Assembly: GCF_026162365.1 (NCBI RefSeq)
Contig: NZ_JAOANW010000020.1
Span: forward strand, 1 to 46,146
DNA length: 46,146 nucleotides
Reading direction: 5' to 3'
Origin: Nitratireductor luteus
GTDB lineage: Bacteria; Pseudomonadota; Alphaproteobacteria; Rhizobiales; Rhizobiaceae
The notes under the pieces were generated by a model. That model was not told the origin of the DNA. It was given only the letters and a program-made list of their open reading frames with translations, and ran no database searches. The translations under genes and the position numbers were made by a program. This document shows, piece by piece, positions 1 through 46,146 of the stretch. Every line of letters starts with the position of its first letter. Position 1 is the stretch's first letter.

Positions 1-370
1 CAACCGTGCTGGGGATGATCCACCAGGAACAACCGTCATATGGCGCGGCTTCTCTCGCCTTGCCGACCTTGTCATAGGTTTCCAAACCCCAAAGCTAAGC
101 CCAACCCAACTTATGGGTAAGTGAAAGGTCTCCTTGCCGCTTACGGATGCTTACCGAACAGGGCTAACTTATAGGCGGGGACAAAACGGGGAGCACGTCA
201 GTCCGATCTTGTTCAGCCTGTTATCGCTGGTTGCGGGGGCTCGCAACCACCGATACCGACATTCGCTCGAAGTAGCCATCTGACGGTGCTCGATCACCTC
301 GCGAGATCACGAGCTAGCTTCTCTCGCCATGCGCGCGGGTTTGAGTCGGAGGTGCGCCTGCGGGCCACCA
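1..370. other. Non-coding stretch, nothing recognised
   Basis: I see no convincing gene in this stretch. It is less GC-rich than the rest and has short inverted motifs around the ttatgggtaagt segment near 110-122 and a G-rich run near 176-195, which could be ends of lost insertion sequences. No terminal repeat pair could be confirmed. Confidence 0.3.
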
Positions 371-382
371 AAAGCTGAAGGG

Positions 383-470
383 CTGGCGTTGGAGAACTGC
401 GAACTGAGAAAGCCAACGAGATCCTGCGCAACGAGTGTTCCTGTTTTGCAGGCCAGTTTGACTACGGGTT
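383..470 (+). pseudogene. Degenerate IS3-family orfA tail (remnant)
   Basis: Translation of 383-412 gives a LALENCELRK-like stretch. After a one-base frame change at about 412 it continues as ANEILRNECSCFAGQFD. This resembles the C-terminal leucine-zipper end of IS3-family OrfA proteins (ENRELRRANEIL...FFAxAELD). It needs a frameshift and has several substitutions, so it is at best a decayed fragment. No intact OrfB follows. The call rests on a short motif and is tentative. Confidence 0.3.
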
Positions 471-621
471 CGAAATGATCGCGATCAGACAATCAGCGTG
501 GGCTGATTTGCGCGGATACTCTGCAGCCAATCCTTGCCGAGTTGCTCACAGGCGAGGCCTTCTTTGTAGCAAGAAATTAACACCAGTCTGGGAAAATGGA
601 CCCGTTCGCTGCGCACTGAGA

Positions 622-2808
622 ATGGAACGACAAGTCTTGGCTGCTCCTTACCCGATACCAACCGACGAGGAGGACCGCCTCAAAGCGCTGGCGGAGTACC
701 ATCTCATGGATACCCCGCCAGAGGAGGATTTTGATCGGCTGGTGGGCTTGACATCACGATTGTTCAATGTGCCGATCGTCCTGGTCTCATTGCTGGATCG
801 CGATCGGCAGTTCTTCAAGGCCAATGTCGGTTTCGACGTTTGCGGGACCAGCAGGGAGGTCTCGTTCTGCGCCCATGCCATCGTCTGCGACGATATCCTT
901 TTCATTCCCGACGCTATCAAGGATTCACGGTTTTCATCGAATCCCCTGGTGCTGGGGCCGCCCTTCATCCGCTTCTACGCCGGCAGACCTCTGGCGACAC
1001 GCACTGGCGAGAAGATCGGCACGATTTGCCTGATCGGCACCAAGCCGAGGAAAGTCTTTACCGCCGAGGATCGCAAGAACCTGACCGACCTTTCGGTACT
1101 TGTCATGGACCGTATGGAGGTCCGGCGGCTTGAGTATGTTCGAACGATAAGCCAGGCTCGTTTCGAGAACATCGCCGCCACGTCTCCTGATGCGATCGTC
1201 TGCTCCAACGCGGGGGCGAAAATCACCTTCTGGAACCGGTCCGCCGAGAGGCTTTTCGGGTATACGGCGGACGAAGCGATCGATCAGAGTTCGGAGATTA
1301 TCGTGCCGGACAGCTGCCGCGCGATTTATAACTCCAAACTCGACCACCTGCGCAAGGGCGAGCAGATGGAACTTGCCGATCGCACGATAGAGCTCTCGGG
1401 CCGGCGCAAGGATGGCAGCGAGTTCCCAGCCGAATTCTCGTTGTCGACCTGGCAGGAGGGCAACACCACCAGCTTCGGCGCCATCGTCCGCGACATTACC
1501 GAACGGCGGCAAAGCGAGGAGCGCCTGTTCCGCCTGGCTTCAATTGACGCTCTGACCGATTTACCCAACCGACCGGCGTGGCGGGAATGCCTGGACAAGA
1601 CGATGGCTGCCGAGAAGCCGGTCACCGTTCTTCTCTTGAACCTTGATGGCTTCAAGACCGTGAACGACACACTCGGCCATTCGGCGGGCGACTCGATACT
1701 CAGGGATGTGGCCGCCCGGCTCACCGCGGTCTGCGGCATGGCGATCACGATCGCCCGCCTGGGCGGTGACGAGTTCGCGGCGCTGTTGCCCGGCAATGAC
1801 GAGCGTCAAGCCAAGGCTGTCGCCGGCCTGTTGGTGTCGGCAATCTCCGAACCCTACGATTTCGCCGGCCAACGGTGCGAGGTCGGCGCGAGCATCGGCT
1901 TGGCGCTCGGCCCGCAGCATGGCGCGCGGCCTGAAGAGCTGCTCGGCGCCGCCGATCTGGCGCTTTACCGGGCAAAGGCCGCAGGCAGGGGGCGCCACGA
2001 ACTCTTTGAACCTGAGCTTCGCCAGGTGGCCGTTGCGCGTCGCGAGTTTGAGCGCGAACTGCGGCTGGCCTTCGAGAACGGGGAGTTCGAGCTGTTCTAC
2101 CAGCCCCAGGTTTCCACCGTGGACCGGCGGTTGATGGGCGCTGAAGCTCTGATGCGCTGGAACCATCCGCAACGCGGACTGCTGTCTCCTGTCTCTTTCA
2201 TGGGCGTGCTCAGCCAGAAGCCATCCGCTGCCGCCGTCGGAGAGTGGGTGTTGCGCACGTCGTGCCGGCAAGCGGCGGAATGGCGGGCCGTCGTTCCGGA
2301 TTTTCGGATGAGCGTGAACCTGTTCGAGGCGCAGTTCCGCTCCGGGCGCTTGTTGACCAGCGTTCGAGAGGTGCTGGAGGAATCCGGACTTCCACCGGCG
2401 GCTCTCGAGCTGGAGATCGTGGAAAACATACTGCTGCAAAACGATTCCACGACCTCGCAGCTTCTGCAGGACTTGCGCGCCCTGGGCGTTGGTCTTGCCT
2501 TCGACGATTATGGGACCGGCTTTGCCTCACTTAGTCTGCTCAAGCGCTATCCCGTCACCCGCTTGAAGATCGATCGATCGTTCGTGGGGGATGTGAATAC
2601 GAACCTCAAGGATGCGGCCGTCGTCAACGCGGTTCTCTATCTCGCCAGAAGCTTTGGTATGGATGTGATCGCGGAGGGCGTCGAAACCGAGGCGCAACTG
2701 GATTTCCTGAAGCAGCACAATTGCGCGGAGGCGCAGGGATACCTTTTCGGCAAACCTCTGCCGGCAAACGAGTTCAAAGAGAAATTTGTCGCGACGGGAA
2801 CGGCCTAG
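622..2808 (+). CDS. GAF-PAS-GGDEF-EAL cyclic-di-GMP turnover protein
   Basis: Probable bifunctional cyclic-di-GMP signalling protein of 728 aa, cytosolic with no membrane segment. From the ATG at 622 the order is a GAF domain (about 30-165), a PAS domain (about 180-295), a GGDEF diguanylate cyclase domain with an intact GGDEF motif at 381-385, and an EAL phosphodiesterase domain with EAL at 508-510. [11 protein letters not shown] motif and EGVET are also present. Both catalytic signatures look intact, so the net activity cannot be told. The frame is open back to 475, but those 49 residues look like translated upstream debris, so I prefer 622. The stop at 2806-2808 lies exactly where IS630-derived sequence begins, so the last few residues may be foreign. 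The ligands of the GAF and PAS domains are unknown. Confidence 0.9.
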
Positions 2809-3539
2809 TGGCGGTCGGGCTGGCGGTCTCGACGGTGCAGAATATCTGGAAGGTCCATGGGCTGGCGCCGCATCGCTGGCGGACGTTCAAACTATCCAAA
2901 GACCCCGAGTTCGCGAAGAAACTGTACGATGTCGTCGGACTTTATGTGAACCCGCCGGCGCACGCGGTGGTTCTTTCGGTCGATGAAAAGTCCCAGATAC
3001 AGGCGCTCGATCGCACCCAACCCGGCCTGCCTATGAAGCAGGGGCGCCTCGGCACCATGACTCACGACTATAAGCGTAACGGGACGACGACGCTGTTCGC
3101 GGCGCTGAACGTGTTGACCGGCGAAGTGTTCGGCCGAAACATGGCCCGTCACCGGCAGCAGGAATTTCTCCGGTTCCTGAATGCGCTCAACCGCGAGATG
3201 CCAGCGGACAAAGCGGTGCATGTCGTTCTCGACAACGTCGCCTCGCACAAGACCCCGGCGGTTCGGCGCTGGCTCGCCCGCCACCCGCGCTGGACCTTCC
3301 ATTTCACACCCACATCGAGTTCCTGGCTGAACGCTGTAGAGGGGTTCTTCGCCAAGCTGACCCGACGGCGCTTGAAGCGCGGGATCTTTCACTCGCTGGT
3401 CGATCTCCAGGCCGCCATCAACCGCTTCATCGAGGAGCACAACGCAACCGCGGCAAGGCCTATCGTATGGAGGGCCGATCCGGATGAAATCATTGCGGCA
3501 AGAAACCGAGGTTTTCAGGCACTGGAAACTGCCAAATAA
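2809..3539 (+). pseudogene. IS630-family transposase, 5'-truncated
   Basis: The frame entering from the end of the preceding gene reads as the catalytic part of an IS630-family transposase, from about [19 protein letters not shown] to the C terminus. The DDE residues are all visible: SVDEKSQ (first D), [10 protein letters not shown] (second D) and [12 protein letters not shown] (final E). The N-terminal helix-turn-helix region of roughly 90-100 residues is missing, and no start codon of its own is apparent. The junction with the GGDEF-EAL gene is abrupt. No terminal inverted repeats could be assigned. It is a non-autonomous remnant. Confidence 0.85.
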
Positions 3540-3592
3540 CGGCGAAGCGAGTCCGAGAGCTCCGGCGCAAATCTTAACAGGGGGAAAATGAC

Positions 3593-4012
3593 ATGGATGA
3601 TGAAGCGGAGATTCGTGCGCTCATCGGGGCGCATTTCGAGGCCATGAGATGGGGAAGCGAATCGGCGCCCGACTGGGACCGCTTTCGGGCGGACTTCCTG
3701 GACGACGCCATCCTGTTGGGCGCCGCGCGGCCCGTCACAGCGAGGTCGCTGGAGGCGTTCATTGAGCGTATGGAGACTGTAGCACGAAAGAACCTCCACT
3801 CGTTTGAGGAACATACCCGCGGCATGAAGATCCTTCGGTTCGGCAACGTGGCAGTGGTGCTTGCCATGTCAGAATTGCTAGAGAACGGCGAGGACGTGAA
3901 CCACGACATCAGCGGTTACCTGCTGGTCAAATCGGACGGACGCTGGTCGATCGCCGCACACGCATGGGATCAGGCTGCGGACGACAAGCCGGTTCCGGAC
4001 GAGCTTCGCTGA
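3593..4012 (+). CDS. NTF2-like (SnoaL/DUF4440-type) protein
   Basis: A 139-aa protein with the layout of a small NTF2-like fold: an N-terminal helical section (EIRALIGAHFEAM), central strands, and a typical terminal strand pair (ISGYLLVKSDGRWSIAAHAW). Such proteins may be small enzymes, ligand binders or orphan folds, and the sequence does not say which. An AGGGGGAAA Shine-Dalgarno lies just upstream of the ATG. It stands alone between an IS630 remnant and a convergent XRE-cupin gene. The fold assignment is reasonably secure; the function is unknown. Confidence 0.7.
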   Translation: MDDEAEIRALIGAHFEAMRWGSESAPDWDRFRADFLDDAILLGAARPVTARSLEAFIERMETVARKNLHSFEEHTRGMKILRFGNVAVVLAMSELLENGEDVNHDISGYLLVKSDGRWSIAAHAWDQAADDKPVPDELR

Positions 4013-4068
4013 CCAATGTGTAGCGGTGCAAGATACGGTTTTGGGATGCAAGCGTTAGAGTCGGACCA

Positions 4069-4653
4069 CTAGGGCATGGTCACCACCAGCGACGTGCACA
4101 CGACGGTACCCTCGCGGCGGTAGCTGTGGGGCACGCTTGAATCGAAATACATCGCGTCACCGGCATCGAGCACCCTTACCTCCCCGTCCACGTCGACGAC
4201 GAGGCGTCCGCTCAGCACGTAGATGAACTCCGCGCAGCCATGCCGGTGCGGCTCCGATGGCGGCGCGTCGGTCGGGAATTCGGCATAGAACGCCTCCATC
4301 TGGCGGTCGGTTACCGGATAGTCCAGGCTTTCAAACAGCCAAGCGGGCGGCTCCCCGCCCGGTGGCGCGGGAAGCCTGATCCGCTCGTCCTTCCGCACCA
4401 CCGCGACGAGCGGCTTGTCCTTGTCCGGCATGAAGAAATGGTCGAGTCCGACGCCGAAAACCATCGCGATCCTGAGCAGGGTCGGTAGAGTGGGGAAGAG
4501 CTGGCCCCGCTCGATCTTGGACAGCATGGCCGACGAAAGCCCGGTATGGGCGCCGAGCTGCACCAGGCCGAGCTTTTTCTTGAGGCGCAGCGTCTTGATG
4601 CGGGGACCGATCGCATAGCGCTGGAGTTCGTTGGTGAGCGTATCGGAAAGCAT
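4069..4653 (-). CDS. XRE-family regulator with C-terminal cupin sensor domain
   Basis: Predicted 194-aa transcription regulator. An XRE helix-turn-helix lies at about residues 15-70 (IKTLRLKKKLGLVQLGAHTG, then LSKIERGQLFPTLPTLLRIA). A C-terminal cupin_2 barrel follows at about 115-190, with PHRHGCAEFIYVLSGRL and a later PHSYR segment. This is the usual build of regulators that sense a small molecule in the cupin and often control a divergent gene. Here the divergent neighbour is the FAS1-DUF378-tspO cluster, and the intergenic region is AT-rich with TTTTC...GAAAA palindromes. The ligand cannot be inferred. Confidence 0.85.
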   Translation of the reverse strand: MLSDTLTNELQRYAIGPRIKTLRLKKKLGLVQLGAHTGLSSAMLSKIERGQLFPTLPTLLRIAMVFGVGLDHFFMPDKDKPLVAVVRKDERIRLPAPPGGEPPAWLFESLDYPVTDRQMEAFYAEFPTDAPPSEPHRHGCAEFIYVLSGRLVVDVDGEVRVLDAGDAMYFDSSVPHSYRREGTVVCTSLVVTMP

Positions 4654-4698
4654 GTCGGCAAACTTCCTTTTCGTCCTGTGAAAGCCACTCTAGCCATA

Positions 4699-4735
4699 TT
4701 TTCTCTTAATGAAAAACAAAATAACTTTCACGAAA
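4699..4735. promoter_or_regulatory. Candidate operator palindromes for the XRE-cupin regulator
   Basis: Two dyads lie in the unusually AT-rich divergent intergenic region. TTTTC-N7-GAAAA spans 4699-4715 and TTTC-AC-GAAA spans 4726-4735. Both share the TTTC/GAAA half-site. Their position between divergent genes fits operators for autoregulation and for control of the FAS1 cluster. This is inference from symmetry only. Confidence 0.4.
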
Positions 4736-4822
4736 ATATGACTGGTAGGAAAGCCTATTTTCACCACATGATAATCCGTACCTGTTGCATCGGGCTTACG
4801 GGTCAACAAGTGGAGCCATCCC

Positions 4823-5308
4823 ATGAAACTGAAGACAACCATTCTCGCAGCCGCGATCGGCCTTGCCGGCGGCCTCGGCGCTTTCGCCGCGGAGAAAGAC
4901 ATCATCGACACTGCCCTAGAAGCGGGTCAGTTCAAGACGCTCGCCGTCGCTCTCGAAGCAGCCGGCCTCGTGTCCACCCTGAAGGGCGCTGGGCCATTTA
5001 CGGTCTTTGCTCCCACGGACGAGGCGTTCGCCAAGCTGCCGGCCAGCACGGTGGAGGACCTGCTGAAGCCGGAGAACAAGGAGCAGCTCACCGCCATCCT
5101 GACCTACCATGTCGTCCCCGGCATGGTGAGGGCGGCGGACGTGGCGGGAATCGATGAGGCCAAAACCGTGAACGGCAAGATGATCGACGTCGAGGTCAAT
5201 GGCCAGTCGGTCAAGGTGAACGATGCCGAAGTCATCAACGCCGATATCGCGGCCTCGAACGGCGTCATCCATGTCATCGACAAGGTGATCCTGCTGCAGG
5301 AAGACTGA
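4823..5308 (+). CDS. Secreted fasciclin (FAS1) domain protein
   Basis: A 161-aa protein with a cleavable signal peptide (positively charged KLK start, hydrophobic run, AFA-AE cleavage region near residue 22), followed by one complete FAS1 domain. Family hallmarks are visible: H1 box [17 protein letters not shown], an internal YHVVPG, and H2 box [13 protein letters not shown]. Bacterial single-domain FAS1 proteins are periplasmic or surface adhesion-like proteins with poorly defined roles. It is the first gene of a same-strand cluster, with DUF378 28 bases later, then TspO. The AT-rich upstream region holds candidate operators of the divergent XRE-cupin gene. Confidence 0.92.
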
Positions 5309-5336
5309 CGCCCAGCGCGAACCTCGGAGAAGAATC

Positions 5337-5561
5337 ATGAAGTTTATCAATATTCTGACGCTCATCCTCGTTATTGTGGGTGGGTTAAATTGGGGGCTGG
5401 TCGGCCTGTTAAGCTTCGACCTTGTCGCCGCGATCTTCGGCGCGGGCTCGGCGCTCTCCAAGATCGTCTACATCCTGGTGGGGTTGTCCGCGGCCTGGCA
5501 GTTCATTCCGCTGTTCTCCGCACTGGGGTCCGGCGAACTCGCCACGCAGCGAAACCGGTAG
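5337..5561 (+). CDS. DUF378 small membrane protein
   Basis: A 74-aa integral membrane protein with two predicted transmembrane helices (about residues 4-27 and 38-60). The DUF378 signature is visible in INILTLILVIVGGLNWGLVG. An AGAAG ribosome-binding site precedes the ATG. DUF378 proteins have no established function. It follows the FAS1 gene by 28 bases and is probably co-transcribed. An imperfect hairpin just downstream may trim read-through into the TspO gene. Confidence 0.9.
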   Translation: MKFINILTLILVIVGGLNWGLVGLLSFDLVAAIFGAGSALSKIVYILVGLSAAWQFIPLFSALGSGELATQRNR

Positions 5562-5567
5562 CCTATC

Positions 5568-5602
5568 GGAGGGGGCCGCTTGATCTGCAGGCGGCGCCCT
5601 CC
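5568..5602 (+). terminator. Hairpin between DUF378 and tspO (possible attenuator)
   Basis: A 12-base left arm (5568-5579) pairs with a right arm (5591-5602) with one mismatch and an 11-base loop. There is no strong T-run after it. It could be a weak terminator or RNA-stabilising element inside the cluster, and it ends 13 bases before the TspO start. Confidence 0.4.
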
Positions 5603-5615
5603 ACTTTGGTGTTCC

Positions 5616-6110
5616 ATGGACGCATTTTCCCTCCTCATGCTGATCGCCTTCGCGGGTGTGAGCTTCGGCGCCGCGGCGACCGGCATCATCTTCCGCCCCG
5701 GTAAGTGGTACAGGCAGCTCGACAAGCCTCGCTGGCGGCCGCCGGATTGGCTGTTTGCGCCCGTGTGGACGACACTCTATGCGATGATCGCGCTGTCGGG
5801 CTGGCTCGTCTGGCGCGAGGCGGGGTTCGCGGCGGCCGTGCTGCCGCTCAGCGTCTATGCGATCCAGCTCATCCTCAACGCAGCGTGGACCCCGATCTTC
5901 TTCGGGTTGCGCCGACCTGACCTGGCGATGATCGAGATCGCGATGGTCTGGGCCTCGATCTTCGCTATGATCGTGCTGTTCCACCCCATCAGCCCGGTCG
6001 CGGCGTGGCTGCTCGTCCCGTACCTGGCGTGGGTGAGCTTCGCCTCCGCCCTCAACTTCTCCATCTGGCGGCGCAACCCCGCGCCACATGTGGCGAAAGG
6101 CACCCTATGA
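5616..6110 (+). CDS. tspO: TspO/MBR-family membrane protein
   Basis: A 164-aa five-helix membrane protein of the TspO/peripheral benzodiazepine receptor family. The diagnostic segment WRPPDWLFAPVWTTLYAM, followed by GWLVW, is intact, as is the later LNAAWTPIFFG motif. TspO proteins bind tetrapyrroles such as protoporphyrin IX and, in Rhodobacter, modulate oxygen-dependent gene expression. That role here is an inference. I prefer the ATG at 5616 (MDAFSLL) to one at 5580, which would add a non-conserved charged leader and lie in the upstream hairpin. Its TGA overlaps the next gene's ATG (ATGA), implying translational coupling. Confidence 0.9.
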   Translation: MDAFSLLMLIAFAGVSFGAAATGIIFRPGKWYRQLDKPRWRPPDWLFAPVWTTLYAMIALSGWLVWREAGFAAAVLPLSVYAIQLILNAAWTPIFFGLRRPDLAMIEIAMVWASIFAMIVLFHPISPVAAWLLVPYLAWVSFASALNFSIWRRNPAPHVAKGTL

Positions 6111-6616
6111 CGCCGCGCTGGATTGTGGTGGACGACCGGATGCAGCAGCGGTACCGCTATGCCCTGGTGGCGCCGATGGGCCGCGACTTCCATCCCGAAT
6201 TCCGACCCGACCTCTCCCCGGCGGAAATGCTGGCGCTCGGCGTGTTCGGCGGCAAGTACATGACCGACTGCCGCGGCGAATTCCCCGAAGGGTGGTTCGC
6301 CGAGGCCAAGCTGTCGCCGAAGTGGCGCGACCCCTCGCTCAACTGGTTCGGCGTGGACGCGAGCCAACCGCTCAGCGTCTGGCGTGCCAAGGGCTGGATC
6401 CATCCAGACGATCCGCGTGGCTGGTTCCAATGGTACTGCCGCTATTATCACGGGCGCAGGATGCCCGGCGAGGATGAGCGGCAGATCGGCCGCTGGAAGG
6501 CCATTCGCCGCCATATCGCGCAGCTGCACCGGGCCTGCGATCCTGGTGACCGATGGTGTCGCCCGCGCCAGCGCCAGGCGCTGCTGCACTGGGCATATGA
6601 CAGCCGTGTGCTGTGA
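6107..6616 (+). CDS. Conserved hypothetical protein coupled to TspO
   Basis: A 169-aa soluble protein that I do not recognise as a named family, though its look is that of a widely conserved bacterial hypothetical. It is rich in Trp, Arg and Tyr, with motifs such as LGVFGGKYMTDCRGEFPEGWF, WIHPDDPRGWFQWYCRYYHGRR, and a basic C terminus with a possible RHIAQLHRAC element. No signal peptide or membrane segment is seen. It begins at an ATGA overlap with TspO, so it is translated from the same message. A role linked to the TspO protein is plausible but unproven. Confidence 0.75.
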   Translation: MTPRWIVVDDRMQQRYRYALVAPMGRDFHPEFRPDLSPAEMLALGVFGGKYMTDCRGEFPEGWFAEAKLSPKWRDPSLNWFGVDASQPLSVWRAKGWIHPDDPRGWFQWYCRYYHGRRMPGEDERQIGRWKAIRRHIAQLHRACDPGDRWCRPRQRQALLHWAYDSRVL

Positions 6617-6986
6617 TTGCAGCAGGCGCTGGAGCACACGTGCATCGTCAGCCCACCCCGCTTCCTGCCACGACCGTTTCCGCTTTCGATCGAGAAAGCC
6701 GTGTCGGGTCACTGGGCCCGTCGCGATTGCAAATCGCGCACAGCGCCGCCCAATGGGGATGATGCCGCACGAGGCGGTTGCGCCCGAGCGTTCTCTACCG
6801 ATACTGCTGCCCCCCTACGGCCTCTCTTCTGGGCTGGTCTGGCGTCGGCCCGGCCTTGGCCTGCAACGGCTCCGCCGTCCTCCGCTCACGCTGCGGCCCT
6901 TCGGATGCAGCCGTCCGCCCCGTCGCCTCTCGACCGCCATCGAGGCCGCATCGGGCGGCTTCGGGCAACCTTCAGGAGATACGACA
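6617..6986. other. Intergenic leader before the DUF736 gene
   Basis: No gene is seen here. A perfect 7-bp hairpin (CGCGATT-GCA-AATCGCG, 6722-6738) lies about 105 bases after the preceding gene. The remainder is C-rich sequence leading into the DUF736 gene. It resembles the leaders that commonly precede DUF736 genes on alphaproteobacterial mobile elements; this is from memory and unverified. Confidence 0.35.
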
Positions 6987-7286
6987 ATGGCTCAGATCGG
7001 CATCTTCACCCGCGACGAGAACGGCGCCTACGCCGGGACGATCAAGACCCTCACCCTCAACGTCAAGGCCACCATCAAGCCCTGCGACCGCGACAACGAC
7101 AAGGCGCCCGACCACCGCGTCACCGCCAATGGCGTCGAGTTCGGGGCCGGCTGGAGCAAGACCGCCCGCGAGACAGGCGCCGAGTATCTCTCCCTCAAGC
7201 TCGACGATCCGTCCTTCACAGCCCCCGTCTACGCCTTCCTCGTCCAGGGCGAAAAGGGCGAGCACAAGCTCATCTGGTCGCGATGA
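6987..7286 (+). CDS. DUF736 family protein
   Basis: A 99-aa DUF736 protein. The family pattern is clear: IGIFTRDENGAYAGTIKTL at the start, GAGWSKTARETGAEYLSLKL in the middle, [13 protein letters not shown], and a terminal IWSR. An AGGAGATACGACA ribosome-binding region precedes the ATG. DUF736 genes are typically found on plasmids and integrative elements of alphaproteobacteria, and their function is unknown. The gene is followed by a palindrome-rich junction and then a truncated second DUF736 gene, which suggests a former mobile region. Confidence 0.9.
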   Translation: MAQIGIFTRDENGAYAGTIKTLTLNVKATIKPCDRDNDKAPDHRVTANGVEFGAGWSKTARETGAEYLSLKLDDPSFTAPVYAFLVQGEKGEHKLIWSR

Positions 7287-7342
7287 ACCCACCAACGGCG
7301 CTCCGCTCACAACGGGGCGCCCGGCTTCCACCCTCGGCATTG

Positions 7343-7449
7343 TGCGGAGCAGACCCCGCCGAAACCGGGGGAAAACCAGCCCTTACAAGCCAACACTCCG
7401 CATAATCCCGCTCTCAGCATAATGCGGCGTTATGCAGTGCTCCGCATAA
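7343..7449. repeat. Palindrome and repeat cluster between two DUF736 copies
   Basis: This short stretch holds TGCGGAG at 7343-7349, the direct repeats CTCCGCATAA at 7396-7405 and 7440-7449, and a palindrome GCATAA-N7-TTATGC at 7417-7435. The second DUF736 reading frame resumes immediately after the last repeat. The arrangement resembles a recombinase-recognised end or crossover site. No recombinase gene is present. Confidence 0.55.
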
Positions 7450-7624
7450 GGCCGAGATCGGCGCCGCCTGGTCCAAGCGCTCGAACGAGGGCCGCGATTA
7501 TCTGGGCCTCAAGCTCGACGATCCGAGCTTCACCGCCCCGATCTACGCCAACCTCTTCGACGACGAAGACGGCGACGGCTACTCCCTCATCTGGTCCCGC
7601 CCCAGCCGCCGCAATGGCGAGTAA
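7448..7624 (+). pseudogene. DUF736 gene, N-terminally truncated
   Basis: The frame from 7448 reads as the C-terminal half of a second DUF736 protein: [20 protein letters not shown], then [15 protein letters not shown], ending [13 protein letters not shown] before the stop at 7622-7624. It aligns with residue 50 onward of the intact DUF736 protein encoded at 6987-7286. The first roughly 48 codons are replaced by the CTCCGCATAA repeat junction, and no start codon remains. It differs at many positions from the intact copy, so it is a distinct paralogue rather than a recent duplicate. Confidence 0.8.
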
Positions 7625-7632
7625 CCCGCGAC

Positions 7633-7659
7633 GCCCCGCCCGGAAAGTCCGGGCGGGGC
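7633..7659 (+). terminator. Strong GC hairpin after the truncated DUF736 gene
   Basis: A perfect 12-bp stem (7633-7644 with 7648-7659) with a 3-base loop begins 9 bases after the DUF736 stop. It is followed by a short GATTTCGT stretch rather than a long T-run. It fits a rho-independent-type terminator retained from the original DUF736 gene. Confidence 0.7.
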
Positions 7660-7867
7660 CGATTTCGTCGGGCGACCGAATCAGTTGCGCCCGTTTCCCG
7701 ATTCCGCAAGCGCAAAAGCCATAAATCGCTGCATCGCTCATTAAGAACGGCTATTTTAGATGGGGTATTCGTAATTTCGCAGGTTAGGCGATCCAGTTAC
7801 GGGCCGCTATCTTGCGCACCGCCTGAATTGTAAGGCGTGCTCCTGCGGCAAATCTGCGACGGACTCT

Positions 7868-8110
7868 TCAGTCTTGGATCGGCGTCTGCGCCGAGTACCG
7901 GGACAAACCTTCATTAATCTGTGCCTCGGCCCGCCGCCTCAACAGATGGTCGAGCATTTCGAGGTCGTTGAGCACATCCACAGGCTCGCGGTCGCGCGCA
8001 CCCTGCAGAGCGTGCTTCAGCCACTCGCTCATGCCCGGATGCGAAAGCACCCAGTCGATGCGCTGCTCCGCCTCTTTCAAATATCCTTCAAGCGTCCGAT
8101 CGGTCGCCAT
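7868..8110 (-). CDS. Small hypothetical protein, last gene of the dab operon
   Basis: An 80-aa charged, probably all-helical protein with no signal peptide or membrane helix. Visible stretches are LEGYLKEAEQRIDWVLSHPG and LNDLEMLDHLLRRRAEAQIN. I do not recognise a family. A strong GAGGAGG ribosome-binding site lies 7 bases before the ATG. It starts 26 bases after the DUF6671 gene on the same strand and so is likely the fifth gene of the dabB-dabA operon. It could be a small accessory or partner protein, but nothing in the sequence proves a function. Confidence 0.65.
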   Translation of the reverse strand: MATDRTLEGYLKEAEQRIDWVLSHPGMSEWLKHALQGARDREPVDVLNDLEMLDHLLRRRAEAQINEGLSRYSAQTPIQD

Positions 8111-8136
8111 GCTGGCCTCCTCAACAAGAACTCACA

Positions 8137-9003
8137 TCAGGGATTGCAGCCGTTGCACTGACCCGGATCGGCCGTCGCCGCTTCGACGGGCCTTTCGATG
8201 CGATGGCCGCACCCCGCACATACAGATACTTCCGTCCGCAGCGCGATCGTGGGCTCGCCGCACCAGGCGCATGGCAACCCGGCGAGCCTTTCCGTAACAG
8301 CGAATCCCGGCTGCGCGCATTGCGGACAGGGGCTGCGATAGCGGCGCACGAGATCGATCGTCGCGCGCCTGATGGCACGCATGCGCGTGGGGTTGCGGTG
8401 CGCGCGCATGTCGGTTTCGACGTGCGCCGCGCCACACAGCGCGATCGCCTCGCCAACCGCCGCCGAGAGCTGCCCGAGCGTCCGAGCCTCCTTGTGGAGG
8501 TACCGGCCCGGAACCGGATTGCCGTCGGCGACACCGACGACGATCAGGCCTTGCCCGGGAAAGCCGATCCGCTGGGCGAAAGCCGCCGCCGCATCAACGG
8601 TTTCGACCGTCTGGTGAGCAAAGGTCGTCGACAGGTCAGCGTGGTGACCGATCAGCTCAAGACCGGAATCTCGGTCGAGAAGAACGACGATCTCGCGGCC
8701 GAGCGGCACGAAAGGAATGAAAGGGTGAGGTCCAAAGCTGCCCTCGCTGGCGGTGGCGACATGCGCCTCCGGATCGTGCTCGAAGGCGGCCTCGATCTTG
8801 GCGTGCGCCGCATCGAGCTGGGTGCCGGTCCGTTCGATCTCGCGGCTGAACGTGCCGAACCGGTCGGTGTCGAACCCGTCCGGCAAGACGACCCGGAGCC
8901 CGAGCCCGCCTTCGAGCAGCGGGCGAATGACCTGCTCCTTGCCATGCATGGTCGCCAGGACCGCGCGCTTGTTTGCGACGGAGAACGCTGATGGGACCGG
9001 CAT
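8137..9003 (-). CDS. DUF6671-like protein with C-terminal zinc ribbons
   Basis: A 288-aa soluble protein. The N-terminal part (about 15-215) resembles the DUF6671 family: AVLATMHGKEQVI, then FGTFSREIERTGTQLDAAHAKI, and EGSFGPHPFIPF. The C-terminal 70 residues carry four CxxC pairs (CPQC, CAWC, CAGC, CNGC), which look like two zinc-binding ribbons. The start ATG overlaps the stop of the CysD-like gene (ATGA), so translation is coupled. The function of the family is not known. Its position suggests a role with the CysD-like PP-loop protein or the Dab transporter. The family name is from memory. Confidence 0.75.
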   Translation of the reverse strand: MPVPSAFSVANKRAVLATMHGKEQVIRPLLEGGLGLRVVLPDGFDTDRFGTFSREIERTGTQLDAAHAKIEAAFEHDPEAHVATASEGSFGPHPFIPFVPLGREIVVLLDRDSGLELIGHHADLSTTFAHQTVETVDAAAAFAQRIGFPGQGLIVVGVADGNPVPGRYLHKEARTLGQLSAAVGEAIALCGAAHVETDMRAHRNPTRMRAIRRATIDLVRRYRSPCPQCAQPGFAVTERLAGLPCAWCGEPTIALRTEVSVCAGCGHRIERPVEAATADPGQCNGCNP

Positions 9004-9923
9004 CAGAAGTAGCCCTCCCGTTTCTGGCGTTCGAGCGATCCCGCGCCGTCCCGGTCGGACAGCCGGCCCTGGCGTTCCGAGGTCCCGGCGCTGAGGGTCT
9101 CGTGGACGACAGCAGCGAGGTTGGCGGCGTCGGACGCGATCGCGGCGGTGACAGGCCAGCAGCCGAGCGTGCGGAAGCGGACCGTCCGTGTCATCATACG
9201 CTCGCCGGGCCGCAGCGGCATGCGCGATAGCTCGTCCACCACGATCAGAGCGCCGTCGCGTTCGATCACCGGCCGCGGCTCCGCGAAATAGAGCGGCGCG
9301 AGCTCGATCCCGCGGGAGAGCGCGTAGGCCCAGATGTCCATCTCGGTCCAGTTCGATAGTGGGAAGACGCGCAGCGACTGTCCATTGCTCAGACGCGTGT
9401 TGAATATCCGCCAGAGTTCGGGACGTTGCTGGCGCGGGTCCCAGCCCTGCTGGTCGGTGCGCACCGAGAAGATGCGCTCCTTGGCCCGCGACTTCTCCTC
9501 GTCGCGGCGGGCGCCGCCGAAGACGATGTCATGCCTCCCGCGATCGAGCGACTGCTTCAGGGCGTCGATGCGCATGACGGTGGTGTATGCATCGCCGTGG
9601 TCGAAGGGGTTCAGGCCAGCCGCTCGGCCCTCCTCGTTGGCGTAGACCACGAGCTCGAAGCCGTGCCGCTCAGCGAAGGCGTCGCGGAAGGCAAGGAGCG
9701 AACGGAACTCCCATGTCGAGTCGACATGGAGGAGCGGAAACGGTGGCGGCGCGGGGTAGAAGGCGCGGAGCGCCAAGTGGGCGAGAACCGTCGAATCCTT
9801 GCCGGCCAAGAACAGCATGACCGGATTGCGTCCCTCGGCGACCCCCTCGCGCAGGATATGGATGGCCTCGGCCTCGAGCATGTCGAGATGCGAGAGCCGC
9901 GCCAATGCCTGCGGCGCCGTCAC
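9003..9923 (-). CDS. CysD-like PP-loop protein (ATP sulfurylase small-subunit homologue)
   Basis: A 306-aa homologue of CysD, the adenylyl-transferring subunit of sulfate adenylyltransferase. It is similar along its whole length (E. coli CysD is 302 aa). Conserved blocks include [11 protein letters not shown], the PP-loop GKDS at 41-44, [53 protein letters not shown] and TSERQGR. The residues before the PP-loop differ (FLAGKDS against YSIGKDS), and the TGWKF segment reads STWEF. No CysN GTPase subunit is in the window, although CysD normally needs it. The start is GTG at 9923, forming a GTGA overlap with the dabA stop. It may be a specialised paralogue serving this operon rather than sulfate assimilation. 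Confidence 0.85.
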
Positions 9924-12346
9924 GCGACCGCCTCCAGCTTGCGAACCCCGGACGAGGCGCCGATCGCGTCCCACTCCAGATCGCCCGCATAGCGGTAGGC
10001 GAGCCGGCCTTCCTCATCCATGGCGAAAAGATGAAGCCAGCGATTGTCGAAGAGGGCGCGCACGCCTTCATGCCGCTCGAGAATGTCGTTCATCGCCTCG
10101 CACGGCGCCTCTATGCAGACCGACAGGCGCAGCGGATCGTGCACATAGCGCTCGCCGTCGTGCGCTGATTGCCAGGGCAGGCCGGCGCGCAGCGGCCCTC
10201 CATTGCCCTCGACGACGCCGATGCCGCCGACGACATTGTGCAAGAGCTTGTTGCCCGATCCGAACGTCTTCGGCGCAACGGTCGAGCCGTAATATTGCAG
10301 GCTGATCCAACTCGCGACGACGACCGGCGCGGTCATGATCAACTCCAACACGCCGAAGCCGTTCGCGCTGTCCCGCTTCCAATCATAGTCGTGCAGAAAC
10401 GCGCGGCCTTCCAGGCTGCGGCCGGCCGTACGGATGCGCGGTGCCGCGATAAAGGCCTTGCAGCCGGCCAGCCCCCATTCGGGGCGCACCTCGGCCCAGT
10501 TGCGGGCCCGGCCAGCGATGTCGCCCCCATCCGCCATGCGCGGCAGGCGCAGCGCCCGCTCCCCGCGAGCCACCTTGCCGGCTGCTGTCAGCCACTGCCG
10601 GACCTTCCTGAGATCGGCCGCGTGGTCTTCTGAGGGCATGTCCAGATCATAGAGGCTCACGGTGTCCGTGGTCGTGTCGTGCAGCGCGCCGACAAAGAGC
10701 GTGTCCCCCGGAACAACGATGCCGCGCGCGCCGAGGCCTTTGCGCACATCCGCATCGTTCAGAAGCCGTGCCAGTAGTCGCGCGTTGACCTCACCTGAAT
10801 AGCCGCCGCAGGCCCCGCAATGCAGGCCGCTCGCATGCGGATTGTTGACCACGTTCGCGCCATGGCCGGCCAGCAGCACGATGCGTGCGAAACCGCCGGT
10901 GAGCGACATGGCGCGTAAGACAGTTTCCGCCGCACCGGTTCGCGTTTTGAGATCGAGTTCGGGATCGAAGCGTGGTGCGGGATCGTTCGGCACGGGCATC
11001 GAGTTCAGACCGAGCGCGTCGCGCACCAGCTTGCCGATATAGATCGGCCCCATCGCCTCGACGAAGGCGAAGGACGACACTGCGGCGAGCTTGAAGCGAC
11101 GCCAGGCCCGCTTGGCGCGCGCCTTGTAGCGCGCGGCAAGATCGTCGACCTTGCCCTGCTCGTCGCCGGCAGACGAGGTGACGGTCGGATTGAACAGAAC
11201 GGGAAGTCGCAACTCCTCGATGTCCGACGCGAAGCGCCTGTGCTTTGCGAAGACGCCGAAGAAGCCCGCGAACCCCAGCGTGCGGATCGACGGATTGACG
11301 GCTTCGAGCGCGCGACGAAATACTTCCGAACGGACATCGATGCAGAAGGCCGCCTGAAGCGCCGGGCGGTCGGTAGAGGCGCCCGGCGTGCCTTCTTCCG
11401 CCAACGTCTCGGCAAGCTGGCGCTGGGCGGCGCGTTCGGCCGCTTCCTGCAGGATCTCGTCGACGATGTCGTCCGCAGCCGGCGCGACAGGCACTTCGTG
11501 AGCCTGCCGTACATTGGCCCAATCGTCGCCGATTGCCGCTTCGTGCCGCGCGAACAGCGCCTCTTCCCAAAGCAGCCTGATCGCCAGCAAATCGGTGATC
11601 GTGCTGTCGTCGCGTCCGGTCAGTTCGGCGCGCCACAGCTCGTAGCGGGCGAATTGCGACCAGCCGCCGAGCGAGAGCAGGAGTTGATGGAAATAACTGT
11701 CGAGCGCGGCACTGCCCAGGCCAAGCCGTTCGACAGTGCGTGCGATCGCCTCGGTCGGGTTCTCGGGCGCGTCGGCGACGAAGGCGGCGAAGCCTTCGTG
11801 GCCCATGATCTCCGGCGTCAGGTCGTGGGTCGCATAGGCTCGCCAGGCGGCCCAGGCCGACTTTCCGCGCGGCGCGGCCCACAGCGCCTGCCCGCGATCG
11901 AAATAGCCGCCCGCCCAGGCGCCGATACGGTCGCCAATCGCCCCGGGCCAATCCGTGCCCCCGATCCTGGCGACAAGATCGGCGACCGTCGGCAGCGGTT
12001 TCGGCGCCGGCCGATCCTTCGACGCCGCCGCTTTCAGCTTCGCGACATCGGCCGGTCTGCCGGCATGGGGGGAGGCCTCGAGCGCCGCGGCGAGGTCGTC
12101 ATAGATGATCTCGCCGTCAGCGATGCGCTCACGATACCAACGCCTCGGCATCGTGACGGGACCAGCCCCGACGCGCCCCAGTCGAGCGCCGGTTTCGGCC
12201 AGTGTCTCCGTCGTCTGGCCGAGATAGGGATTGACCGCGACTGAGGACGCGAGCGGCCAGAGCGGCGGGATCTGCCGCGCGCCCGCGTCTGCCGCGGCCT
12301 GGAGCGTAGGGAGGTCGATGGATTTGCTCTTGGTGTCGATTGTCAT
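9920..12346 (-). CDS. dabA: DabA, inorganic carbon transporter cytoplasmic subunit (DUF2309)
   Basis: An 808-aa DUF2309 protein, the carbonic-anhydrase-like subunit of the DAB energy-coupled CO2/bicarbonate uptake system. The zinc ligands known from Halothiobacillus DabA are all in place: C335 and D337 in [11 protein letters not shown]495 in LLAGHGAN, and C510 in [16 protein letters not shown]. No membrane helices are expected; it sits on the membrane partner DabB, encoded 21 bases upstream. In the known model, CO2 entering is hydrated vectorially, driven by ion flow through DabB. The stop overlaps the GTG of the CysD-like gene. Length and motifs are typical, and I see no sign of damage. Confidence 0.93.
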
Positions 12347-12367
12347 GGGTACATCTTTTCTCTGGCG

Positions 12368-13927
12368 TCAGGACGGCCGGCGGACGGACCAGTTGCCGAC
12401 CAGTCGGTCGAAAACGGCGTTGGCGTAGAGGCCGTTGGACAGATGGACGCGCAGGCCCGCCGCCGCCGGGTGACCCGCCCAGAGCGGGAACATGGCCTGC
12501 GCCACGGCGACGACGCCGAAGCTGAACACGGCGAGCGTCAGGAGCGCCCATTCGAGCGGTCCGGGCGAGGGCGTCGCCGGCAGCGTTCCGGCGGTCAGCC
12601 ATTCGGCGCCGGTCTGCAAGGCGAAGTAACTGACCGAGGCGGCGACCGCGTAGAGCGCGGTGTACCGGGTCAACATGCGCGGCGCAGCATCCGCGAGGCC
12701 CTGCGCAAGCAGGTAGGCGACGCCGAAAATCAGGATGGCGCCGAGCGCGATGGCTTGGGGCGATTTGGCGTCGAACCCGAAGGCGAAACCGATGAGCGCA
12801 TAGATCGTCAGCGCCAAAGCGAAGGCGCGCATCACCGCCCGGCCGCTCGGAATCGCGATCGGACCCGGCCGGCGGATGGCCGCGACCAGATCGACCGCCG
12901 TGCCGGAAGAGAGGAAGGCGTGCGCCTTGTAGAGCGAATGCGCGACGATATGCAGAAGCGCCAGCGGGAACAGGGCCAGCCCACACTGCATAATCATGAA
13001 GCCCATTTGGGCGATGGTCGACCAGGCGAGCGAGTTCTTCACCGCGGACTGGGAGAGCATCGCGAGGCCGCCCAGGAGCGCCGTGAAGCCGCCGATCATG
13101 ACCAGTACCGCAAGCACGCCTGGTGCGAGCAGCATCACGTCGGCGAAGCGGATCAGCAGGAAGCCACCGCCATTGATGACGCCAGCATGCAGGAGCGCCG
13201 AGACCGGCGTCGGGGTCTCCATCACCTCGGTCAGCCAGCCATGGATCGGAAACTGGGCCGATTTGAGCATCGCGGCGAGCGCGAGCAGTCCGGCCGCCCA
13301 GATCACGCCGCCGGGCATGACCCCGTCATGCGCCGCGGCCAGAATGGTCGCGATGTCGCTCGTGCCGTAGCCGACGAAAAGCAGCGCAGCCGCGCCAATG
13401 AGCGCCGCGTCGCCGATTCGCGCGATTATGAACTGCTTGCGGGCCGCCCGGATGGCCTGGACGCGGTGGCCATAGAACAGCAGAAGCCGATGCAGACACA
13501 GGCCGGTCGCGATCCAGGCGGCAACGAAATGGGTCAGGTTGCCCGCCTGCACGAGCAGCAGCACCGCCGCCAGCGTCGTCGCCATCCAGCCGAGAAACGC
13601 GCCCTGACGCGCCTCGCCGTCGAGATAGGACGCCGAATACCGCAGGACGATCCAGCCGACGAACGCGACGAGGACCAGCATGGTCGCGCTGACCACGTCG
13701 ATCCGGGTCGAGAGACCGATGCCTGCCAACCCGAGAAGCGGCCCGGTGTGAGCCCCCTCCCACATCACAAGCGCCGCCGATCCGATCGCGGCGGTCAGCG
13801 CGGCGAGCGCCGCGCCTTCGGTGAGCTTCGGGACGAGCGGCGGACGCCGGCCGGCGTTCAGGAATGCGGCGACCGCGGCCAAAAGCAAGACCGCGGGCGC
13901 GATCAAGGGGATGAAAACATACGGCAT
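12368..13927 (-). CDS. dabB: DabB, NuoL/MrpA-like membrane subunit of the DAB carbon uptake system
   Basis: A 519-aa polytopic membrane protein of the proton-conducting NADH dehydrogenase (NuoL/MrpA) family with about 13 hydrophobic segments. Family motifs are seen: LKSAQFPIHGWLTEVMETPT, PVSALLHAGVINGGGFLLIR, and HIVAHSLYKAHAFLSSGTAVD. Conserved lysines and histidines of the ion path (K in LKSAQFP, H in LLHAG, K in SLYKAHAF) are retained. It is shorter than true NuoL and is followed by DUF2309 dabA, which separates it from complex I subunits. It is first in the five-gene operon, and the divergent LysR gene suggests controlled expression. Confidence 0.93.
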   Translation of the reverse strand: MPYVFIPLIAPAVLLLAAVAAFLNAGRRPPLVPKLTEGAALAALTAAIGSAALVMWEGAHTGPLLGLAGIGLSTRIDVVSATMLVLVAFVGWIVLRYSASYLDGEARQGAFLGWMATTLAAVLLLVQAGNLTHFVAAWIATGLCLHRLLLFYGHRVQAIRAARKQFIIARIGDAALIGAAALLFVGYGTSDIATILAAAHDGVMPGGVIWAAGLLALAAMLKSAQFPIHGWLTEVMETPTPVSALLHAGVINGGGFLLIRFADVMLLAPGVLAVLVMIGGFTALLGGLAMLSQSAVKNSLAWSTIAQMGFMIMQCGLALFPLALLHIVAHSLYKAHAFLSSGTAVDLVAAIRRPGPIAIPSGRAVMRAFALALTIYALIGFAFGFDAKSPQAIALGAILIFGVAYLLAQGLADAAPRMLTRYTALYAVAASVSYFALQTGAEWLTAGTLPATPSPGPLEWALLTLAVFSFGVVAVAQAMFPLWAGHPAAAGLRVHLSNGLYANAVFDRLVGNWSVRRPS

Positions 13928-14025
13928 GAGCGGGTCGTTTCCGATGCGGTTGAGAACGACACCACTTGTAAGCAGCGCCCAAACTCAAGAAAAATACATT
14001 GTTCTGGGCTTATCATTCTGTTTAA
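13928..14025. promoter_or_regulatory. Divergent promoter region between dabB and the LysR gene
   Basis: This 98-base AT-richer region separates divergent starts, the usual arrangement for LysR regulators and their targets. It includes the AT-rich stretch 13985-14025. Several T-N11-A dyads can be drawn, so I do not single one out. No FixK-type TTGA-N6-TCAA box is present, so this operon is probably outside the oxygen regulon. Confidence 0.5.
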
Positions 14026-14931
14026 GTGAACGACATGGCCGAGTTGAACTTCCACCATCTGCGCTATTTCCACACGGTGGCGCATGAGGGGAACCTGACC
14101 CGCGCGGCGCAGCGGTTGAACGTGTCGCAGTCCGCGGTCTCGTCCCAAATCCGGCAGCTTGAGGAACGACTGGGTCAATCGTTGTTTGAGCGACGCGGTC
14201 GAACCCTGGTCCTCACTGAAGCGGGCCGCATAGCGCTCGATCACGCGGACGCCATCTTCGCCGCCGGCGACGAGCTCCTGAACACGCTAGGCGAACGACC
14301 ATCGGGCCGACGGCAGGTCCTTCGGGTCGGGTCACTCGCGACACTCTCCAGAAACTTCCAGATCGGCTTCCTGCGTCCGCTGCTCGGTCGCGACGATGTC
14401 GAGATCGTCATCCGCTCGGGTGCGCTCGGCGATCTGCTCCAGAATCTCGAGACGCAGAGGCTCGACGTGGTCCTCGCCAACATATCGCCGCCGCGCGACG
14501 CTGCGACCCCGTGGATATCCCACGCAATCGCCGAGCAGCCGGTGAGCCTCATCGGGATCCCCGAACGGATCGGCGAGGGTGCGACGTTCAGGGACCTCCT
14601 TGCCCGTGAACCGCTCATCCTGCCGACTGTCGAAAGCAGCATCCGGTCCGGTATCGACGCGTTGTTCGACCGCCTCAACATCCGCCCTCGCATCGCCGCG
14701 GAGATAGACGACATGGCAATGATCCGCCTTCTCGCCCGCGAGGGCGTTGGACTCGCCGTCGTGCCCCCGATCGTGGTGAAGGACGAACTCGCGAGCGGAC
14801 GGCTCGTCGAGGTCGACCGGTTTCCTCAGCTCAGCGAAACCTTCTACGCGGTCACGCTGTCGCGGCGATTCCCGAATCCTCTATTGCGGGAGCTGATCGA
14901 TGGCGGGAGTGACCGGCCGGAGCGGCACTGA
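14026..14931 (+). CDS. LysR-family regulator, NhaR-like
   Basis: Predicted 301-aa LysR-type regulator. The N-terminal winged helix is clear (LNFHHLRYFHTVAHEGNLTR, then AAQRLNVSQSAVSSQIRQLE), followed by a substrate-binding domain to the end. The HHLRYF opening and the segment DDMAMIRLLAREGVGLAVVP resemble NhaR-type regulators, which respond to sodium or pH, more than CbbR. The start may be GTG 14026 or ATG 14035; they differ by three residues. It is divergent from dabB, so control of inorganic carbon uptake is the natural inference. A link to ion or pH status would suit an ion-coupled DabB. Confidence 0.85.
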   Translation: MNDMAELNFHHLRYFHTVAHEGNLTRAAQRLNVSQSAVSSQIRQLEERLGQSLFERRGRTLVLTEAGRIALDHADAIFAAGDELLNTLGERPSGRRQVLRVGSLATLSRNFQIGFLRPLLGRDDVEIVIRSGALGDLLQNLETQRLDVVLANISPPRDAATPWISHAIAEQPVSLIGIPERIGEGATFRDLLAREPLILPTVESSIRSGIDALFDRLNIRPRIAAEIDDMAMIRLLAREGVGLAVVPPIVVKDELASGRLVEVDRFPQLSETFYAVTLSRRFPNPLLRELIDGGSDRPERH

Positions 14932-15015
14932 GCGACTGAAATAGTCGTAGTTTACAAAACCGTCCGACGATTGGTTATGAGAAGTGCCGGTTCTTGATTC
15001 GAAAGGGGAATCGGC

Positions 15016-15544
15016 ATGTCTCAAAGCCACTATATCGGGCTGGATGTCTCGGCCCGCACCGTCAATCTTTGCGTCGTCGATCACGATGGCCACGTGGTGC
15101 ACGAACGAAAGCTCTCTTCCGATCCGGAGGAGATCGCGCAGCATATCTTATCACTTCGGTTCCCGATTGTTCGTGTCGGTCTCGAGGCCGGAATGTTGTC
15201 GCAGCATATCTATGGGCGGTTGGCGGAAGCCAATATTCCTGTTGTCTGTGTCGAGACCCGGCATATGAAGGCGGCGCTCGCTGCGCAGCTCAACAAGATC
15301 GACCGGCACGATGCGCGCGGAATTGCCCAGATGATGGGCGTCGGTCTGTTCAAGCCAGTTCACGTCAAGACGCCGAACAGTCAGCGCCTGCGCACGATCC
15401 TCACCGCACGCCAACTTCTGCGGAACAAGCTCCAGGACGTCGAGAACGAAATCCGCGGCCTCATCCGCAACTTCGGCTATCACCTCGGCAAGGTGACGGC
15501 GCGCGACTTCGAGCCTCGGGTGCGCAATCTGACTGCCGACACAG
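15016..15544 (+). pseudogene. IS110-family transposase, 3'-truncated
   Basis: The first about 176 codons of an IS110-family DEDD transposase: YIGLDVSARTVNLCVVDHDG with the first catalytic D, VGLEAGMLSQHIYGRL with E, and NKIDRHDARGIAQMM with the later acidic pair. A ribosome-binding AAAGGGGAA lies upstream of the ATG at 15016. The frame is cut at about 15544, where the terminal repeats of an IS21-family element start, so the C-terminal Tnp_IS116/110 domain is lost. The few codons that continue to a stop at 15567 are IS21 sequence. Confidence 0.85.
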
Positions 15545-15594
15545 TGTTGATTTTCGCTGAGAGCTGACCCGGGATTTTCGCCGAGAAGTGACCC
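15545..15594. repeat. IS21-family end with tandem terminal repeats
   Basis: The boundary begins with TGTTG at 15545. Two near-identical 21-base repeats follow at 15550-15570 and 15574-15594, each starting ATTTTCGC and ending TGACCC. Multiple short terminal repeats are typical of IS21-family ends. It lies downstream of istB, as expected for the element's right end, and interrupts the IS110 transposase gene. Confidence 0.8.
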
Positions 15595-15616
15595 GCTTTG
15601 ATGTATGGTTTGGGTC

Positions 15617-16411
15617 TCAGGTTTTGGTCAAGGGGGCGGCTTTCTCCTTCCTTTTGGTTGTGGCCTGGGCGGAACTGTTTTTGAAGCGGAAGCTGTCGTT
15701 TCCAGTCTCCAGGATGTGGCAGTGATGGGTCAGCCGATCGAGCAGCGCGGTTGTCATCTTGGCGTCGCCAAAGACGGTAGCCCACTCGCTGAAGCTGAGA
15801 TTGGTGGTGATGACGACGCTGGTGCGCTCATAGAGCGTGCTTAGCAGATGGAACAGCAGCGCCCCGCCTGATGCGCTGAAGGGCAGGTATCCAAGCTCGT
15901 CGAGGATGACGAGATCGGAATGGGCAAGCCGATTGGCGATCTGGCCGGCTTTGCCCTGGGCCTTCTCCTGCTCGAGCACGTTGACGAGCTCGACGGTGGA
16001 GAAGAAGCGGACTCGTTTGCGATGATGCTCGACCGCCTGCACGCCGAGAGCTGTAGCGATGTGGGTCTTTCCGGTGCCTGGACCTCCGACAAGCACGACG
16101 TTGTTGGCATCCTCCATGAACTCGCAGCGATGGAGCTGGCGCACGAGGGCTTCGTTGACCTCGCTGCTGGCGAAGTCGAAGCCGGCCAGGTCACGGTAGA
16201 CGGGGAAGCGGGCTGCCTTGAGCCGATAAGCGGTGGATCTGACCTCCCGTTCTGCCGTCTCGGCCTTCAGCAGTTGCGACAGGATCGGGATGGCGGCCTC
16301 AAAGGCAGGGGCAGCCTGTTCGGTGAGTTCGGCGACGGCCTGCGCCATGCCATGCATCTTCAGGCTTCTGAGCATGATGACGATGGCGCCGCTGGCGGGG
16401 TCATGACGCAT
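15617..16411 (-). CDS. istB: IstB, IS21-family helper ATPase
   Basis: A 264-aa AAA+ ATPase that assists the IstA transposase of IS21-type elements. Walker [10 protein letters not shown] and Walker [13 protein letters not shown] are intact, followed by sensor segment [12 protein letters not shown] start at the ATG at 16411 because a GGGAGGT ribosome-binding site lies just upstream; longer in-frame starts lack one. The C-terminal tail is Lys/Thr-rich. Its partner istA should lie upstream on the same strand, but that position is taken by a large palindrome and another IS21 fragment on the opposite strand. The element is therefore incomplete. Confidence 0.9.
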
Positions 16412-16474
16412 GGCGCACCTCCCTTGCGGCGCGGCAATCAAGGTGAGACGGAGCGTCAATCAAGATGAGACTCG

Positions 16475-17315
<841 letters not shown>

Positions 17316-17341
17316 TAGGAACCAAAGCGATGGAGGCATCC

Positions 17342-18355
17342 ATGTCAGAGATTACCATATTGGCGATTGATCTTGCCAAAGGCAGTTTTCAGGTCTGCGG
17401 TGTCAGGGCTGACGGCGCTGTTGTTTTCAACAAGTCAGTGTCGCGGCGACGGCTTTACCAGCTGCTCTCGGAACAGAACCGCTGCATCGTGGTGATGGAA
17501 GCGTGTGCGACGTCCCATCACTGGGGGCGCGTTGCCCAGTCACATGGACATGAGGTGCGTTTGATCCCGGCAGCCTATGTGAAGCCGTTCGTAAAGCGAC
17601 AGAAGAATGACCGGGCAGACGCCGAGGCGATCGCCGAAGCCGCATCCCGTCCCAGCATGCGTTTTGTTGCGGTGAAGAGCGCTGAGAAACAGGCGCGCGC
17701 AGTGGCCTTCAGGACGCATCAGTGCTTTGTTCGGCAGCGAACGCAGTTGATCAATGCGCTCAGGGGTCACTTGGCTGAATTTGGCGTGATAGCTCCCAAA
17801 GGTCCGGCAAGCCTGAAGCTTTTGGAACAGGCTCTGGCCGACCTCAAAAACGATCTGCCTGGCCCTGTGCGCGAGATGGGCGCTCTCTACCTGAGACAGA
17901 TCCGTGAGCTGACCGAAGTCGTTGAACAACTGGCCGATGATCTCGAAAGCGCATCCAAGACAGATGAGGAACTGCGGCGCCTGTGCACCGTGCCCGGGAT
18001 CGGTCCGGTGACCGCCGGCGCGATTGCTGCCTTCGCTCCGGAGCTTGAGACATTCGAGAGCGGGCGAAACTTTGCCGCCTGGCTGGGCCTGGTCCCTCGA
18101 CAGAGATCGACTGGAGGCAAAGCCCGACTTGGGGCCGTAAGCAAGATGGGTCAGTGCGACATTCGCAAACTGTTGATCGTTGGAGCCATGAGCGTGATCC
18201 GATGGGTCGTGCGCAAAGGCGGCAGCACAAATCGCTGGCTGGCAAATCTCGTTGCGCGCAAGCCGAGGATGGTGGCGGCAGTCGCATTGGCCAACAAAAT
18301 GGCGCGCATGATTTGGGCCATGACCACAAAAGGAGAGAATTACAGAATGGCGTGA
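17342..18355 (+). CDS. IS110-family (IS1111 group) transposase
   Basis: A 337-aa apparently intact transposase. The N-terminal DEDD RuvC-like domain shows ILAIDLAKGSFQVCG (D), VVMEACATSHHWGR (E), and KNDRADAEAIAEAA (DD). The C-terminal Tnp_IS116/110/902 domain shows LCTVPGIGPVTAGAIAA, FAAWLGLVPRQRSTGGK (with the conserved Ser) and LGAVSKMGQCDIRKLL. I start at the ATG at 17342, six bases after a GGAGG site. The enzyme class recombines DNA guided by an RNA made from the element's non-coding end. Confidence 0.92.
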   Translation: MSEITILAIDLAKGSFQVCGVRADGAVVFNKSVSRRRLYQLLSEQNRCIVVMEACATSHHWGRVAQSHGHEVRLIPAAYVKPFVKRQKNDRADAEAIAEAASRPSMRFVAVKSAEKQARAVAFRTHQCFVRQRTQLINALRGHLAEFGVIAPKGPASLKLLEQALADLKNDLPGPVREMGALYLRQIRELTEVVEQLADDLESASKTDEELRRLCTVPGIGPVTAGAIAAFAPELETFESGRNFAAWLGLVPRQRSTGGKARLGAVSKMGQCDIRKLLIVGAMSVIRWVVRKGGSTNRWLANLVARKPRMVAAVALANKMARMIWAMTTKGENYRMA

Positions 18356-18630
18356 CCCCGGTCTGCGACGACAGGGGAAACGGCATGGCCGCAAGGCCAG
18401 GGCAAGGTGATCGACCGACGGAGTAAGCGACACGGACTTCAAAGTTCAAGGCGAGGACACCCAGTCCCGGGGCTCGAGCGTTATAGCTCTCTGAACCGAT
18501 GTGGGCCTTGCCTTCCGAACAGCATACCGGCCCGTGGCGTCAGACATGCCACTAGCGAGGCCTGACACACGACCGATTGAAGCCCTGCCGAAACGTCGAA
18601 AAATCAGCTTGCAAAACCGGGGGCACGCTG
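18356..18630 (+). ncRNA. Candidate bridge (seek) RNA region of the IS1111-type element
   Basis: The non-coding 3' end of the element. IS1111-group elements are known to encode a structured guide RNA here that pairs with target and donor DNA. In this copy a stem with a GCAA tetraloop is visible (TGGCC-GCAA-GGCCA, 18386-18399), and a possible GGGCC/GGCCC pairing lies near 18508-18536. Boundaries and guide loops cannot be assigned by eye. The call rests on family knowledge plus position. Confidence 0.4.
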
Positions 18631-18880
18631 ATGGCCACGAGCGGAGCGAGCTTTAGTTTCACCTCCCTGCCTCGCGTTATCCGTGCAAGGATTAAAGTCA
18701 CAGTGGCGCTACGGCCGTTCCTCTCTCACCGAGAGTGCACTATCGTTTGCGATGTATGCGTGAGACGTAGCTGTCCCGCTGTCTGTTCAGACCGGCGGCA
18801 GGTTTGATACTGAACTCGTTGTGGCTTGGCGCAAAGAATGAATACGGTTGAACGCGCAGGCTGACAGAACTCGCGCCCCT
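18631..18880. other. Intergenic stretch between IS1111 element and ATPase gene
   Basis: No gene or clear regulatory feature is recognised. A continuation of the interrupted istA gene was looked for and not found, so the IS1111 right flank is unrelated to its left flank. Confidence 0.35.
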
Positions 18881-21493
18881 CTATCGAGTGAGGGCCAGTC
18901 GTATCTGCTTTTCGATCTCAACTAACGCAAAGAAGGCCGCGCCGACGCCGACAATCAACAGTCCGTCCAACACCGGCACAGGCCGCGTGCCAAGGATCGC
19001 CTGCAATGGCGGCAGGTAGGTGACGGAAAACTGCGCGGCGGTGATGGCGATGACCACGATCCAAACGACCTTCGTCCCACGCGCCGCCGCCCAGGTCAGC
19101 GAGGTGCTGTGGATATTCCGGATGAAGAAGAGGTGGAAAATTTCCAGCACCACAAGCATGTTCATCGCCATGGTCTGCGCCAATTCAAGAGAATGGCCCC
19201 GGTCTATGGCATAGGTGAAGATGCCGAAAGTCGCTGCCAGGAACAGAAGCGCGACCAACACCACGTGCCAGACGAGTCCCCCCGACAGGATCGGCGCGTT
19301 CCGGGGCCGCGGCGGGCGGGCCATGGTGCCGGCCTCGGTCGGCTCAAAGGCGAGCGCGATACCCAGCGTGGTGCTGGTGATCAGATTGATCCAGAGGATC
19401 TGCACCGCCGTCACCGGCAAAGCGAGCCCCGCCAGCAGCGCCAGAACCACGGTCAGGGACTCGCCCGCATTGGTGGGCAGCGTCCAGCTGATCACCTTCT
19501 TGAGGTTGTCGTAGACGGTGCGCCCTTCGCGCACCGCTGCGGCGATGGTGGCGAAGTTGTCGTCGGCCAGCACCAGATCGGCGGCTTCCTTGGCAGCCTC
19601 GGACCCCTTGAGCCCCATGGCGATGCCCGCATCAGCGCGCTTGAGCGCCGGCGCATCGTTCACCCCGTCGCCGGTCATGGCGACCAACAGCCCGTTCAAT
19701 TGAAGCGCCGTGACAAGGCGCAGCTTGTGTTCGGGGCTTGTGCGGGCAAAAACATCCACCCCGGTGACATTCAGCGCCAGTTGTGCGTCGTCGAGCTTGT
19801 CAAGATCGGCGCCGGTGAGCACGCGACCGGGGTTCTCCAGGCCGATCTGAGTAGCGATGGCGGCGGCGGTGCCGGCGTGGTCGCCGGTGATCATCTTGAC
19901 GCGGATTCCCGCCGCACGGCATTCCGCCACGGCGGCAATCGCCTCGAGCCGCGGCGGATCGATCAGGCCGACAAGGCCAAGAAAGTTGAGCCCGGCTTCC
20001 AGAGCGACAGGGTCTATCCGGTCACCCGTCTGCCGCTGTTCGGCCAACGCCAGCACCCGAAGCCCGTGGCTGGCCATGGCATCTGCGCGACCGAGCCACT
20101 TTGCAGGATCAATGTCGCCGCACATGTGCAGCACCCGCTCCGGCGCGCCCTTTACATGGATCACGCGGCCATCCCCGCTCTCGGTCAGCACGGCCATGAA
20201 ACGGTGGCGGGAATCGAATGGAATCGCGTCCAGCCTGCCCGCACCGGCCCGGGAATCGCTCGTTGCCTTGCGCGCGAAAGCCAGGAGAGCTCCCTCCATC
20301 GGGTCGCCTTCGACCTTCCACTGCCCGTCACGATAGACGATTGCCGCGTCGTTGCAGAGCTCCGCCGCCCGCGCAAGGCGCGATAGGTCGCCCTCGGGCG
20401 CGACTTGGCCTTCCGGCCCATAGCCTTCGCCCGTGATCTCGAAGGTGCCCTCAGGCGTCTCGGCGGCAGCGACGACCATCTCGTTGCGGGTCAGCGTACC
20501 GGTCTTGTCGGTGCAGATGACCGAGACCGAGCCGATGGCCTCGATCGCAGGCAGACGGCGAACAATGGCATTGCGCCGCGCCATGGCCTGCACGCCGATG
20601 GCGAGTGTAATGGTCATTACCGCAGGCAGGCCTTCGGGAATAGCGGCTACCGCGACTCCGACCACGACCATGAACATCTCGGAAAAGTTGTGGTGCCCGA
20701 CATAATAGCCATAGGCGAGCAGGAGAGCCGCGGCCAAGAGGATCAGGAATGACAACCACCGCGCAAAGTGGTCCATCTGCGCGACCAGCGGTGTCGTCAC
20801 CTGCTCCACTCCCGCCAACAAGCCGCCGATGCGGCCTATCTCGGTGGCGGGGCCGGTGGCCACCACCAGCCCGCGCGCCGTACCCTGTGTGACGAGCGTG
20901 CCCGACCACAGCATGGACCGCCGGTCGCCCAGAAGTGCCTCGGGGGCAACCGGTGCCGACGCCTTTTCGACCGGCACCGATTCGCCGGTCAGGATCGCCT
21001 CCTGCGCCGCTAGCCCGCGCGCCTCGAGGATGCGCAGGTCGGCGGGCACCCTGTCGCCCGCCTCCAGGAGCACGATGTCGCCCGGAACCAGATCGGCGCC
21101 GTCCACCGTCACCCGCGCATCGTCGCGCAGGACGGCGGCACGGGGCGCGAGCATGCCGCGGATTGCCGCCATCGCCGCCTCGGCCTTGCCCTCCTGCAAG
21201 AATCCGATGACCGCATTGGCCAGCACCACGGCCAAAATCACCCCGGTATCGACCCACTGCTGAAGTACCCCCGTCACCACAGCGGCAGCCAGAAGCACGT
21301 AGATCAGAACGTTATGGAACTGAGCCAGAAGCCGACGCAAGGGGCCGCGGCCCCGCGCCTCGGGCAGCCGGTTCGGGCCGTGCTGCGCCAGCCGCCGCGC
21401 GGCCTCGGCCCTGGTCAGCCCGTCGGTTCGGGAGTCAAGGGCTGCGAGGCATACCTCGACGGGCTGGCTGTGCGGGCCGGTCAGGCGCATCAC
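18881..21493 (-). CDS. P-type (P2-like) cation-transporting ATPase
   Basis: An 870-aa membrane ATPase. The order is typical: N-terminal cation ATPase segment, A domain with LTGES (168-172), M4 motif AAIPEGLPA (284-291), phosphorylation site DKTGT with D329, then MTGDGVNDAPALKRADAGIAMG and six C-terminal helices. This is the P2 type (SERCA/Na,K-like). In M6 the segment reads WINLITSTTLGIALAFEP, without the Asp-Gly of classical calcium pumps, so calcium specificity is doubtful and the ion is not determined. The start is GTG 21493 or ATG 21490, 7 bases after the SDR stop, so the two genes form an operon. Confidence 0.9.
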   Translation of the reverse strand: MMRLTGPHSQPVEVCLAALDSRTDGLTRAEAARRLAQHGPNRLPEARGRGPLRRLLAQFHNVLIYVLLAAAVVTGVLQQWVDTGVILAVVLANAVIGFLQEGKAEAAMAAIRGMLAPRAAVLRDDARVTVDGADLVPGDIVLLEAGDRVPADLRILEARGLAAQEAILTGESVPVEKASAPVAPEALLGDRRSMLWSGTLVTQGTARGLVVATGPATEIGRIGGLLAGVEQVTTPLVAQMDHFARWLSFLILLAAALLLAYGYYVGHHNFSEMFMVVVGVAVAAIPEGLPAVMTITLAIGVQAMARRNAIVRRLPAIEAIGSVSVICTDKTGTLTRNEMVVAAAETPEGTFEITGEGYGPEGQVAPEGDLSRLARAAELCNDAAIVYRDGQWKVEGDPMEGALLAFARKATSDSRAGAGRLDAIPFDSRHRFMAVLTESGDGRVIHVKGAPERVLHMCGDIDPAKWLGRADAMASHGLRVLALAEQRQTGDRIDPVALEAGLNFLGLVGLIDPPRLEAIAAVAECRAAGIRVKMITGDHAGTAAAIATQIGLENPGRVLTGADLDKLDDAQLALNVTGVDVFARTSPEHKLRLVTALQLNGLLVAMTGDGVNDAPALKRADAGIAMGLKGSEAAKEAADLVLADDNFATIAAAVREGRTVYDNLKKVISWTLPTNAGESLTVVLALLAGLALPVTAVQILWINLITSTTLGIALAFEPTEAGTMARPPRPRNAPILSGGLVWHVVLVALLFLAATFGIFTYAIDRGHSLELAQTMAMNMLVVLEIFHLFFIRNIHSTSLTWAAARGTKVVWIVVIAITAAQFSVTYLPPLQAILGTRPVPVLDGLLIVGVGAAFFALVEIEKQIRLALTR

Positions 21494-21500
21494 GGGCGAC

Positions 21501-22271
21501 TCACCGTGCGGTATAGCCGCCGTCCACCACCAGCTCGGCGCCGGTGACGAACTTCGCCTCGTCCGAGGCGAGATAGACCACCGCCCAGGCGATGTCGTCG
21601 GGTTCCCCCATATGACCCAGCGGATGAGCCGACCCGGCGGCCGCCTTGGCGGTCTCGAGGTCGTCCGAGGTGGCGCGCAGGTGGTTCCCCACCATGGGCG
21701 TCCAGATGTAGCCGGGGTGGATCGAATTCACACGGATCCCCTCGGGCGCATAGGTGATCGCATCGTTCTTGGTCATCAGCCGCACCGCGCCCTTGGAGGC
21801 ATGATAGGGCGCAATGCCGCCCACGCCGATCAGCCCGGCGATGGACGACAGATTGATGATCGCCCCGCCTCCTGCCTTACGCATATGCGGGATCGCGTGC
21901 TTGGTGCCGAAGAACACGCCTTTCACGTTCACCGCCTGCACCCGGTCCCATTCGGCCTCGGTTACCTGATCGGTTTGTTTGGGTGTGCCTGAGATGCCCG
22001 CATTGTTGACCATGACTTGCAAGCCCCCAAAGCGTGCGGCGGCTGCATCGATCGTGTCCTTCATCGCCGCCTCGTCGGCCACATCGACTTTCCAGAAGGC
22101 AACCTCATGGCCTTGCGCCGTCAGCGTGGCGGCGAGCGCCGTGCCTTCCGCCTCAAGTAGGTCGAAGATCGCCACCTTCGCGCCTTCCCCGGCCATGCGC
22201 TCCACGCAGGCGCGACCGATTCCGACGGCTCCACCGGTCACGATGGCGGGTTTTCCTTGCAAACGATTCAC
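21501..22271 (-). CDS. Short-chain dehydrogenase/reductase (SDR)
   Basis: A 256-aa classical SDR oxidoreductase. Cofactor motif TGGAVGIG is at about 12-19, NNAG at about 88-91, the catalytic Ser lies in INLSSIAG, and the Tyr-Lys pair in YHASKGA. An Asp after the second strand (IFDLLEAEG) favours NAD over NADP. The C terminus GAELVVDGGYTAR is typical. The substrate cannot be told. It is the first gene of an operon with the P-type ATPase. The second SDR encoded at 25858-26613 ends with the same DGGYT pattern but is not a close duplicate. Confidence 0.88.
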   Translation of the reverse strand: MNRLQGKPAIVTGGAVGIGRACVERMAGEGAKVAIFDLLEAEGTALAATLTAQGHEVAFWKVDVADEAAMKDTIDAAAARFGGLQVMVNNAGISGTPKQTDQVTEAEWDRVQAVNVKGVFFGTKHAIPHMRKAGGGAIINLSSIAGLIGVGGIAPYHASKGAVRLMTKNDAITYAPEGIRVNSIHPGYIWTPMVGNHLRATSDDLETAKAAAGSAHPLGHMGEPDDIAWAVVYLASDEAKFVTGAELVVDGGYTAR

Positions 22272-22441
22272 AACGGTTCTCCTTGCTTTGATGGTGCAGA
22301 GATGAGGTGTTACGGGCGCGGTTCAGGTCGTCTGGCGGACTTCAGTGTCGTTTTGGGAATGTCCCCTCGCCGTCCTCTTCCCGGCCGCCATACAGCTACC
22401 TAGACAGTCCGCCGGCAGCGTCCTGAAAGGACTCCAGCTAT

Positions 22442-23119
22442 TCAGACGCAGAGAGCGCGCAGCGCTTCCAGCTTGACGAGATTCACGGTGCGCACGCCCT
22501 GGAGGCGAATGTAGCCCTTCTCGCGGAACTTCGAGAAAACGCGCGAGACAGTCTCGATCGTCAGGCCGAGATAGTCGCCGATATCGGTCCGTGACATGAC
22601 GAGCTCGACCTGCGGCAAGCCGTCTTGACGCTCGAACAGATCGAGCAGGAAGGCGGCGACGCGCTCGGCGGCGTTCTGGCGCCCGATCACCAGCAGATGC
22701 TCCTGCGCTCGGATCAGCGCCGTGAGCGCGACGGGAAGGATTTCGCGCGCGACATCCGCACCGATCGGCTGGCGATAGATGCGGATCGCGGAATTGCAGA
22801 TCGCCTCTGCGAAGAAATGGTGGTGGCCATCCGCCTCGAAGCCGAAGACATCGCCTGCCACATGGAAAGCGCTGATCTGCCGCCGGCCATCGGAAAGAAG
22901 GCGATAGACGCGGACCGCGCCGAACACCACCTGGTAGAGCGCGGCGGCCCGCTCGCCCTGGCCATAGATTTCCGCATTGGGCGAATAGAGGACCACCTGA
23001 TGCGGCTGCGAGGCGGCAAAGGCCGGCGGCGCAATGCACGCAGCTATTCTCGGTTGAGCGGCGGGAGCGCCCCGGTTGGTTGTTCTTGAAGGGACTTGCA
23101 CGGCGTTGGAAGCGAGCAT
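22442..23119 (-). CDS. fixK: Crp/Fnr-family regulator, FixK-like
   Basis: A 225-aa Crp/Fnr regulator. The cyclic-nucleotide-like effector domain covers about 38-150, and the winged helix lies at about 165-215. The recognition helix GLTIETVSRVFSKF carries E189, S192 and R193, the E-x-x-S-R pattern that reads TTGAT-N4-ATCAA. The N terminus lacks the cysteine cluster of oxygen-sensing FNR (only one Cys before residue 100), so this is FixK-like, controlled mainly by transcription. Upstream lies a FixJ-type element (about 23189-23206) and a start-proximal hairpin. Seven matching boxes occur in the window. The symbol is given by class and context. Confidence 0.85.
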   Translation of the reverse strand: MLASNAVQVPSRTTNRGAPAAQPRIAACIAPPAFAASQPHQVVLYSPNAEIYGQGERAAALYQVVFGAVRVYRLLSDGRRQISAFHVAGDVFGFEADGHHHFFAEAICNSAIRIYRQPIGADVAREILPVALTALIRAQEHLLVIGRQNAAERVAAFLLDLFERQDGLPQVELVMSRTDIGDYLGLTIETVSRVFSKFREKGYIRLQGVRTVNLVKLEALRALCV

Positions 23120-23122
23120 CTC

Positions 23123-23149
23123 GATGATCTCCGATCTTGTCGGATCATC
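23123..23149 (-). promoter_or_regulatory. Dyad immediately upstream of the fixK-like start codon
   Basis: GATGAT pairs with ATCATC and CCGA with TCGG around a 5-base loop, with a 2-base bulge, ending 3 bases before the ATG. The likely ribosome-binding GGAG lies within it, so folding could limit translation. It could also be a protein-binding dyad. Confidence 0.4.
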
Positions 23150-23181
23150 AGTGCCTTGGAACGCCGATCGAAGAAATTCGG

Positions 23182-23206
23182 TTATATCCTAAGGGAAACT
23201 ACGTAG
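23182..23206 (-). promoter_or_regulatory. FixJ-type binding site upstream of the fixK-like gene
   Basis: Read on the minus strand, 23206-23188 is CTACGTAGTTTCCCTTAGG. Its first eight bases match the known class I FixJ site GTAMGTAG at seven positions, and TTTCCCTTA follows as I recall it from the S. meliloti fixK promoter. A TATAAC sequence (23182-23187) follows. It ends 70 bases before the fixK-like ATG. The stop codon of the receiver gene (TAG) lies inside the site. Confidence 0.6.
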
Positions 23207-23615
23207 GCATGGCGCGCTGCGGCTCCTGCTTCAGGGCATCGCGCACGGCTTCGACCAGCTTGTGACCAAGGAAGGGTTTCACCACCACCCGTTCGAAGCC
23301 TCTGGCGACCATGTCCTGCGCGTGGCTGACCAGAACCACCATAGGTGTGCGCATGCTAGCCAAGAATGTTCCGCTCTGCGCCGCCGCCGGTATCGATCGG
23401 TGGTCGATCACCAGACAATCATAACGGTCCGACAATGTGTCGAGGTCGGGCAACCGCTCCACGATGTTCACGCGGCAGCCCTCGGCCTCCAGCACGAAAG
23501 CCAGTGAACGCCGGAAATCCGGATCCGGCGCGACAACGAGGATTTTGGCATTTGTGGGCAATTCGATCTGCTTCTTGGGACAACGGGCCTTCTCAGGCTG
23601 TCGGCAATAATGCAC
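23199..23615 (-). CDS. Single-domain receiver protein, FixT-like candidate
   Basis: A stand-alone response-regulator receiver of 138 aa without an output domain. The acidic pocket (APDPD, 29-33), phospho-acceptor D71 (LVIDHRS) and K113 (VVVKPF) are visible. There are four cysteines (4, 12, 47, 66). In Caulobacter the FixL inhibitor FixT is a single-domain receiver protein made under FixK control. This gene has the same build, lies beside fixLJ, and is preceded by a FixK box at 23636-23649, so I infer a FixT role. The start is uncertain. GTG 23615 keeps the N-terminal cysteines but would lie before the transcription start expected from that box; TTG 23561 would lie after it. Confidence 0.7.
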   Translation of the reverse strand: MHYCRQPEKARCPKKQIELPTNAKILVVAPDPDFRRSLAFVLEAEGCRVNIVERLPDLDTLSDRYDCLVIDHRSIPAAAQSGTFLASMRTPMVVLVSHAQDMVARGFERVVVKPFLGHKLVEAVRDALKQEPQRAMPT

Positions 23616-23635
23616 CGACAGGAGCCTAAACCGCC

Positions 23636-23649
23636 TTGCGCTGGATCAA
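23636..23649 (-). promoter_or_regulatory. FixK/FNR box upstream of the receiver gene
   Basis: On the minus strand the sequence is TTGATCCAGCGCAA, one base away from the TTGA-N6-TCAA consensus. It lies between the fixJ stop and the receiver gene. The same 14-base sequence occurs at 34028-34041. Confidence 0.6.
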
Positions 23650-23665
23650 GCCTACCAAGGGCGCC

Positions 23666-24283
23666 TCAGGGGCTTTCGTTGCCCGCAGCCAAAACCATGC
23701 GCACAAGTTCTGGCAGGTTCTTGGCGTTCATCTTCGCCATGACGTTCGAGCGGTGGACCTCGACCGTTCGCGGGCTGATGGTTAGGTCGTAGGCGATGGT
23801 TTTGTTGGGGAGCCCGGCGACGATCCCGGCCATGACCTGTCTCTCCCGTTCGCTGAGCTGGCCGAGCCGTTGGCGTATGGCCGAAATGTCATCCTGCTCC
23901 CGCGGCTTCCTTTTGAGCTCGGCGATGGCGCGCGCCACTGCGTCGAGCAGAACCTCGTCCTCAAACGGCTTCTCGATAAAATCGAGCGCGCCGGCCTTCA
24001 TTGCCTCAACAGCCATCGGAACGTCCCCATGTCCCGTAATCACGATGGCGGGCAGCATTGCGTGCTCCTCGTGCAACCGTCTGAGCAGGTCGACGCCGCT
24101 CATGTCCGGCATGCGCAGATCGGTGACGAGGCAGGCGTTCTTCAGTTCCCCGGCAACGGAGAGGAAGGAGGTTGCCGAGTCGTGCACGCGCACCGCGTGT
24201 CCCGATATAGTCAAGAGGAATGCCAGCGATTTCCTGACAGGCTCCTCGTCGTCAACGATATGGATTACGACATCACCACTCAT
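23666..24283 (-). CDS. fixJ: FixJ-family response regulator
   Basis: A 205-aa two-domain response regulator, the usual FixJ length. The receiver has D11/D12, phospho-acceptor D55 in [13 protein letters not shown]83 in VITGHGD and K105 in IEKPFED. The C-terminal LuxR-type helix-turn-helix reads [20 protein letters not shown], then [17 protein letters not shown]. The start at 24283 overlaps the end of fixL by 11 bases, giving translational coupling, and it removes a non-conserved leader. Phosphorylated FixJ should activate the fixK-like gene through the element at about 23189-23206. Confidence 0.92.
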
Positions 24284-25661
24284 TTTCCGGCTCCTGCTCT
24301 TTTCCGGCCGGCAGGGTAAAGTGGAAGGTCGCCCCACCCTTCTCGTTCCGCTGCATGATCAGTTCGCCCCCGTGGGCCTCAATGATCCGCTTCGATATGG
24401 AGAGCCCTATTCCCATTCCGCCGGGCTTGGTGGTGACGAATGGCTGGAAAAGCTGTGCCACCACGTCGTCCGGCACGCCTGAGCCCGTGTCGGAAACCTC
24501 CACCATCGCTTCGTCGCCTTCGCCCTGCATGGTTCGTACCACCAACTCGCGGGCTTCGCTTTCCTTCATGGCTTCCATGGCGTTGCGCATAAGGTTGATC
24601 AATACCTGCTGTATCTGCACGCGGTCGACCAGAACCACCTTCGGGCCCGATTTGAAATCAAACACCGTTCGCACGCCCAATTCGCGCGAGCCGACCAGAG
24701 CGAGCGCGCCGGCCTCCTCGACGAGCTTGTGGAGGTCTTCCGGCTGTTTTTCGGTCTCACCCCTGGTGACGAACTCGCGCAGGTGGCGGATGATCTGGCC
24801 GGCGCGCAACGTCTGGCGCGCGGTCTCGTCCAGCGCCTCGCGCATGCGTGAGGACAGCGCATCGTCCATATCCTTCAGAAGCCGGCTGCACCCTTGCACA
24901 TAGTTTGCAATGGCCGAAAGCGGCTGGTTCAGCTCGTGCGCAAGGGTCGAGGCCATTTCTCCCAGTTCGTTCAGACGCGCCAGGCGCGCAAGCTCCGCCT
25001 GGATTTCCTCCAGCCTGGCCTCCGACTCTGCCCTTTCCGTCAGGTCGCGGATGAAGCCGGTGAAGAACACCTGGCCGCCGCTCTTCATCTCCCCCACCGC
25101 AAGCTTCATAGGGAAGGTCGAGCCATCCTTCCGCCGTCCGACGACGACGCGGTCAATCCCGATGATCCGTCGCTCGCCGGTCGTAAGGTAGCGGTGGATG
25201 TAGCCGTCATGTTCGCCCTGATATGGCTCCGGCATCAGGACCTTGACGTTCTGCCCTACCGCTTCGGCTTCCGTATATCCAAACTGGCGAATGGCGGCCC
25301 GGTTGAAAGAGATCATCGTGCCCCGCACATCAATGACCACCGTCGCGTCCGGTACCGTATCCAAAATGGAGCGAAGATGGGCTTCACGCGCATCGAGCTG
25401 TTCCTGGGCGCCACGGGCGAATTTCCTGGCGTCACGGTAGCCGGAGCCGACGAAGACCAACGCGGCGGAGAACAAAAACGACAAAAGCGCCGGCATGGCG
25501 TTGAAGCCCGCCATCGCCCGAGCCGCGCCTGCCGCGAGAAAGGCGGCACCGACGACCAAGACCAGGAGGCCCGCGCGCCTTCCTCCCCAGATAGCGGCGC
25601 CCAGAACCGCCACCGGCACGAGCAGCAAGAACCACGTCTGATCCATTCCCTGGAAGATCAC
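24273..25661 (-). CDS. fixL: FixL, oxygen-sensing haem-PAS histidine kinase
   Basis: A 462-aa membrane-anchored sensor kinase. About three hydrophobic segments (10-73) precede a PAS domain (about 92-215). The PAS carries the FixL haem signature: H151 in [12 protein letters not shown] is the axial haem ligand and R171 in IIGIDRVV matches the oxygen-binding Arg220 of Bradyrhizobium FixL. The kinase follows, with H242 in [13 protein letters not shown], the N box [12 protein letters not shown], and GxG boxes SDTGSGVP and [11 protein letters not shown]. When oxygen is bound the kinase is off. The start is GTG 25661 or ATG 25646. It is co-transcribed with fixJ. Confidence 0.93.
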
Positions 25662-25790
25662 TTGCCGCCCCGATGAAAGCGTTCTGATTATCGGACGTTA
25701 CAATAGGACGGCTTCGGGGAATTCGCCACCATTCCGCAATGCGGCAAGATGTGCCCTGCAAACTCGACGATCGCAAATAGCCTGCCCACT

Positions 25791-25804
25791 TTGATGAAGG
25801 TCAA
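25791..25804 (+). promoter_or_regulatory. FixK/FNR box upstream of the SDR gene
   Basis: TTGATGAAGGTCAA matches TTGA-N6-TCAA exactly. Its centre is about 60 bases before the SDR ATG. A class II position (-41.5) would give a leader of about 19 bases, which fits the AGGAG site just before the start. Confidence 0.75.
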
Positions 25805-25857
25805 AGACCCCACCCCGCCTTTTCACCCAAGTTGGCTCTCTAACACAGGAGCTCGGG

Positions 25858-26613
25858 ATGAATGGTGAATTCAAGCACAAGGTCGCGCTCGTCACAGGAG
25901 CCGGCTCGGGGATAGGGGCCGCAATCGCTCGCGAGCTGGCCACAGGAGGCGCCGAGGTAGTCGTTGCCGACCTGGAGCAGGATTCTGCAAGCAGGATCGT
26001 GGAAGAAATCCGAGCGAACGGGGGGCACGCGCACGCCTTTGCAGTGGATGTGGCCGATCCCGAGGCGGTCGAGCGCATGGTGGATTTTGCCGTTCGCACG
26101 TGCGGTGACCTTCATCTGGCGGTCAATAATGCCGGGATCGGCGGCCCAAGCGAACCGACCGCCGACTATCCACTCGACGGCTGGCGCAAGGTGATCGATG
26201 TCAATCTGAATGGCGTCTTCTATGGCATGAAATACGAGATCGCAGCGATGCTGAAATCCGGCGGCGGCGCCATCGTGAACATGGCATCCATCCTCGGTTC
26301 GGTGGGATTTGCGAATGCCTGCGCCTATGTCTCGGCGAAACACGCGCTGCTGGGCCTGACAAAAACGGCGGCGATGGAGTATGCGGCACAAGGCGTGCGC
26401 ATCAATGCGGTCGGGCCAGCGTTCATCGACACGCCGCTTCTGTCGAAAAACCTTGACGACGAAGTCCTCGGCCAGCTCGCGGGCCTTCATCCCATCGGCC
26501 GGCTCGGCACGCCGGAGGAGGTCTCGGCGCTCACCTGTTTCTTGCTTTCCGATCGCGCGAGCTTCATCACCGGCAGCTATCATCTCGTCGATGGCGGCTA
26601 TACCACGCGGTAG
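25858..26613 (+). CDS. Short-chain dehydrogenase/reductase under a FixK box
   Basis: A 251-aa classical SDR: TGAGSGIG cofactor motif (12-19), an Asp at the end of strand 2 (VVADLEQDS) favouring NAD, NNAGIGG, a catalytic Ser in NMASILGS, and YVSAKHA as the Tyr-Lys pair. The C terminus is SYHLVDGGYTTR. The substrate is unknown. The gene stands alone, divergent from fixL and convergent with the exonuclease-CBS gene (6 bases between stops). Its promoter carries the exact FixK box at 25791-25804, so it is likely induced at low oxygen, perhaps as a redox-balancing reductase. Confidence 0.88.
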   Translation: MNGEFKHKVALVTGAGSGIGAAIARELATGGAEVVVADLEQDSASRIVEEIRANGGHAHAFAVDVADPEAVERMVDFAVRTCGDLHLAVNNAGIGGPSEPTADYPLDGWRKVIDVNLNGVFYGMKYEIAAMLKSGGGAIVNMASILGSVGFANACAYVSAKHALLGLTKTAAMEYAAQGVRINAVGPAFIDTPLLSKNLDDEVLGQLAGLHPIGRLGTPEEVSALTCFLLSDRASFITGSYHLVDGGYTTR

Positions 26614-26619
26614 GCCGGC

Positions 26620-28767
26620 TCACATCAGGTCGCGCATGAGCTCAGGAACGATCTGAAGATCCCGCAGCGCTGTCCGCAGTGCCCCCCTGCGATCGCGCGG
26701 AAGGGTGGCGATCTCGACCGCGTTGGACGGCGGCACCCCTTGGTGCCGGTCGCGGCCCTGCTGCGCAAGCATCAGCGAGAGTACGAGCTCGTGTGCGGCG
26801 AGCACACGACGCATTGCCGCCTCGCTGCCGATCTGCCGCTCCAGGAGACCTTCCAGGCGCGCCTTCGTGGAGCGCGCGCGGATATCGTGGCGGATCGACA
26901 GCGCCCGCGCGGCAGACACAAGAGGGAAAAGAGCGTAGCGCTTGAGATCGATCCGGCCTTCCTCCGTCCGCAATCCGCCGAACAGCGTGAAGGGCGTGGG
27001 CGGATTGGCAAGCCGTTCTCCGAGCACCAGCGGAAACGCAGCGTCCCTATACCCAGATGAGTAGGCGTCCTCGAGGAGGATCTCGCCGAGCCTTCTTTCG
27101 CCATGCACGGGGGCGAGATCGAAGAAGATATCGATGTTGAGCAGGTCCTGCGGGCGCGAACGGCGCATCCACTGGCTGATGCGTTCCCTCCAGAGATCCA
27201 GCGAGCCACGCCATTCCTCGTTTTTTGCCATCACCCCGCCCTTGCAATAGGCGATCCCGGCCGTATCGAGAATGGCGGCGATCCGCCCGCCAAGCGCGCC
27301 GAACCACCGATCCTCCGGCCCGCCCGGCGTGCCCCGCTCGAAAACGATGGCATTGTCCTGGTCGGCGGCAAGCAGGCTCTCGCCGCGCCCGGCCGAACCG
27401 AGTACCAGTACGGCATAGGGCGATGGCGGATCACCCAGGCCGGCAATCCTCATTTCCTCCTCCGCAAGAATCGCTGCTCGGCGCGTCATGGCACGCAGTT
27501 CCTCGCTGACGATCTCCGCGACGGTCCGCGCTTCGATCTTCTCTGCCAGCAGCGCCGACGCAACAGAGGGAAGGGACGCCCAGGCGGCGGCCATTTCGGC
27601 ATCAGAGCTTGCGGCGTCGATCGTATCGTCGAGCTGGATTGCCGCACTTGCGCGCAGGCGCAGGAGATCACGCGCAGATATGACCCCTATGAGCGCGTCC
27701 TTCTCGTCATGCACGCCGAGATGGCGAATCCCAAGCCTGTCCATGCGACCGATCGCGCGGTAGGCGAAGGCCTGCGCGCGGATGCTGATGAGCGGTCGGC
27801 TGGCAAACTCGCCCGCGCGGCGCTCGAAAGTCTTCCCGCCGTCGGCCGCCAGCAAGCGAAGCACGTCACGCTCAGTGAGGATGCCGTATTCACCCGCGGG
27901 GCGTCCCACCTCCCCCGCGTCGGAGACCAGGACGGAGCCCACCCGCCTTTCCGCCATCAGCCCGATCGCCGAGCGGAGCGGTGTTTCATGGCAGACTACG
28001 ATAGGAGGCGTGGCCATGAGATCGCCGACGCGATGCTGGTAGGCGAAGGGGTCGATCGCGGCAAAGGGTTGCCGGCCCGGCCGTGCGACAGAATCCGCCC
28101 ATCCGGCCCGTGCCTGCTCGTCCTGCTCCCTTGCAAGCTGGAGGGAGGCTCGCTCCGCCTCGGCAAATGTACGAATGCCCATGGCCTGCAGCCTCGGCAG
28201 GAGGCCGGTGAACACTTTCGCCGCGGCCACGGCGTCGCCCAGCGCCTGATGGCGGCCTGGGATTTCGAACCCGAGCCAGGTAGCGAGCGCCTCGAGCGAG
28301 TAGTCGCGCAGATCGCGATTGACGATGCGGCTCAGCGTTCGCACGCACAACGTCCGCGGCCGCTTCCACTGGATTCCGGCACGCGCCACTTCCCTCTCTA
28401 TGATGGCGAGATCGAAGCCGATGGCATAGCCGATCAGCGGGCGCCCGCCGCGAAACCTCTCGAAACTGCGCCAGGTGGAAGCAAAAGCAGGCGCCTCGCG
28501 CACCATTGCGTCGGTAATGCCGTGGATGCGCGTTGATTCAGGTGGGACAGGCATCCCCGGATCGACCAAGCTTTCGAAGAACTGGTCCGGACATACCGCG
28601 CCACGCGCGATCGCCACACCCCCGATCTGAACGACGCGCGCCGTGCGCGTGTCGAGGCCGGTGGTCTCCGTGTCGAAAGCCACCGCGTCGAGCGCAATCA
28701 GCGGAATCGCTCCGACGTCAGGCTGCACGAACGCCCCTCCCATCTTCAGATGGCTTATACGGTGCAC
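26620..28767 (-). CDS. DnaQ-like exonuclease - CBS pair - DUF294 nucleotidyltransferase fusion
   Basis: A 715-aa soluble fusion. An N-terminal DEDDh 3'-5' exonuclease (about 25-190) shows D32/E34 in FDTETTGLD, D119 in GYAIGFDLAII, and H173/D178 in HQALGDA. Two CBS motifs (about 245-375) usually bind adenine nucleotides. A DUF294-type nucleotidyltransferase domain carries GSAGRGE (457-463) and DQDN (469-472), followed by a DUF294_C-like helical end. All catalytic residues look intact. CBS-DUF294 proteins are known; the added exonuclease suggests coupling of nucleotide or nucleic-acid trimming to energy state. The start is GTG 28767 or ATG 28743. No FixK box was seen upstream. Confidence 0.88.
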   Translation of the reverse strand: MHRISHLKMGGAFVQPDVGAIPLIALDAVAFDTETTGLDTRTARVVQIGGVAIARGAVCPDQFFESLVDPGMPVPPESTRIHGITDAMVREAPAFASTWRSFERFRGGRPLIGYAIGFDLAIIEREVARAGIQWKRPRTLCVRTLSRIVNRDLRDYSLEALATWLGFEIPGRHQALGDAVAAAKVFTGLLPRLQAMGIRTFAEAERASLQLAREQDEQARAGWADSVARPGRQPFAAIDPFAYQHRVGDLMATPPIVVCHETPLRSAIGLMAERRVGSVLVSDAGEVGRPAGEYGILTERDVLRLLAADGGKTFERRAGEFASRPLISIRAQAFAYRAIGRMDRLGIRHLGVHDEKDALIGVISARDLLRLRASAAIQLDDTIDAASSDAEMAAAWASLPSVASALLAEKIEARTVAEIVSEELRAMTRRAAILAEEEMRIAGLGDPPSPYAVLVLGSAGRGESLLAADQDNAIVFERGTPGGPEDRWFGALGGRIAAILDTAGIAYCKGGVMAKNEEWRGSLDLWRERISQWMRRSRPQDLLNIDIFFDLAPVHGERRLGEILLEDAYSSGYRDAAFPLVLGERLANPPTPFTLFGGLRTEEGRIDLKRYALFPLVSAARALSIRHDIRARSTKARLEGLLERQIGSEAAMRRVLAAHELVLSLMLAQQGRDRHQGVPPSNAVEIATLPRDRRGALRTALRDLQIVPELMRDLM

Positions 28768-28806
28768 TGGCGCTTCGAGCCACGAAGAACGCCACAGGTA
28801 TGAGGT

Positions 28807-29391
28807 TCAGGCTGCCCGTTCCCCGAGCCGCCGCATCTGATCGAGCCATTTGCGCCGCTTCCGGTCGCCGGCGGTCTCGATCATACCGAACAGGGTTTCC
28901 TTCACCGGGCCGAGCCCCACGAATTTGAGGATGTTGCGCCGCATGCCGCGCAGCCCGTGACCGAAGAACCACCAGCGATAGAAGAAGGCCGGCATGCCCA
29001 TGGTGACGACGATCCGCGCCGAGCGGCCCTTGAGGAGGGTTTCGGGAAAACCGCGCTTGCCATAAGCGAAGGCCACTCCCGGCCGCATTATCTGTTCGAG
29101 GAAGCCCTTGAGCAGGGCGGGCATCGTTCCAAGCCACAGGGGAAAGACAAAGACCAGGTGCTCGGCCCGCAGGATCGCTTCCTTGGCAGGCTCAAGTTCC
29201 TGCGGCACCGAGCCGTGCAGGAAATCCTCCTGCGTGCGCAGCAGCGGGAAATCGAGCCTTGCAAGGTCGATCCTGGTCACTTCATGGCCTGCCGCCTCCG
29301 CGCCCTCCGCATAGGCATCAGCCAAGGCGCGGCAGTAGCGGCGGGGGTCCGAGTCGGGGTGGCCCTGGACGATGACGATGCGTCTGGTCAT
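28807..29391 (-). CDS. Flavodoxin-fold NAD(P)H oxidoreductase (NQO1/MdaB-like)
   Basis: A 194-aa protein of the flavodoxin-like NAD(P)H dehydrogenase (quinone) family. It has an opening strand and loop IVIVQGHPDSDPRRYCRALA, a central AEHLVFVFPLWLGTMPALLKGFL flavin/quinone segment, and GRSARIVVTMGMPAFFYRWW. Such enzymes reduce quinones by two electrons using FMN or FAD. I start at ATG 29391 because a GGAAG site precedes it. The FixK box at 29447-29460 is centred about 62 bases upstream and fits a class II promoter with a leader of about 21 bases, so low-oxygen induction is likely. Confidence 0.85.
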   Translation of the reverse strand: MTRRIVIVQGHPDSDPRRYCRALADAYAEGAEAAGHEVTRIDLARLDFPLLRTQEDFLHGSVPQELEPAKEAILRAEHLVFVFPLWLGTMPALLKGFLEQIMRPGVAFAYGKRGFPETLLKGRSARIVVTMGMPAFFYRWWFFGHGLRGMRRNILKFVGLGPVKETLFGMIETAGDRKRRKWLDQMRRLGERAA

Positions 29392-29446
29392 GATGCTTCC
29401 TGGTTTGGAATCTACCGAAACAATACGCCCCGACCCAGGCATCGCC

Positions 29447-29460
29447 TTGACCGGCGTCAA
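29447..29460. promoter_or_regulatory. FixK/FNR box between the oxidoreductase and Pat-like genes
   Basis: TTGACCGGCGTCAA is a perfect dyad of the TTGA-N6-TCAA type. It lies between divergent genes. Spacing suits the minus-strand oxidoreductase best; for the plus-strand gene it would leave a leader of about 78 bases. Confidence 0.75.
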
Positions 29461-29572
29461 ACGCCAGCAGTCGGGAACAATCGGACGGAGTTACTTTTCC
29501 CTTGATCATGCGCGAGACTACCGTGCTGCGGTGCCGCTAGAACTAGGCTGGTTAACAAGAGGCGGGCTTTCC

Positions 29573-32254
29573 ATGACCATTCGCAATCTCGAACATGCGG
29601 TCGATCCGAAGTCAGTGGCTGTCTTCGGCGCCTCCATCCGGCAAGGCTCCGTTGGCCGGATCGTTTTTGAGAATATCATCGCGGGTGGATTCGAGGGCGA
29701 TATCTGGCCGGTCAATCCGAAATACCGGGAGATCAACGGCCGCCGCTGCCATGCAAATGCAGATGAGTTGCCGGCAGCACCCGACGTGGCGGTTATCGCC
29801 ACCCCGCCCAAGGCGGTCCCGGGCATCATCCGCGCGCTGGGAAAGAAGGGGACGCGCACGGCTGTGGTGATCAGCGCCGGCCTGACGCGCGAGAACGGGC
29901 TGCGCCAGGCCATGCTGGACGCGGCGATGCCATACCTCTTCCGCGTTATCGGACCCAATACGGTGGGCCTGATCGTTCCGCCCGCGAAGCTCAACGCAAG
30001 CTTCGCCCATATGAACCCGAAGCCGGGCGGCCTGGCGCTCCTGTCGCAATCGGGAGCGATCGCGACAACGCTCATCGACTGGGCGGCGGATGAAGGGATC
30101 GGTTTCTCGCACGTCGTCTCGCTGGGTGATATGGCCGATGTGGATGTCGCCGACTATCTCGACCTGCTTGCAGGCGACGCCAGGACACGCGCCATCCTGC
30201 TCTACCTCGAGAGCATTCCCAACCCGCGCAAGTTCATGTCGGCGGCCCGCGCGGCGGCGCGCCTCAAGCCCGTCATTGCAGTCAAATCAGGTAGGCATGC
30301 CGCCGGGGCAAAGGCAGCAACCACCCACACCGGCGCCCTTTCCGGCTCTGACAAGGTTGTTGAAGCAGCGCTCAGCCGCGCCGGCATCCTTCGCGTGCAC
30401 GGCCTCCGCGAACTCTTCGATGCAGCGGAAACGGTCGCCCGCTTCCCCAAGCTCGAGCGGTCGCGAGTGGGCATCATCACCAATGGCGGCGGCGCCGGCG
30501 TGCTCGCCGTCGACAGGTTGGCGGATCTGGGTGCGGAGCTTGCCGTGCTTTCGCAGGAGACCGTCGACAAGCTGGACAAGGCCCTACCCGCGAACTGGTC
30601 GCGCGCCAACCCCGTCGACATCATCGGCGATGCGCCCGCGCAACGCTACGGCGCCGCCGTATCGGTGGTCGCCGAGGATTCAGGAACCGACGCGCTGCTG
30701 GTGATGAACTGTCCCACGGGACTTGCCTCCCCGGCCGAGGCGGCGCAGGCCGTTGCGCGGCTTGCACGAGAGGGAATGATCAACGGCAAGCCGGTGCTTA
30801 CCTGCTGGTTGGGCGAGAAAACCGCGCGGGAAGGCCGCCACGTCCTGCAGGAGGCGGGCATCGCAAGCTTTGAGACTCCCGCGGCGGCGGCGGCCGCAGT
30901 CTCATACCTCAGCGACTGGTCGCGAGCGCAGAAGGTCCTGATGCGCGTGCCCTCGAGCCGCGGCGAAGACCTGCGTGGCGATAGCGAAGCTGTCCTCGAT
31001 ATTCTCCGGCATGCCGCCTCGGAAGATCGGCGCATGCTCACCGAGCCTGAAGCCAAGGCAGTGATCGGGGCATACGGGATCCCGGTTCCTGAGACGGTTA
31101 TCGTTCGCACGGGCGAGGAAGCGGGAAAGGCGACCGAACGCCTGCTCAGGAACTCGGCGAAGGTCGTCGTCAAGCTCCTCTCCAAGGAGATCAGCCACAA
31201 ATCGGACGTTGGCGGGGTGGTGCTCGACATCGCCACGCCCGAAGCCGCAGTCGCGGCGGTCCGTGAAATCGAAGAGCGCTTGCGGCAGACCGGAGACGCC
31301 GGAAAGATCGATGGCTTCGTCGTGCAGCCAATGGTCAAAAGGAAGGGAGGGCAGGAGCTCATCCTGGGCGTCGGCCGCGACCCCATTTTCGGCCCGACGG
31401 TGCTGTTCGGCGCGGGCGGCACGGCCGTGGAGATCCTCGACGATACCGCGATCGCCCTCCCCCCTCTCGACAATGTGCTTTCCGGCGACCTGATCGACCG
31501 CACGCGCATCGGCCGGCTGCTCGCCGGCTATCGCGACCGGCCTCCCGCCGATCGCAAAGCCATCGTCCGGGCGCTGAACGCTCTGTCGCAACTGATCGTC
31601 GATTTCCCCTGCATCGTCTCGATGGACATCAACCCGCTGCTTGCCGACAGCGAAGGCATCATCGCGCTCGATGCGCGCATCGAGATCGAACCGAACGATG
31701 TGGAACACGCCGGCCCCAACCCGGCCCTCGCCATCCGGCCCTACCCTGCCGCTTGGGAAAAGGACGTCGTCTTGAAGGGGGAGGAATATTGCCTGCGCCC
31801 CATCAAGCCGGCGGATGTGTCGCTTTATCCCGCCTTCCTCGCCAAGGTATCGCCGGAGGACATCAGGTTCCGCTTCCTCGCCCCGCGCCGGCATTTTCCC
31901 GATGAGATGCTTCTGCGGCTCACGCAACTCGACTACGAGCGGGAAATCGCCTTCGTCGCTCTGCGAAAGGAGACCGGCGAACTTGCCGGCATCGTGCGCT
32001 TGTCGTCGGATCCGGACAAGGAAACAGCCGAGTACGGCCTTCTCGTCCGCACCGACCTGCAGGGCCGAGGCCTGGGCTGGGCTCTCCTCAGGCATCTCAT
32101 CGACTATGCACGGGCAGACGGACTGGGTGTCATCGAAGGCTTCATCCTCAGTGAGAACACGAAAATGCTCGCGATGGGTAGGGAGTTCGGCTTCAAGCAG
32201 GCACCCCACCCTTCAGAGCCCGGCGTCACGATCGCCACCCTCAATTTACGGTAG
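29573..32254 (+). CDS. Acyl-CoA synthetase (NDP-forming) - GNAT acetyltransferase, Pat/PatZ-like
   Basis: An 893-aa bifunctional-type protein, close to E. coli PatZ in length (886). Domains in order: CoA-binding domain (VDPKSVAVFGAS, 10-21), succinyl-CoA ligase-like domain with H252 in ATTHTGALSG, ATP-grasp half (ISHKSDVGGVVLDIA, VFGAGGTAVEILDD), and a C-terminal GNAT domain (about 735-893; GLLVRTDLQGRGLGWALLRH). Such proteins either make acetate and ATP from acetyl-CoA or acetylate lysines of metabolic enzymes. The start at 29573 is chosen for length and an upstream purine-rich site. A FixK box lies about 120 bases upstream. Confidence 0.9.
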   Translation: MTIRNLEHAVDPKSVAVFGASIRQGSVGRIVFENIIAGGFEGDIWPVNPKYREINGRRCHANADELPAAPDVAVIATPPKAVPGIIRALGKKGTRTAVVISAGLTRENGLRQAMLDAAMPYLFRVIGPNTVGLIVPPAKLNASFAHMNPKPGGLALLSQSGAIATTLIDWAADEGIGFSHVVSLGDMADVDVADYLDLLAGDARTRAILLYLESIPNPRKFMSAARAAARLKPVIAVKSGRHAAGAKAATTHTGALSGSDKVVEAALSRAGILRVHGLRELFDAAETVARFPKLERSRVGIITNGGGAGVLAVDRLADLGAELAVLSQETVDKLDKALPANWSRANPVDIIGDAPAQRYGAAVSVVAEDSGTDALLVMNCPTGLASPAEAAQAVARLAREGMINGKPVLTCWLGEKTAREGRHVLQEAGIASFETPAAAAAAVSYLSDWSRAQKVLMRVPSSRGEDLRGDSEAVLDILRHAASEDRRMLTEPEAKAVIGAYGIPVPETVIVRTGEEAGKATERLLRNSAKVVVKLLSKEISHKSDVGGVVLDIATPEAAVAAVREIEERLRQTGDAGKIDGFVVQPMVKRKGGQELILGVGRDPIFGPTVLFGAGGTAVEILDDTAIALPPLDNVLSGDLIDRTRIGRLLAGYRDRPPADRKAIVRALNALSQLIVDFPCIVSMDINPLLADSEGIIALDARIEIEPNDVEHAGPNPALAIRPYPAAWEKDVVLKGEEYCLRPIKPADVSLYPAFLAKVSPEDIRFRFLAPRRHFPDEMLLRLTQLDYEREIAFVALRKETGELAGIVRLSSDPDKETAEYGLLVRTDLQGRGLGWALLRHLIDYARADGLGVIEGFILSENTKMLAMGREFGFKQAPHPSEPGVTIATLNLR

Positions 32255-32291
32255 CCGCCTTCAGTGTGCGGCCTGGCATCTGTGCCTACTC

Positions 32292-33437
32292 CTATGACTC
32301 AGGACGTTGACCTACGTCTTGAGTGTCGGTCGACTGGTCTATCATCGACAAGGGCTCGCCCTGGAAGCGGCCCTTCAGGACTGCGATCAGAGCCAACGTA
32401 ATAGAAATCGTCGCTGGCCCGAGAATAAGCCCGGAGGCGCCGAACAGGATGATGCCGCCCACAGCGCCGATGAAAGCCAGAACGGTGTGCAGCTTCAGCC
32501 GATTACCGACGAACATCGGGTAAAGGAGATTGTCGATCGTGGCGATGATCACGCCGCCCCAAACGGCCAGAACAAGAGCACGCACCCACTCGCCTTCTGC
32601 GGCAAGAAATATGGCCGCGGGGACCCAGACCACGAATGCACCCAGCACGGGCACGATCGCGAGGAGACCCATGACCAGCCCCCAGAACGCGGGAGCCGGC
32701 AGACCAAGCAACCAGAACATCAGTCCGCCCAGAGCGCCCTGAACCGCGGCTACCATAAGGGTCCCGAAAATCGTGGCATGCACGGTATCCACCAAACGGG
32801 CGATGATATGTGCCGTCTCGTCGCTGTTCAGCGGCGAGAAATCCCCTAGGGCGCGTACCGCAAGCTGCCGATCGCGCAGGAAATAGAAGAGCATGTAGAA
32901 GACGAGCAGAAGCACGATTGCCTGATTGATGGATCCGCGCAACAGCGTTGCACTTTGTGCGGTGAGCCACTGGGCGATTCGACTCATCATCCCGGCGAGA
33001 TCGAGACGCTCCCCGAGCCATACAGCAATCGTGGAGAGTATCGGTACGCCATTGATAATGCTCTGCCAGTCGGACGACCGCAGCGCGTTTTCGATGTTCA
33101 TGGCGCCATCGGCAGCCTCCCTGACAAGCTGCTGCAGGATGAAGAACAGAAGCAGCATCACGACCAAGGCCGCAACCGACGCCGAGACGAATGCGGCGAT
33201 GTTTGCGCCTAGGTGCATTTCGAGTTTCGGCTGGACCGGCGCGATGAGGACGCCGAGCACGACCGCCCAGACAAGTGCCGGGAGGAATGGCAGTGCCAGC
33301 CGATAGGAGAGGTAGACGCCCAGGGCGGCGGCGGCCACGAGGACCAGCATCCTGGCCGCGCTCGAATCCATCCGCTCGATTACGGTCACAGACTTTGGCG
33401 TTCCGTTCTTTTCCGCTTTGGTATTTTGCTGGCGCAT
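32292..33437 (-). CDS. AI-2E family (UPF0118/PerM-like) membrane protein
   Basis: A 381-aa polytopic membrane protein of the AI-2E/UPF0118 family with about eight hydrophobic segments and a soluble section (about 95-175) between them. Family-like stretches are LLVFYMLFYFLRD, GLMFWLLGLPAPAFWGLVMG, and FIGAVGGIILFGASGLILGP. Members include possible autoinducer-2 exporters and a sodium/proton antiporter, so the substrate is not predictable. I start at ATG 33437, preceded by GGTGAG; the frame also opens at 33512. It is convergent with the Pat-like gene. No FixK box was seen ahead of it. Confidence 0.88.
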   Translation of the reverse strand: MRQQNTKAEKNGTPKSVTVIERMDSSAARMLVLVAAAALGVYLSYRLALPFLPALVWAVVLGVLIAPVQPKLEMHLGANIAAFVSASVAALVVMLLLFFILQQLVREAADGAMNIENALRSSDWQSIINGVPILSTIAVWLGERLDLAGMMSRIAQWLTAQSATLLRGSINQAIVLLLVFYMLFYFLRDRQLAVRALGDFSPLNSDETAHIIARLVDTVHATIFGTLMVAAVQGALGGLMFWLLGLPAPAFWGLVMGLLAIVPVLGAFVVWVPAAIFLAAEGEWVRALVLAVWGGVIIATIDNLLYPMFVGNRLKLHTVLAFIGAVGGIILFGASGLILGPATISITLALIAVLKGRFQGEPLSMIDQSTDTQDVGQRPES

Positions 33438-33534
33438 ATCGCTCTCACCCGAGGACCCGACGGAATTGCCAGTGCCGGCCGTCTCCGGGGAGGACGATCG
33501 CCTGTCGTGCATTGCCGCAGATCAGATTCGAGAC

Positions 33535-33924
33535 TTAGAGTTTTTCCACCAGCTTCACCTGGTAGGTGTGCATCACGCCGTCGCTGAGGATCGAGACATA
33601 TTCGCCGGCCACGAACCGTTCGTCGCTGAAGCGAAAACCGAGTTCATCGTCGTCCTCGCCCTCGCCGTAATCGAGATACCACTGGCCGCCCGGCTTGCGG
33701 CGCAGGCGCCCCACGAGATCCTCCTCGCCGGGGCGGAAACGGCGCACACGGCAGTTCGCCTGGTGCTTCACGCACTCCTTCGCATCGAGGTTGCCGGCGT
33801 CTTCGAGCGGAACGACAAGATCGTATCCATAAGCACGATCACCCTGCGGGTGGCCTTTTTCGCGCCCAAGCTCGAGCCTCACATGGCGGAATTTTTCACC
33901 CAGGTGAGCGGTTGTGACAGTCAT
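33535..33924 (-). CDS. Conserved hypothetical protein under a FixK box
   Basis: A 129-aa soluble acidic protein of unknown function, probably mostly beta-strand. Stretches such as HVRLELGREKGHPQGDRAYG, ECVKHQANCRVRRFRPGEED, and a final DGVMHTYQVKLVEKL are visible. I start at ATG 33924, just after a GGAGAG site; a further in-frame ATG at 33957 has none. The FixK box at 33984-33997 is centred about 66 bases upstream, giving a leader of about 25 bases for a class II promoter. It is divergent from a universal stress gene with its own box. I infer a low-oxygen-induced protein. Confidence 0.75.
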   Translation of the reverse strand: MTVTTAHLGEKFRHVRLELGREKGHPQGDRAYGYDLVVPLEDAGNLDAKECVKHQANCRVRRFRPGEEDLVGRLRRKPGGQWYLDYGEGEDDDELGFRFSDERFVAGEYVSILSDGVMHTYQVKLVEKL

Positions 33925-33983
33925 AGCGTCTCTCCAAACGGTAATGTGTTGGCGCATCCTTCCGCGTTCCGAGACCTTCCTCC

Positions 33984-33997
33984 TTGATCAGGGTCAA
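33984..33997 (-). promoter_or_regulatory. FixK/FNR box upstream of the 129-aa hypothetical gene
   Basis: On the plus strand the sequence is TTGATCAGGGTCAA, an exact TTGA-N6-TCAA match. Spacing points to the minus-strand gene starting at 33924. Confidence 0.75.
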
Positions 33998-34027
33998 TCG
34001 CCTCCGCAGCACCGGTGAGTGCGCTGC

Positions 34028-34041
34028 TTGATCCAGCGCAA
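34028..34041 (+). promoter_or_regulatory. FixK/FNR box upstream of the first universal stress gene
   Basis: TTGATCCAGCGCAA, one base off consensus and identical to the box ahead of the receiver gene (there on the minus strand). Its centre is about 75 bases before the ATG at 34109, giving a leader of about 33 bases. Confidence 0.65.
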
Positions 34042-34108
34042 AGGGCGCTCCGCTCATTCGCGGTAAGGAAAGCGACAAGGCGGAAATTCCGCATCCAAGG
34101 AGCGTGTG

Positions 34109-34945
34109 ATGATCTTCAAGACTGTATTGAGCGTGATCAGTGTCGAGCATTCCGATGGCGATTTGCGATTGGCGATTGATCTGTGCCGACAGATCGACGC
34201 CCATCTTGCAGTCCTGGTGCTTTCGATTGCCGTCCCGCCGCCAACCAGCGAATACGCCGCGGTGATGTCAGAAGCTTGGCTGCAAGACCGTCAGGCTGAG
34301 ATCGATCATCTCCATGCGCGCGTGGAGGAGATAACGGCGATTCTCGCCGAGAGTGAACTTTCAGCCGATGTGGACGGCGAATATGTCGAACGGTCGCGGA
34401 CCGACGACATGGTCGGCCGTCGGAGCCGATATGCCGATGTCACCCTGATCGGCCCGGAACTCGGCGCCGACGAAGATCTCAAGACCATGGTTCTGAAGGG
34501 TTCCCTGTACGAGTCCCAGATCCCCGTTCTGCTCATCCCCGATGCCGCCGGCGCGACCTTGCTGCCGAAGAAGGTTTTGCTCGCGTGGGATAGCGGACCC
34601 GAGGCCACCCGTGCCGCACGTGAAGCCCTTCCACTGTTGATTGGTGCGGAGGATGTCCATCTCACGATGATTGACCCTCAGGCAACCGAAGACGGGCTGA
34701 ATATTGAGCCCGGGACGGACCTTGCCGCCTATCTCGCCCACCACGGCGCAAAAATCACCATCGATCGGCTCCCGAGCGGCGGTCAGCCCATCGCGGAGAC
34801 TCTGCGCAGACATGCGGTAGATATGGCGGCAGACATGGTCGTGATGGGCGCCTACGGTCACTCGCGCCTGCGCCAGAGGATTTTCGGCGGTGTCACGCGC
34901 TCCATGATCGAGGAAGCGGATCTGCCCGTCTTCATGGCACGCTAG
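34109..34945 (+). CDS. Universal stress protein, tandem UspA domains
   Basis: A 278-aa cytosolic protein with two UspA-like halves (about 1-145 and 150-278). The second half has VLLAWDSGPEATRAAREALP and the C-terminal loop MGAYGHSRLRQRIFGGVTRS. This keeps the G-2x-G-9x-G spacing, but the usual Ser/Thr after the last glycine is Gly, so ATP binding is uncertain. AAGGAG lies five bases before the ATG at 34109, which I prefer to the adjacent GTG. Its FixK box and its divergence from another boxed gene place it in the low-oxygen regulon. Confidence 0.88.
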   Translation: MIFKTVLSVISVEHSDGDLRLAIDLCRQIDAHLAVLVLSIAVPPPTSEYAAVMSEAWLQDRQAEIDHLHARVEEITAILAESELSADVDGEYVERSRTDDMVGRRSRYADVTLIGPELGADEDLKTMVLKGSLYESQIPVLLIPDAAGATLLPKKVLLAWDSGPEATRAAREALPLLIGAEDVHLTMIDPQATEDGLNIEPGTDLAAYLAHHGAKITIDRLPSGGQPIAETLRRHAVDMAADMVVMGAYGHSRLRQRIFGGVTRSMIEEADLPVFMAR

Positions 34946-35107
34946 CAAGGTACGGGCATCGAAATGATCGTCGTCACGCCGGCGCGGCGGCCAACCGGAA
35001 TGAGCGAAGCCCAAGCGGCTGAGCGCCTTCGCGCGCTGCGGAGCCAACCCGCCTCCTCGCACCGGCTGGCGACCTGCTCGTGGCAATAGCAATACGTGGA
35101 GAAGAAA

Positions 35108-35794
35108 ATGAGAGCCAAGGACCTGATGTCCACCCCATGCGTAGCCGTATCTACCGAAAATAGCATCAAGCGCGCTGCGCAGATCATGGTGGATCAAGAT
35201 CTCAGCGGCCTGCCGGTACTTGCAGACGATGGCCAGCTGGTCGGAATCATCACGGAAGGGGACCTGCTTCGCCGCTGCGAGCTCGGCAGCTTCGAAAGGA
35301 ATGGTGAAAAGTCACCGCCGGAGATCAGAGCACAGGCCTATCTCCACAGCCATGGGTGGAAGGTCGGGCACGTCATGTCGCGAAGCGTTGTGGCTGTACA
35401 GGAAGATGCACCCGTCAATCGAATAGCGGAGCTCATGCTCAGGCACAGGATCAAACGGGTTCCGGTGCTCCGTGGAGATCGAGTCGTAGGAATCGTCTCC
35501 CGCCGTGACCTCCTCCAATTGATCTGTTCGGCGCCTGCAGATGCCACTGCGCCTGGCGACGCGGCGATGGCGCGCAGTATCCGTGCGCGACTGCATCAGG
35601 ATCTCGGGCTTGGCGATGAGCAGGTCAAAGTCGAAGTCAAAGCCGGAGCCGTAAACCTCCGGGGCTCGGTCAGGTCTGAAGCCGAGCGCCAAGCCGTGGT
35701 GGCGTTAGCCGACGGCGTGCGCGGTGTGGCCGGGCTCGTACTTGATGTCGTGATCGCGCCAACCCTACGCGGTAATGACCTCCGCGAGCACTGA
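35108..35794 (+). CDS. CBS-pair and BON domain protein
   Basis: A 228-aa protein with two CBS motifs (about 1-60 and 85-145: KDLMSTPCVAVSTENS, VGIITEGDLLRR, VGHVMSRSVVAVQEDAPV, VGIVSRRDLLQLI) and a C-terminal BON domain (about 155-228; VKVEVKAGAVNLRGSVRSEA). CBS pairs bind adenine nucleotides; BON domains bind membranes or other ligands. A GGAGAAGAAA site precedes ATG 35108. It follows the universal stress gene by about 160 bases on the same strand. I saw no FixK box directly ahead, so it may be read through from that gene. It is convergent with glgP. Confidence 0.88.
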   Translation: MRAKDLMSTPCVAVSTENSIKRAAQIMVDQDLSGLPVLADDGQLVGIITEGDLLRRCELGSFERNGEKSPPEIRAQAYLHSHGWKVGHVMSRSVVAVQEDAPVNRIAELMLRHRIKRVPVLRGDRVVGIVSRRDLLQLICSAPADATAPGDAAMARSIRARLHQDLGLGDEQVKVEVKAGAVNLRGSVRSEAERQAVVALADGVRGVAGLVLDVVIAPTLRGNDLREH

Positions 35795-35830
35795 GACGCG
35801 GAGATCATTGAATCGCGACGGGCAGGATCA

Positions 35831-37516
35831 TCAGCTCAGATAGACTTCGCTTCCATAACGTCGCATCATTCGCTGGCTATTGAAATAGGACCCGATCTTC
35901 GAGATGGATTGCTTCATCATCCAGATCCAGCGCGGGCGGTTTTCGTAGAAGAGCGGCAGAACGGTTCCTTCGAGCTTGTCCAGGCAGTCGGATGCATGTT
36001 CCGTGGCGAGCCGGTCCCCTTCGCCGATGGCCCAACCAGTAACGCCTTCGACCCATCCTTCACTCCACCAACCGTCGAGAACACTGAAATTGAGGATGCC
36101 GTTGAGCGCTGCCTTCATTCCGCTGGTGCCGGACGCTTCCAGTGGCGGCACGGGAGTGTTCAGCCACACATCCGCACCCGACACAAAGAGCCGGGCCAGC
36201 TCCATGTCGTAATTCGGAACGAAGGCAACCGGGAGCTCCGGCGCCAGTTCACGGATATGGCGATGGATCTCGGCGATCAGCGCCTTGCCTTCCTGATCCC
36301 GCGGGTGCGCCTTGCCGCCCATGACGATCTGGAAGGGATAGCGCCGATTGATTTCGCGAAGCCGATCGAGGTCAGTGAAGATGAGATGGGGCCGCTTATA
36401 GCCGGTCATTCGGCGAGCGAACGCGATGATCGGCCGCTCCTCATCGAGCATTTGGCCGGTCGCCTTCGCCACCGTGGCGACGAGATCCCGCTTCGCCCTT
36501 TGATGCGCGTTCCAGATCGCCTCGTCGGGCAGCTGCTCGCAGCGTGTCAGCCGCTCCGGCTGGTGGGCCCAGCTTGAAAGAATGCCCTGGAACAGTTCCG
36601 CGAACGATGGATGCGCCCATGTCGGGACATGAACCCCGTTGGTGACCGCGCCCACCTGGTAGCCTGGGAACATAAGGCGCGTCGTCTCGGCATGGACTTC
36701 CGCCACACCATTGACATGCCGGCTGAGGTTGAGCGCGAGGAGCGTCATGTTGAGCTCGTCCTTGCCACCCAGCTGCTTGAGCAAGTCGGGGTCTACCAGC
36801 CGGCCATGCCCCAGGATCCGCGCTACCTCGCCATAGGAGAACCTGTCATGGCCGGCTTCGACCGGCGTGTGGGTTGTGAACACGCAGGCCTCGCGGACCT
36901 TGTCCAGTCGCCCCTGCAACGGCACATCCGTTCCAGTCTGCTTGGCGAGAAGGTGGAGCGTAAGCAGCGAGGCATGGCCTTCATTGAGGTGAAACTTCCT
37001 GATCTCGAAGCCGAGTCCTTCGAGAATCCGCGCGCCGCCGACCCCCAGCACGATTTCCTGCTTGAGACGGTAGGCGGCATCACCGCCATAGAGACGGTCG
37101 GTTATGCTTCGGTCTTCCGGACAGTTCTGCTCGAGTCTCGTATCGAGGAGAAGGACAGGGATCCGCCCGCCGAGCGGGCAGGAGACGACGTAGAGCCATG
37201 GTCTGACCCAGACGGAACGTCCCTCGATATCGACCGCCACCATAAAATCCAGCTGCGCGGCCCAGTCTTCCACGCGCCATGGATCCGGATGGTCGACCTG
37301 CTCCCCTGCGCTTCCTATCTCCTGCCGCAGATAGCCCTCGTGCGACACAAGCGTGACGAACACGAGCGGCAAGTCGAGATCGGCGGATGACCGGGCGCAG
37401 TCGCCGGCAAGTATGCCGAGGCCCCCGCTATAGGTCCGCATTTCCGGCCGGAAGGCAATCTCCATGGAAAAGTAGGCAATGCTGGTGTGCCTCAGAAACT
37501 GTTGGAGAGTGTCCAT
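35831..37516 (-). CDS. glgP: Alpha-glucan (glycogen) phosphorylase, short type
   Basis: A 561-aa alpha-glucan phosphorylase of the short GlgP class, releasing glucose 1-phosphate from glycogen. Typical blocks are IAYFSMEIAFRPEMRTYSGG followed by LGILAGD, FHLNEGHASLL, FTTHTPVEAGHDRF, GAVTNGVHVPTWA, FARRMTGYKRPHL, and the PLP-lysine segment EASGTSGMKAALNG. I start at 37516 (MDTLQQFL), where an AAGGAACAGAAGG site precedes; earlier in-frame ATGs (37534, 37555) add non-conserved residues. It is the third gene of the xfp-ackA-glgP operon, 53 bases after ackA, and probably feeds sugar phosphate to phosphoketolase at low oxygen. Confidence 0.92.
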   Translation of the reverse strand: MDTLQQFLRHTSIAYFSMEIAFRPEMRTYSGGLGILAGDCARSSADLDLPLVFVTLVSHEGYLRQEIGSAGEQVDHPDPWRVEDWAAQLDFMVAVDIEGRSVWVRPWLYVVSCPLGGRIPVLLLDTRLEQNCPEDRSITDRLYGGDAAYRLKQEIVLGVGGARILEGLGFEIRKFHLNEGHASLLTLHLLAKQTGTDVPLQGRLDKVREACVFTTHTPVEAGHDRFSYGEVARILGHGRLVDPDLLKQLGGKDELNMTLLALNLSRHVNGVAEVHAETTRLMFPGYQVGAVTNGVHVPTWAHPSFAELFQGILSSWAHQPERLTRCEQLPDEAIWNAHQRAKRDLVATVAKATGQMLDEERPIIAFARRMTGYKRPHLIFTDLDRLREINRRYPFQIVMGGKAHPRDQEGKALIAEIHRHIRELAPELPVAFVPNYDMELARLFVSGADVWLNTPVPPLEASGTSGMKAALNGILNFSVLDGWWSEGWVEGVTGWAIGEGDRLATEHASDCLDKLEGTVLPLFYENRPRWIWMMKQSISKIGSYFNSQRMMRRYGSEVYLS

Positions 37517-37569
37517 GGCCTTCTGTTCCTTCATGGGACCGGTCGTCGCCGGCATGCGCCGCCGCGAGC

Positions 37570-38742
37570 CTAAGCCCTTTCGACAGCTGACAGGACATGG
37601 CGTGCGATCACCACTTCCTCGTCGGTCGGGATCACGTGTATGTCTATCGGGCTGTCCACAGCGCTGATCCGCTCCGCATGGGGTTCGTTGGCGTGGTGGT
37701 CGATCCTTGCGCCGAGCCATTTCAGACGTGAGCAGATGGCCGAGCGGATCGAGGCCGAGTGCTCGCCTATTCCTGCGGTGAATACCAGGCCGTCGAGACC
37801 GCCCATCGTACTGGCCAGTGCCGCCGTCTCCCGCGCCGCGCGGAAGGCGAAGAGCTCGAGCGCTTCGCGGGCGTGCGGATCGCGGCTTTCGGAAAGCGCC
37901 CGCACGTCGCTTGAGATGCCGGAAACGCCGAGAAGACCGGACTCCTCATAAAGCAGGTCCTGAAGCTCCGCGGGAGAAAATCCTTCCTCCTGAAGCAGGT
38001 AAAGGAGCACGCCCGGATCGATCGCGCCGCAGCGCGTGCCCATCACCAGTCCGTCGAGCGCGGAAAAGCCCATGGTGGTGTCGATGCTTTTGCCGTCGCG
38101 CAGGGCACACAGGCTCGCCCCATTTCCGAGATGCGCGACGACGATCCGCCCTGCCGCGAGTTTCGGAGACACCTGTCGCAGGCGAGACGCTATGTATTCG
38201 TAGGAAAGCCCGTGAAATCCGTAGCGCTGGATCGCCATGGCCTCATAGCGCCGTGGCAGGGCATAGCGCCTGACCGTGGCCTCGATCGTTCCGTGAAAAG
38301 CCGTGTCAAAGCAGCCGACCTGCGGCAAATTCGGTCGCAAGGCAGTAAGGGCACGGATAGGGGCGATGCTGCGCGGCTGATGGAGCGGCGCAAGGGGCCT
38401 CAGCTTCTCCACTTCATCGATCACCTGCGGCGTCAGCAGTACCGGCTCGCTGAACCGGCTGCCGCCATGGACGATGCGGTGGCCGGCCGCAACAAGTCCC
38501 TGACCGGTCCAGCTGTCAGCCCAGCGGAGCAATTCGCCGATGAGATCTTCAAGGCCACTACCCGGAAACTCCTTCTCCAGAAGCGATCTCCCATCCGGTC
38601 CCTTGGCCGTAAGGCTTCGCACGTCGCCAAGGCCGATTGCTCCACGGGCAATGGAGCGCGGCTCTCCCGAGAGGTCAGCCTCGTAGAGACCGAATTTGAG
38701 GCTCGAGGAGCCGCCATTGAGGGCGAGGATGGCATTCGGCAT
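37570..38742 (-). CDS. ackA: Acetate kinase
   Basis: A 390-aa acetate kinase converting acetyl phosphate and ADP to acetate and ATP. Motifs are ILALNGGSSSLKFGLY at the N terminus, AAGHRIVHGG, FDTAFHGTI, RYGFHGLSYEYI, VVAHLGNGASLCA, and FTAGIGEHSASIR. Its ATG overlaps the phosphoketolase stop (ATGA), so the enzymes producing and using acetyl phosphate are translationally coupled. Control is through the FixK box ahead of the phosphoketolase gene. Length is normal and all main blocks are present. Confidence 0.95.
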   Translation of the reverse strand: MPNAILALNGGSSSLKFGLYEADLSGEPRSIARGAIGLGDVRSLTAKGPDGRSLLEKEFPGSGLEDLIGELLRWADSWTGQGLVAAGHRIVHGGSRFSEPVLLTPQVIDEVEKLRPLAPLHQPRSIAPIRALTALRPNLPQVGCFDTAFHGTIEATVRRYALPRRYEAMAIQRYGFHGLSYEYIASRLRQVSPKLAAGRIVVAHLGNGASLCALRDGKSIDTTMGFSALDGLVMGTRCGAIDPGVLLYLLQEEGFSPAELQDLLYEESGLLGVSGISSDVRALSESRDPHAREALELFAFRAARETAALASTMGGLDGLVFTAGIGEHSASIRSAICSRLKWLGARIDHHANEPHAERISAVDSPIDIHVIPTDEEVVIARHVLSAVERA

Positions 38743-41147
38743 CAGTCACCAGCTTCGGCGGCCGTCTTGTAGGGCCACCCCCAATCGCGGATCTCGGGCA
38801 TGTCCTCGCCGTGCTCGCGGATATAGGCGGCGTGCTCGGCGAGCTTGTCGTTGAGCCGTGCGACCAGTTCGTCCGACTCGCCGCCCAACCGCGTCACGCG
38901 GGTGGCGGCGGCAATGGCGAGATGGAACCGGTCGAGCGAATTCATGACGACCATATCGAAGGGCGTGGTGGTCGTGCCTTCCTCGCGGAAGCCGTGCACA
39001 TGCATGTTGTCGTGGTTGGCGCGTTTGTAGGTCAAGCGGTGGATGAGATAGGGATAGCCGTGATAGGCGAAGATCACCGGTTTGTCCGTCGTGAACAGGG
39101 TATCGAAGACCTGATCGTCAAGGCCATGCGGATGCTCTGTCGCCGATTGCATCGTCATCAGGTCGACCACATTGACGACGCGGATCTTCAGGTCGGAGAA
39201 GGCGGAGCGCAGGATGTCCACGGCAGCCAGCGTCTCCAGCGTCGGCACGTCGCCGGCGCAGGCCATGACCACATCCGGTTCCTCGTCTCCGGCCGCCGTG
39301 CCCGCCCATTCCCAGATGCCGGCCCCTGCCCTGCAATGACGCTCGGCCGCCTCGGCGCTCAACCATTGCGGCGCCGGCTGCTTGCCAGCCGTGATGACGT
39401 TGATGCGGTTGTAGGTCTTGAGGCAATGATCGGTCACCCACAGCAGGGTGTTCGCGTCGGGCGGGAAGTAGAGGCGGATCGTATCCGCCTTCTTGTTGGC
39501 GACGAAATCGGCGAACCCGGGATCCTGATGGCTGAAGCCGTTGTGGTCCTGCCTCCAGACATGGGAGGTGAGCAGGTAGTTGAGCGATGCGATCGGCTTG
39601 CGCCAGGGGAGTTCGCGCGAGACCTTCACCCATTTGGCATGCTGGTTGACCATGGAATCCACGATGTGGATGAAGGCTTCATAGCAGGAGAAGAGCCCGT
39701 GGCGGCCTGTGAGCAGGTATCCCTCCAGCCAGCCCTGGCAGAGATGTTCGCTCAACACCTCCATGACGCGGCCGTCGCGCGTCAGGTGCACGTCGTAGGG
39801 CTCGATCCTCTCCATCCAGACACGATCGGTCACCTCGAAGACGGCATCGAGCCGGTTGGACGATGTCTCGTCCGGCCCCATCAGCCTGAAATTATCCACG
39901 TTGAGCTTCATCACGTCGCGCAGATAGGTGCCCATCACGCGCGTGGCCTCGCCCGTCAATCCTCCCGGCTGCCGCACGTCGAGGGCGTATGCCTTCCAAT
40001 CCGGCAGGACGAGGTCGCGCTTCAGAAGCCCGCCATTGGCATGGGGATTGGCGCCCATGCGCTTGTTCCCCGAAGGTGCGAGCGCCGCAAGTTCCGGCCG
40101 AAGGCGCCCGTTCTCGTCGAACAGTTCCTGCGCCTTGTAGCTCTGCATCCAGACCTGCAGCACGCGCCGGTGCTCGTCATTGCCCCGTGCGTTGGCAACC
40201 GGCACCTGGTGCGAACGCCAGAAGTCCTCGACCTTCTTGCCGTCCACCTCTTTCGGCCCGGTCCAGCCCTTCGGGCTGCGCAGCACGATCATGGGCCAGC
40301 GAGGGCGCTCTCCCGACCACGCCGGATCGCGTGCCTGCCGCTGAATGGCGGAGATGCGGTCGAGCGCCGTGTCGAGCGTCCGCGCCATCAGCGGGTGCAT
40401 TTCGGCGGGCTCGCTGCCTTCCACGAAGAAGGGCTCATATCCATAGCCGGTGAAGAGAGCGCGCAGCTCCTCATCGTCCATCCGGCCGAAGATCGTGGGA
40501 TTGGCGATCTTGTAGCCATTCAGGTGAAGAACAGGCAGAACGGCACCATCTCGCGCCGGGTTGAGGAACTTGTTGGAATGCCACGCGGCGGCGGTGGGAC
40601 CGGTTTCCGCCTCGCCGTCGCCGACCACGCACGCAACCAGCAGGTCGGGGTTGTCGAAAGCGGCCCCGTAGGCGTGCGCGAGCGCGTAGCCGAGTTCCCC
40701 GCCTTCATGAATCGAGCCCGGCGTTTCCGGGGCCGCGTGGCTGGGCACCCCGCCAGGAAAGGAGAACTGGCGGAACAATTTTCTCAGGCCTTCGGCATCC
40801 TGTGGCACATCCGGATAGATTTCGTTGTATGTCCCTTCGAGATAGGTGTTGGCCACCATCGCAGGGCCGCCGTGCCCCGGACCGCAGACATAGATCACGT
40901 TCAGGTCGCGCGCACGGATGACCCGGTTCAGGTGGACGTAGACGAAGTTCAGACCCGGCGTCGTTCCCCAATGGCCCAGAAGCCGAGGCTTGACGTGCTC
41001 GGGCTTGAGCGGCTCGCGCAGCAGCGGGTTGTCCATGAGATAGATCTGGCCAACCGAGATATAGTTTGCCGCTCTCCAATAGCGGTCGATCGCTTCAAAC
41101 TCCGATAAACCCGGACCTGTTTCGCCGTCGGTCTTGGCAACATCCAT
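38742..41147 (-). CDS. xfp: Phosphoketolase (xylulose 5-phosphate/fructose 6-phosphate)
   Basis: An 801-aa thiamine-diphosphate phosphoketolase, splitting xylulose 5-phosphate or fructose 6-phosphate to acetyl phosphate plus an aldose phosphate. Visible signatures are [73 protein letters not shown] and [11 protein letters not shown] start at ATG 41147, preceded by AAGGAG at ideal spacing; the frame is open further upstream without conserved sequence. It heads the xfp-ackA-glgP operon. The FixK box at 41239-41252 is centred about 98 bases upstream, giving a leader of about 57 bases. Confidence 0.95.
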
Positions 41148-41238
41148 TTGAAGTCTCCTTACGGCAGAAATCTGGGGCAGCAGCACGGAACGAAAAGGCT
41201 TTCGCGAAAAGACATGCCACCTCCGCCCGGAGGAGACA

Positions 41239-41252
41239 TTGATCGGTGTCAA
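41239..41252 (-). promoter_or_regulatory. FixK/FNR box upstream of xfp-ackA-glgP
   Basis: On the plus strand the sequence is TTGATCGGTGTCAA, an exact TTGA-N6-TCAA match. It is nearer the xfp operon than the second box in this divergent region and is spaced for minus-strand activation. Confidence 0.75.
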
Positions 41253-41346
41253 CTTGCACTTCAGATTCGAGACGCGCGAGGAGAGCGAGCCGCTGGGACC
41301 GCCGCCACGGAAACGGAACACGCGGCGGTCGCGAATTTGTTTCCGT

Positions 41347-41360
41347 TTGACACGGGTCAA
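41347..41360 (+). promoter_or_regulatory. FixK/FNR box upstream of the cytochrome c gene
   Basis: TTGACACGGGTCAA is an exact TTGA-N6-TCAA match. Its centre lies about 62 bases before the ATG at 41416, giving a class II leader of about 21 bases. Confidence 0.75.
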
Positions 41361-41415
41361 GGCGCGGTCGCGCTCATCTGCCAATTTACGCGGGAACAAA
41401 GAGACACGCTCGGCG

Positions 41416-41745
41416 ATGCAACAGAAGTATCGAATCATGACCACCACGGCTCTGCTCCTGGCGAGCGTTGCAAGGCCTGCAATGGCCGAGGACGCCCAAG
41501 TTGCACGCGGCAGGGCCCTCGTTGAGGCGAACTGTTCGCGTTGCCATGCGGTAACTCGGACCGATGCCAGCAAGCACCCAGAAGCGCCGGCATTCCACAC
41601 GCTCTGGAAGCGCTACCCGATCGATGCTCTCGAAGAAGCCTTCGCCGAAGGGATTTATGTCGGCCATCCGGACATGCCGGAGTTCGTGGCCGACCCTGAC
41701 CAGATCGCCGCCATCATCGCCTACATCGAGTCGATTCAGGACTGA
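41416..41745 (+). CDS. Periplasmic monohaem cytochrome c
   Basis: A 109-aa c-type cytochrome. A signal peptide ([17 protein letters not shown], cleaved before EDAQ near residue 25) is followed by one haem site CSRCH (40-44) and a likely Met ligand M87 in VGHPDMPEF. This makes a small class I electron carrier in the periplasm. The start may be ATG 41416 or 41437; both keep the signal peptide. It is followed after 25 bases by a universal stress gene and probably shares its transcript. The FixK box suggests expression at low oxygen, where it could serve a terminal oxidase or reductase encoded elsewhere. Confidence 0.88.
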
Positions 41746-41770
41746 CGGCGGCAACCAAGGAACCAGAACC

Positions 41771-42613
41771 ATGACTGAACAAGTAAAATGCATTCTCGTG
41801 GGCGTAGCCGCGAAGGACGATTTCTCGGCGACGCCGGCGCTCGAATTCGCCATTGCTCTCGCAAAAAAGCACGGCGCCTGTCTCACCGTCTGCGCCCTGC
41901 CCCCCGCCTTCTATGTGCCTGTCACACGCACCGGCGGATCCGCGTCCGCCATCCTCAAGAGCGAGATCGGACGTCTCGAGGAGATCACCCATCGATCCGC
42001 ACGCAGTGCGTCGGAGCTCGTCAGCAAGGCCGGGGTCTCGTGCATCGCCGAGCACACGCTCTCGCCGCTTGAACCCAGAACCGGTCGTCTGGTGCGCCTG
42101 GCGCGCGTGAACGACGTCACCATCCTCGATGCCGCCGAGCCCGAGGATAACGCCCAACGCGCCGCGATCGAAGATGTCCTCTTCGACAGCGGCCGACCCG
42201 TGCTGGTCATACCGCAGACAGGAGGAAACGCAGCACCCCGGCGCATCGCCGTTGCCTGGGACGGCAGCGCCCGTTCGGCACGTGCGGTGGCCGACGCCCT
42301 GCCTTTCCTCAAGCAGGCAGGCGCCGTTTTCGTCGTCACCGTCACGGGCGAAAAGGATCTCTCGCGTATGGCGCCGGGTGCCGATCTTGCCACTCACCTC
42401 CTTCAGCACGGCGTTTACGAGCCGCACTTGGAGACGCTTTCGGCGATCGACGACGATGCGTCGGCAAGGTTGCGCAAATTCGTAAAGGACGAGTCCATCG
42501 ATATGCTCGTCATGGGCGCATTCGTCCATTCACGCTTCCGACAGGCGATCCTCGGCGGCGTTACGCGTTCGCTGCTGGACGACGTTCCCGTGCCACTTTT
42601 CATGGCGCATTAG
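41771..42613 (+). CDS. Universal stress protein, tandem UspA domains
   Basis: A 280-aa universal stress protein with two halves (about 1-150 and 155-280). The second starts RIAVAWDGSARSARAVADAL and ends MGAFVHSRFRQAILGGVTRS. In this loop the second glycine of the G-2x-G-9x-G motif is Val, so nucleotide binding of the classic type is doubtful. An AAGGAACC site precedes the ATG. The gene follows the cytochrome c gene by 25 bases and is likely under the same FixK box. Just beyond its stop lies an IS481 insertion. Confidence 0.88.
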   Translation: MTEQVKCILVGVAAKDDFSATPALEFAIALAKKHGACLTVCALPPAFYVPVTRTGGSASAILKSEIGRLEEITHRSARSASELVSKAGVSCIAEHTLSPLEPRTGRLVRLARVNDVTILDAAEPEDNAQRAAIEDVLFDSGRPVLVIPQTGGNAAPRRIAVAWDGSARSARAVADALPFLKQAGAVFVVTVTGEKDLSRMAPGADLATHLLQHGVYEPHLETLSAIDDDASARLRKFVKDESIDMLVMGAFVHSRFRQAILGGVTRSLLDDVPVPLFMAH

Positions 42614-42667
42614 GGGAGTGCGGCATCAACACGGCCCGGCAGTTCGCGAACGTTAGCGGGGCGCTAG

Positions 42668-43671
42668 GTGTTTAATCCCGCATTTTGATGGTGCAATCTT
42701 TTCCCATGAATGGAAGGAGGCACTATGGGACAAGTTCACCACGGGAGCGCCACGACGACAGCGGCAGTCCGTCGAGCGATACAACATAGTCAAGAGAGCC
42801 TGAGGACACTGGCCAGGCGCTACGGGATCAACCAGAAGACCGTGGCGAAATGGAAAAAGCGCACATCGGTTGCCGATTTGCCGACCGGGCCGAAGGAACC
42901 GCATTCCACGGTGCTATCGCTGGAGGATGAGGCCGTCATCGTCGCCTTCCGCAAGCATACGCTGCTGCCGCTCGATGACTGCCTCTATGCCCTTCAGGCG
43001 ACGATCCCGCATCTGTCCCGATCATCATTGCATCGCTGCCTGGAGCGCCATGGCATCTCGCGACTGCCCGATGTCGGGGGCGACAAGCCAGTCCGGAAGA
43101 AGTTCAAGAGCTATCCGATCGGCTACTTCCACATCGACATCGCAGAGGTGCAGACGGCTGAGGGCAAGCTCTATCTGTTCGTGGCCATCGACCGGACATC
43201 AAAGTTCGCTTTCGCCCAACTCCATCTCAAAGCCGGCAAGATGATTGCGGCGCAGTTCCTGCGCGATCTCGTCGCGGCGGTGCCCTGCACCATCCACACC
43301 GTACTGACCGACAACGGCATCCAGTTCACCAGCTACGCCCGTCACAAATATGCGTTCCACCACATCTTCGACCGGGTCTGCGACGAGAACGGCATCGAAC
43401 ACAGGCTCACCAAAATCAACCATCCGTGGACGAACGGACAGGTGGAACGGATGAACCGGACCATCAAGGAGGCGACCGTCAAGCGCTTCCATTACGACAA
43501 TCATGACCAACTGCGCCGGCATCTTCAGGACTTCATCGATGCATACAACTTCGGGCGAAGGCTGAAGACGCTCAAAGGCCTCACACCTTACGAGTTCATC
43601 TGCAAACGATGGACTTCAGAGCCGGATCGATTCATTCTCGATCCAATCCATCAAATGCCGGGACTGAACAC
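42668..43671 (+). mobile_element. IS481-family insertion sequence, complete
   Basis: A 1004-base element. Its 24-base terminal inverted repeats (42668-42691 and 43648-43671) match at 19 positions, both beginning GTGTT and ending ATTTGATGG or TTTTGATGG. It is flanked by the 4-base direct repeat CTAG (42664-42667 and 43672-43675), the known target preference of IS481. The transposase gene is intact. Removing the element joins the end of the cytochrome c/stress gene region to the leader of a DUF6544-like remnant, 33 bases before that remnant's start. Confidence 0.88.
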
Positions 43672-43675
43672 CTAG
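42725..43675 (+). CDS. IS481-family transposase
   Basis: A 316-aa transposase with an N-terminal helix-turn-helix (TLARRYGINQKTVAKWKKR) and an rve integrase core. Catalytic residues are seen in YFHIDIAEVQ (first D), TVLTDNGIQFTS (second D) and NGQVERMNRTIKEA (E). A GGAAGGAGG site lies just before ATG 42725. The reading frame runs through the right inverted repeat, and its TAG stop (43673-43675) is the last three bases of the flanking CTAG target copy. The protein end is thus set by the insertion site. No frameshift is seen, so it may be active. Confidence 0.92.
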   Translation: MGQVHHGSATTTAAVRRAIQHSQESLRTLARRYGINQKTVAKWKKRTSVADLPTGPKEPHSTVLSLEDEAVIVAFRKHTLLPLDDCLYALQATIPHLSRSSLHRCLERHGISRLPDVGGDKPVRKKFKSYPIGYFHIDIAEVQTAEGKLYLFVAIDRTSKFAFAQLHLKAGKMIAAQFLRDLVAAVPCTIHTVLTDNGIQFTSYARHKYAFHHIFDRVCDENGIEHRLTKINHPWTNGQVERMNRTIKEATVKRFHYDNHDQLRRHLQDFIDAYNFGRRLKTLKGLTPYEFICKRWTSEPDRFILDPIHQMPGLNT

Positions 43676-43708
43676 CGGTTCAGCGATTACCGACCCGGAG
43701 AACAAGGG

Positions 43709-43960
43709 ATGGAAATCCTCGCGATCAGCCTTGCCCTGGAGCTGTTCACCATTGCCGGCCTGCAGATTCGGCGCTGGCTGGACAAACCGGCATGCCGCGC
43801 GGGTCTGGCGCAGTCTGGCGGCGCAGGCCGATGCATCGCCTCCGGAATTCCACCCGTCCATGGTCCAGGGGCTACCCGAACCCGCCCGCCGCTTTTTCCT
43901 TTTCACCATTGCGCCCGGCAGCCCTATCCGCACCGTCGAAAATCGCCGCATCCTCGAAAC
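43709..43960 (+). pseudogene. DUF6544-like gene fragment, frameshifted and 3'-truncated
   Basis: After a GGAGAACAAGGG site an ATG at 43709 opens MEILAISLALELFTIAGLQI with a hydrophobic N-terminal segment. At about 43785-43800 the apparent coding frame shifts, continuing as ARVWRSLAAQADASPPEFHP and then MVQGLPEPARRFFLFTIAPG. The latter resembles the start of DUF6544 proteins. The resemblance ends near 43940 and the arcC gene follows on the other strand, so the C-terminal part is missing. The family name is from memory, and the coding potential is inferred from two frames. Confidence 0.5.
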
Positions 43961-43963
43961 CAC

Positions 43964-44884
43964 TCATTCATCATCGGGATCACTGAATACGGTTCCTGCG
44001 CGGCGTTCCAGAATGGCGAGCGCATCCTCAAGCGCACCAATGCCGGCGATGCCACCGGTCGCCCTGACAAAGGCGCTCGCTGCCTCGACCTTCGGCCGCA
44101 TCGAGCCGGCCGGGAAGTCTCCCGGATCGAGCTCGCCTGACACGGCTTTGCGGATTGCTGTTTGGTCTGGTTGGCCCCAGTTCCGATAGACAGCATCCAC
44201 ATCGGTCAGCATCAGCAGCGCGTCGGCACCCAGGTCTTGCGCCAGGAGTTCCGCCGACCGGTCCTTGTCGATCACCGCTTCCACGCCCATCAGGCCGCCG
44301 TCGGAACGGCGGACGATCGGAATGCCTCCGCCGCCGGCGCAAATGACAATCACATTCTGCTCAAGCAGCAATTTAATCACCGACACGTCGGGTATGTGCT
44401 TCGGCAGAGGCGAGGCCACGACACGGCGATACTTGTCCCCGTCCGGCGCAACCGCCCAGCCGCGTGATTTCGACAAGCGCTCTGCTTCCTCCCTTTCATA
44501 GACGGGGCCGACCGGTTTGGTCGGGTGCCGAAAGGCGGGATCAGCCGGATCGACCTCGACCTGCGTCAGAAGGGTCGCGACTCGGGGGCCCTGGGGAAGC
44601 GCGTTTTCAAGCTCCTGTTCGACGAGATAACCGATCATGCCTTCCGTCTCGGCGCCCAGCACGTCGAGCGGATAGGCTTCGTCGGGCTTGTAGGCGGCCG
44701 ATTGCAACGCGAGGAGACCCACCTGCGGCCCGTTGCCGTGGCAGACCACGACGCGATGGCCGGCCCGCACGACCTCCGCTATGGCCGCCGCCGCGCGCTT
44801 CACATTGGCGCGCTGGTTCCCGGCCGTCGGCGGCTCTCCGCGCTTAAGCAGCGCGTTGCCGCCAAGGGCGATGACGACCAGCAT
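43964..44884 (-). CDS. arcC: Carbamate kinase
   Basis: A 306-aa carbamate kinase, the ATP-yielding last step of the arginine deiminase pathway (carbamoyl phosphate plus ADP to ATP, CO2 and ammonia). Motifs are [15 protein letters not shown] at the start, [43 protein letters not shown], and [14 protein letters not shown]. The gene begins 3 bases after arcB. No FixK box is visible within the arc cluster; its promoter must lie beyond the window edge. Confidence 0.95.
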
Positions 44885-44887
44885 CTT

Positions 44888-45889
44888 TCACCCCCCGATC
44901 GTCGCCACGAGGACGGCCTTGATCGTGTGCATGCGGTTTTCCGCCTGCTCGAAGACGACCGAGGCGGGGGATTCGAATACCTCCTCCGTCACCTCCATGC
45001 AGTCGATGCCGAATTCCTCGAAGATCTTCTCGCCCATCTTGGTCTCGCGGTTATGGAAGGCGGGCAGGCAGTGCATGAACTTCGCGTGCGGGTTGCCCGT
45101 CGCCTCCATGACTTCGGAGGTGACGCGGTATTTCGTCAGCCGTTCGATGCGCTCGGCCCAGACCGATTGCGGCTCGCCCATGGAGACCCAGACATCCGTG
45201 TATACATAATCGCACCCCTTCGCGGCTTGCTCGATGTCCTCGGTGAGCGTGATCCTGGCGCCAGTGCGGGCCGCGATCTCACGGCATTGGTCGACCAGCC
45301 GCTGATCGGGCCAATATTGTTCCGGTCCGCAAAGCCGCATATCCATGCCGATGAGCGCCGCGCCGACCATGAGCGAGTTGCCCATATTGTTGCCGGCATC
45401 GCCCAGGAAGGCGAAGGACACGGCCGACAGGTGCTTGCGCGTGTATTCACGCATGGTCAGGAAATCGGCCAGGATCTGCGTCGGATGGAACGCGTCGGTC
45501 AGGCCGTTGTAGACCGGCACGCCGGCATGGCGGGCAAGCTCTTCGGCGAGATCCTGCCCGAAGCCGCGATACTCTATCGCGTCGTAAAGACGGCCGAGCA
45601 CACGCGCCGTATCCTTCATGGACTCCTTATGGCCGATCTGGGTTCCCGTGGGCCCGAGATAGGTGACATTTGCGCCCTGATCGTACGCAGCGACCTCGAA
45701 ACCCGTCCGGGTGCGGGTTGAATCCTTCTCGAAGATAAGGGCGATGTTCTTGCCCTTCAGGCGCTGCTGTTCGTAGCCGCCATATTTGGCCTGCTTCAGA
45801 GAGGCGGAGAGCCTCAGGAGAAACCGGAGATCATCCGGCGTGAAGTCGAGCAGCGTCAGGAAGCTGCGTCCGTGGAGATTGACGGGCAT
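44888..45889 (-). CDS. arcB: Catabolic ornithine carbamoyltransferase
   Basis: A 333-aa ornithine carbamoyltransferase. Key motifs are all present: [16 protein letters not shown] (carbamoyl phosphate site), [26 protein letters not shown], and HCLPAFHN. The position between the arcA tail and arcC, and the length typical of the catabolic enzyme, support the direction citrulline to ornithine plus carbamoyl phosphate. I start at ATG 45889 ([11 protein letters not shown]); earlier in-frame residues belong to the arcA region read in another frame. It is 23 bases after the arcA stop. Confidence 0.95.
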
Positions 45890-45912
45890 GGTCTTGGCCT
45901 TTGGGGTTGGGA

Positions 45913-46146
<234 letters not shown>

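Follow-up and report, generated by a model that had tools for sequence, protein, structure and literature searches.

Five genes run head to tail on the minus strand of the window (the whole 46,146-nucleotide stretch analysed) in the order dabB, dabA, cysD-like, DUF6671 and p80, and with moderate confidence we read them as one horizontally moving module for survival at low CO2. The gene order is conserved, the DAB-linked CysD proteins form a clade with a switch at one residue, and the neighbourhoods of DUF6671 are enriched in carbon transporters and CO2-linked enzymes. From the window genes, DabA and DabB would turn CO2 into bicarbonate, as known for DAB; we infer the low-CO2 role, and all biochemical activity beyond that of DAB, including the roles of CysD, DUF6671 and p80. 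The wider family of DUF6671 clusters often places an inorganic carbon (Ci) transporter, DAB or SbtA, next to copies of biosynthetic enzymes whose work stops when CO2 or bicarbonate is missing, which suggests that bacteria swap a ready-made low-CO2 kit of a carbon pump and the first enzymes to give out when CO2 is lacking. On that view, cluster content would be a list, made by selection, of the most CO2-sensitive metabolic steps, adding some that are seldom named (sulfate activation, and branched-chain amino acids via IlvD), and the maintenance of lysine carbamylation at low CO2 would become directly testable. The clusters thereby offer leads to the function of the DUF6671 domain, of a CysD subfamily publicly labelled sulfate adenylyltransferase, and of the family-less p80.

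Layout and recurrence of the five genes

dabB (12368–13927, minus strand) encodes the NuoL/Mrp-like membrane component of the DAB pump for inorganic carbon (Pfam PF00361, 135.8 bits; PF00662, 36.7 bits) and adjoins dabA (9920–12346, minus), which encodes the β-carbonic-anhydrase-like subunit (PF10070, 851 bits). The DabA translation matches the zinc-site pattern (CxDxR as CIDVR, from C335, and H495-(15)-C510) in a sequence check against the DabA2 ligands Cys, His and Cys plus an Asp–Arg dyad, as given in the available part of PMC13144422, whose main text has no occurrence of CysD. The cysD-like gene (9003–9923, minus; TIGR02039, 420.1 bits against a cut-off of 396.6) has a GTG start at 9923 that overlaps the dabA stop codon via GTGA; it is followed by the DUF6671 gene (8137–9003, minus; PF20376, 158.9 bits against a gathering cut-off of 23.8) and, across a 26-nt gap that contains a GAGGAGG-like ribosome site, by the gene for the 80-aa protein p80 (7868–8110, minus). 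Gene calls agree with the original prediction on the GTGA coupling and on the order that follows it; the ATGA overlap it gave for the DUF6671 start is in fact TGATG, with a 1-nt overlap. A divergent LysR-family regulator (14026–14931, plus; PF00126, PF03466) has NhaR as its top-scoring model and reaches 116 bits against NF008284, under the cut-off of 219; no inverted or direct repeats were reported in 13900–14100. IS21 and IS110 genes flank the five-gene set.

The model of the DUF6671 protein (pLDDT 93.2) has an ITPase/YjjX-like fold with cysteine pairs at the C terminus, and residues 128–200 perhaps resemble an ATP-grasp subdomain. No ITPase-type family is among the best 25 of 71 families listed for 68 DUF6671 members, and no ITPase-type chain is among its 16 PDB sequence matches (E up to 10). 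In these clusters DUF6671 probably acts as a helper that binds or hydrolyses nucleotides; no mention of DUF6671 was found in the open-licence literature searched, a weak form of absence. The p80 model (pLDDT 88.9) has three helices, with W20, L22, P25, S28, W30, L31, N48 and L53 invariant among 19 aligned proteins; no Pfam, NCBIfam or PADLOC family matches p80 and no PDB entry matches its fold (both at E 0.001). A role in defence was rejected, as DUF6671, p80 and CysD are all without a PADLOC match. Autotrophy through RuBisCO was likewise rejected for the organism, whose two RuBisCO-family genes (partial proteins) best match a decarboxylase model, below cut-off.

The combination of dab, CysD and DUF6671 was the novelty first proposed for this DNA, and a neighbourhood search reveals that it is not unique to one genome: the order dabA–cysD–DUF6671 is widespread, occurring in 25 of 80 DUF6671 loci and on 2 of 12 plasmids bearing DUF6671 (a locus with a cysD remnant, L107, is excluded from the genomes counted). 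Order and overlapping translation starts are kept across families, and 19 of the 25 loci have a LysR match above 100 bits. Two of the 25 (L116 and L117) are identical DNA filed under two genera. The set is a conserved accessory module of DAB, as first proposed, but that description is too narrow, because DUF6671 also lies near other carbon transporters and near enzymes that depend on CO2 or bicarbonate; in L109, L110 and L119 it accompanies cysD–cysN, and dab genes are absent from the stretch examined.

A CysD paralogue without CysN

The window CysD is an extra copy, with DUF6671 as its next gene and no adjacent CysN. A separate cysD with CysN (671 bits, the sole CysN above cut-off in the genome) lies on contig C12, the cysDN pair elsewhere in the genome for which the original prediction proposed to look; a displaced housekeeping copy is thereby rejected. 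DAB-linked CysDs form one clade (26 rows, support 100/100); the first CysD tree omits the short pieces L103, L163 and L223 and the repeats L022, L117, L220, L221 and L222. The window protein has Glu at position 74 (308-aa alignment numbering), where the CysN-linked CysD has Lys. Lys74 is present in 28/28 housekeeping CysDs and in 32/32 examined copies with an adjacent CysN (26 housekeeping, L110, L119, L189, short-type L223, L254 and L255), and the position is acidic in all examined CysN-less CysDs linked to DAB or DUF6671. At least one CysN-less CysD unrelated to the DAB clade carries the same type of change, and one origin for all acidic residues at this position was rejected (AU test against one clade, p 4.75e-54; a quick tree needs at least two changes); the change in L085 may nevertheless be that of the DAB clade, which it adjoins on a long branch of an unrooted tree. 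Further switches, each side holding in at least 90% of rows with L188 and L126 omitted from the count, are Thr71Ser, Lys120Arg, Tyr258Trp and Leu260Val.

The PP-loop reads mostly FS[AG]GKDST in DAB-linked CysDs and mostly YS[IV]GKDS[SA] in CysN-linked ones. Its FLAGKDS lead in the window had been taken as a clue to a changed role; the underlying Ser41Leu (L-A-G-K-D-S) is private to this genome, Ser being kept in 57/57 other alignment rows, and the consistent change is Lys74Glu. Having lost the PP-loop serine, the window CysD may itself be failing, a point against the module reading. What holds of the original interpretation is that this CysD is an additional copy, lacking CysN and separate from the one for sulfate activation; the altered PP-loop lead is not supported as its basis. 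DAB-linked CysD could plausibly have an adenylyl or nucleotide role tied to inorganic carbon.

The pattern at position 74 also fits a spare ATP sulfurylase that makes APS without GTP coupling, Lys74Glu marking only a lost partnership with CysN, with pump and sulfur step carried together since the same habitats would make each of them limiting for growth. We hold this to be possible, if doubtful. Public records name plasmid-borne members of the CysD subfamily sulfate adenylyltransferase. In one genome (G004) only the DAB-type CysD passes the family cut-off, no CysN passes its own and Sat is missing, which favours a sulfurylase; that genome, however, is metagenome-assembled, and both an additional CysD and a CysN were found in 21 of 22 searched genomes bearing the gene order (drawn from the 25 loci, with L114 and L117 outside the search). 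Moreover, L110, L119 and L189 have cysD–cysN in the same cluster type, so the cluster does not select for loss of CysN. It is unlikely that the CysD has acquired a new substrate, adenylating bicarbonate or a protein to supply DUF6671 or DabA: the reversed charge where Lys is elsewhere constant, the four accompanying switches, the tight coupling to dabA and the intact PP-loop of relatives point that way, but the NCBIfam score still exceeds the CysD cut-off and DUF6671 is frequently present without CysD.

Within a low-CO2 module, the CysN-less CysD would most likely be a backup of another CO2-sensitive step, a role suggested by the company of its neighbours; we would guess at an adenylyltransferase that uses ATP, makes APS or something close to it, and needs neither CysN nor Lys74. 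No CO2 requirement is known for sulfate activation, and CysD, TerC, UspA and RaiA are all left unexplained by CO2; both points run counter to the module. No open-licence paper was found that brings CysD together with dihydroorotase, dihydroxy-acid dehydratase, TerC and bicarbonate on plasmids, although this absence is weak.

The neighbours of DUF6671

Beyond DAB, SbtA and carbonic anhydrase occur beside DUF6671, as do copies of TsaC, BioD, LarB, PurK/E, PyrC, IlvD and FolC. TsaC, BioD, LarB, PurK/PurE and pyruvate carboxylase have CO2 or bicarbonate as substrate, and FolC depends on a CO2-carbamylated lysine. Besides these substrate users, the clusters hold the carbamylated-lysine enzymes PyrC, IlvD and FolC, a class recognised only after the neighbours had been inspected; the available parts of PMC5770437, PMC8659124 and PMC3829189 describe a carbamylated lysine in dihydroorotase, in MurE and in two enzymes of the IlvD/EDD family. 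One locus (L250) runs dabA–DUF6671–pyrC–ilvD–class III aminotransferase (bioA-like)–bioD–tsaC, and another (L248) RuBisCO large chain–cbbQ–(one further gene)–tsaC–DUF6671–biotin carboxylase–PYC domain gene. The PyrC and IlvD copies are not CO2-independent isozymes, because the carbamylation-target lysine is kept in 13/13 PyrC and 12/12 IlvD copies examined, which counts against the module reading.

An enzyme of CO2, bicarbonate or carbamylation lies within 8 kb of DUF6671 in 7/12 gammaproteobacterial loci (a sample drawn after the CO2-enzyme idea was formulated, and including L252, a DUF6671 remnant below cut-off), in 6/12 plasmid loci (including two near-alike Arthrobacter U41 loci) and in 17 of the 51 non-cyanobacterial loci among the 80; a Ci transporter is near in 9/12, 11/12 and 40/51, respectively. 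Such enzymes occur in 0/33 DAB loci without adjacent DUF6671, counted over whole stretches of 9–18 kb, three of whose genomes (G100, G128 and G280) carry DUF6671 or a remnant elsewhere. DabA, SbtA, CysD, CysN and all counted enzymes are absent from 40 control stretches, counted over their full 17 kb and placed by hand at round coordinates in the analysed genomes. Neighbours were called with phmmer, one query per family, and simple open-frame picking, several queries coming from DUF6671 loci seen earlier than the gammaproteobacterial sample; L031 (a fragment) and L253 (at a contig end) are excluded from the counts. Two groups run counter to the module: in an even alphaproteobacterial sample, 1/11 loci has such an enzyme (10 without) and 5/11 a transporter (6 without), and the 29 cyanobacterial loci have neither.

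A bolder version, which we think a long shot, would make DUF6671 an ATP-dependent loader of CO2 onto the lysines of PyrC, IlvD and FolC, or a bicarbonate channel to TsaC and BioD, at low CO2, with canonical CysD an unrecognised carbamylated-lysine enzyme and the Glu74 copies, through a built-in carboxylate, free of the need for CO2. This version assumes a DUF6671 with an ITPase-like core, an ATP-grasp-like insert and zinc-binding cysteines, all predicted; were it true, the clusters would hold a dedicated system sustaining lysine carbamylation under low CO2. No open-licence paper was found uniting carbamylated lysine, low CO2 and these cluster enzymes, again a weak absence.

That the genes are unrelated cargo, co-travelling on conjugative elements and plasmids, we judge very unlikely. 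Several loci are plasmid-borne or, judged by eye, beside conjugation-like genes, and both the identical DNA under two genera and the flanking IS21 and IS110 agree with mobility; against mere co-travel stand the overlapping translation starts, the order kept across families and the narrow functional set of extra enzymes, with its zero counts in DAB-only loci and controls. A response to zinc or manganese stress, in which TerC would export the metal and the additional metalloenzymes would act as substitutes, is equally improbable: TerC lies within 8 kb in 6/12 plasmid loci, carbonic anhydrase is a zinc enzyme and DabA and dihydroorotase are so described in the available parts of their sources, but TerC occurs in only 2/51 genome and 0/12 gammaproteobacterial loci, and none of TsaC, FolC, CysD and BioD is known as a zinc enzyme.

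Comparison with known systems

The window shares with DAB/MpsAB pumps the zinc-site pattern and a dabB–dabA pair with divergent LysR, as in the available part of PMC5700660, and adds downstream cysD, DUF6671 and p80, which are absent from the operon account there. SbtA, the bicarbonate transporter of SbtA/SbtB loci and of a different transporter family, stands in for DAB near DUF6671 in ten loci (L020, L135, L141, L168, L173, L186, L189, L193, L195 and L249), among which only L189 has a CysD, with CysN. From the ITPase/YjjX/HcgB fold, DUF6671 differs by its possible ATP-grasp-like insert, its C-terminal cysteine pairs and its lack of a PDB sequence match of ITPase type. The window CysD matches subunit 2 of the CysDN sulfate adenylyltransferase (PDB 1zun) with 363 bits over 301 residues and shares its PP-loop family, and is set apart from it by the missing adjacent CysN, a separate clade, Lys74Glu and Ser41Leu.

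The dab operon and its host genome

The operon occupies the minus strand of the window and opens with dabB (12368–13927) and dabA (9920–12346), followed by a cysD homologue whose GTG start at 9923 overlaps dabA in a GTGA (stop at 9003), a DUF6671 gene (8137–9003) joined to it by a TGATG junction and, 26 nt further on, with a GAGGAGG-like ribosome site in between, the gene for an 80-amino-acid protein, p80 (7868–8110). A LysR gene (14026–14931) is divergent from the operon. The zinc-site pattern of DabA2, CxDxR and H-(15)-C by the residues given in PMC13144422, is present in the translated DabA. Just past the LysR gene stand a partial IS110 transposase gene (15016–15567) and an IS21-type istB gene (15617–16459), consistent with a mobile setting. 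A TspO-like tryptophan-rich sensory protein gene lies at 5580–6110 (160.9 bits, short of the model cut-off of 180).

The host genome (4.9 Mb, 99.9% complete) holds one DabA match and one DUF6671 match. The original prediction suggested for the operon's CysD a role other than sulfate activation, and a separate cysDN pair, sought elsewhere in the genome, was indeed found: a canonical cysD adjoining CysN lies on another contig, C12. The genome's two RuBisCO-family matches score best to a decarboxylase model, below cut-off; DAB is therefore probably not used here for the Calvin cycle.

Spread and gene-order variants

We used an alignment of four DUF6671 sequences to scan one genome for each of 84,980 species and took the best 80 loci of the more that exist. 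The order dabA–cysD–DUF6671 is kept in 25 of these, bearing out the expectation that it would not be unique to this genome; L107, with a cysD remnant only, was left out. Two of the 25, L116 (Sphingomonas, a metagenome assembly) and L117 (Bradyrhizobium), share identical DNA over 16.8 kb around the module, reflecting very recent transfer or contamination, so that the distinct loci number 24. Record titles place the order in Rhizobiales, Sphingomonadales and Rhodanobacteraceae. p80 is found in 27 of the 80 loci, 16 of them among the 25 with the order. The arrangement varies: tsaC sits between dabA and cysD in L120 and L137, in L103 an unassigned 0.9 kb precedes a cysD that occupies two frames, DUF6671 directly follows dabA in L124, L131–L134, L138 and L140, and in L109, L110 and L119 it follows cysD–cysN with no dab gene within the fetched stretch. 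In L163, ilvD and a short-type cysD precede DUF6671, with dab convergent.

Twelve plasmid records carry DUF6671, two of them with the full order. Across 289 evenly sampled genomes of Alphaproteobacteria, the class of the window, DUF6671 occurs in 12 and DabA in 37; among these 12, the full order beyond the window's own genome appears only in G004 (dabA–cysD–DUF6671–p80, with dabA split over two contigs), and G137 and G152 have dabA–DUF6671. Downstream of p80 in L104, L106, L108, L111, L115 and L116 we noted a second LysR gene and then, by eye, trb conjugation look-alikes. A Pseudomonas hygromyciniae plasmid typed as conjugative (L189, 3821–17874) carries cysD, cysN-like frames, an NhaR-like LysR, raiA, TerC/Alx, DUF6671, pyrC, ilvD, apparently broken TsaC-like pieces and SbtA.

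A CysN-less CysD clade with an acidic residue 74

The 26 DAB-linked CysDs form one clade in our tree (support 100/100), separate from 28 housekeeping copies, three cysDN copies beside DUF6671 and the CysD of L085. Of the genomes that keep the order, 25 in all, we searched 22 for other CysD and CysN copies (L114 and L117 were among those left out), and 21 have both; the exception, the metagenome assembly of L120, has neither. The DAB-linked CysD of G004 is the sole copy above cut-off, in a genome where neither a Sat nor an above-cut-off CysN was found. In L085 the CysN-less CysD (6566–7588) accompanies a DAB of another type, which comes with a PII-like gene; the fetched stretch of L085 contains no DUF6671.

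One of several switches in the alignment is Lys74 to Glu (308-residue numbering), with Glu in 24/24 DAB-linked versus Lys in 28/28 housekeeping copies. All 32 examined CysDs with an adjoining CysN have Lys (26 of the 28 housekeeping copies, L110, L119 and L189, and the short-type L223, L254 and L255), as do the remaining two housekeeping copies, at contig ends. Every examined CysN-less copy tied to DAB or DUF6671 is acidic at this position: Glu in 28/28 rows of the DAB clade (some rows being repeats), Asp in L085 and Glu in L163, whose genome also has the Lys-bearing, CysN-linked L223. A single origin of the acidic residue is rejected (AU test, p 4.75e-54), at least two changes being needed; L085 may be a third origin.

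Only the window CysD lacks the PP-loop serine (Ser41Leu), which 57/57 other aligned CysDs keep; Thr121Ile and Ala127Ser are likewise private to it. Judged from these substitutions, the enzyme may be failing in this genome.

DUF6671 neighbourhoods and a possible role under CO2 shortage

TsaC, BioD, LarB and PurK/PurE take bicarbonate or CO2, and FolC has a carbamylated lysine. Copies of all these, and of PyrC and IlvD, lie near DUF6671, as do DAB, SbtA and carbonic anhydrase; comparison with NCBIfam or Pfam covered representatives of every family except FolC. PMC8659124, PMC5770437 and PMC3829189 describe a carbamylated active-site lysine in dihydroorotase, IlvD/EDD-family enzymes and MurE, a relative of FolC.

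We lean slightly towards reading the five genes as one horizontally moving low-CO2 survival module. In a gammaproteobacterial sample drawn after this idea was written down, DUF6671 occurs in 14/369 genomes; of 12 loci counted (G305, already known, and L253, at a contig end, were left out; L252 has a DUF6671 remnant only), 9 have an inorganic carbon transporter (DAB or SbtA), 7 a CO2, bicarbonate or carbamylation enzyme and 11 either. The counts for transporter and enzyme are 11/12 and 6/12 for plasmid loci, and 40 and 17 for the 51 non-cyanobacterial loci from the best 80. Such enzymes are found at 0/33 DAB loci without adjacent DUF6671 (CysD in one) and in 0/40 control stretches (680 kb). Against this reading, the alphaproteobacterial class sample gives a transporter at 5/11 loci and an enzyme at 1/11, and 29 cyanobacterial DUF6671 loci (among L142–L178) give 0/29 for each.

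Individual gene runs include dabA–DUF6671–pyrC–ilvD–class III aminotransferase (bioA-like)–bioD–tsaC in L250 and, in one direction in L248 (4890–15310), RuBisCO large chain–cbbQ–775-aa gene (no Pfam match)–tsaC–DUF6671–biotin carboxylase–PYC domain gene, with carbonic anhydrase at 227–892. Upstream of DUF6671, a Bacteroidetes genome carries an isocitrate dehydrogenase gene (L166, 6228–7691; family match), and a Rhodanobacteraceae genome a gene that resembles one by eye (L143, 5405–6895). Near DUF6671, genes for TerC-type membrane proteins turn up repeatedly (L186, L193, L187, L189, L191, L196, L110, L135 and L023), some of these loci with UspA-like genes; both are outside what a CO2 reading explains.

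In the low-CO2 module, DabAB would raise cytosolic bicarbonate and the other genes would protect steps that fail at CO2 shortage. Because the lysine is kept in 13/13 PyrC and 12/12 IlvD copies examined, these would add capacity or be served by a helper, not escape CO2. CysN-less CysD would be the exception among the cluster enzymes, its constant Lys having become an acid, which may uncouple it from CysN or may fit a new substrate. DUF6671 looks like a nucleotide-using helper. That it is specifically an ATP-dependent one, loading CO2 onto active-site lysines (PyrC, IlvD, FolC) or channelling bicarbonate to TsaC or BioD, with canonical CysD a further carbamylated-lysine enzyme and Glu74 copies carrying a built-in carboxylate, we consider unlikely.

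Our literature searches, with most subscription papers outside their scope, returned no description of DUF6671 and, among the matches listed, none joining these genes; as far as they go, the wider type of DUF6671 cluster appears to be undescribed. According to PMC5700660, a LysR gene divergent from DAB is an already known arrangement; the module is a DAB operon in a new form.
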